DNA from: Polyangiaceae bacterium
Lineage (GTDB): Bacteria; Myxococcota_A; Polyangia; Polyangiales; Polyangiaceae
DNA: 64,000 nucleotides
Assembly (NCBI GenBank): GCA_025353725.1
Contig: JANXOF010000030.1
Coordinates: forward strand, 1-64,000
Reading direction: 5' to 3'
Part shown: in pieces, positions 1-64,000 of the stretch
Position numbering within the stretch: position 1 is the first letter of the stretch
Layout of the letters: every line of letters starts with the position of its first letter
The notes under the pieces: generated by a model
Told to the model about the DNA's origin: nothing
The model's input: only the letters and a program-made list of their open reading frames with translations
Database searches by the model: none
Made by a program: the position numbers and the translations under genes

Positions 1-114
1 GACGCGGACGACGCGGACGACGCGGACGACGCGGACGACGCGGACGACGCGGACGACGCGGACGACGCGGACGACGCGGACGACGCGGACGACGCGGACG
101 ACGCGGACGACGCG
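1..114 (+). repeat. 9-bp tandem repeat coding (Asp-Asp-Ala)n
   Basis: Twelve perfect copies of gacgacgcg run from 7 to 114, preceded by a partial copy at the window edge. The repeat is in frame with the downstream RNase E/G frame, giving an Asp-Asp-Ala tract. Copy number may be larger outside the window. Confidence 0.95.
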
Positions 115-1899
115 GACGCCAGCGACCGAAGCGAGAACGAAGAGCGCGGACTGCAGGACGCCAGCCAAAGAGACGGCGCAAGTAAAGGCAGCCTCGATGA
201 GGCTGCGCCCGCCAAAGCCACGTTGGCCAGTCGTGGACGAGGCCGAGGCCGTTCTTCCGGTCGGGACGACCTGCGAGACGGCGGCGACCTTCCGGGGTTC
301 ACGGTATCTGAGCCAGGTGAGCCCGTTCCGCGAGCCCCCACGCCAGCACGTACCGAGGACCGCGGCGGGCGAAGCGGTAGGCGCCGCCGGGGGCGAGGTC
401 GTGGCGGGGAAGCTCGCGTCGCGAGCAACGTCGTCGTGCCGAACGACACTCACGCGCCGCGTGGGCCGGGACGCGCCGACAATCGAGGCGGAGGCGGGCG
501 CCCGAACGACGTCCGCGGAGGTGGTCGAACGAGCGATGCACGTGGAGGCGGAGGCGCAGGCCCGCGTCCCGACAACCGTGGTGGTGGTGGTGGAAGTGGC
601 GGTAACCGTGATCGTCGGGGCGGACGACCGACTCAAGGCGGTCATGCCGGTCACGGACGGAGCGATGGCTTGCCCGGTCGTATCTCGAAAACGACGCCGA
701 TTCGGGACGTCGTTCGTGAAGGGCAAGAGATTATCGTTCAGGTCACCAAAGACCCCATCGGTACAAAAGGGGCTCGTTGCTCGAGCCATATCTCCCTCCC
801 TGGGCGCTACGTTGTCTATCTGCCCACCGTCGACCACATAGGAATTTCCAAACGCATCGGCTCCGATAGAGAGCGCGCGCGTCTCCGCGAGGCCATCGAG
901 GCCATGAAGCCCCCGTCGGGCGGGTTGATCGTTCGGACTGTCGCCGAAGGGCTCACGAAGAAGGGGCTCAAGCAAGACGTTGGTTATCTCGTCCGCTTGT
1001 GGGGCGAAATTGCGAAAAAACGCGAAGGCGCGCACTCTCCGTACGTTCTTTCGAGCGAGCTTGACCTGGTTTTGAAGGTCGCGCGCGACCTTTTCACGGA
1101 CGACGTCGACGAGGTGGTGATCGACGACAAGCAACAGTACGAGCGGCTTTGCCGCTTCGTGGAGATGTTCGCTCCGGACCGCGTGAAAGACGTAAAGTTC
1201 TACGACGAAGACGAGCCTATTTTCGACGAATACGGGATCGAAGACGAAATCCAGCGCGCGCTCTCGCGTAAAGTTCCTCTTCCCTCGGGCGGTCATCTGG
1301 TCATCGATCAGGCCGAGGCGCTGACCGCTATCGACGTCAATACGGGCCGGTTCGTCGGTAAAGGCTCGAAGGACATGGAGGAGACCATCCTCAAAACGAA
1401 TCTCGAGGCGGTAAGCGAAATTGCTTACCAACTTCGCTTTCGTAATATCGGAGGTTTGATCATTCTCGACCTCATCGATATGGATCTCCACAAGAACCGG
1501 GAGAAGGTGCGTCGCACTCTCGACGACTTGCTGCAGAAAGATAAAGCGAAGACGACGCTCAATCGTATCTCGGAGCTTGGGCTTATTGAGATGACGCGTA
1601 AGCGTACGCGCGAGAGCCTTGGTCGGCTCATGCACGAGCCTTGCTTCTACTGCGACGGCACTGGCCACTTGCAATCGAAGGAGACCGTCGCTTACGAGAT
1701 CATGAGAGAATTACGCCGTAAAAAGGGTACGCTCCCAGGTTACTCCGTAGTCGTGAATGCTCACCCGGCCGTCGTGGATGTTCTGAACTCCACGGAGAAG
1801 GGCTCCGTGATCGATGCCGAAAACAAGTACATGCGAAAGATCGTTATCGTGCCGCGCAAGGAATATCACCTTGAGCAGTTCGACCTGGTCGGTAAGTAG
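1..1899 (+). CDS. Ribonuclease E/G family protein, 5' end outside window
   Basis: Endoribonuclease of the RNase E/G family, acting in rRNA maturation and mRNA decay in the cytoplasm. The reading frame is open from base 1, so the gene enters from the left; a TTG at 223 is only an internal candidate start. The N-terminal part is an acidic (DDA)n tract followed by a long Arg/Gly-rich low-complexity region. The conserved core follows from about base 700: an S1-like segment (VTKDPIGTKGAR, HIGISKRI), the catalytic DNase I-like part with IDVNTG near 1330 and LDLIDMD near 1470 (equivalents of E. coli RNase E D303 and D346), and a Zn-link-like EPCFYCDGTG near 1640. It ends soon after the Zn-link, as RNase G does, so the disordered extension is N-terminal rather than C-terminal. 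Confidence 0.93.
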   Translation, partial: DADDADDADDADDADDADDADDADDADDADDADDADDADASDRSENEERGLQDASQRDGASKGSLDEAAPAKATLASRGRGRGRSSGRDDLRDGGDLPGFTVSEPGEPVPRAPTPARTEDRGGRSGRRRRGRGRGGEARVASNVVVPNDTHAPRGPGRADNRGGGGRPNDVRGGGRTSDARGGGGAGPRPDNRGGGGGSGGNRDRRGGRPTQGGHAGHGRSDGLPGRISKTTPIRDVVREGQEIIVQVTKDPIGTKGARCSSHISLPGRYVVYLPTVDHIGISKRIGSDRERARLREAIEAMKPPSGGLIVRTVAEGLTKKGLKQDVGYLVRLWGEIAKKREGAHSPYVLSSELDLVLKVARDLFTDDVDEVVIDDKQQYERLCRFVEMFAPDRVKDVKFYDEDEPIFDEYGIEDEIQRALSRKVPLPSGGHLVIDQAEALTAIDVNTGRFVGKGSKDMEETILKTNLEAVSEIAYQLRFRNIGGLIILDLIDMDLHKNREKVRRTLDDLLQKDKAKTTLNRISELGLIEMTRKRTRESLGRLMHEPCFYCDGTGHLQSKETVAYEIMRELRRKKGTLPGYSVVVNAHPAVVDVLNSTEKGSVIDAENKYMRKIVIVPRKEYHLEQFDLVGK

Positions 1900-1914
1900 G
1901 CGAGAGGCGAACCG

Positions 1915-2223
1915 ATGACCGAGCGGGAAGAGAACAAGCGCGAGGGCGAGCGCGTGACCATAAACAAGGAGTTCGAGTCATTCGACGCGTTCATCCAAGA
2001 ATACGTCACGAATATCTCGCGCACGGGCGTGTTTATTCGCGCGCAATACCCGCTCCAAGTCGGCACACAGGTCAACCTCCGCTTCACCGTCATCATGGAG
2101 GACATCGAAACTATCGAGGGCCTCGGCGAAGTCGTACGCGTCGAGAAGGACGGCATGGGGGTGGTCTTTCGCGAGTTGTCCGGTTACTCGAAAGATCTCA
2201 TCGACAAGCTCCTGACGGCGTGA
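1915..2223 (+). CDS. PilZ domain protein (myxobacterial type)
   Basis: Small 102-residue protein made almost entirely of a PilZ domain, the usual c-di-GMP receptor fold. REGER near residue 9 is the RxxxR switch and NISRTG near residue 34 corresponds to the D/NxSxxG motif, so c-di-GMP binding is plausible. No signal peptide or membrane segment is seen. It lies 15 bases after the RNase gene and may be co-transcribed with it. Known relatives affect motility or development in myxobacteria, but the target cannot be read from the sequence. Confidence 0.85.
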   Translation: MTEREENKREGERVTINKEFESFDAFIQEYVTNISRTGVFIRAQYPLQVGTQVNLRFTVIMEDIETIEGLGEVVRVEKDGMGVVFRELSGYSKDLIDKLLTA

Positions 2224-2337
2224 CTGTGTGATCGCGTAAGCGTCGCGCGGGCCGCAAAGGAGGCGACGACGGCGCTTCCGTGTTCGCCGCGCTTTGGTAT
2301 GCTGCAGGCCGTGAGATCACCCACTCGACCTACCGCG

Positions 2338-2709
2338 ATGTCTCCGAGCGCCTTGTTTGCCTTGCCTGCTTTTGCGCTCTTTTTTCTGACGCTGACGCTT
2401 GCAGCATGTGGCGGAACCATGCCGCCTCCTTCCGACCGCCTTGCGTCGGCTGAAGCTGCGACGCGGAGTGCACGAGAGCTCGGCGCGGAGAAAGAGCCCA
2501 AAGCCGCGCTGCACATGAAGCTCGCTCAAGAGCAAATCGAGCTTGCGAAGAAGCTCACGACCGACGGAGAGAATCGTCGGGCTGACCTCGTTCTCCAGCG
2601 CGCGAGCTCTGATGCGGAGTTGTCGGTGATGTTGGCGAAGGAAAACAACGCGAACGGCGAGGCTCAAAAAGCCAAAGAAAAAGTGAACCAGATGAAGAGC
2701 GGAAAGTGA
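2338..2709 (+). CDS. DUF4398-like lipoprotein
   Basis: Short lipoprotein of about 123 residues with a hydrophobic signal (ALFALPAFALFFLTL) and lipobox LAAC, followed by an alpha-helical, charged body (LASAEAATRSARELGA, LAQEQIELAKKL) typical of DUF4398 periplasmic proteins. An in-frame ATG at 2299 also exists, but the signal sequence fits better from 2338. Its stop lies just ahead of the OmpA-family gene, and the two are probably co-transcribed outer-envelope components. Confidence 0.75.
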   Translation: MSPSALFALPAFALFFLTLTLAACGGTMPPPSDRLASAEAATRSARELGAEKEPKAALHMKLAQEQIELAKKLTTDGENRRADLVLQRASSDAELSVMLAKENNANGEAQKAKEKVNQMKSGK

Positions 2710-2720
2710 GGAGTTGCCTG

Positions 2721-3581
2721 ATGAACGCAAGGCTTGCGTCTGCTTTGTCGCTCGCATCCCTCGTTGCAGGATGTGGCTCCACGCTGCCTCCGAAGGAACT
2801 CGTGGACGCTCGAGCCTCCTATCAGTCGGCGTGCAAGGGACCCGCCGCTCAGCAGAGTCCAGCGGAACTTCACGTCGCGAAACAGTCGCTCGATGTCGCG
2901 GAGCGAGCGTTCGCCGACGACGGCGATTCCTCGAGCACCAAAGACTTCGCCTACATTGCGACACGAAAGGCGCAGCTTGCCGATGCTTCAGCCCGTGCGG
3001 ACCTCGCCGTGAAAGAGCGCGAAACCGCCGAGCGGGAGGCGCAAAGCGTCCAGGCGTCACAGTTGTCTGATGCGCGATCGCAGCTGAGTACGACAAAAAG
3101 CAGCCTCGAAAAGACGCAAGAGCAACTGGCTCGCGAGAAAGCTGCCCGCGAAGAAGCCGAAAAGAAGGCCGCACTGGCGATGGCCGACCTTCAGCGCTTG
3201 GCAAGTGTGAAGCAGGAGTCCCGCGGAATGGTGATCACGCTTTCAGGGTCTGTGCTCTTCGCGACGAACGAATCGACGTTGCTACCCGCCGCAGTGCTGA
3301 AGCTCAATGACGTCGCCGACGCACTCATTAAAGGAAATCCTGACGCGAACATTACGATTGAAGGGCATACCGACTCGCAGGGCCAGCGCGCGTACAATAT
3401 GGACCTCGGCCAGCAGCGCGCTGACGCCGTGAAGTCTCAACTCGTCGCACGCTCAGTCGCCGCCGATCGCATCAAAGCTATTGGCATTGGTCCGGATCGA
3501 CCTCTTGCAGAGAACAAGACAGCGGAGGGTCGTGCGAACAACCGACGCGTAGAGATCATCGTTGAGCCAAGTCGTAAATAG
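2721..3581 (+). CDS. OmpA-family lipoprotein (DUF4398-like N-terminus)
   Basis: Peptidoglycan-associated lipoprotein. The start at 2721 has a GAGGAG Shine-Dalgarno about seven bases upstream; a GTG at 2706 is less likely. The protein has a signal peptide with lipobox LVAGC, a helical DUF4398-like and coiled-coil region rich in Glu/Lys/Ala, then a C-terminal OmpA domain with VLFATNESTLLP, IEGHTDSQG and the NNRRVEI end, which bind diaminopimelate in peptidoglycan. It should tether the outer membrane to the cell wall. It follows a smaller DUF4398-like lipoprotein by 11 bases. Confidence 0.9.
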   Translation: MNARLASALSLASLVAGCGSTLPPKELVDARASYQSACKGPAAQQSPAELHVAKQSLDVAERAFADDGDSSSTKDFAYIATRKAQLADASARADLAVKERETAEREAQSVQASQLSDARSQLSTTKSSLEKTQEQLAREKAAREEAEKKAALAMADLQRLASVKQESRGMVITLSGSVLFATNESTLLPAAVLKLNDVADALIKGNPDANITIEGHTDSQGQRAYNMDLGQQRADAVKSQLVARSVAADRIKAIGIGPDRPLAENKTAEGRANNRRVEIIVEPSRK

Positions 3582-3599
3582 TCGAATTAGCCGTCACGC

Positions 3600-4256
3600 A
3601 TGCTCACGATAAAGCTCGTTAGGCACGGGGAGTCGGAGGCCAACACGGGGACAGTTTCACCACAAGAGGTTGGTGACCACGAAATCTCCCTTTCCGCGCG
3701 CGGATACGAGCAGGCGCGCGCGGCGGGGGGCGTCCTTGGGTCTGCATTTCTGACGGATTCGCTCGTGTACTCGTCTCCCTACCGCCGCACGCGGCAAACG
3801 TTGAACGCTCTCCTCGACGGCGCGAGCACGGGTTCCGGGGCGGATTTGCGATCCTTGGTCAAAACGTACGAAGACCCGCGGTTGCGGGAGGTCGAGCATG
3901 GCTACGACCCGCTTCCTCTCCAGGAGGAGCTGCGCAAGCGACACGGCTGGTTTTACTATCGCTTTCGCGGCGGTGAGAGTCCCGCCGATTGCTTTGATCG
4001 CACCTCGAGCTTTCTCGAGTCGATGATGCGGGGGGCGGAACGAAAGCAGGTCGACCGTATTTTGATCGTCACGCACGGACTGCTGATTCGCTGTTTCGTG
4101 ATGCGCTTTCTCCATTTGTCTGTGGAGGAATTCGATTCTCTCGCGAACCCTCCGAACTGCGCGATTGTCACGCTCGCGGACAAGGCGACGCTCGGCGAAA
4201 CGCAATTTGTGTCCGGCAAGTGGGGGGTCGCCGGGCTCTCGCTCCGCGCGCCTTAG
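3600..4256 (+). CDS. Histidine phosphatase family protein
   Basis: Member of the phosphoglycerate-mutase-like histidine phosphatase superfamily, 218 residues. The N-terminal catalytic motif VRHGESEAN supplies the phospho-accepting His, SSPYRRTRQT the second Arg segment, and ILIVTHGLLIR the distal His. A substrate cannot be assigned. It ends one base before the convergent stop of the kinase on the other strand. Confidence 0.88.
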   Translation: MLTIKLVRHGESEANTGTVSPQEVGDHEISLSARGYEQARAAGGVLGSAFLTDSLVYSSPYRRTRQTLNALLDGASTGSGADLRSLVKTYEDPRLREVEHGYDPLPLQEELRKRHGWFYYRFRGGESPADCFDRTSSFLESMMRGAERKQVDRILIVTHGLLIRCFVMRFLHLSVEEFDSLANPPNCAIVTLADKATLGETQFVSGKWGVAGLSLRAP

Positions 4257-4257
4257 G

Positions 4258-5412
4258 TCAACGCTCGTTGCCTGAAGGCGACGGCTCGGTCGGGTCTTGT
4301 GGCTTGTGAAGTGCACGCAACACAGTCGCCCCGACCAAGACGGTAATTGCCGCCACGACGAGCGTGAGGAGAAGGCCGCGCGCGACGGGCCGCGTCGACC
4401 GCGTCGTCGACACGCTGGCGAGCGATGGGCGCGAGCGCATCGGCGAGGGAGCCGTGCCGACGTTCATCGTGGCGTGGATCTGCTCGATGCTGGTGCGACC
4501 GCGGCGCGAGGCAAAGGGCGCAAGGGCTTCGGCGACGTGCGCCACGGTCGCGTACCGCGCGGCCTTGTCCTGGGCGAGGCAACGCTCGACCACGTCAGCG
4601 AATCCCTCCGGCACGTCTGACGCGAGGCTCCGCACCGGAGTCAGTCCGTCGATGGCCATGGAGGCCAGGATTGAGACGGGAGAGTTTCCCTTGAATGCGG
4701 TTTGACCCGTTACCAGGCGATAGAGCAGCGCACCTAGTGAAAAGATGTCTGACCGCTCGTCGACGTCGCGCGCACTTGTCATCTGCTCTGGCGACATGTA
4801 GCCGGGAGAGCCAAGCGCAACGCCTTCACTCGTAAGGTCGCCTCCGCGTGGTCCACTGTTCGACCCCGTGCTGCGGTCGTCGAGGATCTTCGAAATGCCG
4901 AAATCGAGTACTTTTATGCTTGTCGTTCCGCCTGCCCCGCGGGCCAGGAAAAGGTTTGCGGGTTTGAGGTCACGATGAACCATGCCCATGGCGTGGGCTT
5001 CCGCTACCGCTTCGCTTGCCTCGAGGATGTAGTCGACCGCGACCTCAACAGGCAGCCTGGAACTCTTCGCGACGACGAAGGAGAGGTCCTCACCGTCGAG
5101 GTGCTCCATGACGATGTAGGGAGTGTCGTCCTCCAAGGAGCCTACGTCGATGACGCGGGCCACGTGCGCGTTCTTGAGGCGTACGAGAAGCCGTGCCTCG
5201 CGCTGAAATCGAGCCAGCGCTTCGGGGCTTGCCTCGCGCAGGAACTTGATGGCGACACGTTGGTCGAGCTCAATGTGGGTCGCCGCGACCACGACGCCCA
5301 TCCCGCCGGTGCCGATAACGCCGTCGATCCGGTACTTCTCCGCGACGATCTGACCCACCGACAGCTCGAACACCGGCTCATTGTCACACACCGCGCGCCG
5401 ACGCGGTATCAT
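4258..5412 (-). CDS. Ser/Thr protein kinase, membrane anchored
   Basis: Hanks-type kinase of 384 residues. Visible are the Gly-rich loop GTGGMG (34-39), VAIKF with the ATP-binding Lys56, HRDLKPAN (146-153), DFG (170-172) and an APE-like SPEQM segment. After the kinase domain there is a Ser/Arg-rich linker and one hydrophobic segment (LLLTLVVAAITVLVGATVL) near residues 345-363, then a short tail, so the kinase faces the cytoplasm with almost no sensor outside. The gene is divergent from the next kinase with 14 bases between the starts, so their promoters must overlap coding sequence. A GTG start some 40 bases further in is possible. Confidence 0.92.
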   Translation of the reverse strand: MIPRRRAVCDNEPVFELSVGQIVAEKYRIDGVIGTGGMGVVVAATHIELDQRVAIKFLREASPEALARFQREARLLVRLKNAHVARVIDVGSLEDDTPYIVMEHLDGEDLSFVVAKSSRLPVEVAVDYILEASEAVAEAHAMGMVHRDLKPANLFLARGAGGTTSIKVLDFGISKILDDRSTGSNSGPRGGDLTSEGVALGSPGYMSPEQMTSARDVDERSDIFSLGALLYRLVTGQTAFKGNSPVSILASMAIDGLTPVRSLASDVPEGFADVVERCLAQDKAARYATVAHVAEALAPFASRRGRTSIEQIHATMNVGTAPSPMRSRPSLASVSTTRSTRPVARGLLLTLVVAAITVLVGATVLRALHKPQDPTEPSPSGNER

Positions 5413-5426
5413 CCTTAGGACCGCCG

Positions 5427-6356
5427 ATGCGTGTCCTTGCTGAACGCTACGAACTTCATGAGCGCATCGGTCGCGGGGCCATGGGCGAAGTGTGGTCCGC
5501 CACCGATGTGACGACGGGCGCGGACGTCGCCGTCAAGGTCGCGCAACAGTGGGCGCTTGAAGACCCGGGGCTCGTCGAACGCTTTGAGCGGGAGAGCACG
5601 CTGCTTCGACGTCTTGCGAGTCCCTTCGTTTGCGCGCTGATCGCTTCTGGAAGGGACGCTGACGGCCAGCCTTTCATCGTCGTCGAACGACTTCAGGGTG
5701 AGACGCTCGAGCAGCTGCTCGCGAGGGAAGGATATTTGCCAATGGCGACGGTGGGGTGCATCGCCGACGAGCTCCTCCAGGCACTTGTTCTCGCGCATTC
5801 GGCAGGGATTATTCATCGCGACTTGAGTCCGTCGAATGTCTTCCTGCATCGCACACCGGCGGGTGAGGCCATCACGAAAGTCCTCGATTTCGGGATTGCA
5901 AAAGTCGTGGGCCCAGAGGCCGAGTCGGGGGCGCCGCGGACGGGGCATCGCGTAACGATGGGCTCGCTTCCGTACGTTGCCCCGGAGCAGCTCGGCGACA
6001 GTGCACGGGCCGGGCCGCGCGCCGATCTTTATGCGTTGGGTACGCTTATTTTTAGGGCGTTGACGGGGCAGTTGCCTTACGGAACCGCAAAGGGCATGGC
6101 CCTCATTGCACTCAAGCGCGAAAGCGAAGCGCTGAGCATCGATGAAGCGACCGGTGAGACATGGCCTGCGCAGCTTCGTTCGTTCCTTGCTAAAACCATC
6201 GCTCGTTCGCCCTCGAAACGCTACGCCTCGGCGGAATTGGCGCTCGCGGCGTGGCGGGAGGCCGTGCACGGAAAAGGACCACGCGTGGTGATGCCCGAAG
6301 GGCTGCGTGACTCGACTCCGACGTTGACACTCCACGGCCCTGGCGGAAAAAAGTAG
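5427..6356 (+). CDS. Soluble Ser/Thr protein kinase with HRDLSPSN loop
   Basis: Kinase domain of 309 residues without membrane segment. GRGAMG (15-20), Lys37 and DFG (154-156) are present. The catalytic loop reads HRDLSPSN (130-137): the usual Lys after HRDL is Ser, while the catalytic Asp and the Mg-binding Asn remain, so activity may be reduced or altered rather than lost. The gene sits 11 bases before an FHA-sigma54 activator. FHA domains bind phosphothreonine, so the two are likely a kinase and its phospho-reading transcription factor. Confidence 0.9.
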   Translation: MRVLAERYELHERIGRGAMGEVWSATDVTTGADVAVKVAQQWALEDPGLVERFERESTLLRRLASPFVCALIASGRDADGQPFIVVERLQGETLEQLLAREGYLPMATVGCIADELLQALVLAHSAGIIHRDLSPSNVFLHRTPAGEAITKVLDFGIAKVVGPEAESGAPRTGHRVTMGSLPYVAPEQLGDSARAGPRADLYALGTLIFRALTGQLPYGTAKGMALIALKRESEALSIDEATGETWPAQLRSFLAKTIARSPSKRYASAELALAAWREAVHGKGPRVVMPEGLRDSTPTLTLHGPGGKK

Positions 6357-6367
6357 GAGCAATTGAA

Positions 6368-7687
6368 ATGGCGACCACGGTATTTTCGACGCAACTCCTC
6401 GAATTCAAAGGTGGCTGCATTCGGTGCGAAGGAGCCACGAAGGAGCAGTCGCTTATCGTGGGTCCAGAACCCGTGGTGATCGGACGCGATAGCGCCTGCC
6501 ATCTCGTCGTCGAAGGGACTGGTATCTCGTCGATGCACGCAGAGTTCGTGGCGACGTCGCGGGGGGTGCGCTTGCGCGATCTCGGGAGTAAAAACGGGAC
6601 TTGGGTAGGAGATCTTCGCGTGACGGAGGCTACCCTAACGGCGTCGACGAGCTTCTGGATCGGCCGGACCGAGATGCTCTTCGAGGTACGGAAGGCTGAA
6701 AAAATAGAGCTCCCCGACATTGAGCAATTCGGACCTCTGTACGGCACGAGTGCGCCCATGCGTGACCTCTTTCGACGCCTCCAAAAGGGCGCAAGCACAG
6801 ACCTTACCGTGCTTGTTCAGGGCGAAACGGGTACCGGTAAAGAGCTCGTTGCCCAGGCGGTTCACAGCGCGAGTGAGCGCCGCGAGGGCCCCTTTGTCAT
6901 CGTCGATTGTGGGGCTATAGCGCCTACGCTCGCCGAAGCGACGTTGTTCGGTCACGAGGCGGGCGCGTTTACGGGGGCTACGTCGACGCGGATGTCGCCG
7001 TTCCTTGAGGCGAACGGCGGAACTATTTTTCTCGACGAGCTCGGCGAGTTGCCACTCGAGGTACAACCAAAATTGCTGCGTGCGCTTGCTGAGCGACGCG
7101 TAAAAGCCGTCGGCAGCAATACGTATAAGCCCTTCGATGCACGCGTTATCGCGGCGACGCGTCGCGATCTCGAGTCCGCCGTGAACGCAGGAACCTTCCG
7201 AAGCGATCTCTACTTTCGCCTCGCGCAGGTCCGCGCCTCGGTGCCGCCGCTAAGACAGCGTGTCGAGGATGTGCCCGGACTCATTAAACACGTCCTCGAG
7301 CAGCACGGGGCGAAGGGCGCTTGGCGCCGTGTCAACCGCTCGACGCTCGAGCGCCTTCTTCGTTATGATTGGCCCGGTAATGTGCGCGAACTACGGAACG
7401 CCGTAGCCGTCGCGCTCGCACTCAGTGAGGAGGGCGAGCCGCTGGACATCGCGGGCGCCCTCGGCTTGAAGGCGCTAAAAGGAAAGGCCATCGAAGCCAC
7501 GGCCGTTCGCGCGTATCATGACGCGAAGCGTGACGCGCTCACTCACTTCGAGCGGGCGTACTTCAAGCAACTTCACGATGCGACGAACGGGAACGTCGCC
7601 GAAATCTCGCGGCGAACGGGTCTCCAGCGCACGCACGTTCGCAAGTACCTGCGCATGCATGGCTTCCGCGCTCCCCGACAGGCTTAG
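6368..7687 (+). CDS. FHA domain sigma54-dependent transcriptional activator
   Basis: Enhancer-binding protein of 439 residues. An N-terminal FHA domain (about 25-105; IGRDSACHLV, SSMHAEF, GSKNGTWVG) replaces the usual receiver domain. The AAA+ domain has Walker A GETGTGKE (152-159), the sigma54-contacting GAFTGA loop (199-204) and Walker B GGTIFLDE (217-224). The C-terminal Fis-type helix-turn-helix (NVAEISRRTGLQRTHVRKYL) binds DNA. It should activate sigma54 promoters in response to phosphothreonine made by a Ser/Thr kinase, most simply the one directly upstream. Such FHA-EBPs are typical of myxobacteria. Confidence 0.95.
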   Translation: MATTVFSTQLLEFKGGCIRCEGATKEQSLIVGPEPVVIGRDSACHLVVEGTGISSMHAEFVATSRGVRLRDLGSKNGTWVGDLRVTEATLTASTSFWIGRTEMLFEVRKAEKIELPDIEQFGPLYGTSAPMRDLFRRLQKGASTDLTVLVQGETGTGKELVAQAVHSASERREGPFVIVDCGAIAPTLAEATLFGHEAGAFTGATSTRMSPFLEANGGTIFLDELGELPLEVQPKLLRALAERRVKAVGSNTYKPFDARVIAATRRDLESAVNAGTFRSDLYFRLAQVRASVPPLRQRVEDVPGLIKHVLEQHGAKGAWRRVNRSTLERLLRYDWPGNVRELRNAVAVALALSEEGEPLDIAGALGLKALKGKAIEATAVRAYHDAKRDALTHFERAYFKQLHDATNGNVAEISRRTGLQRTHVRKYLRMHGFRAPRQA

Positions 7688-8142
7688 TCGCTCGTAGTCG
7701 TCGCGTCTTGGACGTTTGCGGCCTCGAGTTCGGCGATGTCGAATTTAGTCATTTTCATCATTGCCTTGGCGACATTGTTGGCATTCGGTCCCGTCATGAG
7801 TTCGGGTAGGGCGGCAGGAATAATCTGCCACGAAACTCCGAACCTGTCCGTTAGCCAGCCGCATCTCTGCGCTTTGCCGCCCTCCAGTAGAAGCGTCCAA
7901 TAGCGGTCAATTTCCGGCTGATTTTCGCAAGGAATAACAAGAGAGATCGCGGGAGTAATCGCGTAGTGAGGTCCGCCATTGAGCGCTACGAAGCTGCGGC
8001 CGGCGAGCGTGAATGCGACCGTCAAGACTTTGCCTCCCATTCGAGCGGTCCGGTCGATCCGGCTTTCTGGAAACACTTCGATGTAAAAGTTCGCAGCTTC
8101 TTCGCTTTGACCATCAAACCAGAGGCAGGTTCCAATATTCAT
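7684..8142 (-). CDS. VOC family protein (PhnB-like)
   Basis: 152-residue glyoxalase/VOC-fold protein of the PhnB/3-demethylubiquinone-methyltransferase-like group: CLWFDGQSEEAANFYIEVFP at the N-terminus, FVALNGGP in the middle and WLTDRFGVSWQIIP near the C-terminus. These proteins are usually dimeric, and the substrate cannot be predicted. Its stop overlaps by four bases the end of the convergent sigma54 activator gene. Confidence 0.88.
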   Translation of the reverse strand: MNIGTCLWFDGQSEEAANFYIEVFPESRIDRTARMGGKVLTVAFTLAGRSFVALNGGPHYAITPAISLVIPCENQPEIDRYWTLLLEGGKAQRCGWLTDRFGVSWQIIPAALPELMTGPNANNVAKAMMKMTKFDIAELEAANVQDATTTSD

Positions 8143-8258
8143 TCGCGTTGTCCTTGTTCATTTCGGCTAGGCAGGTTCGTGCACAGAGATGGTTTTGGCG
8201 AGCTCGTCGCTGGGCCTGAAATTCGTGAGTTTTTCTCAAGAAGCCGAAGATCTTGTCG

Positions 8259-10238
8259 CTATTTGCGCGGTGGGCGAGAGCGTTCGTGAAACCACGTACG
8301 ATAGGTCTCCATGCGCGCGCGCTGGTCTTTGGGTGCGTGGGCGCGGCACGTTTCCAGCTCTTCGCTGCCGGCGTGGGCGCCCCAGCGCGATTCGATGCAA
8401 TCGTTAGGATTATACGCGACTTCGAGCGCGGACGTTCGTCGCAACACGTCTTCGAGGGAAAGCGTAAAGAGCGAGCCGTCAGTACGTGTATAAGTCACTC
8501 TTCGCTGTCGGAGTTCGCGCTCGAGAGAGCGGTCCATCGCCTCTCGGACCTGCTGGTTGGTTTGCCCTGCGGGCATGGCGAAGCGCTCGGGGCGGCGCAC
8601 GACACGGGAAGGAAACGTGCGAACGATGTCGACCGCAATCAGAATACGGAGGTCCCGTGAAGGGGTCGAAAAGTCTTCCCACGGTCCGCTTGTCTCGAAA
8701 ATATCGGGACCTTCGGGCATGACGGCGAGCTCGCGCGTCGCGGCAAGCCATCGTCGCCCGTTGTCGAGGGATTTGATGCGTGTACGGACTTGTTCTTCGA
8801 GTGCGTCGAGGGTTTCGAGCATGGCTCGTTCAGGGTCGAGCGGATGTGGCGACAGGACGTCATCTATCGTGTCGTAGAAGCCTTCGATGTCGAGCTTCGT
8901 AGCCTCAAAGGAGACGTCGCCGTAATCCGGATTCTTTCGGATTGCGTCGTCGTCGAGGCGCGTCAACTTGCCTGAACGCCGCGCGACTGGGCGAAAACGC
9001 TTGAATCCCGGCCCGCCCAGCTCCTGCCGCGTGGCGTAGAGAAAGTTTCCGCGCCAATAGCGCTTTCGTGCGACGGTCCCGTCGGGCTGCCCGTCCACCG
9101 CAAAAAGCTGACCGCCGCGGGTAGCGCTTTGAGGCACACGCTTGGCAATCATCAAGACATGACCATACGGATCGGCGTAAGTCACTCCGGGTCGGAGGGC
9201 AGTCTCGGTCAAAGATACGGGATAATAATCGCTATTTTGCTCCTCGAACGGCTGACGCGCGGATCCCGAGTGCGCCTTGTCGGCGACAGTGCCGCGCAGG
9301 AACGTCCCGAAGGCCTTCACGGCGCTAGCTTTGTCGTCGAACGGCACGGGTACATCAAAGTTCGAGACGAGTACTCCTGGTTTGCAGGAGGGTGGTGCTC
9401 CCCCGCCGCCTCGGTTGCATTCGGAGAGGCCAAACGGCAGACGCAGCTTGAATGCGAAGTATGCGCGGAGGAAGTAAGGTAAGTCGGCGCAATCCGGCCG
9501 CACAACGGGCGCGTTGGCAGAGTCTTCACCCGCGGCAAGGTGATCGAACAGGAGGTTCCGTCGCTTATCACGCAAGACCTCGTGAAGCGCCGGCCAGCTC
9601 GGCATCTCTGCGTCAGGGGCATCGAAGAGATGTTCAATCCATGCGGAATAGACGTTTTCGAGCGCGCGGTTCCAGGTGCGATAGACAGGCCAAAGCGCGG
9701 CGCCCTCCTTTGGCGGAACGGGGGGCGGAGGTTTCCACGCACCCACCAGGATCCGTTTTGTGACCTCCCCCGCGCCTGCCTCGCACCCTTGCTGCGTAAA
9801 ACGAGCGTCGTAAGGGCCTGCCCGCGGCGACTCCAACTCGGCGACAAAAAAGTAAGGGGGCCCACCGTGACGGACCGCGCTTGACCCGACCAAGGCAGCG
9901 TCGGGCCCAGCCGCCTCACGTTTACCGGCGGGCAGAATCCGCAGTGTTCCCTCGAGTGGGCTGTCGCTCACGGCGAGGACGCGCAATGGAGCGCCCACCC
10001 AGGCTACGCCCGGTGTGACGAAAAGAAAGATGCCCTCTGCGGGGGCGCATTTGGCGATCTCTCCTGGCAGCGCCTCGGCAGCGTTGTCCGCCACGCGGGC
10101 CAGGGGCTGTTCGGTGGCTATTGCGGTCGCGACGAGCGCCTGTCGTGTCAGTCGGTCTGTACCTTGAGCTCGATGGCACGCCGCTAGCGCGAGTGCGACG
10201 ATGGACCAGGGCAGCCTCACAGAGAACGAGTAACGCAA
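8259..10238 (-). CDS. Lipoprotein with possible papain-like Cys/His pair
   Basis: Not recognised as a named family. A signal sequence with lipobox ALAAC (Cys21) predicts a lipoprotein of 659 residues. Residues 60-170 look beta-rich. A central segment has DCADLPYFLRAYFAFKLRLPFG around Cys250, followed by YADPYGHVLMI with His360. A Cys on a helix start and a His on a following strand are how NlpC/P60 and transglutaminase-like enzymes place their catalytic pair, so a cell-wall or peptide hydrolase or a relative is possible. This is inference from motif shape only. The C-terminal third is charged and helical. Confidence 0.6.
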   Translation of the reverse strand: MRYSFSVRLPWSIVALALAACHRAQGTDRLTRQALVATAIATEQPLARVADNAAEALPGEIAKCAPAEGIFLFVTPGVAWVGAPLRVLAVSDSPLEGTLRILPAGKREAAGPDAALVGSSAVRHGGPPYFFVAELESPRAGPYDARFTQQGCEAGAGEVTKRILVGAWKPPPPVPPKEGAALWPVYRTWNRALENVYSAWIEHLFDAPDAEMPSWPALHEVLRDKRRNLLFDHLAAGEDSANAPVVRPDCADLPYFLRAYFAFKLRLPFGLSECNRGGGGAPPSCKPGVLVSNFDVPVPFDDKASAVKAFGTFLRGTVADKAHSGSARQPFEEQNSDYYPVSLTETALRPGVTYADPYGHVLMIAKRVPQSATRGGQLFAVDGQPDGTVARKRYWRGNFLYATRQELGGPGFKRFRPVARRSGKLTRLDDDAIRKNPDYGDVSFEATKLDIEGFYDTIDDVLSPHPLDPERAMLETLDALEEQVRTRIKSLDNGRRWLAATRELAVMPEGPDIFETSGPWEDFSTPSRDLRILIAVDIVRTFPSRVVRRPERFAMPAGQTNQQVREAMDRSLERELRQRRVTYTRTDGSLFTLSLEDVLRRTSALEVAYNPNDCIESRWGAHAGSEELETCRAHAPKDQRARMETYRTWFHERSRPPRK

Positions 10239-10360
10239 TCACGCAGAAACGTCATCCCAAACGGCGTAGGCGCGGCGCCCGAGCTCGAAGTCCGGCGCGC
10301 CTTCGTTAGCCCCGCGTCGAAGCGTCGAGGCCCCTGTTCGTAGCAGCGCCTCGCCGTAAA

Positions 10361-11350
10361 CTACTTTGTGAACGCCTTGAGCGAATAAGGCTGCGTAAAA
10401 AATTTGGGGACATTCGCGGTGTCTCCCGTTAACGAGCCAGGACGCGAGAATGGCTTTATTTTTATGTAGTATTCACCGGAAGTGGCAATTGCCTTTTCAA
10501 GAATTACGCTTGAGCCCGGCGTCCCGTCATACGTGTTCTCGACTTGCGAGCCGAGGTTATCGTACAGCGTGATTTGGCCGTTGATGTCGGGCGGAACGTC
10601 GGTGAGTTCGACCCGCGCCGTGCCTACGGTGAGCGAAACCTTGAACCAGCTGTCCCAAGCGTCGTCAGGCGGCGCCGAAGAGAGCTCATAACCGGTAAAC
10701 AGGAAGCTCTTTGCGGCCATGTTGGTCGTGAGTGCCGCGGCCGTTGCGCGGGTGAAGTTCGGCGCGTTCGTATCAGGCACTCCGGTAAACGAAACCTTAG
10801 CCGTGTAGGCGGTCGCGTCCGGCGAGCTGCTGAAGCGACCGATTTTGAGGCGGAATGAGGCGCCAGCTTTCGCGGAAAAGTAGTGATAAACACTTCCCCC
10901 GCCAGCGCCGTTGTAGGAATTGGTGAGCTCACCGTCGTTGGCGGCAGCCTGCGTCGTCGCCTTCAAGTTTCCCGACGTCCCGACGTCTGTAAGAGATACG
11001 ATCACATAGCCGCCCTTCGCCGGCGTCGCGGGAACGGTATAGCTGTAGAAGTTTTCTTGTTCGGCGCCGCGAAGGCACCCACGAACGGCGGTTCCGGGGA
11101 CGTAGGGCGTTGCCTTTTCACGGCTGTGGTTGTCTATCTCGGCTCCCTCGCAACCGGTTCCTAGAAGGACCCCAGTGTCCTGGGAGCCTCCGTCTGGCGA
11201 CGGACCTTGCGTCCCGGTGTCCGGGGTGGTCGTTCCGCCAGCATCGGACTTCGCGGTTGCGTTCGTGTCCGTGGAGGTGATCGTGCAAGCGATCGACGAG
11301 AGGGTAGCCGTGCCGACGAGGCAAGCGAGCGCGATGAGACGACTATTCAT
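10361..11350 (-). CDS. Lipoprotein with PPC-like beta domains
   Basis: 329-residue lipoprotein (signal with SSIAC) with a Thr/Gly/Asp-rich linker (about residues 25-65) and then two beta-rich segments with features of bacterial pre-peptidase C-terminal domains: ENFYSYTVPA, GGYVIVSLTDVG and GASFRLKIGRF in the first, DSWFKVSLTVGTARVELTDVP and SGEYYIKIKPF in the second. No catalytic domain is present. It is probably a surface or periplasmic binding protein of unknown ligand. Confidence 0.65.
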   Translation of the reverse strand: MNSRLIALACLVGTATLSSIACTITSTDTNATAKSDAGGTTTPDTGTQGPSPDGGSQDTGVLLGTGCEGAEIDNHSREKATPYVPGTAVRGCLRGAEQENFYSYTVPATPAKGGYVIVSLTDVGTSGNLKATTQAAANDGELTNSYNGAGGGSVYHYFSAKAGASFRLKIGRFSSSPDATAYTAKVSFTGVPDTNAPNFTRATAAALTTNMAAKSFLFTGYELSSAPPDDAWDSWFKVSLTVGTARVELTDVPPDINGQITLYDNLGSQVENTYDGTPGSSVILEKAIATSGEYYIKIKPFSRPGSLTGDTANVPKFFTQPYSLKAFTK

Positions 11351-11614
11351 TTGGATGCCTTTCGGAAACGGTGCGCCTACGGACTGAGAGCCGCGTTTTT
11401 TCTGACGGCGCGACAGCGAAGATATTCAGATTCGCGGCGCGAAGAGGAATAAAAAGACAGCAGGAACGCGACCTCTAACATCACGGGGGCGTCGGCCTCT
11501 GGGACACCGACCGGCCAGCCCAACATGTGTCCTTACGCCTCACGCCTCAAGGGGGCTGAGGTCCTTGCCATCTTGCTAGCGCGTTCGCGCACATTCGCGC
11601 TACCAGAGTACTCC

Positions 11615-12031
11615 ATGAAGTTCTCCAACGCGTTTCTCATCCGCTCGGCCTCGCTTGCCTTCGTGATCTCGACGTCCGTGGCGTGCGCGAGTAGCCCGCC
11701 CTCGGGCGCGGCGTCGCCTCAAACCACGGGGTCGGAGCACGCTCACGGTCACGACCACGCTCACGAGCATGCCGGCGTTTCGCCCGTGCTTCATGACTTT
11801 CACGAGGTCATCGCTCCGGTTTGGCATACGCCCGAAGGCATCGCGCGCGTGGAAAAGACGTGCTCGAACGTGAAGGCGCTTCGTGAGAAGGCCTCCGCCG
11901 CGGGGGACGCGGAGCTCGTCGCTGCCGCGGCAGCACTCGAGCCGGCTTGCGCAAAGGAAGGGCGCCCCGAGGTCGAGGCCAAGCTCGCTACATTGCACAA
12001 CCGATTTCACGCGCTCAGCGAGAAGAAGTAA
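11615..12031 (+). CDS. Small His-rich lipoprotein
   Basis: 138-residue lipoprotein with a signal peptide ending in a VACASS lipobox. Directly after it comes a His-rich stretch (HAHGHDHAHEHAG), the kind of metal-capturing loop seen in zinc and nickel handling proteins. The rest is helical with two Cys (KTCSNVKAL and EPACAKEG). A metal-binding periplasmic role is inference. An upstream in-frame ATG at 11525 exists but would put about 30 residues before the signal peptide. The nearby TonB-dependent receptor and its two lipoproteins may belong to the same metal-related set. Confidence 0.7.
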   Translation: MKFSNAFLIRSASLAFVISTSVACASSPPSGAASPQTTGSEHAHGHDHAHEHAGVSPVLHDFHEVIAPVWHTPEGIARVEKTCSNVKALREKASAAGDAELVAAAAALEPACAKEGRPEVEAKLATLHNRFHALSEKK

Positions 12032-12090
12032 CCGCGAACAGGTTGCCTCTCGCACGCTAATTTTAATCACCTTTCTAGGAGTAAGCGAAG

Positions 12091-12309
12091 ATGGGCGATT
12101 TCGACCCTGACTATGTTTTTTCACATCACCCCGCGACGCCGCAAAAGCTCTCGGCGTACGATGCTGTTCACGTTGGCGCGAAGAGCTTCGCCGAAGTCTT
12201 GCTTGCGCACGTTCCGGAGTGCACGGACCGCGTGGCCGTGCTCCGCCTCGTGCGCGAGGCCTCCATGCTTGCCTGCGCGGCGATCTCGCTCGAAGGACGG
12301 CTGAAGTAA
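12091..12309 (+). CDS. Acb2/Tad1-like small protein (cyclic-nucleotide sponge family)
   Basis: 72-residue soluble protein. FSHHPATPQ near the N-terminus, then helices reading AYDAVHVGAKSFAEVL and VLRLVREASMLACAAIS, match the pattern I know for Acb2-type proteins (F..H.P...Q...Y......A..LA....P......L..L..A...ANAAIA). Phage members bind cyclic oligonucleotides made by CBASS or Thoeris-type defences and so blunt them. The Trp/Asn usually seen in MWANAAIA is replaced (MLACAAIS). AGGAG at 12077-12081 gives a good ribosome site. No prophage genes flank it, so here it is a chromosomal gene of unknown purpose. Family assignment is from memory of the motif. Confidence 0.65.
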   Translation: MGDFDPDYVFSHHPATPQKLSAYDAVHVGAKSFAEVLLAHVPECTDRVAVLRLVREASMLACAAISLEGRLK

Positions 12310-12388
12310 GCGCATCTCTTTTAGATGGGACGGGACGAGTGACTCGCCGAGTTCTCGTCCCTCCGAAGCAGCGTGCGCTTTCGGTTCG

Positions 12389-13243
12389 TTACTTTGCACT
12401 TGCGAGGCATTCACCCTCGCCTCGAAAGTGCCCAATCGTTCGCGAAAGCGCCTCGACGAATTGCCGCAGGTCATTTATCCCGGCTGCACTTCCCGTACCG
12501 TAGGGTCCCCTGTTCGCAGGGATTGAGGCGAGCTTCACTGTCGAGAGCTCCTCAAGGGTGATTGTGCCGTCATTGTTTACGTCGGCCGAAGCGATGGTGT
12601 CAAAACGAACCTTTGCCTCTTTGGCTTGAAGGTCGTCGTAATACAAGTGATCGCCGTGGGTCGTGAGCTGAATCGTATCCGTCCCGCCATTCGTTATCAC
12701 CGTGCCGTCGGTCTCTTTGCCCGCAAGTTCTCCTTTGCAACGGTCGTACAACGTTGTGAGTTTGAATCCCCACTTGTACTGCTTGCGTTGAGCGCCTTTC
12801 GTGGCCGTCGCTTCGACGTAAACGGCATATCCGCCGCTTAGCATGAGCTGCTTGTCAGCCTCGGAAGCGCCCTCACCGAGGGTGGTTGCTACTACTGTAG
12901 GGGCAATTCGGTAGCTCACGCGGTCAAACGACTTCGCTGGCAGCGACGGAAAATCGGCAATTTTCTTGTCCCCAGGTGCTTTTTGATTGAAAAGTTTCGA
13001 CGTAGGTAGCGTCGCTATAGGTGGCGAATCACCGTCGGCTACCGAGATGTCGTGAAACGTGACAAGAAATCGTTCGTACCTAATTGTCCAGCCGTCCTCG
13101 ACGGCTGACGCCGGAATTTGCTGTTCGATGAAGTCTTCTCCGTACGTCGTGAACGTTACTGTTCCGCGGCCTGAGCTATCCGACGTACTCGCGCACGTTA
13201 CCGTCATGACCGCGGCGAGAGTGCCTCCAAGAATCCTTTGCAT
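12389..13243 (-). CDS. Putative lipoprotein with an EF-hand-like loop
   Basis: 284 residues, with a short signal ending near TVTCAS. The body is beta-rich and unrecognised. Close to the C-terminus it carries DVNNDGTITLEEL, a canonical EF-hand calcium loop (D-x-N-x-D-G-x-I-xx-x-E). GGGAGAG lies a few bases before the start. It is the last of three same-strand genes starting with the TonB-dependent receptor, so it may be a surface partner of that receptor. Confidence 0.7.
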   Translation of the reverse strand: MQRILGGTLAAVMTVTCASTSDSSGRGTVTFTTYGEDFIEQQIPASAVEDGWTIRYERFLVTFHDISVADGDSPPIATLPTSKLFNQKAPGDKKIADFPSLPAKSFDRVSYRIAPTVVATTLGEGASEADKQLMLSGGYAVYVEATATKGAQRKQYKWGFKLTTLYDRCKGELAGKETDGTVITNGGTDTIQLTTHGDHLYYDDLQAKEAKVRFDTIASADVNNDGTITLEELSTVKLASIPANRGPYGTGSAAGINDLRQFVEALSRTIGHFRGEGECLASAK

Positions 13244-13298
13244 CGCTACTCTCCCTCACACGTAAATGACAGCACATCGCCGTTTTCTCAACGCGACT

Positions 13299-13339
13299 CG
13301 TAGCACGATTTGCTAACTTTGCACCTCAAAGGTGCTACG
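13299..13339. repeat. Inverted repeat between two lipoprotein genes
   Basis: CGTAGCAC at 13299-13306 is matched by its exact reverse complement at 13332-13339, and a second hairpin GCACCT/AGGTGC (13321-13326 and 13330-13335) overlaps the right arm. It lies in the 159-base gap between two minus-strand lipoprotein genes. It could be an attenuator, a processing hairpin or an operator; there is no clean T-run after it in the minus direction. Confidence 0.45.
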
Positions 13340-13402
13340 AATATTTTGATTCGTGCCACGATGCCGCGCTCGCACTAAGGGCGGCGCGAAACGACGTGCG
13401 GT

Positions 13403-14221
13403 TCAGTTCCTGTCGTACTTAAAGTTGTAAGCGAGGCCGGCTTTCATGCCGCGAACGAGCTCGCTCCGGCCTATCGCGGTCGTCGGGAAGGTTACGGGTC
13501 TGCCGTCAGCACTCTTCGGCATCGAATCGAACTCAACCTGATCGAACCATTGTCGAACGTTTATCGTGACGGTAACGGTGCCGTCAGCCTGCACGTCCGC
13601 TTGCTCGAAGGGACACCCCTCGACGGCGGGAGATTGTTTCGTGTTCTGGATATCCGCGGCGTCGATGTCAGCCCTAAAAATCCGGGTTTCAGCGCCTTTT
13701 GAGGCTGTGCCTTCGAGAACGGCGACGTGTGAGCCGATCTCGGCAGCGAGGGGGCCTACGGTAGAGGGCAGAAACGAGAACGTCGCCGATCGAACGAGTC
13801 CTGACACCCCGTTGCCTTGCCCGAGTACGGTGTCGCCGCGCAGATCCACGACCGCGGGGTTCAGGTATTCGCCGCGTGCGTTTCCAGGAATATAGTGGCC
13901 AGGATGTGCGAACGCCGTTCGCTCACCAAGTGCTTCCCAGAGTCGCTCACTCGGCGACCTCCGTTTTGATTCGTTCCGTGAGAAGATCGTCGCGCCGTCA
14001 TAAAAGTAGAGCGCTCCCGTGCCGATGACGGCTTTCGTGAGCCCGATAGTCCAACCCTGGGCGTTCGTGAACGGCGCTTTCGCCTCGGGAGAGCCCGTAA
14101 CTTTGACAGTGAAAGCCACTCGCTTGCCTGATGTCCCGCCGTCGCTCGCGGTGCCACAGGCAACCAAGGCGAGTAACGCGATGAGTGTGGACGTCGCCAC
14201 AACATGGGTCGAGAAAGCCAT
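13403..14221 (-). CDS. Lipoprotein downstream of a TonB-dependent receptor
   Basis: 272-residue lipoprotein (ALLALVACG) of unknown family. Seen in it are GWTIGLTKAVIGTGALYFYDG, AFAHPGHYIPGNARGEYLNP and GCPFEQADVQADGTVTVTINV; it is beta-rich without enzymatic signature. His residues around AHPGHY could bind metal. AAGGAG precedes the start by a few bases. It begins 12 bases after the TonB-dependent receptor stop and is almost certainly co-transcribed, suggesting a surface-exposed ligand-capture role for that receptor. Confidence 0.75.
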   Translation of the reverse strand: MAFSTHVVATSTLIALLALVACGTASDGGTSGKRVAFTVKVTGSPEAKAPFTNAQGWTIGLTKAVIGTGALYFYDGATIFSRNESKRRSPSERLWEALGERTAFAHPGHYIPGNARGEYLNPAVVDLRGDTVLGQGNGVSGLVRSATFSFLPSTVGPLAAEIGSHVAVLEGTASKGAETRIFRADIDAADIQNTKQSPAVEGCPFEQADVQADGTVTVTINVRQWFDQVEFDSMPKSADGRPVTFPTTAIGRSELVRGMKAGLAYNFKYDRN

Positions 14222-14232
14222 TTAAGTCTCCT

Positions 14233-16662
14233 TTATAGATAGAGCGTAAGTGACGCGAAAAGGGTGCGCGGCGGGCCGACCGTGACGTGTCGAAAGGGCA
14301 CACGGGCTGGGTTTTGCGCGCGGCTGAAGTTCGAGGCGAACACGAATTGACCGTCGTACCATTGGGAATCAAGGAGGTTGAATACGTCGAGACTCAGCTC
14401 GACCTCTTTCAGGCGTAAGCCCGCCGAAGCGTCGACGAGGAAGACATTTTGCCCACTCTCTTTGAACGGAAGCGGACGAGACTGGAGTCCTTCAACGCTG
14501 CCCCCGACGCGCCCGACGAGGTCGCGGCCCCAAAAGCGCGCGAGGTTACGCTTCATCACAATGTCCGATCGAAGCACCAGCTGCGGGATATACGGAAGGA
14601 GATCGCCGGTTTCGTAGAGAGCACTCGAACCGGTGAACTCTGCACGGGTATAGGTCGCGCTGCTCGAGAGTAGGAGCAGTTCGCCCGCTTTCGCAGTGAG
14701 CTCTGCTGTGATTCCCCTTCGCGAAGTCCCCGGCACTTTTTCGTTTCGCGCGGTGGCCGGGTCGAACACGAGGTCCTCGCTGAGTTTGGTGTAGAACGCA
14801 GCTACAGAGCCCGCGAGAGCGCGACCGTCGTTGTAGCGTGCGCCAACCTCGTAGCTTGTAACGTCCGTGAAAAACGTACGCTCACCCTCCGAAAGGCCTC
14901 TTGCCTGCGGCGAGCGGAACCCCTCGCCGTAGCTCGCGAGAAGGTGAACACGCGATGCGACGGCGTAGTCGAGGGTCGCTTTCTTTCCGAAGTGAGCGCC
15001 TTGTGCGGCGCGGCCTTGGGCGGCGACCGCTTGACCACTCGTCAGGTTGCGATCCTGCGCGGCGTACGAAAGCGCGTCGAGTCGAAACCCTCCGCGCACC
15101 GCGAGCCGTGAGAGAGGATAGATAGCTAAGTCGGTATACCCAGCCACATTCGTGCCTCTGACGGAGGCATCAACCAGCGTTTCTGTAGGCAAGTCGTTGA
15201 CGTCAGAGAGGCGCCTTTGCGTTTGCTCTACGAGGTCGTGGCGGCCGTACACGCCAAACTCGAGGCTGTCTTTCTTGGACAGCCAACTGAGCGATTTTTT
15301 ATAAGACGCAGAGAGCCCTGCGGTAACGCTCTCATTGATCTGCTGAGTGTTGTCGCTGTCGAGTTTGTTCTTCCCGCCGCGCTGTGTGTCAACAAAGTAG
15401 CCCGTGTAGTTTTGACGTAAGTGTAGCGTGCGAAACGCAAGAAATGGCGCTATCGACCACCGCGAGGTTTCGTCGTCTTTATGGATCTCGACGAGCAGTT
15501 GATGCCTTGTCGAATATCCACCTTGCTTCGGGTCAAGGACGGAGTACCGATCTTGACGACCCGATTCGATGTCCGCCGCCGGCACGACTCCGGCGGAGTC
15601 GAAGCGGCTGCTCGCCGTCGACCCGAGCAAGCGGAGCGCTAGACCGTCGCTCAGGTCGTGTGTCGCTTGCGCGATAAGGGAACCGCGGCGCGCTGCGCGG
15701 TTTGGCCCAAAGCCGTCTGTCGCGTACTCCTCGAACGCCGCGAAGGTCTCTTCTGAGGCTTCTTTCGGATGGTAGGCGAGGAAGAGGCGATGACTGCCGA
15801 AAGAGCCTATCGCGCCTTCGATGGTGCCGCCGGGCTCCGCGTATCCGAGTCGCATACGGAGCGTTCCCGCGACGCCGAAATCACCTTGTTTTGGGTCGTA
15901 GGTGCCAGGTGTCGAAGTGACGTCGCGGATGACTTCGGGCATCACGAAGTGAAGGTCGGCGTAGCCCTGACCGTGGACGTTCGAGACCTCGTTGATAGGG
16001 ATTCCGCCCACCCAAAGTTCGACGTCTTGTCCGTGCACCGCGTCGAATCCGCGCATGAAGATCTGGTGGGCTTTGCCCTCGCCGCTGTGCTGCGTAACGA
16101 AAACGCCGGGAACGACGTTGAGTACGTCACTTCCCGTGCGGTGCGGGGCAGCTTTGATGACCTCGCGTCCGCGTACGACCTCCGACGCGCTTCGCGGCGG
16201 TGCGGCCCCGCTGACGCTTACCGTTTCAGCTTTCGCCGTCGCGGGCGGGGAACCAACGGCCACTGTCGACGTCGAGGTCTGTAGGAGGGCCTCGCGAGCG
16301 CTTTCCGGAGCGCGGCCCACGAAGCGGACGACGCCGCGGATGCGTGCCGCCACGGGCTTTCCGTCGCGCGTTGCGGGTTCGTACGTCCAAGTCTTCACGC
16401 CGCGAAGTGCCGCCGCGTCGAGATCCGGGCTCACGGTGCTTTCGACGCTTGCGGCCGTGACGTGTCCTTCTTCGCTTATCGTGAGAAGCACTGGAACGAC
16501 GACGTCGTGGGTTTCTCGCATACCGTCTGGCCACGCCATCACCGGCTGCGCTTTGGGCTTCGGTGGTACGACGTCATGAGCACGTACTTCGTTGCCCCAT
16601 CCGATGACCGCGCAGAACGCGCAGGCCGCAATCACGCTTGCCAGGGGCTGACGAGGTGTCAT
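14233..16662 (-). CDS. TonB-dependent receptor with fused TonB C-terminal-like domain
   Basis: Outer-membrane receptor of about 809 residues. After a signal peptide (residues 1-28) comes a TonB C-terminal-like domain at about 55-115 (VPVLLTISEEGHVTAASVES, WTYEPATRDGKPVAARIRG), then a plug domain (about 155-275; GSDVLNVVPGVFVTQHSGEGKAHQIFMRG in part, VELWVGGIPINEV) and a 22-strand-type barrel to the C-terminus. A TonB-like domain in front of the plug is an architecture found in myxobacteria and may act as a signalling or self-coupling module. The start could also be 16680; the open frame extends to 17337 but that part overlaps the divergent rhodanese gene. Two lipoprotein genes follow in the same direction. 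The substrate is unknown. Confidence 0.9.
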   Translation of the reverse strand: MTPRQPLASVIAACAFCAVIGWGNEVRAHDVVPPKPKAQPVMAWPDGMRETHDVVVPVLLTISEEGHVTAASVESTVSPDLDAAALRGVKTWTYEPATRDGKPVAARIRGVVRFVGRAPESAREALLQTSTSTVAVGSPPATAKAETVSVSGAAPPRSASEVVRGREVIKAAPHRTGSDVLNVVPGVFVTQHSGEGKAHQIFMRGFDAVHGQDVELWVGGIPINEVSNVHGQGYADLHFVMPEVIRDVTSTPGTYDPKQGDFGVAGTLRMRLGYAEPGGTIEGAIGSFGSHRLFLAYHPKEASEETFAAFEEYATDGFGPNRAARRGSLIAQATHDLSDGLALRLLGSTASSRFDSAGVVPAADIESGRQDRYSVLDPKQGGYSTRHQLLVEIHKDDETSRWSIAPFLAFRTLHLRQNYTGYFVDTQRGGKNKLDSDNTQQINESVTAGLSASYKKSLSWLSKKDSLEFGVYGRHDLVEQTQRRLSDVNDLPTETLVDASVRGTNVAGYTDLAIYPLSRLAVRGGFRLDALSYAAQDRNLTSGQAVAAQGRAAQGAHFGKKATLDYAVASRVHLLASYGEGFRSPQARGLSEGERTFFTDVTSYEVGARYNDGRALAGSVAAFYTKLSEDLVFDPATARNEKVPGTSRRGITAELTAKAGELLLLSSSATYTRAEFTGSSALYETGDLLPYIPQLVLRSDIVMKRNLARFWGRDLVGRVGGSVEGLQSRPLPFKESGQNVFLVDASAGLRLKEVELSLDVFNLLDSQWYDGQFVFASNFSRAQNPARVPFRHVTVGPPRTLFASLTLYL

Positions 16663-16801
16663 CCGCGCGAGTGGTAGCATGAATCCTGCAGAACGTGCCG
16701 CGCGCGAAGCCCTAGGATTCGTCGCCCGCGACGGCTGGTTTCGTCCGTTGGTTCGCCTCGATTCGTCGCCGCACGTGCCCGAACGTGCGAAGGGAAGAGG
16801 C

Positions 16802-17137
16802 ATGACAGGCGCAACGACCTCAGGTTTTCGAAACGTAACCGTCGTGGATTTTTTCGGGCTCGTGCCACGGCCACGTCTTATCGATGTCCGCGAGCCCGAA
16901 GAGTTTGGTGGCGAACTCGGGCATATCGCGAGCGCTGAGCTCGTGCCGCTCGCGACGCTGCGCGAGGCCGCCGCGTCCTGGAGCCGAACGGAGCCGCTGG
17001 TTGTCGCATGTCGTTCCGGCAAGCGATCGGTGACCGCGGCCTTGTCGCTCGTCGAGCTCGGCTTCAGCGACATCCGCAACCTCGAAGGCGGAATGCTTGC
17101 GCACCGTGGTGCTGGCCTGCCGGTCGAACGCGGATGA
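16802..17137 (+). CDS. Rhodanese-like domain protein
   Basis: Single rhodanese domain of 111 residues: RLIDVREPEEFGGELGHIASAELVPL at the N-terminus and the catalytic loop VVACRSGKRS with the sulfur-carrying Cys. It should carry persulfide sulfur in the cytoplasm. The start at 16802 is preceded by GGGAAGAGG; an ATG at 16679 is in frame but would overlap the divergent receptor start. Its stop overlaps the next start (ATGA), so it is translationally coupled to the TSUP transporter. Confidence 0.88.
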   Translation: MTGATTSGFRNVTVVDFFGLVPRPRLIDVREPEEFGGELGHIASAELVPLATLREAAASWSRTEPLVVACRSGKRSVTAALSLVELGFSDIRNLEGGMLAHRGAGLPVERG

Positions 17138-17931
17138 CAGCGCTCGCCCTCGCGCTTGCAGTCGTGATTGGTGGAACACTTGGTTTGCTCGGAGGCGGCG
17201 GGTCTATTCTGACCGTGCCCTTGTTGGTATATGTCGTGGGCCTCGACCCGCGTGACGGAATCGCAACGTCGCTTTTCGTTGTCGGAGTCGCGAGCGCGGC
17301 GGCGATGCTCGGTCATGCCCGCGCGGGGAGGGTCCACGTACGCACGGGGCTCATCCTTGGGGTGGCGTCGATGTCAGGAGCCTACGCGGGCGGCCGTGTC
17401 GCGCACTTTCTGCCGGCTAAGGCACTGCTTATGGCCTTCACCACCGTGATGTTCGTGACCGCGCTCGCGATGATGCGTCGCCGCGTGGACACTCCGGAGC
17501 TCCTCACGTCGAACGCCGCGCGCGGTACCCCTCTCGCTCGCGTGTTGCCCGTAGGCCTCGGCATTGGTCTCGTCACGGGCGTCATTGGCGCTGGCGGAGG
17601 GTTCGTCATTGTTCCCACTCTGGTTTTCCTTTGCGGGCTCCCGATGCGCGCGGCCGTGGGAACTTCGCTTCTCGTGATTGCTATGAATTCGTTTGCGGGA
17701 TTCGCCGGCGCAGTCGGTTACGCGACGATCGCCTGGCCGTTGGCGCTCGGCCTTACAGCAGCGACGGTGCTCGGTAGCTTTGGAGGAACAGCGCTCGCGG
17801 GGCGGGTCAAACCTCAATCGCTGCGGGCGGTCTTTGCTTGGTTTGTGCTCGCGATGGCGGGGCTCATGGCGTTCAAGCAGCTCCCACTATCCGCTCGTAC
17901 GGCGCTTGGGCTAACCCCAGATGCGAAGTGA
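17134..17931 (+). CDS. TSUP family (TauE/SafE) membrane transporter
   Basis: 265-residue integral membrane protein with about eight hydrophobic segments in two repeats, each with the Gly-rich signature of the TSUP family: GGTLGLLGGGGSILTVPLLVYV at the N-terminus and GLVTGVIGAGGGFVIVPTLV in the middle. The family exports sulfite, sulfoacetate or other sulfur compounds. Overlap with the rhodanese gene by ATGA makes a sulfur-oxyanion or thiosulfate handling role likely. An upstream in-frame start at 17008 is rejected because it lies inside the rhodanese. Confidence 0.9.
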   Translation: MTALALALAVVIGGTLGLLGGGGSILTVPLLVYVVGLDPRDGIATSLFVVGVASAAAMLGHARAGRVHVRTGLILGVASMSGAYAGGRVAHFLPAKALLMAFTTVMFVTALAMMRRRVDTPELLTSNAARGTPLARVLPVGLGIGLVTGVIGAGGGFVIVPTLVFLCGLPMRAAVGTSLLVIAMNSFAGFAGAVGYATIAWPLALGLTAATVLGSFGGTALAGRVKPQSLRAVFAWFVLAMAGLMAFKQLPLSARTALGLTPDAK

Positions 17932-17949
17932 CGTTTTGGTGTTGGGAAG

Positions 17950-18216
17950 TTACGGGATTTCGGGGGCGAGTCGGTCGAGTTCGGCCCAGAGTTCGTCGAC
18001 GTTCACGACGAGGCCGTCGCACCTTGGAATGGTCGAGAGGATGCCTTCCGTCGCCGCGAGTACGCGAGAGAAACGGGCTTTCTCATCCAGCTCGAAAATC
18101 TCAAAAGAGCCAAGCGCGGGGTCTACGATCCAGTAAAAGGGAACCCACTCGTCGAGGCTCAAGGGTAATGTCGTCTCCACTTCGCGCCGGAATAAGGCTG
18201 TCGACCACATCGCCAT
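17950..18216 (-). pseudogene. Truncated Uma2-family (DUF820) remnant
   Basis: An 88-residue frame whose middle part (PFYWIVDPALGSFEIFELDE) matches the C-terminal half of Uma2/DUF820 PD-(D/E)XK nuclease-like proteins, which are normally about 190 residues. The N-terminal half with the catalytic core is missing: a TGA lies two codons before the first ATG, and no frame upstream continues the family. Probably a decayed copy. Confidence 0.6.
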
Positions 18217-18822
18217 GTCTCACGAAGCTCAGCATCTGCTCCCCGCAAGGGAAAAGGGGACGACTTCCATGAGCGCCCTTGCTCGTGACCCTCGCGCGGT
18301 GGCTAGTGCTGCTGGACTCTGCATGCTGACGACGTGCTCGCTTTCCGCATCGTTCAGAGTGTTGAAGAACTTGAGCCCACTGTGCCTTTCAGAGACTCAC
18401 AGACTGCGCAACTTGCTTGGTCGTCTAAAGCCCTCGGATGTGCGACTGAGTCCTTATTATGTACTCGCAGAGCGATACAAGCCTGTCTCTTGGCGTGGTC
18501 CCCTAACGCCTTTCCCGCGTTTCTTCGCGTTTCTTCGCATTTCTTCGCACGCTGAACTCTAGCCAATTTCTTCGACTGCCCAATCTTCGCAGCACGACAC
18601 GGGCGCAACTTTTAGTCGGCGGACAGCTTGCTGAACTGTCGCCGGAACGCGACCCAAAGCCGTCCCCGGACAGGGAGCGCGGCGAGGCAGACCTTTCTCG
18701 GCTTCGTTCTCGCGAACTCGCGAACTCGCGAACTCGCGAAGGAAACCTCAACGCCGCGCATGTCCGCGAGGTAGGGATGGGGAGGGAGGCGCAGCTCCCT
18801 CCCTCCCGCGTCAGCGCACTTG
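18217..18822. other. Gene-poor stretch between Uma2 remnant and tRNA-Ser
   Basis: No convincing coding frame is seen on either strand in about 600 bases. It contains short direct repeats of ttcttcgc around 18521-18548 and the 8-bp tandem repeat listed separately. Its position between a truncated gene and a tRNA gene fits a worn-down insertion region, but no integrase or attachment duplication is visible. Confidence 0.5.
18709..18740. repeat. 8-bp tandem repeat ctcgcgaa x4
   Basis: Four perfect copies of ctcgcgaa, each containing the palindrome TCGCGA, in non-coding sequence about 80 bases from the tRNA-Ser gene. Confidence 0.9.
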
Positions 18823-18907
18823 CGGAGAGCAAGGGATTCGAACCCTTGGTAGCTTTCACTACACCTGATTTCGAATCAGGCTCCTTCGGCCACTCGGACA
18901 GCTCTCC
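18823..18907 (-). tRNA. tRNA-Ser (anticodon CGA)
   Basis: On the minus strand the sequence starts GGAGAGC and ends GCTCTCC plus discriminator G, giving a perfect 7-bp acceptor stem. The anticodon arm CCTGA-TTCGAAA-TCAGG carries anticodon CGA, decoding UCG. A long variable arm (GTGTAGTGAAAGCTACC region) and a T-arm with GGTTCGAATCC confirm the serine type. CCA is not encoded. Length is 85 nt. Confidence 0.96.
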
Positions 18908-18977
18908 ACTCGCGAAGATCGTTTATTCGCAGCGGCGTGTCAAGCACAAGGGCGCAAAAGTGCGTGAGAAAAGCTGT

Positions 18978-19817
18978 TTAGCGTTTTGGCGCGGCTGGCG
19001 GGATGAGCGCTGTGTCGGGGCGGCCCACGCGGCGAGCTGTGTCTTTTGCGGGGAGCACGCGGTCGGTGCTTCGGTCCTCGATGTCCAGAACGACCTCGAT
19101 CGCGACCTTGGCCGGCGCGTACGTACGCAAGCCCAAGTCGAAGCCGACGACGCCCGCGACCACGCTCGGGAGAAAGGGCGCGAGAACAGCGTCCGGCTGG
19201 CTCGAGCGATTCTGGATGTTGAACGCGCGGTTGTAGAGGGCGGGGCCGGCGAAGGCGCTGTCGGCCGGGGGCGGCATGCGCTCGATTTTCATCGCCGTGC
19301 CGAGGTCGGTCGCCAGTTCGACCATGTCGTCCGGTGTGAAAATGCCCTCAACGCGGCCGAGCGGCGGCAGAATGACAAAGCGGTCGATGCCGCTTAAGTT
19401 TGGGACCGTTTTTTCTTCACCGACGACGACACCAGGCGCGTAGCGGACGAACTCGTTCCATGGGTTGACGAGGACTTCGACCGTTTGCGTTTTGTCCTCG
19501 AGGTTCGAAAGAATAAACCGCGCCGTGACCCGCGTATCGCTTGCGAGGTGAAAGGGCGGACGCGGATACGGATTGGCGTCGCCCTTGCCCCTCTCCGCGT
19601 CACTCGGACGGCGAAGCGGAAGCGGAACGGAAAGGTATGACTCGTAAATCCGAACTTCGCCGTCGTCGTAGGTCGGTGCCGCCGTTTCGAGCAAGGCAAG
19701 AACCACAGGTGGAATGACCTGTGATTCGCCCTCGTTTCCGCATGCGAGCAGCGCCACGGCGAGGAGTGACGTCGTCGCAGCCAGCGAACGCGCGCTTACG
19801 TAGGAACCGTCGAACAT
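18978..19817 (-). CDS. Hypothetical lipoprotein
   Basis: 279-residue lipoprotein: signal LAATTSLLAVALLACG with a lipobox at Cys26, then a beta-rich periplasmic body (TRVTARFILSNLEDKTQTVEVLVNPWNEF; DRFVILPPLGRVEGIFTPDDM). I do not recognise the family. No membrane segment after the signal and no catalytic motif. It stands alone, with the tRNA gene downstream and a divergent gene pair upstream. Confidence 0.7.
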   Translation of the reverse strand: MFDGSYVSARSLAATTSLLAVALLACGNEGESQVIPPVVLALLETAAPTYDDGEVRIYESYLSVPLPLRRPSDAERGKGDANPYPRPPFHLASDTRVTARFILSNLEDKTQTVEVLVNPWNEFVRYAPGVVVGEEKTVPNLSGIDRFVILPPLGRVEGIFTPDDMVELATDLGTAMKIERMPPPADSAFAGPALYNRAFNIQNRSSQPDAVLAPFLPSVVAGVVGFDLGLRTYAPAKVAIEVVLDIEDRSTDRVLPAKDTARRVGRPDTALIPPAAPKR

Positions 19818-19944
19818 CGAACCTCCAGCCCTCTTTCCCTAAGCGTACCGCCAAAGCACGCTCGCGGATATCCTTCCTAGGAACGGGAAGGTTGCCCGCT
19901 CTGTCCGTCACCGACGCGGTGGTCCACATGGTAACATCGGGCCG

Positions 19945-20601
19945 ATGGACGAAGGCGAAACTGGAATCAGGGCGAAGGGCACCGACGCCCTCGAGCGTAG
20001 TGCGCTCGGAGGCGGCCGCCTTGGCACGTATACGATGCTCGGCGCAGTCTGCGGAGTCGTACCACTACCGTGGATTCCCGACGCCACGGTTCGACGTGTT
20101 CGAGGCGCGCTCGTTCACGACCTGACGTCTCGCTATGGACTTTCGCTCACACCGGAGGCGCGCGCGATTCTCGTCGAACCGAACGGTACGGAGGGGCCTC
20201 GCGGTTTCTTGAAGCAAGGCGTGACGTTCGCCGTGACCAAGGTGCTCGGTCGCCTCGGCCCCTTTGGATTCATTCCGCCCGTGCGCTCGGCGCTTGGCAC
20301 GTACGTGCTTGGCCACTTGCTTCAACGCTACATCGAGACAGCCCGGACGGCCCGCTCGACGCGCATCGATATCGAAGAAGCGCGCCGCGTGCGCCGGGCT
20401 ATCGACCAGGCCCTTCTCTACTCCCTCACGACAGAGGCGAATCCGTCGCGGGCGGACGCGCCATTTGCGCCGGAAGACTTGCGCGAGGGAAACGAGCACG
20501 TCATTGATGGCGTTCTCATCTCACTTGCGAGTATCCCGGGGTGGATGCAAAGGCGCGTCGATGCCGCGTTCGACGAGGTGCTCGCCAGCGTCCGCGCATG
20601 A
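19945..20601 (+). CDS. Conserved hypothetical protein ahead of proB
   Basis: 218-residue protein with no signal peptide. Two Gly/Pro-rich apolar segments (GTYTMLGAVCGVVPLPWIPDA and LGRLGPFGFIPPVRSALGTYVLGHLL) resemble the membrane-associating parts of DUF697-like proteins, flanked by charged helices (RIDIEEARRVRRAIDQALLYS). Membrane association is inferred; function is unknown. Its stop overlaps the proB start (ATGA), so the two are translationally coupled. Confidence 0.65.
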   Translation: MDEGETGIRAKGTDALERSALGGGRLGTYTMLGAVCGVVPLPWIPDATVRRVRGALVHDLTSRYGLSLTPEARAILVEPNGTEGPRGFLKQGVTFAVTKVLGRLGPFGFIPPVRSALGTYVLGHLLQRYIETARTARSTRIDIEEARRVRRAIDQALLYSLTTEANPSRADAPFAPEDLREGNEHVIDGVLISLASIPGWMQRRVDAAFDEVLASVRA

Positions 20602-21665
20602 CGGACGCGAACCCTCGCGCGGCGCTTCAGAAGGCACGTCGCGTCGTTATCAAGATTGGGTCGAGCACGCTTGCGCATGATTCGCAGGCGTACGGCCGCC
20701 TTGCGTCATCGGTCCGCGCACTCACGAATGCGGGCAAGCAAGTGGTTTTAGTCTCTAGCGGGGCCATTGCGTTAGGTACAAAGAAGCTCGGTTATCGCGT
20801 GCGCCCGAAGGAAATGGCTCGGCTCCAGGCGGCGGCCGCGGCGGGGCAAAGCTTGCTTATGCGCGCGTACGAAGAGGCGTTCGCGCATGAAAAGTTGGCC
20901 GTCGCACAGGTGCTTCTCACGCACGCCGATCTGGCGGACCGCGTGCGGGCGAACAACGCGCGTGCGGCGCTCAAAGCGCTGTTCGAAGCGCACGCTGTGC
21001 CTATTCTCAATGAGAACGATTCCGTCGCCGTGGAGGAGATCAAGTTCGGAGACAACGACGAACTTTCCGCCATGGTGACCCCGCTTGTCGACGCGGACGC
21101 GCTCGTTTTGCTCTCTGACGTCGAGGGGCTACTCGACTCGAATGGGACTCGCGTTTCAACCGTCTACGACGTCGCGACGGAGGCTGTCCCGCTTGTCCGC
21201 GCGAAGAAAAGCGGCGTAGGCACGGGCGGGATGGCAAGCAAGCTCGAGGCAGCGCGTCGTGCGACGCTTGCTGGGGCCTATGTGGTCATCGCCGACGCTC
21301 GCAAGTCAGACACCCTCGCGCGCATCTTCAGCGGGGAAGACGAAGGTACGCTTTTTGTCCCATCGGCGCGCAGACTGACGGCAAAGAAGCATTGGATTGC
21401 GTTTACGCTCCGCCCGCGAGGTGACGTTTGGTTGGACCCAGGCGCCTCCGCCGCGGTGTCGGCAAAAGGAAAGAGCGTTCTCCCGATCGGCGTGACGGGC
21501 GTACGCGGCGACTTTCGTGCGGGCGACTCCGTGCGGGTCGTCGGGGCGAACGGCGTCGAGCTCGGTCGAGGGCTTGCTCGTTGCTCGTCGCTCGAGGCCG
21601 TGGTGGTCGCAGGCTCGAAAGGCGACGCCGTGCTTGTTCACCGCGACGAGTTGGTTGTGTGGTGA
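20598..21665 (+). CDS. proB: Glutamate 5-kinase
   Basis: First enzyme of proline synthesis, phosphorylating glutamate to gamma-glutamyl phosphate in the cytoplasm. 355 residues: N-terminal amino acid kinase domain (RRVVIKIGSSTL, VLVSSGAIALG, PILNENDSVAVEEIKFGDND, SGVGTGGMASKLEAA) and a C-terminal PUA domain (about 275-355; SVLPIGVTGVRGDFRAGDSV). The ATG at 20598 overlaps the preceding stop. proA is not adjacent in this window. Confidence 0.96.
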   Translation: MTDANPRAALQKARRVVIKIGSSTLAHDSQAYGRLASSVRALTNAGKQVVLVSSGAIALGTKKLGYRVRPKEMARLQAAAAAGQSLLMRAYEEAFAHEKLAVAQVLLTHADLADRVRANNARAALKALFEAHAVPILNENDSVAVEEIKFGDNDELSAMVTPLVDADALVLLSDVEGLLDSNGTRVSTVYDVATEAVPLVRAKKSGVGTGGMASKLEAARRATLAGAYVVIADARKSDTLARIFSGEDEGTLFVPSARRLTAKKHWIAFTLRPRGDVWLDPGASAAVSAKGKSVLPIGVTGVRGDFRAGDSVRVVGANGVELGRGLARCSSLEAVVVAGSKGDAVLVHRDELVVW

Positions 21666-21669
21666 CGTG

Positions 21670-22560
21670 ATGAACGCGATCTCGCTTGGCTTGGTCGGAC
21701 TCGTGCTCGGCGGATGTGCGTCGAGCGCGAAGCCGAAGGTGCCTACGCGCGCTTTAGCAAACGAGCCTGCCGCGGTCGTAACGCCCGCACGACGTCGTAC
21801 GCAGGCATGGCTTCCGGTGGCTCCGAATGGCGAAGACGGAACCATCGAAGGCGTACCGCTTGTCGAGGTGGATGGCACGGACTTGCTGATCGACGGATTA
21901 CGGATTGGCGACGTCGCGGCGGTCGTTCGGGACGGGCGGACTACGCGTCTGACGCCACTTTTCGAGGCTCTCCGGTCGCGCCGCGCGGCGTGGCTGAGTA
22001 CGCACGCTGGGGAGACATGGCCGGGCGTCGTCGCCTATCGATTTGGCGCTGATACGCCGGCTTCGGTTGTGAAAAGTGTAGTACTTACATCAGGTTACGC
22101 GGGATGTCCGAGCGGGAGCCTTCTCGTCGAGACGCGCCTGCCGGCCGAGGGTCGAAGGCGTGTGGGGCGTCTGGCGATAGACCCTTTGATGGCGCCGGAG
22201 CCGAGCGAAAACGTGTTGGCTGTCGAGCTGAAGGCGAGCGCGGTAGTCGTGACGTGGAAGGACAGCAAGAGCGAACGCGAGCGGGTAAAAGTCCTACCCC
22301 GAACTTCTCCGAGCGAGCTCTCGATGGCCGAGTTGGCGTCGCTGACCTCTGAGGTAGGCGCACTTTGGGAGGACGCTGGCCTTCACCACGCGCCGACGGA
22401 CCCGCGCGTCGACCAAGCCATCTTGCACGTCGATAATGCAACCCCGTACAAGGTGCTTATCGGCGTTATCGATTCCCTTTACGGGCCGCGTCGCAGCTTA
22501 GTTGTTGGACGACGCGACGAGCGAGTGCCAGCGCTTAATGTAAATCTTGCGGGAGATTAA
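21670..22560 (+). CDS. Lipoprotein with ExbD/TolR-like C-terminal domain
   Basis: About 296 residues, beginning four bases after proB. Lipobox LVLGGCASS predicts membrane anchoring by lipid. The body has GTDLLIDGLRIGDVAAVV in the N-terminal part and, at the C-terminus, VDQAILHVDNATPYKVLIGVIDSLYG, the pattern of the periplasmic domain of ExbD/TolR (a residue run with PYxxVI..VID). Unlike true ExbD it has no transmembrane helix with the proton-carrying Asp. The domain call is by motif and is an inference. Confidence 0.6.
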   Translation: MNAISLGLVGLVLGGCASSAKPKVPTRALANEPAAVVTPARRRTQAWLPVAPNGEDGTIEGVPLVEVDGTDLLIDGLRIGDVAAVVRDGRTTRLTPLFEALRSRRAAWLSTHAGETWPGVVAYRFGADTPASVVKSVVLTSGYAGCPSGSLLVETRLPAEGRRRVGRLAIDPLMAPEPSENVLAVELKASAVVVTWKDSKSERERVKVLPRTSPSELSMAELASLTSEVGALWEDAGLHHAPTDPRVDQAILHVDNATPYKVLIGVIDSLYGPRRSLVVGRRDERVPALNVNLAGD

Positions 22561-22578
22561 AGGCAGGGAAGGGAGGCG

Positions 22579-23550
22579 TTACTCATTCGGATTCGCCGGA
22601 GGGAGGTCAATAATAACGATACTACAGCGCCTTCCGTTCGCAGCACAGACCCCATCGCAGCATTGTTCTGTCAGCGGGTTACACTTTGTGTTGCCGCAAA
22701 TGATCGGACTCGAGCAGGTATCGCCGGACACTTCGCAACCGTTCTTCGGATCGCCGTCGCAGTCGCGAAAGGGCGCGATACAGTCAAAGTGGCAAGCGTT
22801 CCCGCTGCAGGTAGCCACAGCATTCGGTGGAGCTAAACAAGGTTGACATGACGAGCCGCACGACGCCGGGCTCGCGTTATCCAAGCAAAGTTCTCCGCAC
22901 GCGTGTGTGGTTGGGGTGCACGCGTAGGAACACTTGCTGTCCGTGCACTTAGCAACGGCTGAGTTGCGCTCGCGTTTTAGTCCGCATCCGCCGCAGTTTA
23001 GGACAGAGGTGGTTGTGTCTACGCAAGCCGCGCCGCACTTGGCTTTCGTCCCACAGTCGCCGGTACACGTGTACTTGCCATTCGTTTCATCGCAAAACTT
23101 ATCTTGAGCGCAGGTGACGTCGCAGTCTCCGCATGAAGCGCCCGTGTTCAGTGACGTTTCACATCCGTTGTTGATGTTCTTATCGCAGCTCTTAAACCCT
23201 GGTGCGCACGTGTCGAAACCGCAGCTGAAGCCCGTGCCCGTGCCGAGACATGTCGACCTCGAAACATTTTTGGGGTCGCACGACGAGCACGATGTGTCAC
23301 CGCAGCCCGTCGCGGTCTCGTTCGTGGCTACGCACCGGCCGTAACAAGTTTTTTCGCCTGAGTCGCAGCCTTTTGGGCTTGCCGGACTAACGGGGCCCGG
23401 CGGATCTGGGCTTCCGGCTTCGGGTTGGGATTGAAGCGTGACTCGGAGCGAACCCTCCTCGTTTCCGACAATATCGTTGCAACCGGCAGACGCAAAAACC
23501 GTGAGCACTGTCGTCGCAAAAACTCCAATTAGAGCAGCTTGATAATTCAC
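22579..23550 (-). CDS. Cys-rich lipoprotein
   Basis: 323-residue secreted lipoprotein starting at a GTG that overlaps the stop of the upstream gene (GTGA) with GGAGCTT before it; a longer frame to 23661 is a read-through of that gene. Signal with lipobox FASAGC, a short linker, then over 40 Cys in irregular C-x2-6-C repeats (CYGRCVATN, CGDTSCSSC, NCGGCG, CEVSGDTC). Such myxobacterial repeats resemble small disulfide-rich modules and are often misnamed. Likely a surface-exposed disulfide-stabilised rod; ligand unknown. Third gene of the kinase operon. Confidence 0.8.
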   Translation of the reverse strand: MNYQAALIGVFATTVLTVFASAGCNDIVGNEEGSLRVTLQSQPEAGSPDPPGPVSPASPKGCDSGEKTCYGRCVATNETATGCGDTSCSSCDPKNVSRSTCLGTGTGFSCGFDTCAPGFKSCDKNINNGCETSLNTGASCGDCDVTCAQDKFCDETNGKYTCTGDCGTKAKCGAACVDTTTSVLNCGGCGLKRERNSAVAKCTDSKCSYACTPTTHACGELCLDNASPASCGSSCQPCLAPPNAVATCSGNACHFDCIAPFRDCDGDPKNGCEVSGDTCSSPIICGNTKCNPLTEQCCDGVCAANGRRCSIVIIDLPPANPNE

Positions 23551-24565
23551 GGAAGCTCCATTTGAAGCGAGACTCCGGCCCATCGCGGCGCGATTCCGGC
23601 ACGTAGCGAGCGCTGCGCTGTGGCACCGAGCCGCTTCGCAGACGACGGAGCCGTCACCCATAAGACCACTCCTGCAGCGACGAGAGCTCCCCCCGCCACG
23701 AACCCAATCGTTCCTATATTCCCAGAATTAATCGCGTCATGACGGAGTGCGAGTCCGGCATCGTCGCACGCGTTGGTGGCGTCGCAGCGCTTGTCGGCGT
23801 CACTCTTTTTTCCCATCGAGACGAGGCCAAAAGCGCCTCCAACACCGAGCGCCGCGACGCCCGCGATGCCTGCGACCACGGCGAGCGTGCGCTGCGTCCC
23901 GAATGAAGACGGGCGCGCATCGGAATCACCGTTTTTTGCGGTTGAAGTGTCCGTGGAGAACGCTGTTGGCGTGGCAACGGGCTCGCGTTCAAGGGCCGGT
24001 ACCTCGAGCTGACTTGCCGAGCGCGCCACGACAGCGACCATGCCTCGCCATGGTTTGCGGCCTGGAGCGCTGGCAACTACAGACACGTTGCCGGGGTCAA
24101 CGGGCATTGGGGTGACCCATTGCGCACGTCCGACGGCCACCTCACCTCGCTTGATCACGAGTCCCGGGACATCGGGTTCGGCGACGCGGATGACAAGCTT
24201 TGGTAGCGTCGGCTCGAGAGCCTCGGCTCTCTTTTTCGCGTCGTCGGCGCGTGCTTGCTGACCTGAGGTTTTTGTCGACCCAGCCACTTCGACGAACGCC
24301 GCCCACGCGCTCGCCGTCCGACCGATATGCTCATAGCAATCGGCCAGTCGGTAAAGCGTGCCCATTCCGGGTCGAGCCTCTGACTCTCTTCGAGCTTGGG
24401 ACACGCCGTCGCATAATTGCCCTCTTGCACGAGGCGCTTGCCCTCCGCGAAAAGCACTTCGGCGGCCGCCGCGCCATCCCCTGCCGCGGCGGTTTGCGCG
24501 ACCGACGCGAAGCCCAACGTCGTCAGTACAAGTGCGACCCTGCAGAGCGATTTACTTGCGGTCAT
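23547..24565 (-). pseudogene. TPR-type membrane protein gene with a frameshift
   Basis: Two overlapping frames together give one typical myxobacterial protein: signal peptide (LVLTTLGFASVAQTAAAG), TPR-like helices (VLFAEGKRLVQEGNYATACPKLEESQRLDP / GMGTLYRLADCYEHIGRTASAWAAF), a PEGA-like beta part (VPGLVIKRGEVAVGRAQWVTPMPVDPG), and two C-terminal hydrophobic segments (VAGIAGVAALGVGGAFGLV; IGTIGFVAGGALVAAGVVLWV). The frame breaks at about 24366-24371, where a GACCCGGAATG run would need one more G to read LDPGMGT. Its start overlaps the kinase stop by 14 bases. Either a real frameshift or a base-call error. Confidence 0.8.
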
Positions 24566-26150
24566 CCCAAAGTCCCTCTTTTGGCGTCTGCGGCGGTGCT
24601 TTCGCCGTGCTCGCGGCGGCAGGCGATTCTACATTCGTTCGAGCGGTAAGTGGGACGGGCGCGGCGCTGGTGGACAGCCTTCGTTTCACTTTGAGCGACG
24701 ATGGCGTCGATGGCGAACCGGACGGCGCTGCGGAAGGTGCCCCATCGACCGCTATCGTGGGTAATGCGGCGCTGGCAGCCGGTGGCAACGCTACCTCGCT
24801 GACGGAATTCGCGATGCCGGTCGTAGGCGACGTAGCCACCACGAGCGCACGGCCATCTTCGCGAGGGGAATGGGATCGCCAGAGTGCGATGCCGCCCAGA
24901 GTCACGCCAATGATGAACAGCAACGCGAACCCGGACAAAAGTGTCCAGAGTCGCCGGCGGCTCGTTTGGGCGGATGCACCCACGTCGGACCACGATGTCT
25001 TCGTCATTCCGATGCCCGAAAAAGACGATCCCGAAGCCGAACTAAGCACCGTATCGCTGGTGGCTTCGATGGCGATAGCCGCGTCCGACGGGCGAGCTGA
25101 GGAGAGAGGCTTTGCTAAGCTGACGGGCGACGGAGGGGCGCCAAGTACGCGCGAAACGCGCGAGGCTATCTCCAAAGCGGTAGGGGCCGTGCCATAGGCC
25201 GCGAGCGCAAAAGCTAGCTCGGCGACATTTGCGTAGCGATCGGCGGCTCGCTTGGCGAGGCAGCGAAGCACGACGGCTTCCAGCCCCGGCGGGACATCCG
25301 GCCGCCGCTGCGCGATGGTCTCCGGATCGTCTTGTAAAATAGCCGCGCATACCTGCGTAAGGCTCTCGCCATCGAATGGGCATCGCCCCGTAAGCAGCTC
25401 GTACAACGTAGTGCCAATAGCCCAAACGTCGGCGCGCGCGTCGACATCGCGTGTAGAGCGCATCTGTTCGGGGGCCATGTAGCGGGGCGACCCCATCACC
25501 ATGTTGGTGCCCGTGAGGGCGTGGTTGCCTCCCGTACCGTTTTGATCGATGAGCTTTGCAATCCCAAAGTCGAGGACTTTGACGCACATTGAACCGTCGA
25601 GCCGCGTACTGACAAACAAGTTCGCGGTCTTAAGGTCGCGATGCACCATGCCGAGTGCGTGGGCGGCTGCGAGCGCCTCGAGGGATTGGAGTAGCGCGTC
25701 GACAGAAAAGGCGGTCGGCAGGGGGCCGTGTGTTTCGAGCCGCTTGTCGAGGTCCTCACCGACAAGCAATTCCATAACGATGTATGGCACGCCATTTTCG
25801 AGAGTAGTCACGTCGAAAATTCGCGGGACGTGTTCGCTCCGTATCTTGAACGTCGAGCGAGCCTCGCGCACGAAGCGGCCTGCCAATGTGCCCGAGAGGT
25901 CGCCCTTGACGACCTCCGGCTTTAGGAATTTGAGAGCGACCGGCTCGTCGAGCTCGATGTGAAGTGCTTCGGCAATAATGCCCATCCCGCCTTCCGCGAT
26001 GTAGCGGTTGAGACGGTACTTTCCGCCAACTAAAGCTCCTGCCGGAGGCAGTCCTGCGAGCGGCGTTGTCCCCTCTTCAACATGCGTGCAATGTGCGATC
26101 CGCGAGGAACGTCTCGCGGCAAGCGTATAAACCGATGGTACCCGAGCCAC
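24552..26150 (-). CDS. Ser/Thr protein kinase, membrane anchored
   Basis: 532-residue Hanks-type kinase: EGGMG loop near 53-57, Lys74 in VALKF, HRDLKTAN (170-177), DFG (194-196), MAPEQM, and DVWAIGTTLYELLTG. A Ser/Pro-rich linker follows, then a single transmembrane helix (SGFALLFIIGVTLGGIAL, about 399-416) and an Ala/Ser/Pro-rich outside tail of about 110 residues with no recognised sensor domain. It heads an operon with the TPR-type protein and the Cys-rich lipoprotein, suggesting that these envelope proteins are its input or output. The first 25 residues may be non-native; an internal GTG start is possible. Confidence 0.93.
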   Translation of the reverse strand: MARVPSVYTLAARRSSRIAHCTHVEEGTTPLAGLPPAGALVGGKYRLNRYIAEGGMGIIAEALHIELDEPVALKFLKPEVVKGDLSGTLAGRFVREARSTFKIRSEHVPRIFDVTTLENGVPYIVMELLVGEDLDKRLETHGPLPTAFSVDALLQSLEALAAAHALGMVHRDLKTANLFVSTRLDGSMCVKVLDFGIAKLIDQNGTGGNHALTGTNMVMGSPRYMAPEQMRSTRDVDARADVWAIGTTLYELLTGRCPFDGESLTQVCAAILQDDPETIAQRRPDVPPGLEAVVLRCLAKRAADRYANVAELAFALAAYGTAPTALEIASRVSRVLGAPPSPVSLAKPLSSARPSDAAIAIEATSDTVLSSASGSSFSGIGMTKTSWSDVGASAQTSRRRLWTLLSGFALLFIIGVTLGGIALWRSHSPREDGRALVVATSPTTGIANSVSEVALPPAASAALPTIAVDGAPSAAPSGSPSTPSSLKVKRRLSTSAAPVPLTARTNVESPAAASTAKAPPQTPKEGLWDDRK

Positions 26151-26234
26151 GCGTCGATGCGAGCCCCCTCGAGCGGGACGCGACGATCGCGCTTGAAGCG
26201 GGTAAGTGCAAAGCGTCTATGCGGAGACGTTTGC

Positions 26235-29200
26235 CTACGGCGTGCCAGGCGGTCCCTCGACGGCGCCCCGCTCGCTCGGACTCTTGTCGAGACTGTACGG
26301 CGGGTTGTCGCGCGCGAGTGTAGCTGACGCCTGCGTGACAAAGTCAGGACGAAGTGCAACGTCTGTCGCTTTTCCGCTTATCGACCCGTGGCAATGGCCA
26401 CAAACTGCGTCGAAAAATTGAGCCTTAAAGGACTGATGGGCATATTCGCCAGGCGCAAACACCATAGATTCGCGCTGGATTCGTGGAAGGCTCTTGTCGC
26501 GCGACAGTTTCGTTTCCGCCAGCCTTAAAACGACAGGCAACCCTCCGGGAAGGCTGAACTTTGTCGAACCATCAGGCTGGATAGGGACGTCTCCGAGCTT
26601 CCGACGTTTCACGTAAACACGGCCAAAGGCGTCGCTTACTACGTTTGCCCCGCCCTTGTCGAAAGAGTCAACGTCGAGCGGGGGTGGCATATCCTCGTAG
26701 ATCGACATCTGATTGAGGTCCGGCTCGATTTGGCGTCCCGTCGGCGTATTTTGAAACATCAACGACGCGAGGACTCGCATGTCGAGTACGGAGACTTCGG
26801 CCGTGCGCGTTCCTGGAACGATCGTGGTATGTCCGTTGGCCTCGTCCAGTGTCGATTGAAATACTGGGCGCTGGAGGCGTGCGTAAACGCCTACGGCATC
26901 GACGTCGGCGACACCGGGCTCGCCAAGGAGCTTGGTCTTCGCGCCGTTCGCAGGGTTCATGACGTACACGTCATAGTCTCCACGAAAAGCCCCGGCGTCG
27001 GCGGCCTCTCCGAAACTCACGAGCAGCAGCGCACCCGGCAAAGCAGAAGGAGCCGTGTAAAGGCCGGAAGTAGGCTGTCCGGGTCGGGCGCTCGATGCGG
27101 TGTCGGGGAATCGCAAGGATCGCAAAAAGAACGCCGGGTCGAGAAACTGCGGCGCCGCGGAATCAATTACGCCGGGATCAACAAGATAGTCTTTTGGGTC
27201 GACACTCCGAAAGTCAATTCCAATCGATCGATTGATAATTGCCAGTGCGCCTCCGCCGTGCGGCGTGTTGGTTGCACGAAAAATTGCAGCAAGGTTCTTG
27301 TCAGAGAGCTCGATGACCTGAGCTCCCTCGGGATAACCGATGGATCCGCGCTGGGCGTACAGTGGGTGGTAGTCGCCACCATCGAAATTAATGCGGCGAA
27401 ATGCGAGCTGCGAAAAATCCGGTGCGCGCTTCTCTGCCGTGAAAATGAGCCGGCCATCACTCATAAAGCTTGGGCTACGCTCCATGTTGAGTAAAAATGT
27501 GAGCTGGCGGGTGCGTCTTTCGCCGTTCGGCGCGACGTCCCAGGCATACAGATTAGCGTTCGCCTTGGTAGGGTCGGCGGGCGTTCGCTGAGGCCCCGTG
27601 TAGTCGTAAGGCTCGGAGCTCAGGTTGCCACGTGTGGAGGCAAAAACGAGACGGCTCTGGCCTCCAACGGGCGGCGCGTACGTCGGGTCAAAATCGTGAA
27701 TGAGCAGCCCGTTCTCCGCTGGCGCGTGCGCCCCTATCTCGACGAGCTTTGCACAGGCGGAGCCGTCGGCATTCATCTCGTAAATCGTGAGCGGTGAGCT
27801 CGCACTCGACCGCGCAGCAAACGCAATTTTGCTTGCGTCCCAAGACACTTGAGGACGTCGAATGTCTGCCGTTGCGATGTCTAGTCCGCACCCCGCCGTG
27901 AGAGATTTTTCGACACCCGCGAGACCGACCGTTCCCGTGGTCTGAGACACGGCCGCGCGCCTCAAATCGGCGCCTGGAGAGTAGCTGTCGAAGTCTTGAG
28001 GTCGAGTGACCGTGCCCAGAGGCCGTCGTACGTAAACGACAGCTTCGAGGGGCTTGAGCTTCGACAGGTCGCGTTCTCGCTTAACCCACTCGGAAAGCAC
28101 GCAGTAAGCAGGTATCTTGTCGATGTCTCCGTTGTCGTAGTCGTACTTTCCGTCGGCGCACGTCTTGGCGTTCGCCGTCAGCCCTGGAAAGTCCTCGAGC
28201 AGCGGCCCGCCACGATGAGCGATGCCCGCGGGCTTGTCACATCCCGCAACTCCGCATACTTCGGGACGGTAGAGGTTCTTTCGAATCAACCGGCTCGCGT
28301 TGGGGTCGTCGCTCTCAAGCGAGAGCTGCACGCGCGAAAGTTCGTAGTTTTTCAATGTAGCGGTGCGAGAGAAACTCCCACCGGAGCCACCGCGCAAGCG
28401 GTAGTCGTGGAACATCGAAGCCGAGTGGCACTGCACCATCATGCAGCCCTTTTTCACGAGTTGCGGTTGAACGCGTTGTGAGAAAAAAAGCAAACCCGGG
28501 TCGCTCTGAGCTGCTGCCGGCGAGCCGTGGGCCCTGGCCCAGCCCTCGATCGCGGCATAGCCCGCGTCTCCTTGGGACGCGAAGATCGCGCCGCCTTCGT
28601 GGTACGCTCCACCCGCCGTGGGAGACAGGGGGCGACGAAGAAGCTCGCTCTGCTCTGGCGTTTGGGCGAGGTACTCTTCCGCCGCGAGGTAATTCCATCG
28701 AACCTGCTCAGGCGTGTCACCGCATGTCAGGTAAAGCGAATTGACCGTGGTGCCGTGACAGTTCCCTGCCGCGCAACTTGGATCGCTCTTGCCGGCGGCT
28801 TTTCCCGTGAGTACCGAATTGACGGTTGCCGCAAACAACCCAAAGTCAGACCGCTTCGAGTCGCTCGTGAGATCGAAGTCTGCGCGAGCTGGGATAGATG
28901 AGTTACATGGCTGGCGGGCGACAGAAACAGGCGCCTGTCCGGTATTATTTTCAGTGGCGCCGCTCGCGATCCATCGGCGGATCGTGGCGTACGCGCTCCC
29001 AGTAGGGTCAAAAATCGAGCCACCCGCATGTTTGATATCTATGGTGGTCGCAACTCGCTTTCCATCGTAAGTTTGGACTTCGACCTGAAAAGGTTCGATA
29101 TTTTTTACCAGAAAAGCTGGCTGACCGTAGGGGCCGTAATTGAGCAGCAGGTCCCGCCGTTTGGCAATCGCCGCGAAGCTCGTGACGTCGAGGTTGCCAA

Positions 29201-29390
29201 GCGCGTTCCCCTTGGCATCGGCCACGTGGCATCCCGAGCCCGTATTGCTTCGCGCGCAGGAAGTCGTGAGGATTGGATTGATCGTTCTATCGAAGTACGT
29301 ACTCGATTCCGGTTCCTTCGTTGTGCACGACGTCGGTGCGAGTGCTACTAGGGCAGCCACCGACAGTGCTCCAGACAAAAAGCGCTTCAC
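26235..29390 (-). CDS. Secreted beta-propeller protein with c-type heme motifs
   Basis: About 1051 residues from a GTG at 29390, placed right before a signal sequence with lipobox APTSC; an ATG at 29450 is in frame. Motifs suited to covalent heme: CX8CH at Cys45-His55 (CARSNTGSGCH), CX4CH in CAAGNCH and CMMVQCH, and CX2CH in CGHCHGS near the C-terminus. Between them are WD40/PD40-like propeller repeats (ADIRRPQVSWDASKIAFAARS, YEMNADGSAC). The fold is reminiscent of myxobacterial and planctomycete multidomain cytochromes linked to the hydrazine synthase alpha group. Probably an envelope electron carrier or heme enzyme; the reaction is unknown. Confidence 0.75.
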   Translation of the reverse strand: MKRFLSGALSVAALVALAPTSCTTKEPESSTYFDRTINPILTTSCARSNTGSGCHVADAKGNALGNLDVTSFAAIAKRRDLLLNYGPYGQPAFLVKNIEPFQVEVQTYDGKRVATTIDIKHAGGSIFDPTGSAYATIRRWIASGATENNTGQAPVSVARQPCNSSIPARADFDLTSDSKRSDFGLFAATVNSVLTGKAAGKSDPSCAAGNCHGTTVNSLYLTCGDTPEQVRWNYLAAEEYLAQTPEQSELLRRPLSPTAGGAYHEGGAIFASQGDAGYAAIEGWARAHGSPAAAQSDPGLLFFSQRVQPQLVKKGCMMVQCHSASMFHDYRLRGGSGGSFSRTATLKNYELSRVQLSLESDDPNASRLIRKNLYRPEVCGVAGCDKPAGIAHRGGPLLEDFPGLTANAKTCADGKYDYDNGDIDKIPAYCVLSEWVKRERDLSKLKPLEAVVYVRRPLGTVTRPQDFDSYSPGADLRRAAVSQTTGTVGLAGVEKSLTAGCGLDIATADIRRPQVSWDASKIAFAARSSASSPLTIYEMNADGSACAKLVEIGAHAPAENGLLIHDFDPTYAPPVGGQSRLVFASTRGNLSSEPYDYTGPQRTPADPTKANANLYAWDVAPNGERRTRQLTFLLNMERSPSFMSDGRLIFTAEKRAPDFSQLAFRRINFDGGDYHPLYAQRGSIGYPEGAQVIELSDKNLAAIFRATNTPHGGGALAIINRSIGIDFRSVDPKDYLVDPGVIDSAAPQFLDPAFFLRSLRFPDTASSARPGQPTSGLYTAPSALPGALLLVSFGEAADAGAFRGDYDVYVMNPANGAKTKLLGEPGVADVDAVGVYARLQRPVFQSTLDEANGHTTIVPGTRTAEVSVLDMRVLASLMFQNTPTGRQIEPDLNQMSIYEDMPPPLDVDSFDKGGANVVSDAFGRVYVKRRKLGDVPIQPDGSTKFSLPGGLPVVLRLAETKLSRDKSLPRIQRESMVFAPGEYAHQSFKAQFFDAVCGHCHGSISGKATDVALRPDFVTQASATLARDNPPYSLDKSPSERGAVEGPPGTP

Positions 29391-29562
29391 ACGATGATGG
29401 TATACCGCCTCGTCATTTGTGCGAACGCCAGACTCGAGAGTCTTGCGCATATTCCGCGCCTCTCGTGCGGGCGTAACGGAGGTAGACGTACACTCGTATC
29501 GAGCGGCTACACGGAGCTAAGACTATTCGTTACGGTGAGAGTGCCGTAGTCTGTTGGTTGAG

Positions 29563-30456
29563 ATGAGTGAGGTGCGCTGGGAGTGGATTCTCCCGGGTGA
29601 AGTTCGAGTGGCTGCGACGGTCGATCGTCTGACCGGCGTCGAATCCGTTTTCGCCTCTGGCCTGGTCGTGTCGCAGTGCGCGCGCGGCACAAGGCCGGAG
29701 GGACATGACATTCCCTCGAACTTCGCGACGGTCACGTTTGACCCTCAGCAGCTTATTTGCGTTCTTCGCGTCGGTCGCGAAGAAGTCGCGCCCTCGAAGT
29801 GGCCGGTCCGCGAACGCGCTCCGAAGCCCCCCCCGGACGTGCACTTCGTTTACCGCGGTTCCGGCCTTTTGGTCGGCCTCGTGGTCATCGCGGCCATCGC
29901 GGGGCTTGCCGCCTTTGCCTTCGTGAAGCGGGGGCGAGAGGGGCTCCACGTTGGGGCTCTGAGCGGCGTCTATCGCGCGGAAAATGGCTTATTTGTGGCC
30001 CACTTTCCGTCGAGCTTTACCGCTCGCGCAGCTACCGTCGCGAGCGGAACGAGTGGACTCACGCTGGTTGACGAGCCGCCCGCACGGGCTATCGTTATTC
30101 TCGCTATGGCTTCAAAGATTGAAGGCGCCGCGCCTGATCCGTGGCTCATCAACAAGCGATTTCACGCAGAGGCGCTCTCAAACTTGCCGCGTGACGGTGG
30201 GCTTTACGAAGAGCTCGCGCGGCGCGACGACAGCTGCCTCGGGCTGCCCGGCGCGGCGACCTTGGGACGGGCAACGGGACCGCGCGGAGAACGAATCCGG
30301 ATTTGGTCGTGTGCGGTAACGCGAGGCGACGCCGCGTACCTGGTCATGTCTTCGAGTCGTGAGCTGGACGAGGCCGACCGCGTTTCGCGCGACGAACTCC
30401 GCCACGTGATCGACGCCACCGAGCTTACCGTCCTCCCGGAGGTTGGCTCGCGCTAA
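29563..30456 (+). CDS. Hypothetical single-pass membrane protein
   Basis: About 297 residues with no signal peptide. An N-terminal soluble part (1-100; WEWILPGEVRVAATVDRLTG) is followed by one strong membrane helix (LLVGLVVIAAIAGLAAFAFV, about 101-120) and a C-terminal domain of about 175 residues with beta character (YRAENGLFVAHFPSSFTAR, RARIVILAMASKIEG). No family recognised. An in-frame TTG at 29554 is an alternative start. It is transcribed toward the HEAT-repeat gene. Confidence 0.65.
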   Translation: MSEVRWEWILPGEVRVAATVDRLTGVESVFASGLVVSQCARGTRPEGHDIPSNFATVTFDPQQLICVLRVGREEVAPSKWPVRERAPKPPPDVHFVYRGSGLLVGLVVIAAIAGLAAFAFVKRGREGLHVGALSGVYRAENGLFVAHFPSSFTARAATVASGTSGLTLVDEPPARAIVILAMASKIEGAAPDPWLINKRFHAEALSNLPRDGGLYEELARRDDSCLGLPGAATLGRATGPRGERIRIWSCAVTRGDAAYLVMSSSRELDEADRVSRDELRHVIDATELTVLPEVGSR

Positions 30457-30525
30457 GGCGAAGGTAGGTCCCCGCTCTTGCGAGCATTCATGAATGCGAT
30501 GACCTGCGTTTGACGGACGCGGCGG

Positions 30526-31455
30526 CTACAGGCGGCGAAGGGCGATCTTAGCTTGGTCGACCACCAGACTGTCGGTATCGGTTTGTAGCGCTTCGAGCGC
30601 TGGTCGTGACCGTCCGTCACGAAGCTCGCCGAGTGCGTGAGCCGCCGCGTTGCGGACGCTCGCGTCTGGGTCCCGCGTCAGCAGAATCAGGCCGTCAACG
30701 GCATCACTCGCGTGCATCGCTCCGAGCAGCTCAGCAGACTTGCGACGAATCTTGCTATCAGCGTCACCTGCCAAGCGCGCGATTCCTTGGACATCCGCAA
30801 ACGTATTGATGCGACCTGCGCTGGCGAGCGCTGAAAGCTTCACGCGCCCGTCCGCATCGCTCAGTGCCTTTGAGAGTGCGCCGCGCCCGTCGTCGTTGAG
30901 CCGGCCAAGAGCACTTGCGGCAGCAGCTCTGACGTTCGGGTCGCCGTCGCGTTCGACAGCGTTCGCGCAGGCCTCGATACCGGATGCGGTAAGAAATTCA
31001 CCGAGCGCATAAGCCGCGCTCGCCCGGCGCTTCGCGTCCGAGTCGCTCGCGAGCGTGTGAAGCGTGCGCTCGTAAACCTCCCCCTTGCCGAAGACGCCGA
31101 AGAGCCGGCGACGAAGCCACCACGCGGCGATCTCGCGTGTTCGTGGGTTTGCGTCATACAGAAGTGGCTCGACGGAGGGAATGCAGTCGAGGCACTCAAC
31201 ACGCTCGCCGTGTTCGAGTGTTTCCCAGATTGCCGTCATCGACCCTGAGGCTGCGATGCTTTTAATTCGGTCGGCAGTCGACAGGAATTCGATTTGGTCT
31301 GGGGGAATATTGCCGTAAATCGCTTGCGTTCCTCGTATATTTTCAGCCGCGCCCCCAGCGTGCACTTCTTTGCCGGAGAGCAGCCCGGCGCAGGTCATGG
31401 CCACGCAAACTGCGGTACCGACGTGCATTCCGATTCGTGTTTTCAAGGAGCCCAT
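30526..31455 (-). CDS. Secreted HEAT-repeat protein
   Basis: 309 residues with an N-terminal signal peptide (GTAVCVAMTCAGLLSGKEVHAGG). From about residue 95 to the end there are six or so HEAT/PBS-lyase-type repeats of about 31 residues (RRASAAYALGEFL, PNVRAAAASALGRLN, SIRRKSAELLGAMH-like, ASVRNAAAHALGELRDG), making a protein-binding solenoid in the periplasm. It starts 15 bases after the upstream heme/propeller gene, so it is probably an assembly or docking partner of that protein. Confidence 0.85.
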   Translation of the reverse strand: MGSLKTRIGMHVGTAVCVAMTCAGLLSGKEVHAGGAAENIRGTQAIYGNIPPDQIEFLSTADRIKSIAASGSMTAIWETLEHGERVECLDCIPSVEPLLYDANPRTREIAAWWLRRRLFGVFGKGEVYERTLHTLASDSDAKRRASAAYALGEFLTASGIEACANAVERDGDPNVRAAAASALGRLNDDGRGALSKALSDADGRVKLSALASAGRINTFADVQGIARLAGDADSKIRRKSAELLGAMHASDAVDGLILLTRDPDASVRNAAAHALGELRDGRSRPALEALQTDTDSLVVDQAKIALRRL

Positions 31456-31470
31456 TTTCTTCTCAGCTCC

Positions 31471-33819
31471 TTAGTACTTTTGGCCGGGTGCAACGGGGTC
31501 ACCACCGAACGGAACGAAACCTGTGTTCTGGCGCCCGTAGAACTGGCCTCCCACGTCAATCGAGCGGATGAGAATCTTACGTTCTTCGTCGGTTAGTGAG
31601 ATCCCCTTGTCTTCGGGATGCATAACGGCTGACCCATACGCGAATGTTCCATCGGTCGCCTTCACGTTGAGCTTTTTGATGAGCTGCGATTCTCGCGCGT
31701 TGTTCACAATTGCCCACTTCGGTGGCAGGTCGCCCGTGGGTTTTGCGGTTCCCATCCCCATCTCCATCGTCGCCGGGAAAAAGAGCGAGACGTAGGATGC
31801 CGGATACGTCTCTACCTTTCGGTCATACACGACCGTGATCGGTCGTTCAGACAGATCGAGATACGGAATCGTGTAGCTCTGGGAGGCACCCGTCGCAGCG
31901 GTTGTCGAGGTGACCGTGTAACTCTTGCCGCCAAAAGGGTCGCCGGCGCCTCCTGAGTGGCACGGCAAGCACTTCTTGGTGAGGATCTCCTGCACCACGA
32001 TGGTCGCCTTTGCCGTAGGGTAGCGTGTGAGATCGAGTGTCCACGGAAGCTCCATGCGCTCGCCTACCGGCATGATGTATTTTTGCGCCTGCGCCTGCTC
32101 GGCGACCGTCGGGTTTTGCCCGAGGCGGGGTGCCCCAATGCCCGAACGCTGTTCGTGACATCCGACGCAGCGCCGATCTTCGCCCGGCATGCCTTGAATC
32201 CACAGCCGTTGGTTTCGAATCGACATTCCCCATTTGTCGATGGGCTGTAGGTGCACGGGTACGTACGGAGGAATTTCGGCGAGCCAGCTTCCGTCGGCGT
32301 AGACATCGGCCTCGCCGAGAATGGCTGCGCCTTCGTCCATCGTCAGGCCGAACATTGCGACACCTTTTGCGCCCTCGCTCGAAAAGCCCTCGATAATGCG
32401 AACTTTCACGGCGTCTTTGAGAGCGACGGCGAGCGGTGTGCTTTCGCCGTATTTGCCGCCCTTGATGTCTTCCTTGAGACTGGTCTTTGTAATGTCGATC
32501 GAGCCTATTCGGACCGGCGTGCCAGGGTCCTGGTTTCGACTGACCACGTCTCCAATGACGGGCGGTTCCGTACGGGGGGCCACGGCGAGGGCGTTGAGCT
32601 CCCACGTGTCACGTGCATTATACACGAGTTGATTCTTCTTCGTGGCCGGGTCGAAGATGTAGATGCCGAAGTCGGGTGGCGTGACCGATTGCTCCGAGAC
32701 ATCGTTGACCGGACCATCTGCCCAAGACACGAGAACGCGCCCGTCGGGGAGCATGGAGGGCTCGCGGTAGCGGCCTACGGGAGACGGACCGTTTCCCGTT
32801 GGAACGTCGGGGGTGAGAATCTCGAATTTTGCATTTTCCTCGTCGAGGCACGCGTGACTGTTTGCGGCCTGACCTCTTGCTTGAATCGAATCCATGCACA
32901 CGGGATCGGCCGCGTTTCTTGCGTCGATCTTGACGAGCGCCCCGGCGTGGATGGTGCGGTTTCGGGTTGTCGCAATGCCTATCATCACGTTTGGCTCGAT
33001 CTCGCGCACGCTGAAAAGCGAGTTCGACGGTTTGCCGTGTTGGCCTGCGACGGCGAGCATCTGTGTACCGTCTGGATTCGCAGCAAAGAGCTTTACGTCG
33101 TTGACGCCGCCGAGGTGCTCCCATCGGCAATAGCCGATCTTCCCGTCGTGCCGCATCCACGGCGCGACTGTATGGGAGAGATTCTGCGACGCGAGGCGCC
33201 TGTCGGCGTCCCCCCCCTCCACGGAGATGGTCGCGAGCTGGGTTACGACGCGCCCGTGTTCGTATTCGTCGGCTCTCGTACCCATGGCCGTATACATCTC
33301 GTTCGTCACGAACGCGATGCGTCCACCGGCGATGTAGACGGGGTTGATATCGTCGCGATCTCCCCCCGTTTTTTGGTGAACCTCGAACTTTCCATCGGGG
33401 CCGGGCGCGAGCTGCGCCGTGTAGAGGTGGTAGTGGTCTTGCGCGTCTCGCTTCATCGAGAACACCACCTGCGCCGCGTCGAACGACACGTCTGCGCCAT
33501 TGAAGTCTGCTGTCGGGAAGTCGCCGGTGAGGTTTTTCACGACGCCATCGGCACGTGCGGGCGAGAGTAAGACGAGTGACCCACCCGGTACGTAGCGCTC
33601 GTAGTCGAGCAGCTGGGCGTTGCCGCCCGCGACGTCGACACTCACACCTTGGTCAGAAACGGTGGTGTGCTGACGTTTGATAAACAGAATTGAACTCACG
33701 CCAGCGTTTGACTCTTGGGCTTTCGAATCCCCGCAGGCAGCCATCCCCATCGGTGCGGCCATTGCGCCCAGTACAAGAAGGAAAGCGGATGCGGAGGCAG
33801 GTAAAAAAATGTCTCGCAT
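31471..33819 (-). CDS. Hydrazine-synthase-alpha-like di-heme propeller lipoprotein
   Basis: 782 residues with a signal peptide and lipobox AACG (Cys29). The N-terminal half reads as propeller blades (DVSFDAAQVVFSMKRD, GGRIAFVTNEMY, APWMRHDGKIGYCRWEHLGG) in the arrangement found in HzsA-related proteins. The C-terminal half holds two CX2CH heme sites, CVGCHE and CLPCHSG. HzsA itself is the catalytic subunit of anammox hydrazine synthase; relatives occur widely in bacteria with no hydrazine chemistry shown, so the name marks homology only. It leads an operon with the HEAT-repeat protein and needs cytochrome c maturation outside this window. Confidence 0.75.
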   Translation of the reverse strand: MRDIFLPASASAFLLVLGAMAAPMGMAACGDSKAQESNAGVSSILFIKRQHTTVSDQGVSVDVAGGNAQLLDYERYVPGGSLVLLSPARADGVVKNLTGDFPTADFNGADVSFDAAQVVFSMKRDAQDHYHLYTAQLAPGPDGKFEVHQKTGGDRDDINPVYIAGGRIAFVTNEMYTAMGTRADEYEHGRVVTQLATISVEGGDADRRLASQNLSHTVAPWMRHDGKIGYCRWEHLGGVNDVKLFAANPDGTQMLAVAGQHGKPSNSLFSVREIEPNVMIGIATTRNRTIHAGALVKIDARNAADPVCMDSIQARGQAANSHACLDEENAKFEILTPDVPTGNGPSPVGRYREPSMLPDGRVLVSWADGPVNDVSEQSVTPPDFGIYIFDPATKKNQLVYNARDTWELNALAVAPRTEPPVIGDVVSRNQDPGTPVRIGSIDITKTSLKEDIKGGKYGESTPLAVALKDAVKVRIIEGFSSEGAKGVAMFGLTMDEGAAILGEADVYADGSWLAEIPPYVPVHLQPIDKWGMSIRNQRLWIQGMPGEDRRCVGCHEQRSGIGAPRLGQNPTVAEQAQAQKYIMPVGERMELPWTLDLTRYPTAKATIVVQEILTKKCLPCHSGGAGDPFGGKSYTVTSTTAATGASQSYTIPYLDLSERPITVVYDRKVETYPASYVSLFFPATMEMGMGTAKPTGDLPPKWAIVNNARESQLIKKLNVKATDGTFAYGSAVMHPEDKGISLTDEERKILIRSIDVGGQFYGRQNTGFVPFGGDPVAPGQKY

Positions 33820-34002
33820 GGCGTCACTCGGTGGACGAGCACGAGGCGGGCCAGCTTTGCGCTAAGGCTTAGATCTCTTCGATTTCACGCTTCCCTTGGA
33901 TTTACGTGCACCTTCCAAGGGGCTGAAGCCCGCGACGCTGGGGGGGACGGCCCGCGTCGCACACATGCGCACAAAAGGCTTTCACCGCGTAGTCGTCGGC
34001 CT

Positions 34003-34491
34003 TCACGTCGCGAGGCGAAACGCAAACGGTAGAAGCTCCGAGAGTTGAACGACCTTTGCTGATTCGCCGTCTACAGACTCGAGGCCGACGAGGACGATGG
34101 GCATATCGAACGCGAACTCCGCGAGAACTTGACGACAGATTCCGCAAGGTGAACCACCGTCTCGCGTCACGACGGCGCAGGCAACGGGGCTCGTTTCCCC
34201 GTTGGCGACCATTTGCATGACGGCGCCTCGTTCGGCACATATTGTGGCACCAAACGTCGAGTTTTCGACGTTGCAACCGCGGTATACGGACCCCGTCGTT
34301 GTCATCAGTGCAGCGCCAACCTTGTAGTGAGAAAACGGGGCGTACGCATTTCCACGTACCTCTTTGGCCTCTTGAACGAGGCGGTCGAGGACATCGGATC
34401 CCACCGCTTGCGACGTCGCGTTAATCGCCCCGGATTTCGAACGCGCGCGGTTGGCTTTCGCGCTCACGTTCGACCTGCTTTGAGAATCCAT
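34003..34491 (-). CDS. cdd: Cytidine deaminase
   Basis: Deaminates cytidine and deoxycytidine to the uridines in pyrimidine salvage. 162 residues, the size of the homotetrameric zinc form. Visible are YAPFSHYKVGAAL, NVENSTFGATICAERGAV (zinc Cys and proton-shuttle Glu) and SPCGICRQVLAEF (two further zinc Cys). The N-terminal 25 residues are poorly conserved, so a later start is possible. The gene overlaps the end of the purine nucleoside phosphorylase gene by 28 bases; the two form a nucleoside salvage operon. Confidence 0.95.
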   Translation of the reverse strand: MDSQSRSNVSAKANRARSKSGAINATSQAVGSDVLDRLVQEAKEVRGNAYAPFSHYKVGAALMTTTGSVYRGCNVENSTFGATICAERGAVMQMVANGETSPVACAVVTRDGGSPCGICRQVLAEFAFDMPIVLVGLESVDGESAKVVQLSELLPFAFRLAT

Positions 34492-35312
34492 CCTTTGAGA
34501 AGTCGTTCGAGATCGGCGCGGCGCGCCCGCGCGGTCTCCTCGACTTCACGATGCGAGAGGTCTCCCTTTCCGAGACCTGCCGCCATGTTCGTGATGCACG
34601 ACAATGCCGCGACTGGCGTACGCATATGGCGAAGGGCAATCACCTCAGGAACGGTACTCATACCGACCGCCTGGGCCCCCAGCGTACCGAGCATCCGAAT
34701 TTCGGCGGGCGTTTCGTACGATGGTCCCGTGAGGCCCGCGTAGACGCCTTGGCGGAGCGGTAGGCTCTCCTCGTGAGACACGGCGTCGAGGTGCGCTCGT
34801 AGCGTGATGTCGTAGGCGCTCGTCATGTCGGGGAAGCGCGTGCCGAGTGAGTCGTCGTTCGGGCCGATGAGCGGGTGCTCGTGCATCAGATTAATGTGGT
34901 CCGTCACACTCATGAGGTCACCGGCTGACCAGCTTGCTTCAATGCCTCCGGCCGCGTTGGTTAGGAGCACGCAAGATACACCTAAGCGCGCCATGGCTCG
35001 TACTCCGTGGACCACCTGCCACATCGGATGACCCTCGTAGAAGTGAATGCGGCCCTGCATGCATACTACAGGAACATCCTCGACTTTGCCGAAGCAAAGG
35101 TTCCCTGCGTGCCCTACGACATTCGACGCCGGGAGGTGAGGAAGGGTCGCGTACGGTAACTTCACAAGCTCGGTTAGCGTCTCCGCAAAGGCTCCCAGGC
35201 CACTTCCGAGAACGACACCGACGCGAGGCGTCTGCGTTGCTCTGTTTGAGGCACGAATGGCGCGCACGGTTTCGTCGAGGCGTTGCGCGACACCTACTTG
35301 GGAAGGGTTCAT
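34464..35312 (-). CDS. Purine nucleoside phosphorylase
   Basis: Phosphorolysis of purine nucleosides to base and ribose-1-phosphate, class of the trimeric PNP/MTAP family (282 residues). Motifs: VVLGSGLGAF (phosphate site), GRIHFYEGHP, LLTNAAGGI, MSVTDHINLM, GLTGPSYETPAEI and AVGMSTVPEV. The ATG at 35312 fits the family start; an upstream ATG at 35363 would overlap the divergent kinase leader. Co-transcribed with cdd. Confidence 0.94.
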   Translation of the reverse strand: MNPSQVGVAQRLDETVRAIRASNRATQTPRVGVVLGSGLGAFAETLTELVKLPYATLPHLPASNVVGHAGNLCFGKVEDVPVVCMQGRIHFYEGHPMWQVVHGVRAMARLGVSCVLLTNAAGGIEASWSAGDLMSVTDHINLMHEHPLIGPNDDSLGTRFPDMTSAYDITLRAHLDAVSHEESLPLRQGVYAGLTGPSYETPAEIRMLGTLGAQAVGMSTVPEVIALRHMRTPVAALSCITNMAAGLGKGDLSHREVEETARARRADLERLLKGWILKAGRT

Positions 35313-35394
35313 GTAAGTCGGCAGCTTACTCTGGAAGGTGACGACACTGCAAAGCTGCAGCACGGAGCTTGCAGCAGCTCCAGGAAGGAGTCGG

Positions 35395-38300
35395 ATGAAA
35401 AACAGAGCGATCGCCGAACTCCCGCAGGACTGCCCCGACGGTGACGAATTGGTCGCTTTCGTCGGCGGGACCCTCGCCGAATCGATGGATCAGCGGATCC
35501 AACAGCACCTCAAAGATTGTGCAGAGTGCGTTGCTCGTGTCGCCGACCCCGCGGCCGTCGCATCGGTTCCGCGATCCGCGCGTCGACCGAAAAAGCAGAC
35601 AGAGCTAGATCCTGAGAAGGCCACGCGCTGGGCCATGCTCTTCGAACCTGGTGAGCTCGTCGCCAACCGCTACGTCATTCGTTGCTTCGTGGCTCGGGGC
35701 GGGATGGGCGAGGTCTATGAGGCGTTCGACGTGGAGCTGTCGGAGCGCGTCGCCATCAAAACGCTGCGCCGTGAACTCCTGACGGATGGCGATGCTGTCG
35801 CACGGCTAAAGCGCGAAGTGAGCGTCATGCGGAAGGTCGCCCATCCTTCCGTCTGCCGGATAGCGGAGCTCGGTGAGCACGTCGCGCAGGACGGCCGCGT
35901 TCCATTTTTTACGATGGAATTCATTGAGGGCGAGACGCTTGGTGACCGCCTTTTGCACGCGGGCCCGTTTGCGGCCGACGAGGCGCTCCGCATCGCATCT
36001 CAGATCGCCGAGGCTATTGACGCGGTGCACGAAGCCGGAATTATTCATCGCGATCTCAAGAGCTCAAATGTGATTCTTGCCGAGGAGGGACGTGTCGTCG
36101 TAACCGACTTCGGACTTGCGAAGTACGCGGTGTCCGACGCAACGTTGACGCAAGGCAACTTAGTGGGAAGCCCGCCCTATATCGCTCCGGAATTGATCGA
36201 AGGGAAAGAGGCCAATACAGCGTCTGACATCTATTCGTTCGGCGTCGTGCTTTACGAGATGATAACCGGCGCGTGGCCGTTCGAAGGTGACACGCCACTG
36301 CTTACCATCATGAAGCGACTCAGTCATCCTCCTGTCCCGATGGAGACGCGTCGGCCCGACGTGACGAAGGCGTGGAATCATGTCGTTATGCGCTGTCTCG
36401 AGCGGGCACCGGAAGCGCGTTATGCGCGCGCGATGGATGCGGTCGATGAGCTGCGGGGAGTCGCGGTAGCCCAGACTGCCCGCGCGTCGCGTAGGCGACG
36501 GCTGCCGAAGTGGACGGTGTTCGCGATGCTCGCGGCGTTCGTCGGCTGCGCCAGCGTTCCACTCGGACTTGCGGCGCGTCGTTCGAGCAACCCGGTGCAC
36601 CAAGGTTCCACAGGTCGAACCTCACTCGCCATCGTCGAAATTAGGAATCTAACCCAACGAGAGGACGTCGCTTGGTTGTCGACGGCGTTGTCGGAAATGC
36701 TTTCGAGCGAACTGGGGAGCAACGACGTGAGAGTCTCCATGGGAGAGGCCGTGGCGCGCGCGCAGCGCGACCTCGCACTGGTGGATCGCGAGCTCGATTC
36801 GGAGGCTACCAAAAAACTCCGAGAGAACTTAGGCGCGGATTGGATCGTTACAGGTTCCTTTACCGCAGTCGGAGACGAACGTGCGGGTCGCGTGCGCGTA
36901 GATCTCCGCGTTTACGATGCGCGTAAAGGGGTTCTCGCACAGAGACTCAATGACGAGGGGCCCCAGCTAGCTGTCCTCGAACTCGTACGTCGTTTGGGGA
37001 GCTCGCTGCGGGCGTCTATCGGAGTCCTGCAGAGTTCTTCGAGTCTCGCGAAGAACACGCCGCCTCGAACACCTGAGGGGTTGCGGCTTTACGCGGAAGG
37101 TATTCAACTCGCGAGGCGATTCGACTACGCGCTCGCGCGCGAGCGCTTCGCGAAACTCACGTCCCTCGAGCCGTCTTACGCTCCGGGTCACGCCGAGCTA
37201 GCCTCCGTTTGGAGCAAGCTTGGTGAGCAGCGTCTGGCCGAGAGTGAAGCCGTCGTTGCGTCGGAGCTGAGTCAACATTTGGCAGGTGACGAAAAGTTGC
37301 GCATCGACGCGCTTACGCGAGAAATAGCTCACGATTATGAGCACGCCGTAGAGGCCTATCGCAAGCTCTGGGAAGCGCATCGCGACGACTTCGACGACGG
37401 GGCAGCGCTCGCTCGAGTGCAGTTGCAAGCGGGACATCCGCACGACGCGGAAGGAACGGTTTCGGAGCTTCGCCTTGCAGGCGGAGAGAGCGCGACCCTC
37501 GTGGCCGATGAACTCGACTCTCGGATTGCGCGAGCGTTACACGTCACCGAGCGGACGCTTGTGGCCGCGAGGCGTATGCGAACGGATGCCGTCTCACGTG
37601 GAGCGAGGCGCTTGGTTGCGTGGGCCGATAGACTGGAAGGTATAGCGACACACGAGGATAAGCGACCTGACGAAGCCCTGGAATTTTTCAACCGCGCGCG
37701 TCGCGAATACCTCGATGTGGGCGACGTGCCGAATGTTGCCAATGTCGTCGACGATATGGCGAATGTGCGACGCGACCAAGGGCATCTCGAAGAAGCTCTC
37801 GCTCTCTTTCAGGACGTCGCGAAGGCAAAGCGTGAGCGCGGTGAAGAGCACGGCGTCGGCGTTGAGCTAAACAACATTGGAGCGTCGCAGGCGCTTCTTG
37901 GTCGTAACGATGACGCAATTCAGTCCTATAAGGAAGCGTCCGCGTCCGCGGAACGTACCAACGACCTTCGCGGTCAGCTCATCGCTCTGCTGAATCTCGG
38001 CGAGATTTATTTGCTGCGAGAGGAACTTGACAAAGCGCAAGACGGATACGAAAAAGTCGTCGATAAGTCGACGATCACTGATGACCGGCAGTTAGAGGTT
38101 TTGGGTCTCCTTGGGCTCAGCGTCGTGTCGAGTCGTCGTGGAGACCTTGCAAATGCTGTAAAGCTATCGGAGCGCGCTCAACGCACCGTGGAGACGTTTG
38201 GGGTTGGTGCCTATCGTCTGACCTTGACGGTTTACCGCGCGGACCTCGCTTTTCAGCAAGGAGACGTCGACGGAGCCCGAGATCGCCTTGATTCAGTAAA

Positions 38301-38856
38301 AGAGCGCCTGCGAACGTCTGGAGACCAGGAGCTGTCTCTCCTCGCGTTCACGCGCCTCGCGAGTCTTCATCTCGCAAAAGGTGACGTCGCTGGAGCGCGC
38401 CGCGTCATCGACGAGGCGCATCAAGCGACGTCGACGCTCGACAGTGCGAACCCGCGCCTTGCCCAGCTCACGCGCTATGAGGCCGAGCTCGCAATGACGG
38501 ACGGGCGGCTTGAGCAGGCGCGCGACCTGGCCTTGCGAGCTACCGAGAGCGTCGACAAGGAACGGCTACCCGGGGAGATGGCGAACTGTCACGCTCTTCT
38601 TGCACGTGTTTACTCAGCTCGAGGTGACGTCGCCGGTGCCCGCAGTGAACTCGCCCTAGCAGAGCTTGCAGCCGCGAAGAGCGTCGACCCGAGGGTCGCA
38701 CTCTCTGTCGCGGTCGCCCGTTCGCTCACAGCCAGTGACCGGGCCGGTGTGGAACTCGTAAGGCGCAAAGCGAGTTCAGTTGGCCTTATGTCGGTTGTCC
38801 TCGAGGCGGGATGGCAGCTGAGAGGCTCAGCGAAAACGAACGCGCGTCTTCGCTGA
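35395..38856 (+). CDS. Zinc-finger / Ser-Thr kinase / TolB-like / TPR protein
   Basis: 1153 residues, with GGAAGGAG before the ATG at 35395. Order: a zf-HC2-type anti-sigma-like finger at residues 12-47 (His38-x3-Cys42-x2-Cys45), a kinase domain (about 92-350; GGMGEVY, Lys122, HRDLKSSN 218-225, DFG 238-240, IAPELIEG), a membrane helix (about 372-390), a TolB/FlgO-like domain (SLAIVEIRNLTQREDVAWLS; GADWIVTGSF), and ten or more TPR-like helical repeats to the end. Zinc finger plus kinase in one chain suggests control of an ECF sigma factor or another partner by phosphorylation. No sigma gene is nearby. The gene is divergent from the PNP gene. Confidence 0.92.
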   Translation: MKNRAIAELPQDCPDGDELVAFVGGTLAESMDQRIQQHLKDCAECVARVADPAAVASVPRSARRPKKQTELDPEKATRWAMLFEPGELVANRYVIRCFVARGGMGEVYEAFDVELSERVAIKTLRRELLTDGDAVARLKREVSVMRKVAHPSVCRIAELGEHVAQDGRVPFFTMEFIEGETLGDRLLHAGPFAADEALRIASQIAEAIDAVHEAGIIHRDLKSSNVILAEEGRVVVTDFGLAKYAVSDATLTQGNLVGSPPYIAPELIEGKEANTASDIYSFGVVLYEMITGAWPFEGDTPLLTIMKRLSHPPVPMETRRPDVTKAWNHVVMRCLERAPEARYARAMDAVDELRGVAVAQTARASRRRRLPKWTVFAMLAAFVGCASVPLGLAARRSSNPVHQGSTGRTSLAIVEIRNLTQREDVAWLSTALSEMLSSELGSNDVRVSMGEAVARAQRDLALVDRELDSEATKKLRENLGADWIVTGSFTAVGDERAGRVRVDLRVYDARKGVLAQRLNDEGPQLAVLELVRRLGSSLRASIGVLQSSSSLAKNTPPRTPEGLRLYAEGIQLARRFDYALARERFAKLTSLEPSYAPGHAELASVWSKLGEQRLAESEAVVASELSQHLAGDEKLRIDALTREIAHDYEHAVEAYRKLWEAHRDDFDDGAALARVQLQAGHPHDAEGTVSELRLAGGESATLVADELDSRIARALHVTERTLVAARRMRTDAVSRGARRLVAWADRLEGIATHEDKRPDEALEFFNRARREYLDVGDVPNVANVVDDMANVRRDQGHLEEALALFQDVAKAKRERGEEHGVGVELNNIGASQALLGRNDDAIQSYKEASASAERTNDLRGQLIALLNLGEIYLLREELDKAQDGYEKVVDKSTITDDRQLEVLGLLGLSVVSSRRGDLANAVKLSERAQRTVETFGVGAYRLTLTVYRADLAFQQGDVDGARDRLDSVKERLRTSGDQELSLLAFTRLASLHLAKGDVAGARRVIDEAHQATSTLDSANPRLAQLTRYEAELAMTDGRLEQARDLALRATESVDKERLPGEMANCHALLARVYSARGDVAGARSELALAELAAAKSVDPRVALSVAVARSLTASDRAGVELVRRKASSVGLMSVVLEAGWQLRGSAKTNARLR

Positions 38857-38867
38857 GCGTTGCCGAC

Positions 38868-41555
38868 TCAGTATCGCTTCAGGAATGTTGCGACGCTTAC
38901 CTGGCGCGCCGCGCGCTGCGCCGCGCACAAACCTACGGTCTCAAGCGCTTGCGCGAGGGATCGCGGTCCGCCGTTGAAGTTCGCTATCTTGTCCTTGAAG
39001 AACACCTCGAGGTCGGCACGATGTTCAGTGTCGCAAAAACCGATACCGAGTTGCGGAAGGGAGGCTCCCCACTCGGCCGGCATACGCCGCACGATGGCGT
39101 CAAAGTTCTCTTTGACAAAATCATAGGCAAGTTGTCGTGTATCTCCGTCCTCACTCGCGCTGTAGAGAAGTCTCATCGACTCGCGCGGGTCGAATTCGTC
39201 CGAAAGGAGAAGAGCGAAGTTATCCGCGACGAGGTTCGCGTCGCGGAAGCTGCCCATGGCTGCGAGCAATTGGCCTCTCTCGGTTCGGTCTTGGGTCTTC
39301 GCCGCCTCCGCTCGGAGCATTGTCCAAAGCGTGCGGTCTCCGCCGTACGCCGCGGTAGCGAGTACCGCAGAAACCATATCGTGGTCGATAGCTTCCCTAT
39401 TTTGAAGCCATTCGAGCGTGAGCTTTCGTGCCTCAGCCGAAAGCCCTGTTGTGCTGTCGCGTGCGACGAGGCTGAGGAGGCTCGGACGCAACAGTCGCGT
39501 TCCGTCGTCGTCTCCCGGCTTTGGTGTCCAGCCGAGCTGCACTGCGCGCGGGCCAAACGTCTTCGCCACGAAACGTCGGTAATTTGGCTCGAATTCGCCG
39601 AGTACTGAGCGGGAGTCGAGGTTTTGAGTAAGTCGGGTCGCCAGGCCTACGAGATGCCGGTTGCCATCACGGACGAGGTTAGGCACGAGTGCGAGAACTT
39701 CACCCTCCTGGAGCTGTCCGCTTTTCACTAGGGCAATGGCATCTGAGAAAACGCCAAATCGCTCATGCACCGGGAGGGCCTTGTTTCCCTCCTCGAGCAA
39801 GCGCCTTCGCAAGTCTCCCTTGTACGCGACCCGATAGTAGCCGGTCGCGTCAGCATTGGCGTTGACCCAAGCAGGACACGTTGCACCCCGCGTGTTGAGC
39901 GTGAGCTCCGCGGTTTTCCGGCTCATGACCGTGCAGCTCTTCCCACCTTCGTAGGATGCGCATACCGGAATTGTCCAGAGTTCCTCGGACCCACCCGAAG
40001 AGCCGCGCGGAACATAGCGCTGCTGCGAGAGAAGAAGCTTTGGTGTGCCTATGCAAGAGAGCTCGGCGGTCACAAGGGGGAGGCCGGGTTGGTCGAGAAA
40101 CGTCGAAAATGCCTGGGCGAAGATGTCGGCATGCCCCGTTCGTTCGCCTACATCGTTCAGAAAGTCGGTCGCGCTTGCGTTTCCGTGCGCGTGACGCTCG
40201 AGGTAGGCTTGAACCGCCTTACGGAAAGGTGCTTCGCCAACGAAAGACTCGAACATTCCTATGACCGCACCACCCTTTTCGTAAGTGATAGAGTCGAACG
40301 CATTGGCGATATCGTGTTTCGATGCGATTGGCTGCCTAATGCGCCGCGTCGTCACGAGGGAGTCCGTCAGCATCGCCTCGGTCTTTGATTGCACCCGCCG
40401 GACCGCGCCGTCCCATTCGGGGTGCAATTGTTCGACGACCTTTGCCGCGATCCACGTGGCAAACGCTTCGTTGAGCCAGATGTCGTCCCACCACGCGGTG
40501 GTGACGTAGTCGCCAAACCAGATGTGTCCGAGTTCGTGTGCCGCGATCCCGATATAACCTCGCTCGAGGCGGACACTCTTGTCCTCCGGTTTGCCGAGCA
40601 TGGCGCTGTTGCCGAACGTAATGAGCCCGGGGTTTTCCATCGCACCTCGCTTTTGCGGGACAGCGATGTGGTCGAGCTTCTCGTACGGATACGGAATGCC
40701 AAAATACGTTTCGAGACGTTCGAGAACTTTACCCGTCGTGGCCGCCGCGTAGGTGGCTTCTGCCGATTTTCCCTTTGGAACGATGATTCGAATGGGCGTG
40801 CGGTTTGCTCCGGCTTTCCCGCCGTCGACAACTTCGAAGGGGCCAACCGCGAACGCGACCAAGTAGCTCGGAAGTGGCTTTGACGTCGCAAAAGTTACAC
40901 TCTTGTAGCCTCCGGCAAGCCGCGTCTCGGAGGTTTGGGGAGCATTGGCGAACGCTAGCTGTTCTTGAGGTACTTCGAGCGTGAGCGCAAAAGGTGTTTT
41001 GAATCCTGGCTCATCGAAACATGGGAAGGCACGGCGTGCGTCCGTCGACTCGAATTGCGTGTAGATGTAAGAAGCCTCGGGCTCGATTTGCCGATACGCG
41101 CCGCGGCCGTCGCGTGTCGGAAGAGTGCCGACGTACGAAAGGGTCAAGACGTGTGTTCCCGTCGTGAGCGCCCCGTCGAACGCGAGCCCAATCATCTCGT
41201 CCGCACCCGGCACGATACGCGCGGGTCGCGAGCCGACGCTTGCGGTCTGCACCGTGAGATTGTCGCCCGCGTGAATCCAGACGATCGCGCTCGGCTGGGT
41301 AAGGGAGACGGTGACCGTTACTTTTCCGGTGAAGTGCGATTCGAGCGGCGACATATGCATCGTGACGGCATAAGACGTGGGCTTCAGCCACGTTGGGAGT
41401 CGCAGGCCCGGAGGCGTGAGTTCTGCTTTTGAGAGGGCCGCGGGAAGCGCCGAATGAATCGCGGTTTGCGCTGAGAGCGGTGGTTGGCCCCCGCATGCGA
41501 AAGCGAGGACAGCTATCGTGGAAAAAAGGAACGGACAAACGGACGAAGCGCGCAT
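38868..41555 (-). CDS. M1 family metallo-aminopeptidase, lipoprotein
   Basis: Zinc aminopeptidase of 895 residues. Signal with a lipobox-like AFACG (Cys21), then N-terminal beta domain, the substrate exopeptidase motif GAMEN (304-308), zinc-binding HELGH (340-344) with Glu363 in WLNEAFATW, and a C-terminal ERAP1-like helical domain. An AGGAGG sits just before the ATG at 41555; the frame runs on to 41627 without a better start. It probably removes N-terminal residues from peptides at the outer surface or in the periplasm, fitting a predatory or proteolytic lifestyle. Confidence 0.95.
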   Translation of the reverse strand: MRASSVCPFLFSTIAVLAFACGGQPPLSAQTAIHSALPAALSKAELTPPGLRLPTWLKPTSYAVTMHMSPLESHFTGKVTVTVSLTQPSAIVWIHAGDNLTVQTASVGSRPARIVPGADEMIGLAFDGALTTGTHVLTLSYVGTLPTRDGRGAYRQIEPEASYIYTQFESTDARRAFPCFDEPGFKTPFALTLEVPQEQLAFANAPQTSETRLAGGYKSVTFATSKPLPSYLVAFAVGPFEVVDGGKAGANRTPIRIIVPKGKSAEATYAAATTGKVLERLETYFGIPYPYEKLDHIAVPQKRGAMENPGLITFGNSAMLGKPEDKSVRLERGYIGIAAHELGHIWFGDYVTTAWWDDIWLNEAFATWIAAKVVEQLHPEWDGAVRRVQSKTEAMLTDSLVTTRRIRQPIASKHDIANAFDSITYEKGGAVIGMFESFVGEAPFRKAVQAYLERHAHGNASATDFLNDVGERTGHADIFAQAFSTFLDQPGLPLVTAELSCIGTPKLLLSQQRYVPRGSSGGSEELWTIPVCASYEGGKSCTVMSRKTAELTLNTRGATCPAWVNANADATGYYRVAYKGDLRRRLLEEGNKALPVHERFGVFSDAIALVKSGQLQEGEVLALVPNLVRDGNRHLVGLATRLTQNLDSRSVLGEFEPNYRRFVAKTFGPRAVQLGWTPKPGDDDGTRLLRPSLLSLVARDSTTGLSAEARKLTLEWLQNREAIDHDMVSAVLATAAYGGDRTLWTMLRAEAAKTQDRTERGQLLAAMGSFRDANLVADNFALLLSDEFDPRESMRLLYSASEDGDTRQLAYDFVKENFDAIVRRMPAEWGASLPQLGIGFCDTEHRADLEVFFKDKIANFNGGPRSLAQALETVGLCAAQRAARQVSVATFLKRY

Positions 41556-41767
41556 GAAGAGCCTCCTGGAGCGATGCGGAGGTCTTCTCACGGTTCGGGT
41601 GGTCCGCCAACCCGACTCCGCATGCACCAGGAAGATTATTTCGAGCGGCTGGAGGGCGGTCGTGTGCCGTTTAAAGAGCGAAGTTGCGCACGGTGGGTCT
41701 TCCCGTGCGCAAGTTCGATCGATGACACGACGTAGTCGTCAGGCGCTGCGGCCGGTCAACCTCTCGC

Positions 41768-42616
41768 TCATTGGGTGCAGATGAGGTGACCGTGATCTGT
41801 CGTGCCGAAGTACGTAAGCTCGCTCAGCGCAGCCTGCGTGAGGCCGAGGTAGCCACCCTGGGAAAGCGACACGGAGAATCCACCGTCCGCAATACCGATA
41901 TTTGCAAACGCCGCAAACGTTCTCGGAATATCCGCGCCCACGGGGCCGCTCATGTCGACGGCGCGGCGTGTGCGGAGGAGGTCAACGAGTGCCGTGCCTT
42001 GGAATATGCGCGCCTCAGTGACGGCGTTGGCACCGGGCTTGGTCCAGACTTCGACGCGAAAGCCATTCGCTTTCGTTGACTTACACAAGTACGAGGGTTG
42101 AGCAACTAGCTCGGTCAGGTGGAAGTGCGCGACAAATGCCTTCGCGGGCGAGTTGCCTGCAGGCCGCACGTCAAGGGCGACACCGATGCCCGTGTTGTCG
42201 GTCTTGCAGGCTACGTTGGATGTGTCGGCGTGCGACCAATCGGTGATCTTGATGCTGGTCCGGGCGCCATCAACGTTGCAGTGGTCGGCGAAGGCCGCGG
42301 TGGTTACGACGTTGCACCAGTCCGAGTAGGTCTGCGTGAGCGGGGCTGCGAACCACTGCCCGCCGGTTTCGATTTCGATGGTTTCTGGGAGGACACGCAA
42401 CGTGGCCTCCCTTCCTTCGATAGCGCTCGACGGTGACACATGGTCGAGAACGAGCCGTGCGAGACCGCTGCGTGCCGCCTCGCTGGACGAAAGAGCGTCG
42501 GCCGAGACTTCGGTTTGGGTTCGTTGAGGCGCGGCGCAACCTGCGGCGGAAACGAGCAACGCCGCCGCTAGGCTGGCAAAGGTGAGAGTGAGTGGGAACA
42601 TGTGTGAGCGGTTCAT
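41768..42616 (-). CDS. Hypothetical lipoprotein
   Basis: About 282 residues, lipobox VSAAGCAAP after a hydrophobic signal. The body is beta-rich with four scattered Cys (WCNVV, HCNVDG, VACKTD, YLCKST) that could pair. No family recognised. It is divergent from the LysR pseudogene with 56 bases between starts, an arrangement often seen for LysR-controlled genes, so it may once have been the target of that regulator. A longer frame starts at 42652. Confidence 0.65.
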   Translation of the reverse strand: MNRSHMFPLTLTFASLAAALLVSAAGCAAPQRTQTEVSADALSSSEAARSGLARLVLDHVSPSSAIEGREATLRVLPETIEIETGGQWFAAPLTQTYSDWCNVVTTAAFADHCNVDGARTSIKITDWSHADTSNVACKTDNTGIGVALDVRPAGNSPAKAFVAHFHLTELVAQPSYLCKSTKANGFRVEVWTKPGANAVTEARIFQGTALVDLLRTRRAVDMSGPVGADIPRTFAAFANIGIADGGFSVSLSQGGYLGLTQAALSELTYFGTTDHGHLICTQ

Positions 42617-42672
42617 GGGGACCACTATGACCGGCTCGATTCGCAGCACCATCGCGGCCTTCTACACTGATC

Positions 42673-43634
42673 GTGCGATACGATTGGACAGTGCTCGAGC
42701 CCCGCGACTTGCCGCTACTGCCCGTGTTCGTCGCCGTGGCGACGTTGGGATCGTTCACCGGAGCGGCGAAGCAGATGCGCCTCACGAAGAGCGTGGTGAG
42801 CCACCATGAGCGAACGCTCGAAGCGCGGTTGGGCGTAAGGCTTCTCGAGCGGACTACGCGTCAGCTCCACCTCACGCAGGTTGGCGAACAAGTATTCGAG
42901 GCCGCGCGTGAAGTCCTTTTAGCCGTCCGCGGGCTCGACCGAGTCGTGGAGGAAACCCAAGGCGATCCCTCCGGGACGCTTCGAATCTCGGCGCCTCATG
43001 AACCTGGGTTTTCGTCGCTCGTGGTTCCTGTATGCGCGAAGTTGATGAGTCTCTATCCGCGTTTGCGCGTTGAGGTCGTATTCGACGACGCGATTCACGA
43101 TCTCGTGGCCGACGGTCTTGACGTTGCTTTACGGCTGGGTCCGCTGACATCGTCTGGAAATATCGTTCGCCGACTTGGGGAGGACGAGGAGGTTATCGTC
43201 GCGCGTGCATCCCTGGTTCAGGAGCGTCCTAGTGTAACTCGCCCCTCCGACTTAGTCGGAGCGCCGTGGGTTTGTCACTCCATCTTTCAAACGAAAGAGC
43301 GCGCTGTTCTCGCTAGTAGCTGTTCTCGCTAGTAAAGGAAGCCAACGCGACGAGTTCGCCTTCGACGTGCGCGCGCGGGCGAGTAGCGCGACGGCGGTGT
43401 GCGCACTTATCAAAGCAGGCGTCGGCTATGGCATTCTGCCTCGGGGAATGGTTGCCAGTGAGCTAGCTTCCGGGACATTACGTGATGTTTGCCCGGGTTG
43501 GTTCCAACGCGAGCTCGTGGTGCAGGCGCTCGTGCCTGCGCGGCATCCACCCCCCACGAGTACGCGCACTTCTCCAAGCTTTTGCGGAAGCTCTCGTTCC
43601 TATCGGCGTCCGCGCGAAGCGACACGCGCGCTAG
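42673..43634 (+). pseudogene. LysR-family regulator broken by a 16-bp duplication and a C-run slip
   Basis: The N-terminal 213 residues are a normal LysR regulator: helix-turn-helix (GSFTGAAKQMRLTKSVVSHHERTLEARLGVRLLERTTR) in residues 12-60 of the frame and the start of the effector domain (GTLRISAPHEPG). A 16-bp tandem duplication at 43303-43334 shifts the frame and stops it at 43330-43332. Removing one copy restores SKGSQRDEFAFDVRARAS and the rest of the effector domain (CALIKAGVGYGILPRGMV). A second fault, one extra C in the run 43550-43555, shifts the last 30 residues; corrected, it reads VRALLQAFAEALVPIGVRAK to a stop at 43634. The two lesions make a working protein unlikely. Confidence 0.85.
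43303..43334. repeat. Perfect 16-bp tandem duplication inside LysR gene
   Basis: gctgttctcgctagta occurs twice head to tail, 43303-43318 and 43319-43334. Since 16 is not a multiple of three it moves the reading frame and creates a TAG. Confidence 0.95.
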
Positions 43635-43754
43635 CGAACCTGCATGCCCGACCACGCACGCGCCCAGAGCGGCCCTGTTCCATCAAATCCATCGAACCTG
43701 TCTTCGTGCGGGCTCTGCAAATGTCGTTTGCGGAACGGGCCCTTCGAGAACGCG

Positions 43755-44246
43755 CTACGCCTCGGCGCTGAACTTCTTTTTCAGCGCGTCGCACACGATA
43801 GCGGGTGCATAACGGCTCACGTCGCCGCCGTGGCTTGCGATTTCGCGCACGAGCGAAGCGCTTACGAAACCGTGTTTGGTGCGGGTCGGGAGAAAAAGCG
43901 TGTCGATTTGGGGGCGCAAATCGGCATTCGCGTGAGCGATTTGAAGCTCATATTCAAAGTCTGTGGTCACGCGGAGTCCTCTTACGATGACGCTCGCGCT
44001 CTTTGATGCACAATATTCGATCAGCAAACCATCGAATGAATCGACCACGACATTGGGGATGTGTGAAGCGATCGATTGAATAAGACTCTTTCGTACGTCG
44101 GCGCTAAAAAGAGGGTGCTTCGTCGGATGGACACCAATCGCTACGATCACATTGTCAAAAAGAGCGGCCGCTCGTTCGATCAGATCGAGATGGCCATTCG
44201 TTGCCGGGTCGAAGCTGCCCGCGTACACCGCGAGCGCTCGACTCAC
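43755..44246 (-). CDS. coaD: Phosphopantetheine adenylyltransferase
   Basis: Fourth step of coenzyme A synthesis: 4'-phosphopantetheine plus ATP to dephospho-CoA. 163 residues, the normal length. AVYAGSFDPATNGHLDLIERA holds the (T/S)xGH nucleotidyltransferase motif; VIVRGLRVTTDFEYELQIAHAN and VSASLVREIASHGGDVS are typical. The ATG overlaps the stop of the upstream TPR lipoprotein (ATGA), so it is translationally coupled. Confidence 0.96.
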   Translation of the reverse strand: MSRALAVYAGSFDPATNGHLDLIERAAALFDNVIVAIGVHPTKHPLFSADVRKSLIQSIASHIPNVVVDSFDGLLIEYCASKSASVIVRGLRVTTDFEYELQIAHANADLRPQIDTLFLPTRTKHGFVSASLVREIASHGGDVSRYAPAIVCDALKKKFSAEA

Positions 44247-45706
44247 TTGGCTGCTCCCTTGCTCTCCGTCTTCACGGATGGCTTTGGCGGCCCGGCCGGA
44301 GGTGGGCTCGAGCCAGCCCCTTGAGACGGAGGGGCCGCGCGACCCGCGGGCGTCGGTCCTACCTTACCCGGAGACCCACTTGTGGGCGCGAGCGGTGCGT
44401 CGCGCCTTGGCTCCTCCGTCGGCCCGGTTCCGCTTTGCCCGCCCATCACAGACGGGTCCACCTCGAGCCACAGCGCGCGCCCGCCATCGCCGAACGTCAC
44501 GCGGAGTGCGGACAGCAAGCCCGCGCCGACGACGCCCGAGAGCTCCACATCGAAGTTGCCCTTGTACTCGCTGAGCGCAGCCCCCTGCATCGCGGGGACT
44601 TGCGGAAGATCAAGGGTGCCGATCTTAAAGTACGGCAGCGTCCCCATCTTCGACGCGGCCGGAGCTCCTGGCTGACTTTGGAAGGAGGCGAGGTTCGCGC
44701 CCGAGTTTTTCAAGGTCGCGTCATCGAGAGCGAGCGGATAGAAAGCCGACGAGTCGACGAACAACAGTGCTTGGCCCTCCTCCTTGGTCGACACCGCCGC
44801 CCGCATCATCATACCGCCACCACGCGCGTAAAAAAGGGCCACCTTGCTCGCGTTTGGCGGCTCGGCGGGCTCGCCTCTGCGAACCACAAATTGCGAACCG
44901 CGGCGGTCGAACGTCGCGTGCATATGACGAAGTGCGTTGACGCCGATGAGCGCCTTAATCGGCGCGCCGAGCTGCCTAGAAATGCCGCTCAGGTCAGTTG
45001 TGAGCGCCGGCACGTCTTTGATCTCGAGTTTGTCACCGAAACGCAGATTGACCCACGCGGGCTCTTTGCGCGTCGAGGAGTCGACCATGAACTCGCCCAT
45101 GGCCGTCGAGACCAGCGCAAGAATGCGCTCCCCCTCGAGCTCACACGGAACGACGAGTGCTGGGCCCGCTTGCGGCATCTCGACGGCCGCAACGTTGGCG
45201 CCCTCAATGGCGAACGGGTGCCGACCTTGGCCGCGTCGCGCAAGTTTTGCGACCTCTTTCGCCCAGGTGTCCTTTACGGCAGGGTCTCGAAGCATTTCCT
45301 CGAGTTCGTCGGCCGCTTTCTCGATGTCCCCTGCGTACCAATAGGCGCGACCACGCAAGCCGCGCGCGTCGCTCCCGGCCAAGCCTTCCGTGAGCTTGAG
45401 CGCCTCGGTGTATTCGAGCTTTGCCATCGCGATGCGTGCGCCCAGCAGACGCGTCTCTTGGTCCTTCGGCGACGCCTTAAGGGCGCCTTCGATGGCCGTA
45501 CTGGCATCGTCGAGGTCACCGGTTCGGTAGGCCGCTTTGGCTCGATTGAACCACTTGTCGGCGAGCGGAGCCCGGTCGGAGGCATTCGGATCGGGCGCGC
45601 CACACGCTTCGAGCGCGAGAGCGAACATGCAGCCGAAGCCGATTCGAAGAAGAAGAGAAGAGGGAGCCGTCGTAAGGGCTAGGCGTCGCATCCGAGGTTG
45701 CTCCAA
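44243..45706 (-). CDS. TPR lipoprotein with retropepsin-like folds
   Basis: 487 residues. A signal with lipobox LEACG is followed by TPR helices (about 50-155; WFNRAKAAYRTGDLDDASTAIEGAL, RGRAYWYAGDIEKAADELEEML). Two beta-rich segments follow, each shaped like an aspartic-protease half (ALVSTAMGEFMVDSS with GVNALRHMHATFDRRG; ALLFVDSSAFYPLAL with GVVGAGLLSALRVTFGDGG). The expected catalytic DTG is absent in the first and DSS in the second, so proteolysis is doubtful. A Pro/Gly-rich tail ends the protein. A start at 45691 is possible. Confidence 0.65.
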   Translation of the reverse strand: MEQPRMRRLALTTAPSSLLLRIGFGCMFALALEACGAPDPNASDRAPLADKWFNRAKAAYRTGDLDDASTAIEGALKASPKDQETRLLGARIAMAKLEYTEALKLTEGLAGSDARGLRGRAYWYAGDIEKAADELEEMLRDPAVKDTWAKEVAKLARRGQGRHPFAIEGANVAAVEMPQAGPALVVPCELEGERILALVSTAMGEFMVDSSTRKEPAWVNLRFGDKLEIKDVPALTTDLSGISRQLGAPIKALIGVNALRHMHATFDRRGSQFVVRRGEPAEPPNASKVALFYARGGGMMMRAAVSTKEEGQALLFVDSSAFYPLALDDATLKNSGANLASFQSQPGAPAASKMGTLPYFKIGTLDLPQVPAMQGAALSEYKGNFDVELSGVVGAGLLSALRVTFGDGGRALWLEVDPSVMGGQSGTGPTEEPRRDAPLAPTSGSPGKVGPTPAGRAAPPSQGAGSSPPPAGPPKPSVKTESKGAAK

Positions 45707-45723
45707 GAGGGTCGCTCTCGCGT

Positions 45724-46572
45724 TTAGGTCGTAGTCGAAGAAGATGTGCGCTCGATCCGCAAAATTCGGTCCGCCCGAAGCTCACGCCGACCGCGACCCG
45801 GCAGCTGATAGCCGATCACCCGTGGGGGGTCGAGCCCCGCGACGATTTCGACCAGGACCATCTGGATCGGCTCTGCAGGCTTCGAGCGGGGCCGATAAAC
45901 CAGGGTCACGGCCTGTCCGGCTCCGATTGCGACTGTGCACTCTGCAAGTATTTGGTCCCGCGCCTTTCGTGCCGCGATGCGCACGTCCCAGATGTCACGG
46001 GGTGTATTCGGCTCGAGCGCGGCCACGCAGCTTGTCCAAACAAAGCGAAGTGCGGCGACGTCGGCATCCGCCCGGTGAGCACGGGACTTATCGAGACCGA
46101 AGTGCTCGCGCAGGGCGTCGAGGGAATGCCGCTTCAAGCCAAACGCTCGACGCGACAAATTGAGCGTATCCAAGTAAGACGGAATCGGCATGGGGTGGCC
46201 CGCGCGCGCCATCTCTGCCTCGAGAAACGCGACGTCCCACGACGCTCCGTGGGCCACGAGAATGGCGCCCTCGAAAAGGTCTGCGACCTGCGTTGCAATC
46301 TCCGCGAACGTAGGCGCTTCAAGGAGTGCAGACGCATCGATCCCATGCACGTGCATGTTTCCGACGGCGTCCGTCAGGGCAAGCCCTTCAGGGCGCACGA
46401 GCGTATGAAGCCTTCCTTCGAGCACCCCACCGCGGACGCGCTCGACGCACACCTCCACCACGCGGTCGGTGGCCGTCTCAAGTCCTGTCATCTCCAGGTC
46501 GATGAAGGCGAGCGGTGCGTCAGCAACGGGGAGGTCCCATGGCGGACCGGCGGGCGGAGGGGGGCTCGTCAT
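45724..46572 (-). CDS. DEDDh 3'-5' exonuclease with extra C-terminal WYL-like part
   Basis: 282 residues. The DnaQ/epsilon-type exonuclease domain has FIDLEMTG (Asp and Glu), VAHGASWDVAFLEAEM (Asp) and HRADADV (His and Asp), all metal-binding DEDDh residues. After residue about 195 comes an added segment (AVTLVYRPRS; PPRVIGYQLPGRGRRELRADRILRIE) resembling a WYL domain, a ligand or nucleic-acid sensing module. The ATG at 46572 overlaps the thiolase stop (ATGA). The frame upstream to 46833 is read-through inside the thiolase gene. Confidence 0.85.
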   Translation of the reverse strand: MTSPPPPAGPPWDLPVADAPLAFIDLEMTGLETATDRVVEVCVERVRGGVLEGRLHTLVRPEGLALTDAVGNMHVHGIDASALLEAPTFAEIATQVADLFEGAILVAHGASWDVAFLEAEMARAGHPMPIPSYLDTLNLSRRAFGLKRHSLDALREHFGLDKSRAHRADADVAALRFVWTSCVAALEPNTPRDIWDVRIAARKARDQILAECTVAIGAGQAVTLVYRPRSKPAEPIQMVLVEIVAGLDPPRVIGYQLPGRGRRELRADRILRIERTSSSTTT

Positions 46573-47846
46573 TGTTCGACGCACATCGCGATTCCCTGCC
46601 CTAGGCCGATGCAGAGCGACGCCATCGCACGCTTTGCGTTGCGCGCTTTCATCGCATGCAGCAGCGTCACCAAGATCCGGCAACCGCTCGAGCCAATCGG
46701 GTGCCCGAGCGCGATAGCGCCGCCTCGGACGTTGACGCGTTTGGGGTCGAGCTCGAGACCACGCTGGCACGCAATAGCCTGCGCGGCGAAAGCCTCGTTT
46801 AGCTCCACGAGATCGAGTGCGTCTGCGCGCCACCCGGCACGAGCGAGGGCCTTCTTGCCCGCGGTGATCGGCCCTTCGCCCATGACGTTCGGGGCGACGC
46901 CGCAGACACCACTCGAGACGACGCGGGCGAGAGGTTCTAGATTCTCGGCTCGTACGATTCGCTCGCTCACGACTACGATCGCGCTGGCACCATCGCTGAG
47001 AGGTGAGCTGTTGCCGGCGGTTACACTTCCTCCCTCACGAAAGGCGGGTTGAAGTCTGGCGAGCAACGCCCGCGAGGCGTCGCTCCGCGGGCCTTCGTCT
47101 TGTGAAACGACGGTCGGCGCTCCCTTTTTTTGAGGGATCGAGACGGGAACGATTTCCGCGTCGAAGTCGCATGCATCTTGCGCCCGACGCGCTTTTTCGT
47201 GGGAGGCGAGCGCGAAGGCGTCTTGGTCATCTCTCGATATACTCCAGGTTTCGGCGATGTTTTCAGCCGTTTCACCCATCGATTGAAGCGGAAACCGCGC
47301 GCTCATTCGCGGGTTTTCAAAACGCCACCCAAGGCTCGTGTCGTAGACTTTGGGGGCTGATCGAGCAAACGCCTCGTCGCTTTTGCCAAAGACGAACGGA
47401 GCGCGCGTCATGCTCTCGACGCCGCCCGCGATGACGCACTCCGCGTCTCCGGTTGCGATGCGCCTTACGGCGTCGCTCACGGCCTCGAGCCCCGAACCGC
47501 ATAGGCGGTTCACCGTCACGGCGGGCACCTCGAACGGTAGGTTCGCGAGCAACATCGCCATACGTGCCACGTTACGGTTGTCCTCTCCCGCTTGATTGGA
47601 GGCGCCGAAGACGACGTGGTCGACGCGCTCGATGAGAGACGGTGCTCGCTCGGAAAGAGTCGCAAGAAGGTGCGCGGCAAGATCATCGGGACGTACGGAC
47701 GCGAGCGCTCCGCGATGCTTTCCGATAGGTGTTCGGATCGCGTGCACGAGATAGGCCGGCTGAAGTCCGGCGCCCGAGCGATCGGAGGGGAGCGAAGCGG
47801 ACGAAAGCCTCGAGGAAGACGCAAGGGATGACGTGGGCGCGACCAT
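46569..47846 (-). CDS. Acetyl-CoA C-acyltransferase (thiolase)
   Basis: Type II thiolase of 425 residues, likely for beta-oxidation or aromatic degradation (cleaving 3-ketoacyl-CoA). Catalytic Cys in NRLCGSGLEA, then GGVESMTRAP, NEAFAAQA, GGAIALGHPIGSSGCR (His) and CIGLGQGIA (second Cys; the family usually has CIGGG). The N-terminal 28 residues are Ser-rich and atypical, so a later start is possible. No hydratase or dehydrogenase partner is adjacent, so it is not in a classic fad operon. Confidence 0.93.
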   Translation of the reverse strand: MVAPTSSLASSSRLSSASLPSDRSGAGLQPAYLVHAIRTPIGKHRGALASVRPDDLAAHLLATLSERAPSLIERVDHVVFGASNQAGEDNRNVARMAMLLANLPFEVPAVTVNRLCGSGLEAVSDAVRRIATGDAECVIAGGVESMTRAPFVFGKSDEAFARSAPKVYDTSLGWRFENPRMSARFPLQSMGETAENIAETWSISRDDQDAFALASHEKARRAQDACDFDAEIVPVSIPQKKGAPTVVSQDEGPRSDASRALLARLQPAFREGGSVTAGNSSPLSDGASAIVVVSERIVRAENLEPLARVVSSGVCGVAPNVMGEGPITAGKKALARAGWRADALDLVELNEAFAAQAIACQRGLELDPKRVNVRGGAIALGHPIGSSGCRILVTLLHAMKARNAKRAMASLCIGLGQGIAMCVEQ

Positions 47847-47918
47847 TCGTGCGGCACCCTAGCTCCCCGCCGCGACTCGCGAAAGGAAACACGAAAAGTT
47901 GCAGACTGCAGACCTCAC

Positions 47919-48323
47919 GTGCGTCGCAAATCGGGAAATATGAGGGAAATTGCACTCACGTGGTCGCTTTGCAGCGGTGTGTGTTTTCTTCGACAAAGAG
48001 CGCTCATCGACTGGATACGCCTCGCAAGTACGGCGTGCGAATTTTGGACCGATACCGCGCAGGGCGTGTTTGAGCTGCGCTACGTCCGCAACAAGGACCA
48101 GCGCGAAGTCGACTTCTTGGTGCTGCGCAACAAAGAGCCTTGGTATCTATTTGAGTGCAAGAGCCAAGAGACCAAGGGCGGGACTGACCTTCTCCGTTAC
48201 CAATCCCTTATCTGTGCGCCGCACGCCGTTCAACTGGTGCACGTTAAAGGCTTCGATCGCGTCGACAAGACCAGCGGAGTTCGGGTCGTGGACTACGCAC
48301 GCTTCTTTTCTGGTTGGGTGTAG
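47919..48323 (+). pseudogene. C-terminal fragment of a DUF4143 AAA ATPase
   Basis: 134-residue frame of which residues 40-130 match the C-terminal domain of AAA ATPases of the DUF4143 type: CEFWTDTAQGVFELRYVRNKDQREVDFLVLRNKEPWYLFECKS carries the PD-(D/E)XK-like core (E/D...ECK). The AAA domain and most of DUF4143 are missing upstream, and a poor match (KYEGNCTHVVAL) in another frame may be a decayed remnant. It appears to be a leftover of a toxin-like or mobile ATPase gene. Confidence 0.6.
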
Positions 48324-48364
48324 ACTCTCTGCATCTACGCGCCGCCCGCACGCGGTTGGCTGAT

Positions 48365-49036
48365 TTACAGTCGGCCTTCTTCTACGACGCGCGCGGACAC
48401 GACGCGCTGAGTCGCACCAACCGCGCAACCCGCACCGAACCCGACGCCGCTCGCGCTCAGGCCGAGAGCTGCCTCGCATTTACGTGTGCGATAGGAAAGC
48501 AAGGCTGACGGTAACTTGATATCGATCTGGTCTTTCGACTCCATCACCCCACCGAGGGAGCCACGCGCCGCGAAGCCGGTGCCGTTCGTAGGAGGAGGGC
48601 GCGCGCCTCCGGGAAACTGTCCGCTTGCCTCGACGCGCACCACGACACGCAATGCGCGAGCGCGCCCGGCGACGCGCACGGGTCGCTTCGCGATCTCTGC
48701 GCGAATCGTTGGCGCGAGGCGCTCCCACTCCGCACGATCGCGGGTCGCCGACACGACATCGACGTCGACGCGGCCGTCGTGGAAAAGTACGACCGCGAAC
48801 GTCGCGATGCCGACCATGGGCGCCTCGCTACCTCGCGCGGCAAGTTCGACGGCTGTTCTCACCGGGCCGCCTCGACCGAGGCCGCGCTCTACGTCAGCAG
48901 ACTCGAGACCTTTCACGACGCCGCCGGTCGACGAAACGCGCCCCGTAGAAGCCGTGACGTCAGAGGCCGCAACCTCGCCGTAGCCCGAGGCTTCACCCGC
49001 GGCGCTTCGAAGGCCCGACGCTTCGTAGACGAACAT
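48365..49036 (-). CDS. C-terminal part of a TonB-like periplasmic protein
   Basis: 223 residues in the same frame as the piece at 49040-49444 and separated from it by a single TGA. GIATFAVVLFHDGRVDVDVVSATRDRAEWERLAPTIRAEI and RALRVVVRVEASGQFPGG, then AQRVVSARV-type ending (TQRVVSARVVEEGRL), match the C-terminal domain of TonB-like proteins that I know as widespread in myxobacteria. It has no signal or membrane helix of its own, so alone it would stay in the cytoplasm, which does not fit the family. Confidence 0.6.
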   Translation of the reverse strand: MFVYEASGLRSAAGEASGYGEVAASDVTASTGRVSSTGGVVKGLESADVERGLGRGGPVRTAVELAARGSEAPMVGIATFAVVLFHDGRVDVDVVSATRDRAEWERLAPTIRAEIAKRPVRVAGRARALRVVVRVEASGQFPGGARPPPTNGTGFAARGSLGGVMESKDQIDIKLPSALLSYRTRKCEAALGLSASGVGFGAGCAVGATQRVVSARVVEEGRL

Positions 49037-49039
49037 CAG

Positions 49040-49444
49040 TCACCGTATTCGGACGAAACCAACCGGCAACCGTCCCCTCATTTCAAGCGGAAGTTCAGGC
49101 GGACCTTCACCCGTGCGAGTCGAAAGTTTCGGCACTGGATGGCTGGCACGCCGCGTTGGACCGAAGCGAGCGTCGGCGTTGGCCATGAGGTTCCCCGCAC
49201 CAGACGGAGCTGTCGATGCAACCGGCGCTTCGTCGATGAACATGGCGATCGTGGGATCGACGCCCGTGCGAGCGTCATCGACCGCGAAGGAGTTGCCAGA
49301 ACGTGCGGGAAGTCGTCGAACCGCGACAACACCAAGACCATGAACGGCAACGGCGAGCAGGACAGGCGGAAGTGCGCGTAAAAACCGCTTGTGTAGCTGT
49401 TCTTCCACGCGGCACGTCGTCGCATGACGGCTGAACTCATTCAA
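49040..49444 (-). CDS. N-terminal part of a TonB-like protein, ended by in-frame TGA
   Basis: 134 residues with a hydrophobic anchor (LPPVLLAVAVHGLGVVAV) preceded by basic residues, followed by a periplasmic low-complexity part, as in the N-terminus of TonB-like proteins. It ends at TGA 49040-49042 and is directly continued, in the same frame, by the piece at 48365-49036. The two are therefore probably one gene with a nonsense change, one with a suppressed stop, or a base-call error. Confidence 0.6.
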   Translation of the reverse strand: MNEFSRHATTCRVEEQLHKRFLRALPPVLLAVAVHGLGVVAVRRLPARSGNSFAVDDARTGVDPTIAMFIDEAPVASTAPSGAGNLMANADARFGPTRRASHPVPKLSTRTGEGPPELPLEMRGRLPVGFVRIR

Positions 49445-49468
49445 GCCTCGCCCCCTCTGTCAGCTACG

Positions 49469-50275
49469 TTACTGGCCGCCCGCGAGGTTTAAAGCTCCAG
49501 AGGTAGCGGAAGACTTCCGTATAGATGCCAGGACAGCGACGCCCACGTATTCGTCCTCAAGTGGAAATACCCCAGAGACCTTCGAGAGTGCGGTGACAAC
49601 CTCCGGCCCAACCGCCTCGATGGCATGGGTCAAGAAGCCTGAACTCTTGCCCCAATGAATCACTTGCTCGAAGGTCTGAAACGTAACTCGACGCCGAAAC
49701 CTTCGGAATGCCTCGACCACGAAACCTGCCTCCCGTAGCTCGTCGAGCAGTACGTCGGCGGTGAGAGGGCCTGGGCTCGCAGCTTGGACTGCGGCGTGAC
49801 CGATTAAGGCGGCTACCCAAGTGCGAATGTTCGGGAACGCCTCACTCGGAGTGCTCACCACGGAGAACATTCCGCCCGGACGTAGCCGCGAAGCCGCCGT
49901 TCGGAATACGCTCGGCCGGTTTACGAAAGTGGTCAAGAAGTGCATGAGTATGAGGTCTACGCTCGCCGTCGTGACGTATGCCGCGACATTGGCTGCGTCG
50001 TCTACATACGCTTCGAATTCCACCTTTCGCTTCGCGACTTCGATCATTCGCTCGGATAAGTCGATTCCAATTTTTCGCCCACGCGGGAATGCCGCCGCGA
50101 GTGCGGCCAGCGTTTCTCCAGTACCCACACCGAGATCGAGCACGGTGGCGTTGTCAGGTAATCCGGTCTCCTGAATTTGCGTGAGGGACATTGCGCGCGC
50201 GCCGGCTAGCAAACCAAACGAATCTTCGTCATACGTGTCTGCAACTTGCATATCGTAGAGGTGGCCAATGTTCAT
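49469..50275 (-). CDS. Class I SAM-dependent methyltransferase
   Basis: 268 residues. Motif I VLDLGVGTGETL (about 45-56), acidic motif II KIGIDLSERMIEVA, VDLILMHFLTTF and LRPGGMFSVVSTPSE (motif post-III) define a Rossmann methyltransferase. The substrate cannot be assigned; it is divergent from an MFS transporter with 48 bases between the starts, in a region rich in lipid genes. Confidence 0.9.
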   Translation of the reverse strand: MNIGHLYDMQVADTYDEDSFGLLAGARAMSLTQIQETGLPDNATVLDLGVGTGETLAALAAAFPRGRKIGIDLSERMIEVAKRKVEFEAYVDDAANVAAYVTTASVDLILMHFLTTFVNRPSVFRTAASRLRPGGMFSVVSTPSEAFPNIRTWVAALIGHAAVQAASPGPLTADVLLDELREAGFVVEAFRRFRRRVTFQTFEQVIHWGKSSGFLTHAIEAVGPEVVTALSKVSGVFPLEDEYVGVAVLASIRKSSATSGALNLAGGQ

Positions 50276-50323
50276 CGACGATTTCTCCCCAGTTACTCGA
50301 TAGTAGGGCCGCGGGATAAGCCG

Positions 50324-51490
50324 ATGAAAGAGATAAATGAACGATGGGTGTCGACCGTCATCATCCCCGCGGCGCTGTTCGTCGACATGCTTGTGTATGG
50401 TTTGGTCCTACCCATCATTCCAACTTACAGCGTACGGCTGGGTATCTCGTTCGGGGCAGTTGGGCTCGTGTTTGCGAGTTACGGTGTCGCGTTGCTGGGA
50501 GCGACGCCAGTAGTCGGACGCTTGATCGCGGGGCGCGTGTCGCCCCGTACGATGCTCCTCGGCGGCTTCGTGGCTCTTGCAATTTCGTCGCTTGTTTTTG
50601 CGGCGTCGACGACATTTGCTGGCCTTGTCGGCGCACGTCTCGTTCAAGGAGCGGCGGCAGCGGCGAGCTGGACGGCAGGCCTTGCCATGATCGCCGAGAA
50701 CTTCGAGGGAAGGCAACGAGGGCACGCGTTCGCTCTTGCCACCAGCGCTTCGGCGCTCGGCACCCTTCTCGGACCCCCGGTCGGTGGCTGGCTCGCAGAT
50801 GCGTGGGGGTACCGCGCGCCGTTCTTCGGAGTTGCGCTTCTTTCGCTTGTCCTCGCGACGGCCGGAGCTATCGGTTTGAAACGGAGCCGTGCCCCGCGCG
50901 AGCCGACCAGAACGCGTCCGGGGCTCATGCTTGCGGACCGACAAGTTCGCGCGCTCTGCGCTTTCGTGTTCCTGGGCGCGGTCGTCCTCGGAGTGCTCGA
51001 GCCGACCTTGCCGCTCGATCTTTCGACACGCATGCTCGCATCAAAGAGCGACATTGGGCTTCTCTTCGCCGCCGCCACGCTTACATACGGCGCATCATCG
51101 CCGCTTGTGGGATGGGCGACTTCCAAAGTTGGCCCCTCCCATCTCATACGCACCGGGTGGCTATGTACGGCTACGACGTTGCCATTACTCACACTGCCGA
51201 CGACGATAAGCTCTCAGCTCGCGTTCATGTCAATGCTCGGCGTCGGGCTCGCGATGATTCAAGGCCCATCACTCCGCGCACTTGCGAGCGCCGTTGAGCG
51301 CGTGGGGGGCGACTACGGAATTGCGTATGCCGCATACAACGCGGCCTACGCGGTCGGTATTATCGTGGGTGCGGGTCTAGGTGCGTGCCTCGTGGAGGCA
51401 TTGGGAACCTTTAAAGGCTTGATGATAGCGTCGTGTGCGCTGCTCGTGGCGGGCGTGCACCCGGCTCTTCGGCTCGGACGGGCGCGCTAA
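50324..51490 (+). CDS. MFS transporter (DHA1-type)
   Basis: 388 residues with about 12 membrane helices. The N-terminal half has PIIPTYSVRLGISFGAVGLVFASYGVALLGATPVVGRLIAGRVSPR (helices 1-2 with the conserved loop) and WTAGLAMIAENFEGRQRGHAFALATSASALGTLLGPPVGGWLAD. Family DHA1 usually exports drugs or metabolites by proton antiport. The start at 50324 fits the cytoplasmic N-terminus; an earlier ATG at 50246 overlaps the divergent methyltransferase. Substrate unknown. Confidence 0.9.
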   Translation: MKEINERWVSTVIIPAALFVDMLVYGLVLPIIPTYSVRLGISFGAVGLVFASYGVALLGATPVVGRLIAGRVSPRTMLLGGFVALAISSLVFAASTTFAGLVGARLVQGAAAAASWTAGLAMIAENFEGRQRGHAFALATSASALGTLLGPPVGGWLADAWGYRAPFFGVALLSLVLATAGAIGLKRSRAPREPTRTRPGLMLADRQVRALCAFVFLGAVVLGVLEPTLPLDLSTRMLASKSDIGLLFAAATLTYGASSPLVGWATSKVGPSHLIRTGWLCTATTLPLLTLPTTISSQLAFMSMLGVGLAMIQGPSLRALASAVERVGGDYGIAYAAYNAAYAVGIIVGAGLGACLVEALGTFKGLMIASCALLVAGVHPALRLGRAR

Positions 51491-51524
51491 CGAAGTTTCC
51501 ACGCGCCGTCTGATAAGCTCACCT

Positions 51525-53174
51525 TTACTGGTGGCCGACGCGCATCAGAATATCTGCCAAGTGCGCTATGCGCGCAGGTAGCGTTGGCTTCGCGTAGACG
51601 GCCGCGTCCGCCTTCGCTTCAGCGTGAGGATCGTTGAACACATGGTCATTCGACGAGGACGGCTTCATTCGCAGCGGCTTGGCGACGACGTTGCCACGGC
51701 CTTCATCGTGGACACGCCCGTCGACACGCCAGGTGTTGCGGTAATCACGAGCGTCTTTAAACAAGAGAACGTGATAAAGACTGCCGTCTCCGAAGCGGCT
51801 TTCCGCCATTCCGCACTCGAGAAAATAGAGCATCACGCGGAGATCGCGATCACGAATCGTCGGGTCCGCCTCGGCCGCCGCAAGTAGATTCTCGCGCCAG
51901 TGCCAGAGTGTCCAGTAATAGTGGCGCCCGATATTTTCGACATCGGCGACAAACATGCTGAGTTTGCATGCCTCGCTGAGGAGCAGATGAAGGCGAATCT
52001 GGTTCGAATCACGAAAGATGTATTTTTGGATGTATCCGTCACGGCGGTGCTTCTCGGTGTGGCTGCCCATGGAGTGGATGAGCATGCGGCCGGACGGCTT
52101 AAGGATGCGCCAGCACTGCCGCATAACCTCTTCGTAAGTTTTGAAGGGAAGGTGCTCCCAAACTCCTACCTCGTAGATCGCGTCGAAGTGCGCGTCCGGG
52201 TACGTTGCGAGAACAGAAAAATCGGCGTGGTGAATGCGTACGCGATCGCTAACCCCGTTGCGCTCTGCGTTCCGGCGCGCGAGTGAAGTCATGTTGTGGC
52301 TATTCGTGAACCCCTCGCCACGGCACCCCCAAGCCGTTGCCGCGTGCACAAGCATCCCGCCGTTTCCACAACCCGTATCGAGAATGCGCGACTCTGGAGT
52401 AAGCTGCATCTTCGAGAAAATCAGATTCATTTTATTGATCTGCATTTGGTCGAGATCGTCGCGCTCGGTTTCCATGTACCCACAGGAGTAGCAACCTGTA
52501 GCCCCGAGCATGGGGACCATCACGTTGTCGCCCATATCGTAATGGTGTGCAATGTCTGCATTGTGCGACCGGCTCAATCGAGACGCGGCGTACATTTGAA
52601 CGAGCCGTGCCTGCTCGCGTAGCGGCAGTTTTACGGATTGGTCGATAGTGTTGATAAGAAAAAACCCGAGCATGTGGTTTACGGAGCCACGCAGCATTTC
52701 GAACTCTCGCGCGATGAAAGCCTCGCCGATGCCGAGATTTCGCTTCGTGAGCAGCCGTGTGAAAAAGCTCGACGAACGAACCCTGACGACCGGGTGAACC
52801 CAGCGGCCCGCCACATCGTCACGAACGACCGGGCGCCTGAAGCGCGTACTTTTGTCGAGCAAAAGTCCGAGATTCTCGTCTTCGAGATCAAAGCCGCAAA
52901 AATCTTTCGCGCCTGCGACGTCGTCGGTAGGGTCTGGGCACCGATTTTCGCGATGGATGTCGGTCAGGAACGAAGCTTCATCATCTCGTGGGACACCGAA
53001 CTGACAGACATGGTCCTCGAAGACGATCGTGAGGGCCCCCACCAATGGCTTTTCCGTCCCGAATGCGATGGTCGCAAAAGCTGCGAACGCACGGTCGCGC
53101 GCTGCCAAAGCGGAGCCCATGATTTCTTGTTCACCGAAAACCCAGATGTAGGCACTTCGCCCAGTTATCGACAT
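51525..53174 (-). CDS. Cyclopropane-fatty-acyl-phospholipid synthase-like methyltransferase
   Basis: 549 residues, longer than the usual 380-430. The first 130 residues are unassigned. Then comes the CFA-type core: IAHHYDMGDN (208-217), CYSCGYM (228-234), DQMQINKMNLIF, and SAM motif I LDTGCGNGG (265-273), followed by GFTNSHNM where CFA synthases have GxTLSxxQ. It should add a methylene or methyl group to an unsaturated acyl chain of a membrane lipid using SAM. The degenerate motif I and the extra N-terminus mark a divergent subgroup. A start at 53120 is possible. It lies near a desaturase and a phospholipid synthase. Confidence 0.85.
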   Translation of the reverse strand: MSITGRSAYIWVFGEQEIMGSALAARDRAFAAFATIAFGTEKPLVGALTIVFEDHVCQFGVPRDDEASFLTDIHRENRCPDPTDDVAGAKDFCGFDLEDENLGLLLDKSTRFRRPVVRDDVAGRWVHPVVRVRSSSFFTRLLTKRNLGIGEAFIAREFEMLRGSVNHMLGFFLINTIDQSVKLPLREQARLVQMYAASRLSRSHNADIAHHYDMGDNVMVPMLGATGCYSCGYMETERDDLDQMQINKMNLIFSKMQLTPESRILDTGCGNGGMLVHAATAWGCRGEGFTNSHNMTSLARRNAERNGVSDRVRIHHADFSVLATYPDAHFDAIYEVGVWEHLPFKTYEEVMRQCWRILKPSGRMLIHSMGSHTEKHRRDGYIQKYIFRDSNQIRLHLLLSEACKLSMFVADVENIGRHYYWTLWHWRENLLAAAEADPTIRDRDLRVMLYFLECGMAESRFGDGSLYHVLLFKDARDYRNTWRVDGRVHDEGRGNVVAKPLRMKPSSSNDHVFNDPHAEAKADAAVYAKPTLPARIAHLADILMRVGHQ

Positions 53175-53294
53175 TCGGGCAGGCTACCTGAGCCGGCATT
53201 AATTCTCCAAAGGCAAACGACTTTCGTAACCCGGATTAATTCTTGATTCGAAAGAAGGCTTTGTTGCATCATACCCAAGCGGCGGTAACACGAA

Positions 53295-54971
53295 ATGAAG
53301 TCTTCGAACGACGAGCGAACTCGAGGACAATGCTGCCCGAAGGCGCATGTCGTGACAGTGACGACGGTCGGCGGTGATGTGCGTGGACGACGGTCGAATG
53401 GCGTTACTGCCTTCTACGGAATCCCGTACGCGGAAGCTCCTGTGGGCGCGCTGCGCTTTGCGCCGCCAGTGCGCCGTCGCCCGTGGGGAGGTGTTTTCAA
53501 TGCGACGGACCCTGCGGCTGGAGCGCCGCAGCGACCCGCCGCGCTCGCCCAGCTCATCGGTATGTCATGCCCGGTGCAAGACGAGGACTGCCTGCACGTA
53601 ACGGTGTGGACACCCTCTTGCGCCCCCGAACGGAGGCGAGCGGTGCTGTACTGGATCCACGGTGGCGGGTTTGAAGCTGGCTCGCCGTCGAATCCGTTGG
53701 CCGACGGGTCGCGACTCAGCGCGTATGGCGACGTTGTCGTGGTGAGCGTCGGATATCGTTTGGGGGCAATTGGTCTGCTGTGCCTGGACGGTGTTCCGAG
53801 CAACCGCAGTTTACTCGATCAGGCAGCGGGTCTCGAATGGGTGCGCGACAACATCTTCGCCTTTGGCGGCAATCCGAACAACGTAACGATCTTCGGTTCA
53901 TCCGCGGGAGGAACGTGCGTCGCTGCGCTCTTGTCGACGTACGGTAGTTCTGGCCTTTTTCAACGGGCGATTGTCCAAAGCGGCTCTGCGGAGGGCGTGG
54001 TCAGTGAGGATGTCGCCAACGCCGCGAGGAACGAGGTACTCGTTCAACTTGGGTCGTTCGAGCGCGAACCGACAAGGATTCGGTCGCTACTCGAGTCGAT
54101 TTCAAGCGAACGCCTCGTGAACGCCCAACGCGCCGCAAGCGACCAGCTCCAGCGCGAAGGCGTCGTGGTCCCTTTCGGGCTCGCGCTCGACGAGCGCACG
54201 CTGCCGCGTCTTCCACTGGCCGCAATTCACGCGGGAAGCGCAAAGGGCGTGGAACTCCTCGTTGGGACCAACAAAGACGAACTTCGTCTTTGGTCGCTCG
54301 GCCAATCGCCGCCAGCCATCAAGAATGCGCGCGACCTTGCGGACCAGGTCACGAAATTGTTGGGCGGATCTTCGACCGGCGCGGATGTTCGCGCCCTCGC
54401 GTCCGAGCTCACCGCGCGATACGTCGCCATGCGCCCGTTAGTGCCTCTCCTAGACACCTTCTTTGCGCTAGCAACCGACCTCTATTTTCGTATGCCGGCA
54501 CTTCGGCTTGCAACCGCTCAAGTCCGGCATGCGCGCGTATTTTCTTACCTGTTCTCGTGGCGCGTTCCCACGTTTGGTGGAAGCCTCGGTGCACCCCATG
54601 CCGTCGAGATCCCGTTCCTTTTTGGGACCCACGAGCGTCTTCGCATGGCCTTATTTTTAGGCGTAGGCGCTGACCGCTCAGCTCTTTCCACACGGATGCA
54701 GAACATCTGGACGTCTTTCGCAAGCCTCGGAGAGCCTTCTGCAGATGGCTTTATCTGGCCCTTGTTCGATTCTATCGACCGAACGACCGTAACCATCGAC
54801 CACGCGCTGACTACCCTTCAGCCCGCGTGGGGGCCCGAGGTCGACGCGTGGTCGCCGGTGTGGCGTGCGCTCTTTGCCGTCGAGGGGATCGATGTTGAGC
54901 GCGTGTCTACCCTACGGTCGGTTCCGCCACCGCAAATGCCTCTCGAGCAATTCGCATCGTCCGCAGTCTAA
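53295..54971 (+). CDS. Type B carboxylesterase
   Basis: 558-residue alpha/beta hydrolase of the carboxylesterase/cholinesterase family. FYGIPYAEAPVGALRFAPP (41-58), EDCL (97-100), oxyanion loop HGGG (122-125), nucleophile elbow GSSAGG with Ser203, and HAVEIPFLFG in the C-terminal region with the catalytic His region. No signal peptide is seen. It may hydrolyse esters of lipids or small molecules. It is convergent with the phosphotransferase gene, the stops overlapping by four bases. Confidence 0.93.
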   Translation: MKSSNDERTRGQCCPKAHVVTVTTVGGDVRGRRSNGVTAFYGIPYAEAPVGALRFAPPVRRRPWGGVFNATDPAAGAPQRPAALAQLIGMSCPVQDEDCLHVTVWTPSCAPERRRAVLYWIHGGGFEAGSPSNPLADGSRLSAYGDVVVVSVGYRLGAIGLLCLDGVPSNRSLLDQAAGLEWVRDNIFAFGGNPNNVTIFGSSAGGTCVAALLSTYGSSGLFQRAIVQSGSAEGVVSEDVANAARNEVLVQLGSFEREPTRIRSLLESISSERLVNAQRAASDQLQREGVVVPFGLALDERTLPRLPLAAIHAGSAKGVELLVGTNKDELRLWSLGQSPPAIKNARDLADQVTKLLGGSSTGADVRALASELTARYVAMRPLVPLLDTFFALATDLYFRMPALRLATAQVRHARVFSYLFSWRVPTFGGSLGAPHAVEIPFLFGTHERLRMALFLGVGADRSALSTRMQNIWTSFASLGEPSADGFIWPLFDSIDRTTVTIDHALTTLQPAWGPEVDAWSPVWRALFAVEGIDVERVSTLRSVPPPQMPLEQFASSAV

Positions 54972-56119
54972 GCTTTAGCCTTTAAATGGGGTGGCAGCAT
55001 GAGGATTGGAATCCGAAGCGTGCGGGCGATACCGAACGTCGCACCGAGGTAGGTCGCTCCCATTATCCAAAACGCTAAAACGAGATTCGCCCACCCAAGG
55101 ACAGCTGCAAGGCGCGTGCTCGAGACGAATTGAAGTGTGGTCGCAGAAGCCACGAGAGGCAAAAGAGCGGGATCGAAGATTTTCGGGCGCGTCAAAATAA
55201 GCTGTCCCAGAATTTGGCGCGCGATGAGGTGTAGGCCAACCAACGAGACGGCGAAAACGAACAGCGGTGCTACGCTTGCGTCAACGGAGCGAACTGCGAC
55301 AGCACCGGCTGAGCAGAGAATGACGGGGGCGAAGAGTTCCACGAAGACGGCACCCCTGGGCCCCAACCGCGCAACGCGCACGATGCTTCCGACAGCGCCT
55401 ACGCCACCCACTGCACCGACACCGACGACAACCACCCAGACACGAAGTGGGGCCGTGGAGAGAGGGAACGAAGAGGCGACGGGGAGCGCACTCGCGAGCG
55501 ACTGACCCCACGGCTCAACGCCGACAAAGAACGTGATTGCGTGAACCATCATCATCAAGAGCTGGGCTTCATAAATGCTCGTGCCGTTACCCATGTAGAG
55601 CGTGCCCGTATGACGAGTCTCCCAATGGGCTACGTAGTTGTTCACGATGACGCTCCCGAGGAGAAAGAGCATGGTTTTTCCCGCACCGAGGCCGATGGCA
55701 CCGCCAGCTGCCGCCATCGCAAGCTGAACCGACACAACGTCCGCTGCGTGGTCGAACCAATTGCCAAGCGCCGAGCTCGATTTCGTTCTGCGCGCTTGCT
55801 TTCCGTCGACCGCATCGAGCGTTTGGAACGCAAAGATCGCAGCGACCGAATAAATGTAAATAGCCTTCGGGACAGGTTGTGAAAACGAGGGATTCGCAGT
55901 GAGCATCAACGCGAATGAGAGTGCGACCAGCACGAGCCCCGCCAATGTGATTGCGTTCGGAGCGACATAGGCCGGAACAACTTCGGCTGTCGCGTGCCAA
56001 AAAGGCTCGAGGAAGCGGGACACTAGCGAGCGATCGACAGTGCGCCCAACGTGAGGCTGCTTAAGGCGAGTCTCTTCATCACTAGTGAAAAATGAATTGT
56101 GTGACGCCGTCATACCCAC
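54968..56119 (-). CDS. Eukaryotic-type CDP-alcohol (choline/ethanolamine) phosphotransferase
   Basis: 383 residues with about ten membrane helices. The catalytic motif DX2DGX2ARX8GX3DX3D is complete at residues 102-127 (DAVDGKQARRTKSSSALGNWFDHAAD). Around it the sequence follows the eukaryotic aminoalcohol phosphotransferases CEPT1/EPT1/CPT1: YVAPNAITLAGL, QTLDAVDGKQARRT, and AHWETRHTGTLYMGNGTSIYEAQ. These join diacylglycerol and CDP-choline or CDP-ethanolamine (Kennedy pathway) in eukaryotes; bacteria normally use PS decarboxylase or PC synthase routes. No cytidylyltransferase is seen nearby, so the alcohol donor is inferred. It is one of the most unusual genes here. Confidence 0.88.
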   Translation of the reverse strand: MGMTASHNSFFTSDEETRLKQPHVGRTVDRSLVSRFLEPFWHATAEVVPAYVAPNAITLAGLVLVALSFALMLTANPSFSQPVPKAIYIYSVAAIFAFQTLDAVDGKQARRTKSSSALGNWFDHAADVVSVQLAMAAAGGAIGLGAGKTMLFLLGSVIVNNYVAHWETRHTGTLYMGNGTSIYEAQLLMMMVHAITFFVGVEPWGQSLASALPVASSFPLSTAPLRVWVVVVGVGAVGGVGAVGSIVRVARLGPRGAVFVELFAPVILCSAGAVAVRSVDASVAPLFVFAVSLVGLHLIARQILGQLILTRPKIFDPALLPLVASATTLQFVSSTRLAAVLGWANLVLAFWIMGATYLGATFGIARTLRIPILMLPPHLKAKA

Positions 56120-56287
56120 CGCTCCTCAGGTTACTGCGTACCAGTCAGCGTACTTAGCGTGCCGCGAGCGATCGCCTTAGGACACAACGGCAACGTATGG
56201 CCCCAGTCAAACTCCAGAAAACGCCGCACCGAGCAGAAGCCGCTCGCCCGGGAAGCAGTGGAAAATGGACGGATACCCAAGAACGAT

Positions 56288-57439
56288 TCAGCGCGGATTG
56301 CCGTCGGTCACGGGAGGCAAGTCTGACCCCAATGACGTCTCCTCGCAGGTGGGAGGGCTTGTGCTCGATTGCCAGAGCGAATCGATGTCAGATACAACAA
56401 CCTTAGGGACGACAAAGCTCAGGCAACTCTTCCTGATGGCATTTAGCCAGGTGAAGCGACGATAGGGAATCCCCTGCTGGACGCAATAAGTCTCCACAAT
56501 CGGTTGCATGGCTCGAAGATGGACGTGACTCACGTTGGGAAAAAAGTGATGTTCGATTTGGCATTCTAACCCAGAGCACACGAACCGTCCGAGCCAACCA
56601 GTACGAAAGTTGATTGTGGTCGCCGCTTGGCGAAGATAAAATCTCGAAGGACCGCGTTGGTCGAAAGCGAGACATGCCGCTTCGGCTGGGAAGTGTCCCG
56701 GCGCAAGTATGGCAAATAGTCCTGTGCCAATGAGCATAACCCGAAGCACGTAGAGAGCAATGACATCGCGGGCACCGAAGAACAACATCGGCAGCGCAAG
56801 CCATAAACCAAGATGACTCGCCATACACGCAAGGTCGAGCCACGCACCGAGTCGCCTGCCCCTTGACTGCACGAGGCTGCGAACGAGATGAGTCCAGCCC
56901 TGCAAAATAATACTAAACCCGTTTAGAGGTAGGAGAATGAGGACTGCGACGCCACGAAGGGCGGGAGAATCTCGCCACCAGTGAGGCATGGATCGAAGGT
57001 GCTCTTCATTAAGAGCAAACAGAGGCCGAAGGTCACAATCCTCATCGCGACCCAGGACATTAGGCGAAGGATGATGAAGCTGGACGTGGTTGTGCGTCCA
57101 ATACGTCGCAGATACCTGGAGCATGAGAGGGTAGCTTACGAGATACATTATCTGGTTGTGCAACGGTGACCTAAAAGATGCTCCGTGAGACGCCATATGG
57201 CCGAGCGTTCCAATTCCAGTGAAGCCGAACGTCGAAACAAGAAGAGAGACACTTATGACGAACCAGTGGTGACTGAGCACGCACACTAAAAGAGCAGCGA
57301 GCCCGAGAGCGCAGTGTGCGCACCACGCCAAGACAACGGGTGCGCTAGGCTTTTCAAAATAACCACGTGCTCGAACCAATTCGCGGAGTGACACCGGCGA
57401 GCCTTGTGTGCGATGTGTGCTTCGCTCGCGGTCGGTCAT
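56288..57439 (-). CDS. Membrane fatty acid desaturase
   Basis: About 383 residues with four to six membrane helices. The three histidine boxes of acyl-lipid desaturases are present: HMASH (81-85), HNHVQLHH (116-123) and QIEHH (294-298). QxxHH in the third box is typical of front-end desaturases, but no cytochrome b5 domain is fused. It would insert a double bond using O2 and ferredoxin or cytochrome b5, supplying unsaturated chains for the nearby CFA-like enzyme or phosphotransferase. The frame extends to 57523; the ATG at 57439 is a likely start but has no clear Shine-Dalgarno. Confidence 0.92.
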   Translation of the reverse strand: MTDRERSTHRTQGSPVSLRELVRARGYFEKPSAPVVLAWCAHCALGLAALLVCVLSHHWFVISVSLLVSTFGFTGIGTLGHMASHGASFRSPLHNQIMYLVSYPLMLQVSATYWTHNHVQLHHPSPNVLGRDEDCDLRPLFALNEEHLRSMPHWWRDSPALRGVAVLILLPLNGFSIILQGWTHLVRSLVQSRGRRLGAWLDLACMASHLGLWLALPMLFFGARDVIALYVLRVMLIGTGLFAILAPGHFPAEAACLAFDQRGPSRFYLRQAATTINFRTGWLGRFVCSGLECQIEHHFFPNVSHVHLRAMQPIVETYCVQQGIPYRRFTWLNAIRKSCLSFVVPKVVVSDIDSLWQSSTSPPTCEETSLGSDLPPVTDGNPR

Positions 57440-57968
57440 GCAGCGGATAATACATGCCAACCCCAAGATGGGTTGCGTGCTTTCGTAGGCAGCGCGACGC
57501 GTTTGGTGCACGGATGAACGCAAAGGTGTGTCGCCCGTGCCACGTTCAGCTTGACACCCTCATGGCCGTGGTGGTTTTCTGATTCGACTACGCCGCATCC
57601 CTAATAGCGAATGTATCGCGGGCTTGTTCGGTCGAAGTTCAACTGCGGTTAGACGAATTGCAACTGCACGGGACGAGTAGTTGTGAGCAAGCGCTAAAGA
57701 TGTGCTGGCTTGCCTCAGCAAGGTTGGTGCTGTAGGCGATTGAATAAGCGATTCTACTCAATCCGCTTGCCGAGTAATCGGCAGTAGGTCGACGGCGCGC
57801 GGGTGGAGGAACACACGGCAAGCCCAGGCAAGTGTGCCGCTCATTTCGTGGGCGTGTCCAAAGATCGTTAGATGTTGAACGCGGCAGAATCCGCGACCCT
57901 CACAATCGATCTTCGGTGCGTGCGCTCTCTAGTATGAGTCAAGAACTATCACCTCAAAGTGGAACCCG
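57440..57968. other. Gene-free region
   Basis: About 530 bases between the desaturase and a divergent MFS gene. Only short frames with no family resemblance occur. The composition is visibly more AT-rich than its surroundings in parts (for example around 57660-57780). It probably holds the two divergent promoters; no clear site can be named. Confidence 0.55.
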
Positions 57969-59360
57969 ATGCTCAAGGTTCGTCGCACGGCTCAGCGTTA
58001 CGCTCACTCGGCGGCTGGGTCGGCTCTTGGTGGTGCAGCGCTTGTGCTCGGCATGGACAGTGCCGCGGCCGGACACTTGTTTCCCGCACTGGAGATAGCG
58101 GCCCGAGCGCCCGCGGGAGGCGCGTCGTGGTTTCTCACATTGTCGATGCTTGGGGCGGTCGCGTCTGCTCCGCTAGTGGCGGGTGCCGCGGCTCGCGTCG
58201 GTCGGCTTCGTCTCCTCGCGGGCGCCTTGTTCGTGTTTGGGCTCGCGAGCGTCGTCGTTGGCCTTTCTTCGAGCTTCTTGGTTACGCTCCTTGCGCGATT
58301 CGCACTGGGCGGAGCGGGAGCGGCAGTGATGCCACTCGCGGCAGCTCAGCTCAGCGCTGACGGCAAAGCGACGACGCGTGGTCAGCGTCAAGCACGCCTT
58401 TCGTTGTGGTACTCCGCAGGCTTTCTTATTGGGATGGCGACGGTATCGCTTTTTCTGCTCGTAACCTTTCGTCTCGCCTTTTTCTTTACCGGAGCGCTCG
58501 CGTGGGTGGCGGCAGCGCTCGTCGGTGCTCGCCCGCACTACGTCAGCGAGCCTGAGAGTGTTGCGGTCTCTCCTTATCGCGTCGCGGCTTGGGTTGTCGT
58601 CCTCTCAATCACGGCGTTCGCCCTGAACCAGAGCGCGATGACGAGTTCCTATCGCGCGACGGTAGGACCCGTCTACCGCGTCGTCGTCGTTGTCGCGCAG
58701 GCTATCGCCGCACCGGCACTTTTGCTTTTTGTGTGGAGTGATCGGTCTTCTAGAATATCAGTATTTCCTCGTGCGCTTCTCCACTCGAAAGTCGGATTCG
58801 CTACGGCAGTTCTCGCGCTGGCGACGGGAATCGGTCAAGCGTGCGTCGTCGTTCTGCCCGCCTGCGCAATGGCTAAACTCGGCGTCTCTGCCGCGGCGAC
58901 CGGGCCCTTGCTCGGTCCTGTCGTTGTGGGGGGCCTTGGGGCGAACCTGCTAGCGTCATCGAAACTAGACTTGTTGGGTCCAAAACCATTGCTCTCGGGT
59001 GGACTACTGCTTAGCGCGATGGGCAACCTAACCGTCGGACTTCTTGGCTCGAGGTGGGTCGGTTTTGAGGCGGGCGCATTCCTAATAGGGGTTGGCGTCT
59101 CCCTTATGTCATCGGGGGCGCTCCGCCATCTAGCAACGATTTACGGCCGTCCTAGCGACAGCAACTCCGACCTGGCAGGCGTGTCGATGCTCACAAATGT
59201 TGGAATTCTGCTCGGTGGAACACTGTGGGGTGCTGTCGCTAGAAATGCTAATACACCCGATTCGGTGAATGCTGGGCTTTTTGCAATAACAAGTGCGTTG
59301 GTCCCTCTATCTTTGGCACTCTTCTTTATTCCACAAATCCGCGTTCGGGTCGTAAGTTAG
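57969..59360 (+). CDS. MFS transporter
   Basis: 463 residues, about 14 membrane helices. MFS features are weak but visible: LTLSMLGAVASAPLVAGAAARVGRLRLLAGALFVFGLASVVVGLS in helices 2-3 and LLARFALGGAGAAVMPLAAAQLSADGKATTRGQRQARLSLWYSAGFLIG in helices 4-5. Exporter-type architecture; substrate unknown. The PLD gene begins four bases after the stop, so the two are almost certainly co-transcribed and may serve one lipid-linked function. Confidence 0.85.
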   Translation: MLKVRRTAQRYAHSAAGSALGGAALVLGMDSAAAGHLFPALEIAARAPAGGASWFLTLSMLGAVASAPLVAGAAARVGRLRLLAGALFVFGLASVVVGLSSSFLVTLLARFALGGAGAAVMPLAAAQLSADGKATTRGQRQARLSLWYSAGFLIGMATVSLFLLVTFRLAFFFTGALAWVAAALVGARPHYVSEPESVAVSPYRVAAWVVVLSITAFALNQSAMTSSYRATVGPVYRVVVVVAQAIAAPALLLFVWSDRSSRISVFPRALLHSKVGFATAVLALATGIGQACVVVLPACAMAKLGVSAAATGPLLGPVVVGGLGANLLASSKLDLLGPKPLLSGGLLLSAMGNLTVGLLGSRWVGFEAGAFLIGVGVSLMSSGALRHLATIYGRPSDSNSDLAGVSMLTNVGILLGGTLWGAVARNANTPDSVNAGLFAITSALVPLSLALFFIPQIRVRVVS

Positions 59361-59364
59361 ATCG

Positions 59365-60693
59365 ATGCATCACTGCGAGCCGACGTATCTGCTGCGCTAT
59401 CCTCCAGGCTGGGTGACGCGAATGAGCGTACAGGCTCTACGTCTACTTAGAGACCTTGGCGTCCCGCAACTTTGCGGCGCAAGCGACGGCAGACTCAGGG
59501 GGGTTGCGTTAGGTGCACGCGCGGCCGCACGGAGGTCGTTCGCCCGACCGATTCGACTACCCCCGTCCGACTACGCGGCTGGCGGAGTTGCCACGTTCGC
59601 AGAGCTGGAGGCCACGGATAGCGTAGTGCTCCTGAAGGAAAACCGACAAGCGTTCGATGCAAGATGCGCCATGGTCGACGGGGCCCTGAAGACGGTCGAC
59701 TGCGCGCTTTACTACATCGAAGACGATGCGACGGGCCGAGCTTTCGCTACGGCGCTCGTGCGCGCTGCTGAGCGTGGCGTTACCGTCCGCCTTGTGGTCG
59801 ACAGTCTGGCAAGCGTCGAGAAGCAATACACTACGTTCTCCTTTTCATCGTTGCCGATGCGCGGTTCTCTCGTGCTCCTCGAAGAGCTGCAGAAGAGGGG
59901 ATGCGACGTACGTTTGGCTGGAGGCGACAGCTGGTGCATGCACCGAAAGTTTTTACTCGCTGACGACGACGCACTGCTCCTCGGTGGACGAAACGTTGCC
60001 GATCATTACTCGACGCCTGGATGGCGCGACCTGGAGCTTCGTTTCGACGGTCCGTTCGCGCGTTCGTTTAAGTGCTTTGCGGACGCGACATTTGCCGTTC
60101 CAACAAACTGCGACACGAACGCAAAAGGCGTGCTTTCGGGTCTGGCCGGCCACAAGGGAACGCTCTTTGTGCAGCATGTTTCACACTTGATAGAAGCGGC
60201 ACAACACTCCATCGTGATCGAGCACGCTTACGTTCTATCGTTACCCTGGTTGGTCGAGCGTTTAGCGCGTGCTGTCCGACGCGGTGTTTCTGTTTTGCTC
60301 TCAACGAACAGCGAGTCAACGAACGACCTTCCGTTTATGAACTGGCGCATGTCGACCGCTCTTTCGGAGCTTGCCGACGCCGGTGTCCGCGTCTTCCGTC
60401 GCAGAGCAGGCCTTGGGACGCTCCACACAAAGGCGATCGTCGGCGATGCTCGGTTCGTCGTTTTGGGAAGCACGAATCTCGATTACTATTCACCCACGTT
60501 TTGCGCCGAAGTTGACCTCGTAATAGAAAGTGAGGATCTTGGACGTGCGCTAGCGTCGCGCATCGAACAGGGCTGCGAGGAGGACCAGGCCGAGCGCTTC
60601 TTCGGTACACGATTCAATCAAGCCGGAAGCTCGACCGTGCCTTATGTATCGCTCTCACGGATATGTGACCTTATTCTTCATGACTTGCAATGA
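59365..60693 (+). CDS. Phospholipase D / cardiolipin-synthase-like protein
   Basis: 442 residues with two HKD motifs, His193-x-Lys195-x4-Asp200 (HRKFLLAD) with following GGRN, and His354-x-Lys356-x4-Asp361 (HTKAIVGD) with GSTNLDYYSP. This is the architecture of PLD-superfamily phosphatidyltransferases such as bacterial cardiolipin synthases, which move a phosphatidyl group from one phospholipid to another. No clear membrane helix at the N-terminus. Hydrolase and transferase activities cannot be separated by sequence alone. Second gene of the MFS-PLD operon. Confidence 0.92.
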   Translation: MHHCEPTYLLRYPPGWVTRMSVQALRLLRDLGVPQLCGASDGRLRGVALGARAAARRSFARPIRLPPSDYAAGGVATFAELEATDSVVLLKENRQAFDARCAMVDGALKTVDCALYYIEDDATGRAFATALVRAAERGVTVRLVVDSLASVEKQYTTFSFSSLPMRGSLVLLEELQKRGCDVRLAGGDSWCMHRKFLLADDDALLLGGRNVADHYSTPGWRDLELRFDGPFARSFKCFADATFAVPTNCDTNAKGVLSGLAGHKGTLFVQHVSHLIEAAQHSIVIEHAYVLSLPWLVERLARAVRRGVSVLLSTNSESTNDLPFMNWRMSTALSELADAGVRVFRRRAGLGTLHTKAIVGDARFVVLGSTNLDYYSPTFCAEVDLVIESEDLGRALASRIEQGCEEDQAERFFGTRFNQAGSSTVPYVSLSRICDLILHDLQ

Positions 60694-60965
60694 ACGCCGC
60701 AAATTCCGGCGAGTCTCGACGCGAGTCGACGAGTGTTAGAAAGCGACGCTGTCACTCGTTAGATGGAGATGTCCCGGCGGGTGCATGTGGCTTACCGCAG
60801 TACGACAACGTAGGCGAGTGACGTTCTCTTTGGGCCGCCGTCGCGCGATGGATCTCGCGATCCGGTGGAACAAATTTTGAATGCTCGCCGCCGTCGTCGG
60901 TTTTTTGAGCGTGCCTCGTCATTCAGCACGCTCACCAACGGCGCAGGAGTTGCATCCATCATTTC

Positions 60966-62741
60966 ATGAATTGCAGCGCGGAGGGGAGCGGACTCAGTGA
61001 CGGCGCAACGAGCACCACGAAAACGAGCTCGGTTCGTCGGTTGCTCCATGCTGCCTCTTTGTCGACGATCGTTTTCTTGGCGTGCAAAGCCCCTGCTGAC
61101 GAGACGTCGTCGCCGAGCACGTACGAGATAAGTAGCGACGGAAGTAAGCATTCCGTAGTCTTTGCGACAGCGCAAGGGCAGACGTTTTCACGCATCAAGA
61201 CGTCTGTTATAAACGGAGTGCACCATACAACGTTTGATTACGAATCGGACGGTCAACGTGTTGTTGATTTTACCGTTGAACGGACAGCCTACTTTCAGAC
61301 GTCGAGTGGACTCGTCTTTAACTTTTCGGTCACATTGCGCGCAAATGATGGCGCCCCTGAGACGACGGAATTGCCAACCGGCGGAAGTGCCGAAACCCAG
61401 TCGTTTCGAGTCTTCGCGACGAGGCGTGGCTACGTCGTCGCGGTTCGGAAGAGCGACGGGGTACGACTCGGCTCAGCAGCACTCCAAGCGAATGCCGTGG
61501 GACTTGCGCATTCAGAAATGCCTGTCGAATCTCAGAGCAGTAGCAAGTCGAAGTCGTCGCTTCCGTTCGCGATAAGCTCAGACGCGCTGTCATCGTCGAG
61601 CGGCGTCGCCGGCGCGGCCGCGCGCGCGCTGATCCAAGTCCCCGGCGTCGGTTGCGCCGAGGTTCGCGTGGACGTCAGGGAAGCGAGTTCGACGGATTCT
61701 GCGGAGAGCTCCGGAAACGTTCGTGTCGGCGTGAACGACGACTCTCCCATCGAACTCACGGCGGAAAAAGCGTCGGCTCGCATGGCTTATCCCAATAATT
61801 CATCTTCCTCGGTCCGCGGCTCTGCAGGTGACGGGGCCCTCCTCAACGCGAGCGCGCAGGGGCTCCTTCGCGAAGGTGCGACCTTCCCTTCGAGCACGGC
61901 ATGCACGGCGAGCCTGCTGACCTCCGACACCGTGAGCGAGAACTCGTTGCTTGTCCCCACGTGTGGACTGAACCAGATGGTCTACGGAGATGTTTGCGCC
62001 ACTCCGTCGCCCCTCCTTCTTGCGAGTGCACGCCCGAAAAGTCAGGGAGCCTGTGCGAATCAGAAAGGGTGGATACGTTCCCTTTGTGAACACAATTCCG
62101 TGCTCGCGAGCATCATTCCCGACGCCATCGTGATCAGTGCGGGCATTCATCCTGGTGCCAGTGCCGACGGAGGCTACATGACGTTCGTCAATAAGCTTTC
62201 TTTGGGTGCAGGCATCCCGCTGACACTAAATTCGGCTCGATTTCCGACCATTAAGGAAAAGGTTGCGCTGTCGCTCAACGACATCATGGCAAAGGCTACA
62301 AAAGTTCAGAGTAAGTTTCAGCGCACGGTAGGGAAGGTGACTGGAGGACTCGATCTCGGTATCGCGTTTACGGTCGATGTCAACGGGCGGTATTACGTTA
62401 CTCTCAACGAGGTGAGTCTCTCGAACGGGAGTGCGTACATTCTCGCGAGTGCACTTTGGACTCCAGGTAAAAATCACCACGCTGAGCTAAAAGATTTTCT
62501 AAGCGGCGACGGGCAGTCGGCTTGTTTTAACTTTGGCTCCGGGCTCCTCGGGAGCATCTGCGGAATACATGGGGGCCCGTGGTGGGAGGCCTTCAATCCC
62601 ACTAACTTTCCCGACCAGTACGGCTTCACTATCGGTATCGGTGTGGGGACGCCTGGCGCTTCTGTGGGCTCCGGTTACACATGGAGCGCCGCGGACTTCA
62701 ATACGACATTTGGCACCCATCTTCCTGAAACGTTTTGGTGA
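60966..62741 (+). CDS. Large hypothetical lipoprotein
   Basis: 591 residues; basic N-terminal stretch, hydrophobic signal (LLHAASLSTIVFLACK) with lipobox at Cys40, then Ser/Gly-rich beta-type sequence. Regions: about 50-200 an immunoglobulin-like or beta-sandwich part (VVFATAQGQTFSRIKTSVINGVHHTTFDYES); 330-380 a Cys-rich piece; the C-terminal 200 residues have FVNKLSLGAGIPLTLNSARF and GFTIGIGVGTPGASVGSGYTWSAADF, resembling a glycine-rich barrel-like end. No known family or active site. The 272-base gap before it has no gene. Confidence 0.6.
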   Translation: MNCSAEGSGLSDGATSTTKTSSVRRLLHAASLSTIVFLACKAPADETSSPSTYEISSDGSKHSVVFATAQGQTFSRIKTSVINGVHHTTFDYESDGQRVVDFTVERTAYFQTSSGLVFNFSVTLRANDGAPETTELPTGGSAETQSFRVFATRRGYVVAVRKSDGVRLGSAALQANAVGLAHSEMPVESQSSSKSKSSLPFAISSDALSSSSGVAGAAARALIQVPGVGCAEVRVDVREASSTDSAESSGNVRVGVNDDSPIELTAEKASARMAYPNNSSSSVRGSAGDGALLNASAQGLLREGATFPSSTACTASLLTSDTVSENSLLVPTCGLNQMVYGDVCATPSPLLLASARPKSQGACANQKGWIRSLCEHNSVLASIIPDAIVISAGIHPGASADGGYMTFVNKLSLGAGIPLTLNSARFPTIKEKVALSLNDIMAKATKVQSKFQRTVGKVTGGLDLGIAFTVDVNGRYYVTLNEVSLSNGSAYILASALWTPGKNHHAELKDFLSGDGQSACFNFGSGLLGSICGIHGGPWWEAFNPTNFPDQYGFTIGIGVGTPGASVGSGYTWSAADFNTTFGTHLPETFW

Positions 62742-62772
62742 GGGTTCGCGTCATCATCGCGACGCCTTGTGG

Positions 62773-64000
62773 TCATTCGGGTGGCGCTTCCTCGGCCGCG
62801 GGTATCGGTAAAACCGTCGTCACGATACGCGGCTTGCGACGCCAAAAACCTCCTCGAGCGAACGCCGCAAAGCCCCAACGCAGCCAGCCTACGACCGAAA
62901 GCGCCAGCCAGAGCGCCCAACCGAGCATCGCGAAGCGGTAGATGAACATGGGCGCGCTGACCACGAGGGGACTCGTGAGGCGCGGTTCGGCCCGGTCTGT
63001 GAACCAGCGAAGTTCGCTGAGGGTCGACTCATATCCGCTGACTTGCATATCGGGATGCCCCAAAAGTCCTTGATGCACGGCCGCGAGGAGAACGCAGAAC
63101 GTCACGGCCGTCGTGAAAGCTATCGCCAGCTGTCGCGCGTTGTACGCCCTGTGGTCGAGGTCGCTCGATTCTCGCCACGCGAGCAGGTGAATCCAGAGAA
63201 CGACGACGGCCGCGGCGAGTACGCTCACCTGGGATAGTCCGACCGAGAGGAGCATCCACTCCCAGGTCCGTAAGGGGGTCCGGCGCATGGCTCCGACCGC
63301 GCAGGCCACGGCGAGAACGACCGCCAGAAGACCCCAAAAGAGAACGACGGGCCCAAGCCGCGGGCCACGGAGCGCGAGCAGCCATCGACCTTCAGGCACG
63401 GTAATTGTGGTCTTCGCATTCACGCTCGGCGCCCCCAGATCAAGCTCCGGTGCCGAAAAGAAGAAGCCCATCGCGCGAGGCATCCGCCAGGCGATAGAGA
63501 CGCTTTGCGAGCCCGGCGACACAGGAAACGAGACGGCGCGTCCCTCTTGCTGCACCTGCGAGGGTTGACCATTGAGCATGATGGACTCGAGCACGGAGCT
63601 GTCGGGCAGCGTCACCGTGTGGTGAGCGCCGCGGCTCGAACGAATCTGGAGCACGAGCGTCGCGTCTGTCGCGCGCAGGCCGGGACGAATCGCGTACGTG
63701 CTCTCGTCGATCGTTAGCGTGCGCCCGACGACGCCATCGGGCCGACTCACCGTGAGCGAGGCGGTCTCCCCGGGCCAGGGCCGCCACTCAGGCAGCTTTG
63801 CGGTCGGCTCGGCTTGGACGACAGGCACGCCCGCAAACTCGGCGTGCCATACAGGACTCATGTCGAGTCGCCAGAGTTCCATCCAACCCGCGCCTTTGGA
63901 AGCGGTGAGGACAAGCGGCGACACCTTATCAATCACCGACTGCCACTTCACCTCGCTCGCCAGCGGGGCGATATTAATTTGAGCTTTGGAGCCTGCCACG
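62773..64000 (-). CDS. Membrane protein, N-terminal part outside window
   Basis: Frame open to the window edge, so only about 408 C-terminal residues are seen. A large beta-type extracytoplasmic part (1-205; EWRPWPGETASLTVSRPDGVVG, VTLPDSSVLESIMLNGQPS) is followed by about five membrane helices (VVLFWGLLAVVLAVACAVGAMRR; WMLLSVGLSQVSVLAAAVVVLWIHLL; LAIAFTTAVTFCVLLAAV; FIYRFAMLGWALWLALSVVGWLRWGFAAF) and a short tail. I do not recognise the family. Confidence 0.7.
   Translation of the reverse strand, partial: VAGSKAQINIAPLASEVKWQSVIDKVSPLVLTASKGAGWMELWRLDMSPVWHAEFAGVPVVQAEPTAKLPEWRPWPGETASLTVSRPDGVVGRTLTIDESTYAIRPGLRATDATLVLQIRSSRGAHHTVTLPDSSVLESIMLNGQPSQVQQEGRAVSFPVSPGSQSVSIAWRMPRAMGFFFSAPELDLGAPSVNAKTTITVPEGRWLLALRGPRLGPVVLFWGLLAVVLAVACAVGAMRRTPLRTWEWMLLSVGLSQVSVLAAAVVVLWIHLLAWRESSDLDHRAYNARQLAIAFTTAVTFCVLLAAVHQGLLGHPDMQVSGYESTLSELRWFTDRAEPRLTSPLVVSAPMFIYRFAMLGWALWLALSVVGWLRWGFAAFARGGFWRRKPRIVTTVLPIPAAEEAPPE

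Follow-up and report, generated by a model that had tools for sequence, protein, structure and literature searches.

The window analysed here is a 64,000-nucleotide stretch at the start of a contig from a Polyangiaceae bacterium. It contains a short forward-strand gene whose 72-residue product carries an Acb2/Tad1 hairpin domain. The gene, the features within it and the annotated features beside it are as follows.

11615..12031, + strand: gene for a His-rich putative lipoprotein, upstream of the hairpin gene on the same strand, with a gap of 59 bp
12077..12081, + strand: Shine-Dalgarno sequence AGGAG, 9 nt ahead of the ATG
12091..12309, + strand: gene for the Acb2/Tad1 hairpin protein, ATG start, 72 codons followed by a stop; PF24729 at 28.1 bits
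12103..12129, + strand: codons 5–13 (DPDYVFSHH), the N-terminal pocket segment
12124..12126, + strand: H12 codon, at the place of T4 Acb2 Y8 (PaP2 chain Y11)
12169..12171, + strand: H27 codon, at the place of T4 Acb2 K23 (PaP2 chain K26)
12389..13243, − strand: putative lipoprotein at the edge of a block comprising a TonB receptor and two lipoproteins

The AGGAG motif, read directly from the sequence, bears out the good Shine-Dalgarno claimed in a preliminary description of this DNA; no promoter or terminator match was found near the hairpin gene. The His-rich lipoprotein gene and the hairpin gene may be co-transcribed. The His-rich lipoprotein itself matched no family, and a paralogue in the same genome (G000:C77:4257-4672, L261) is 82% identical to it over 77 residues. 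Around the hairpin gene lie putative lipoproteins, the TonB receptor, a Ser/Thr kinase, a sigma-54 activator with an FHA domain and a TauE transporter. Lipoprotein-like ORFs are found on both sides, as the preliminary description had it, and its claim that phage genes are absent also held, since a Pfam scan of ten neighbouring window ORFs returned no phage family (0/10). One neighbouring ORF matched Csm3 at E 0.005, which was taken as chance. The TonB receptor and two-lipoprotein block to the right is kept, without the hairpin gene, in G002, G003, G006, G009, G010 and G011, and the left-hand side shows no conservation in the window's genus; the hairpin gene thus has no fixed genomic place there. 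A single copy was found in the window genome (G000; 6.6-Mb assembly, 98 contigs, 97.55% complete), where a second PF24729 match, at G000:C36, is weak (E 0.054) and below the cut-off.

Family membership was assigned from sequence profiles, because structure-match scores are not decisive for so small a hairpin. The Pfam family PF24729 (Acb2/Tad1 hairpin) matches residues 11–65 with 28.1 bits and E 2.4e-6, above its curated cut-off of 27 bits, and it matches 12/12 scanned host relatives with E ≤ 0.01 (lowest 1e-9). Two PHROGs of unknown function match the window protein as well, 31113 at E 2e-7 and 1454 at E 5.9e-7; NCBIfam and PADLOC gave no match. A phmmer search of the PDB with the single protein returned only Csx15, at E 1.4, which was dismissed as chance. 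On these profiles the 72-residue ORF is real and is a member of the Acb2/Tad1 hairpin family at the domain level. The earlier recognition of an Acb2-type protein of this length therefore stands: the ORF and the quoted motifs are present, and the HMM comparison that had been proposed gave a significant match.

The model built from a 64-row alignment (pLDDT 94.4) consists of a short N-terminal helix and two long antiparallel helices (17–40 and 45–66), with no β-strands. Against the PDB its top match is T4 Acb2 (Vs.4, 7uq2), at rank 1 both by Foldseek (probability 0.97, E 0.96) and by VIA (Z 7.0, rmsd 3.8, 66 aligned). An E-value of 0.96 and a Z of 7.0 are not decisive, because a common helical arrangement can score in that range. 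Nine of the 11 best BFVD matches bear the Acb2/Tad1 hairpin name, with every E > 0.001. The first model, from 10 rows (pLDDT 86.2), gave no Acb2 among the 50 PDB matches listed by Foldseek and none at E 0.001, and VIA placed T4 Vs.4 at rank 34 (Z 6.4). As modelled, the window protein keeps the Acb2 protomer fold; the structural check suggested in the preliminary description, made here with a monomer model, agrees with its assignment.

Relatives on host chromosomes are confined to a minority of genomes. An HMM of eight host proteins matched 13 of the 108 genomes of the family, giving 12 intact copies and one broken copy, while an HMM of 12 proteins matched 14/183 genomes of the order, the extra one being G480, from another family. 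The gene is found in 6/8 genomes of genus g22. In the window's genus, intact copies occur in 2/12 genomes, together with the broken copy (G004:C49:988-1136, L043), which lacks its N-terminus, has an interrupted frame and is possibly a decayed gene or an assembly error. Given this patchy occurrence, the gene is dispensable in that genus. Named records for seven host loci belong to Polyangiaceae bacterium (three), Byssovorax sp. and Myxococcales bacterium (three), and tblastn found no plasmid relatives. Across a sample of the phylum, PF24729 matched 5/377 genomes and is thus uncommon. The strongest match of that sample (L052, G134:C465; E 1.3e-21), from another family of the phylum, is surrounded by many short genes that look phage-like by eye in the raw sequence.

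Several of the host copies lie in conserved housekeeping surroundings. Loci L016 and L017 have many neighbours in common over ~16 kb, among them pgk, rnhA and a sigma factor, and their hairpin proteins are 93% identical; L019 and L020 (89% identical) have fusA, ACBP and a desaturase in common, and rnhA adjoins the hairpin gene in L042 too. The dN/dS ratios are 0.067 and 0.068 in the syntenic pairs L016/L017 and L019/L020, and 0.138 between the window gene and its counterpart in G007. By these ratios the host copies are under purifying selection.

The same domain also occurs in viruses. By tblastn the family was found in eight records from mycobacteriophages and from Gordonia and Lactococcus phages, a Gordonia phage protein used as query matched 252 phage records, and scans of IMG/VR added more than 100 loci. 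Viral members already go by ‘Acb2/Tad1 hairpin domain-containing protein’ in UniProt, and an Acb2-like protein has been annotated in the Cluster E mycobacteriophages Xandras and BigBubba on HHpred grounds, according to a passage of PMC11953737. The closest viral relatives, L009 and L010 (IMG/VR), are 52–54% identical to the window protein. The viral set was hand-listed by coordinates from the loci of these scans, two of which kept the best 80 of 109 and the best 80 of 107 confirmed loci; repeat contig fetches, partial matches and neighbours that were nearly identical were left out. Once identical sequences had been removed, it comprised 111 IMG/VR and 3 GenBank phage proteins (114), with T4 kept apart; ‘viral’ here is the IMG/VR label, and gene content was checked around L009 and for one gene of L010 only. 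Some viral relatives, L103 and L106 among them, recur almost unchanged across contigs from different metagenomes.

A tree was built from 127 sequences (T4, 12 host and 114 viral proteins; 81 columns, bootstrap not settled); in it the host proteins form one clade with support of 100/96, nested among the viral sequences. L009 and L010 adjoin this clade with weak support (88/35). With G480 added, the host clade has 13 tips and a FastTree support of 0.987. Genus g22 is scattered over several host sub-branches, which indicates that inheritance was not purely vertical. One clade nested in viral proteins probably reflects a single capture, and the status of the hairpin gene as a host gene is well supported. 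A prophage relic was rejected on gene context, conserved housekeeping synteny and the tree. The chromosomal setting outside any prophage, claimed at the outset, was thus borne out by the host-gene neighbourhoods in the window and its relatives, and the earlier idea that the gene is domesticated gains from the single host clade and the dN/dS values.

Proteins of the Acb2 functional family form homohexamers with three dinucleotide pockets and bind cyclic di- and trinucleotides. Position 12 of the window protein aligns with Y8 of T4 Acb2 and Y11 of PaP2 Acb2, and position 27 with T4 K23 and PaP2 K26; the spacing of the pair is 15 residues in all three. The lysine or arginine that follows the tyrosine by 15 residues (Acb2 K26) is presumably a phosphate contact. 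Pocket residues were counted in 13 host copies, namely the 12 intact copies of the family and G480. His12 and His27 are fixed in 13/13, so that both the Acb2 pocket tyrosine and the basic residue are absent from the host proteins. The two histidines occur together in 0/114 viral relatives, in which position 12 is Y in 102/114 and H in 8/114, and position 27 is R in 98/114 and H in 0/114. Three further residues, F4, P6 and Y8, are invariant in the 13/13 host copies (viral 9/114, 0/114 and 0/114), as is H13, which is present in 109/114 viral relatives too. The helical core is common to both groups: P42 is found in 114/114 viral relatives, A61 in 110/114 and M59 in 103/114.

The preliminary description had placed the key change in a Trp-Ala-Asn core. 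This did not hold: viral position 60 is T in 86/114 and W in 17/114, and T4 Acb2 reads W-A-C, so the nearest relatives do not as a rule have W-A-N, and the distinctive changes, H12 and H27, sit in the N-terminal pocket instead. Variation would be expected of a pocket in decay, whereas the host pocket is replaced and constant. Of all features, the most informative is the H12/H27 replacement, fixed throughout one clade of probably captured genes.

Set beside T4 Acb2, the closest structural match, the window protein differs at H12 for Y8 and at H27 for K23, lacks a 27-residue insertion present in helix 1 of the T4 protein, and is host-encoded, outside a phage or prophage setting. Sections of two studies report that T4 Acb2 loses its effect with the Y8A substitution and that Y8 is needed for dinucleotide binding (PMC12657218, PMC12657230). 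F82, which stacks on the base according to the former (PMC12657218, in part), is replaced by S66. Acb2 homolog 43 (PDB 9ptq), at 76 aa close to the window protein in length, heads the PDB sequence matches of profile A1 (E 5.9e-6) but matches the deeper profile A8 only weakly (E 0.15). It has no tyrosine at the aligned pocket place either (FDTH), and variation there is therefore not unique to host copies. The viral PF24729 proteins of L009/L010 and of Mycobacterium, Gordonia, Lactococcus and Paenibacillus phages share domain and length range with the window protein, but carry predominantly Y12 and R27, lack P6 and Y8, and differ in two pocket-flanking motifs. The likeness to Tad1 of a Clostridium botulinum prophage (7uav) lies in the C-terminal hairpin, as expressed in the Pfam name and a weak fold match, whereas the N-terminal β-sheet domain of Tad1, described in a portion of PMC12043709, has no equivalent in the 72-residue protein. 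Csx15 offers a functional parallel, since part of PMC13148439 describes it as a bacterium-encoded protein that sequesters a cyclic nucleotide, which for the window protein is putative. As described in the same text, Csx15 has an unrelated CARF-superfamily fold, is associated with type III CRISPR and is specific for cA4.

Genomes that carry the hairpin gene mostly lack the immune systems that its putative phage ancestor would have attacked. The search covered SMODS, Cas10 and DAC in the genomes of the family. No SMODS nucleotidyltransferase was matched in G000 at E 1e-5, in keeping with the earlier remark that no CBASS was visible, and Cas10 was likewise not matched in this genome. SMODS is found in 2/13 family carriers vs 7/95 other family genomes (Fisher p 0.30) and Cas10 in 0/13 vs 18/95 (p 0.12). 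Neither difference is significant, and coupling of the gene to CBASS or type III CRISPR is unsupported. With 11/13 carriers lacking SMODS and 13/13 lacking Cas10, the suggested role as host regulator of immune cyclic nucleotides is not favoured. All family carriers (13/13), the window genome included, have DAC, the domain of the c-di-AMP synthase, as do 104/108 genomes overall; because DAC is near-universal in the family, it does not discriminate. Beyond the window, at a distance of ~80 kb from the hairpin gene, the same genome has a CRISPR-Cas locus of type I-B (G000:C75, ~91.7–101.3 kb; L238 8661-18352) with cas6, cas3, cas8b, a DevR-like cas7 match below its cut-off and a cas4-cas1 fusion, followed by an apparent repeat array, as judged by eye.

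Into our preferred reading go the computed family, fold, single clade, host context and fixed pocket changes. An ancestor belonging to this order would have captured a phage Acb2/Tad1 hairpin gene in a single event, and the gene would now be a host gene held by purifying selection. Its product would keep the Acb2 protomer fold and probably the oligomer too, with an N-terminal pocket rebuilt by Tyr to His12, Arg/Lys to His27 and the addition of F4, P6 and Y8. The protein would then bind and buffer, or sense, a ligand other than the immune cyclic nucleotides of phage Acb2, or one held otherwise, since a pocket rebuilt in this way most likely means a ligand that is different or differently held; the pocket histidines argue at least for a changed binding mode. 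Capture and residence in the host are very likely, whereas the whole of this account, a captured and domesticated Acb2-fold protein with a rebuilt pocket, has about an even chance of being right. Ligand binding and buffering are what we infer from it, and that the host protein binds any cyclic nucleotide at all falls slightly short of an even prospect. The rebuilt pocket would most likely hold a housekeeping nucleotide. Phage Acb2 has been reported to bind cAA among others (parts of PMC12043709 and PMC10419184), and this, with DAC in all carriers, underlies the guess of a housekeeping dinucleotide. For the putative ligand, c-di-AMP is our best guess and an unlikely one. The fuller proposal, that a sponge branch captured once and given a two-histidine pocket now serves Polyangiales cells in holding or sensing a small molecule of housekeeping kind such as c-di-AMP, is less likely than not and is put forward tentatively.

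One rival reading makes the protein an anti-defence sponge that still works, left over recently from a phage or prophage and directed at CBASS or Thoeris signals. The family match, the fold as in viral sponges, the identity to the nearest viral relatives and the patchiness within the window's genus all speak for it; against these stand the lack of phage families in the ten neighbouring ORFs scanned, the housekeeping synteny of the relatives, the single host clade and a difference at both pocket positions in every host copy. We consider it improbable, and an ‘anti-CBASS sponge’ function for the window protein is not supported. Alternatively, the protein might restrain the host's cyclic-oligonucleotide immunity (CBASS or type III CRISPR) and so limit damage to the cell itself, in the manner proposed for host Csx15 and cA4. 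Some Csx15 members sequester rather than degrade cA4 and are proposed regulators of the host response, as stated in part of PMC13148439, but SMODS and Cas10 are not significantly enriched in carriers and neither was found in the window genome, so that such a brake is scarcely less improbable than a surviving sponge.

Loss of the key tyrosine could also mean that nucleotide binding has been lost, leaving the hairpin as a metal- or protein-binding scaffold that acts through H12, H13 and H27. All three histidines are fixed in the 13 host copies, and metal-handling neighbours occur (a heavy-metal ATPase in L014, a ferritin-like gene in L041 and the TonB receptor in the window), yet H13 is not specific, given its presence in most viral relatives, and the L016 and L019 copies have no metal-related neighbours. 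This scaffold is unlikely, though less so than the two preceding alternatives. Captured viral proteins act as dominant-negative subunits in some other hosts, and by analogy the host protein might co-assemble with incoming phage Acb2-family hexamers and spoil their pockets. The sequence pattern, a helical core kept while the N-terminal pocket diverged, would fit; most carriers, however, lack both SMODS and Cas10, and little would be gained by protecting such a system. Of the readings considered, poisoning of phage hexamers is the one we hold to be highly improbable.

Acb2/Tad1 sponges are described in the open literature as viral counter-defence. We found no description of host-chromosomal Acb2 proteins in open-licence literature, a scope that makes this weak evidence of absence. 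A bacterial chromosomal clade that is conserved next to housekeeping genes and whose pocket is altered throughout would be evidence that a viral sponge can be taken over by bacteria, and the natural series from Y/R to H/H offers a way to learn how a small fold chooses its ligand. Eight viral relatives combine H12 with R27, which is perhaps an intermediate state.

Follow-up and report, generated by a model that had tools for sequence, protein, structure and literature searches.

The window, the whole stretch of 64,000 nucleotides analysed here, has on its minus strand a gene for a protein of the eukaryotic choline/ethanolamine phosphotransferase type (CEPT-like). In our judgement it is rather probable that this gene codes for a class II CDP-alcohol:diacylglycerol phosphotransferase of the eukaryotic, ten-helix type, which is part of a small accessory island and which an ancestor of two congeneric species most likely acquired from a eukaryote. 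One is the species of the window, whose genome we call G000. The other belongs to the same Polyangiaceae genus; its genome, G011, is that of JALHPN010000034.1, 'Polyangiaceae bacterium isolate bin.255', a MAG. The enzyme is most likely a variant member of its class.

The open reading frame at 54968-56119 (minus strand) has 383 aa when it is read from a GTG; the residue numbers of the catalytic signature are counted from this codon at 56119, unless stated. The ATG at 56113 is a likelier start. It lies 8 nt downstream of a putative ribosome-binding site, GAGGAG (56122-56127, minus strand), and gives a protein of 381 aa (54968-56113, minus strand), which we assign to class II from PDB homology, the tree and an AlphaFold model. 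The features named in a preliminary description of this gene are all present: the reading frame, the full DX2DGX2ARX8GX3DX3D motif and the two stretches QTLDAVDGKQARRT and AHWETRHTGTLYMGN. In the alignment the signature reads D102..D105-G106..A109-R110..G119-N120..D123-H124..D127 and occupies positions 55739-55816 (minus strand). Pfam CDP-OH_P_transf scores 45 bits, where the cut-off is 22. In the PDB, phmmer finds human CEPT1 (E 6.6e-30), Xenopus CHPT1 (3.4e-28), human CHPT1 (2.4e-25) and yeast CPT1 (1.5e-24); they are the only matches at E up to 1. In the C-terminal half the sequence match to these relatives is weaker, but the structural match is clear. None of the NCBIfam prokaryotic models reaches its cut-off, and the matches are weak: the best is archaetidylinositol phosphate synthase with 40 of 180 bits, PgsA has 27 of 109 and PssA 22 of 107. 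The same description placed the protein closer to CEPT1/EPT1/CPT1 than to PgsA or PssA, and the PDB E-values, the NCBIfam scores far under cut-off and the tree all agree with it. The Pfam and PDB matches and the ortholog in a second genome show that the similarity is not due to chance.

The AlphaFold model was calculated with an input of 33 sequences from the window and the fetched loci. It has a mean pLDDT of 90.4 and a pTM of 0.89, and shows the ten-TM fold, including the C-terminal half. Compared by VIA with CEPT1, CHPT1 and CPT1 it gives Z values of 37-40 over 350-361 residues, with 8gyw and 9uet both at Z 39.8 (353-355 residues); Foldseek matched it at E 6.8e-16. Archaeal and bacterial class I enzymes align to the first six helices only, with Z 13-18 (archaeal AF2299: Z 17.7 over 187 residues). 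Two short strands of the model, 26-29 and 173-176, correspond to the two-stranded sheet which is present in xlCHPT1 and absent from RsPIPS and SaPgsA (PMC10182977).

We have mapped the residues of the protein onto xlCHPT1, with the functional residues taken from PMC10182977. The metal-binding Asp 111/114/132/136, Arg119, the cytidine Asn64, the catalytic His133 and the choline-cage Trp50 of xlCHPT1 are all kept: their equivalents in the window protein are the four Asp of the signature, Arg110, Asn55, His124 and Trp41. His124, which belongs to the extended signature G2ExxD3HxxD4, is also found in the G011 ortholog. The Glu of this extended signature, proposed as catalytic in PMC10182977 (Glu129 of xlCHPT1), is replaced by Asn120 in the window protein, and the ortholog also has Asn. 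At this position all the other aligned relatives (40/40) have Glu: 29/29 myxobacterial, 6/6 spirochaetal and 5/5 eukaryotic. The diphosphate-binding Tyr34 of xlCHPT1 becomes Gly25 in the window protein and Phe in the ortholog. The pocket residues Glu43/Trp50/Phe186 correspond to Ser34/Trp41/Met176; the Glu and the Phe are missing from yeast CPT1 too.

The distribution of the gene is very narrow. A search at E<=1e-15 in all 108 genomes of the family found only the window gene and its G011 ortholog, which has 54-55% identity and the same motifs. Among 379 sampled Myxococcota the next best score after the window protein is 61 bits, and human CEPT1 has 108 bits; these come from separate searches and can only be compared roughly. 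The C-terminal query segments of human CEPT1 and yeast CPT1 agreed with the aligned PDB letters. Two conserved peptide patterns, run against genome_contigs (about 85,000 species), picked out the G011 ortholog and one distant spirochaete. Such short patterns can miss divergent members, for example EPT1-like or Treponema-like variants, so that absence outside Myxococcota means absence of close relatives only. The search for a mobile-element or viral carrier was negative: tblastn gave nothing in plasmid records, the 67 pattern matches in viral contigs included no relative, and PHROGs gave no match. CEPT-like proteins in general are not uncommon among bacteria: many came from Myxococcota in the phylum search, and relatives in Treponema from the profile search.

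A first tree which included class I outgroups had long outgroup branches and did not settle the deep order; these outgroups were therefore dropped for the main tree. The main tree (IQ-TREE) has 42 sequences, only five of them eukaryotic: three come from PDB entries, and the other two are Arabidopsis AAPT1 and human EPT1. In it the window pair and the five eukaryotic sequences are grouped at 100/100, separate from the myxococcotal and Treponema CEPT-like proteins. The grouping is still found at 100/98 with the three PDB-derived eukaryotic sequences only, so it stands without AAPT1 and EPT1. Placement with the myxobacterial paralog family of L005 is rejected by the AU test (p 0.0012). This is the phylogeny which had been proposed as a check, and it places the window protein with eukaryotic CEPT/CPT/EPT, outside the ordinary bacterial clades. 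The tree grouping and the presence in only two genomes favour a gain from a eukaryote, which is likely and our best reading. The preliminary description had offered either acquisition from a eukaryote or shared ancestry; the former is now the likely one, but the direction is not proven, as the eukaryotes as one clade are not rejected (AU p 0.45, AAPT1 and EPT1 included), which is compatible with a place of the pair beside the eukaryotes as well as within them. The group has a long stem branch of about 1.5 changes per site in the 42-sequence tree, so that it does not fix the donor lineage or the direction of transfer.

The genes around the CEPT-like gene form an island which is found again in G011. 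Just upstream there is a membrane fatty acid desaturase (PF00487, 56288-57523, minus strand), whose G011 ortholog is also adjacent. A type-B carboxylesterase (PF00135, 53295-54971, plus strand) is convergent with the CEPT-like gene, overlaps it by 4 bp and has a counterpart in G011. Beyond the esterase lies a cyclopropane-fatty-acyl-phospholipid synthase-like methyltransferase (CMAS; Pfam PF02353, 51525-53174, minus strand). The order of genes in G011 is a mirror image with the relative orientations unchanged; the identities between both genomes are 70% for CMAS, 54% for CEPT and 44% for the desaturase. The 56 further relatives that were searched gave no CMAS match at E<=1e-60. Orthologs of the desaturase occur in 2 of 58 relatives, the two carriers, with two weaker matches of 29-30% identity. 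CMAS aligns to solved cyclopropane synthases and shares with them the stretches YSC, EH, IH/LH and HYYWTL, whose Cys, Glu, His and Tyr are the catalytic residues. The desaturase has no match in the PDB. A headgroup enzyme together with two modifiers of acyl chains suggests a dedicated membrane lipid. Only in G011, an ORF for a HAD-type phosphatase lies between CEPT and esterase (L010, 2629-3831, minus strand); it is a possible source of diacylglycerol. Near the island in the window there is a further lipid-related gene, for a PLD-like protein similar to cardiolipin synthase (59365-60693; 83 of 290 bits). It adjoins an MFS transporter (57969-59360), and at 60966-62741 there is a 591-aa protein without Pfam match.

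The Kennedy-type route which had been suggested for this bacterium is not borne out. A search for choline/ethanolamine kinases of family PF01633 found none in G000 or G011, and the controls matched. G000 has four PF01467 matches, which by length and sequence are like CoaD (in the window), NadD, RibF and HldE; there is no Pcyt-type cytidylyltransferase among them. Nine NTP_transf_3 proteins, assigned in part and with a PepM fusion among them, are also found in G000. These searches recovered neither a kinase nor a Pcyt-type enzyme, so they lend no support to a complete Kennedy route. Both carriers have a cluster with a PEP mutase-NTP transferase fusion, a phosphonopyruvate decarboxylase (Ppd), an AEP transaminase, a CDP-alcohol transferase and a second NTP transferase. 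It lies at 3818-9575 of locus L114 in the window's genome (G000:C68, about 73.8-79.6 kb) and at 5113-10839 of L115 in the other (G011:C83). These clusters are likely to be a phosphonolipid or phosphonoglycan pathway. By the logic of nucleotidyl activation (PMC6697681), their product should be CMP-aminoethylphosphonate.

Several other explanations have to be weighed against a transferase of eukaryotic origin with class II activity. The window enzyme could be a phosphonolipid synthase, which would take CMP-2-aminoethylphosphonate from the PepM-cytidylyltransferase/Ppd/AepT cluster and make diacylglyceryl-aminoethylphosphonate. This cluster, with its fusion, Ppd and transaminase in both carriers, is the only ethanolamine-like (CDP-ethanolamine-like) donor pathway that we have found in them. 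In G044, from another family of the same order, a region at 4532-10382 of L129 (G044:C518) contains PepM, a PntC-like gene, Ppd, a second NTP transferase, AepT and, closing the cluster, the CEPT-like gene L018, which ties CEPT-like genes to CMP-aminoethylphosphonate chemistry in the phylum. We find this explanation rather unlikely, however: the cluster has a CDP-alcohol transferase of its own (L114 7861-8736) and it lies on a different contig from the CEPT locus. Moreover 8 of the 12 genomes in the genus encode PepM, most of them lacking a CEPT of the window type; there is no specific coupling, and we have rejected co-occurrence with PepM as proof of a phosphonate donor. It is also conceivable, yet unlikely, that the protein is a weakened or inactive homolog, retained to bind CDP or lipid in partnership with the desaturase or cyclopropane synthase. 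Both copies have lost the otherwise invariant Glu as well as the diphosphate Tyr, and the mutation E129A leaves xlCHPT1 nearly inactive (PMC10182977), so that ordinary CEPT activity cannot be assumed. On the other hand the four metal Asp, the Arg, the His and the cytidine Asn are retained at 54% identity, which indicates selection on the active site, and Asn could still hold the His. The class I CDP-alcohol relatives also lack this Glu and are active enzymes.

As for the origin, the pair might descend from the bacterial lineage that gave CEPT to the eukaryotes. The AU test leaves room for it, since one clade of eukaryotes is not rejected, and CEPT-like proteins are diverse in Myxococcota. Such a vertical relic is nevertheless very unlikely: only 2 of 108 genomes of the family carry the gene, the sampled Myxococcota have nothing above 61 bits except the window protein, and the PDB-only tree joins the pair to vertebrate CEPT1/CHPT1, with yeast outside (98/93). 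Contamination with eukaryotic DNA comes to mind for draft assemblies, and at least the genome of the ortholog is a MAG, but it is extremely improbable. The ORF is intronless, has a bacterial ribosome-binding site and lies in a 101-kb contig of bacterial genes with an even GC content of 58-63%. The order desaturase/CEPT/carboxylesterase/cyclopropane synthase recurs with the ortholog in a separate MAG; its conservation in two assemblies speaks against contamination.

We return to the reading which we favour, a class II transferase gained from a eukaryote. What the analysis demonstrates is the sequence, the predicted fold, the phylogenetic group, the changed residues and the conservation of the island. 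The eukaryotic mechanism has been described (PMC10156783 and PMC10182977), and activity, acceptor and donor of the window enzyme may be drawn by analogy from its homologs. The four Asp would bind a pair of Mg ions together with the CDP moiety of the donor, a small polar CDP-alcohol arriving from the cytosol, and a diacylglycerol-like lipid would arrive from the membrane. His124, with Asn120 as partner in place of Glu, would activate the lipid hydroxyl for attack on the beta-phosphorus. CMP would be released and the product would be a zwitterionic phospholipid, whose acyl chains the linked desaturase and cyclopropane synthase may then alter. The candidate donors are CDP-ethanolamine or CDP-choline, through an unrecognised enzyme or uptake, and CMP-2-aminoethylphosphonate from the phosphonate cluster of G000. 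A bolder idea, which we find quite unlikely, is that a transferase captured from a eukaryote was retuned by the change from Glu to Asn for CMP-aminoethylphosphonate or another CDP-alcohol, and that with the desaturase and the cyclopropane synthase it builds a lipid unknown in other bacteria.

In bacteria, PE and PC are normally made by other routes. The window protein shares with the eukaryotic class II enzymes of the Kennedy pathway (CEPT1/CHPT1/CPT1/EPT1) the ten-helix fold, the signature, the His, the cytidine Asn and the choline-cage Trp. It differs from them by the change of the dyad Glu to Asn and of the diphosphate Tyr to Gly or Phe; its gene differs by the bacterial acyl-tailoring island, and the upstream Kennedy enzymes were not found. 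An enzyme which groups with eukaryotes and has one otherwise invariant catalytic residue changed would be a natural experiment on the proposed His-Glu mechanism of CEPT1, and its gene is relevant to the exchange of genes between eukaryotes and myxobacteria. The choline phosphotransferase of Treponema denticola is served by LicA/LicC-type enzymes. As far as it is summarised in PMC7368946, it is a 1,2-diacylglycerol choline phosphotransferase of a CDP-choline pathway (Vences-Guzman 2017). This enzyme (L085, which we take to be from T. denticola) has about 335 aa and the same motif class, but it forms a separate clade in the trees and keeps the Glu. That myxobacteria have CEPT-like genes is not an entirely new finding, because EPT1 candidates are noted in PMC6906331 for a planctomycete and for 'a few myxobacteria'; the available passages of that paper describe no island, dyad change or phosphonate link for them. 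In the literature searched we have found no description of a subfamily which groups with eukaryotes and has the Asn substitution and an acyl-tailoring island.

The broad myxobacterial CEPT-like family (L005 in G000, L018, L071) has a similar length and about 20-23% identity with the window protein, but unlike it keeps the His-Glu dyad. G000 itself has a second CEPT-like gene (L133 9306-10391, G000:C23), which is of the ordinary bacterial type and retains the Glu; its protein matches CEPT1 at 3.7e-17, and no nucleotidyltransferase was detected beside it. At about 8624-10399 of L136 (G062:C7) an NTP transferase (LicC/PntC-like) is directly followed after 12 bp by a CEPT-like gene, a pair that would represent the last two Kennedy-type steps as two adjacent bacterial genes. 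Thus some myxobacterial CEPT-like genes adjoin nucleotidyltransferases or phosphonate genes, whereas the window gene does not; those of other myxobacteria offer a testable route to bacterial phosphonolipids.
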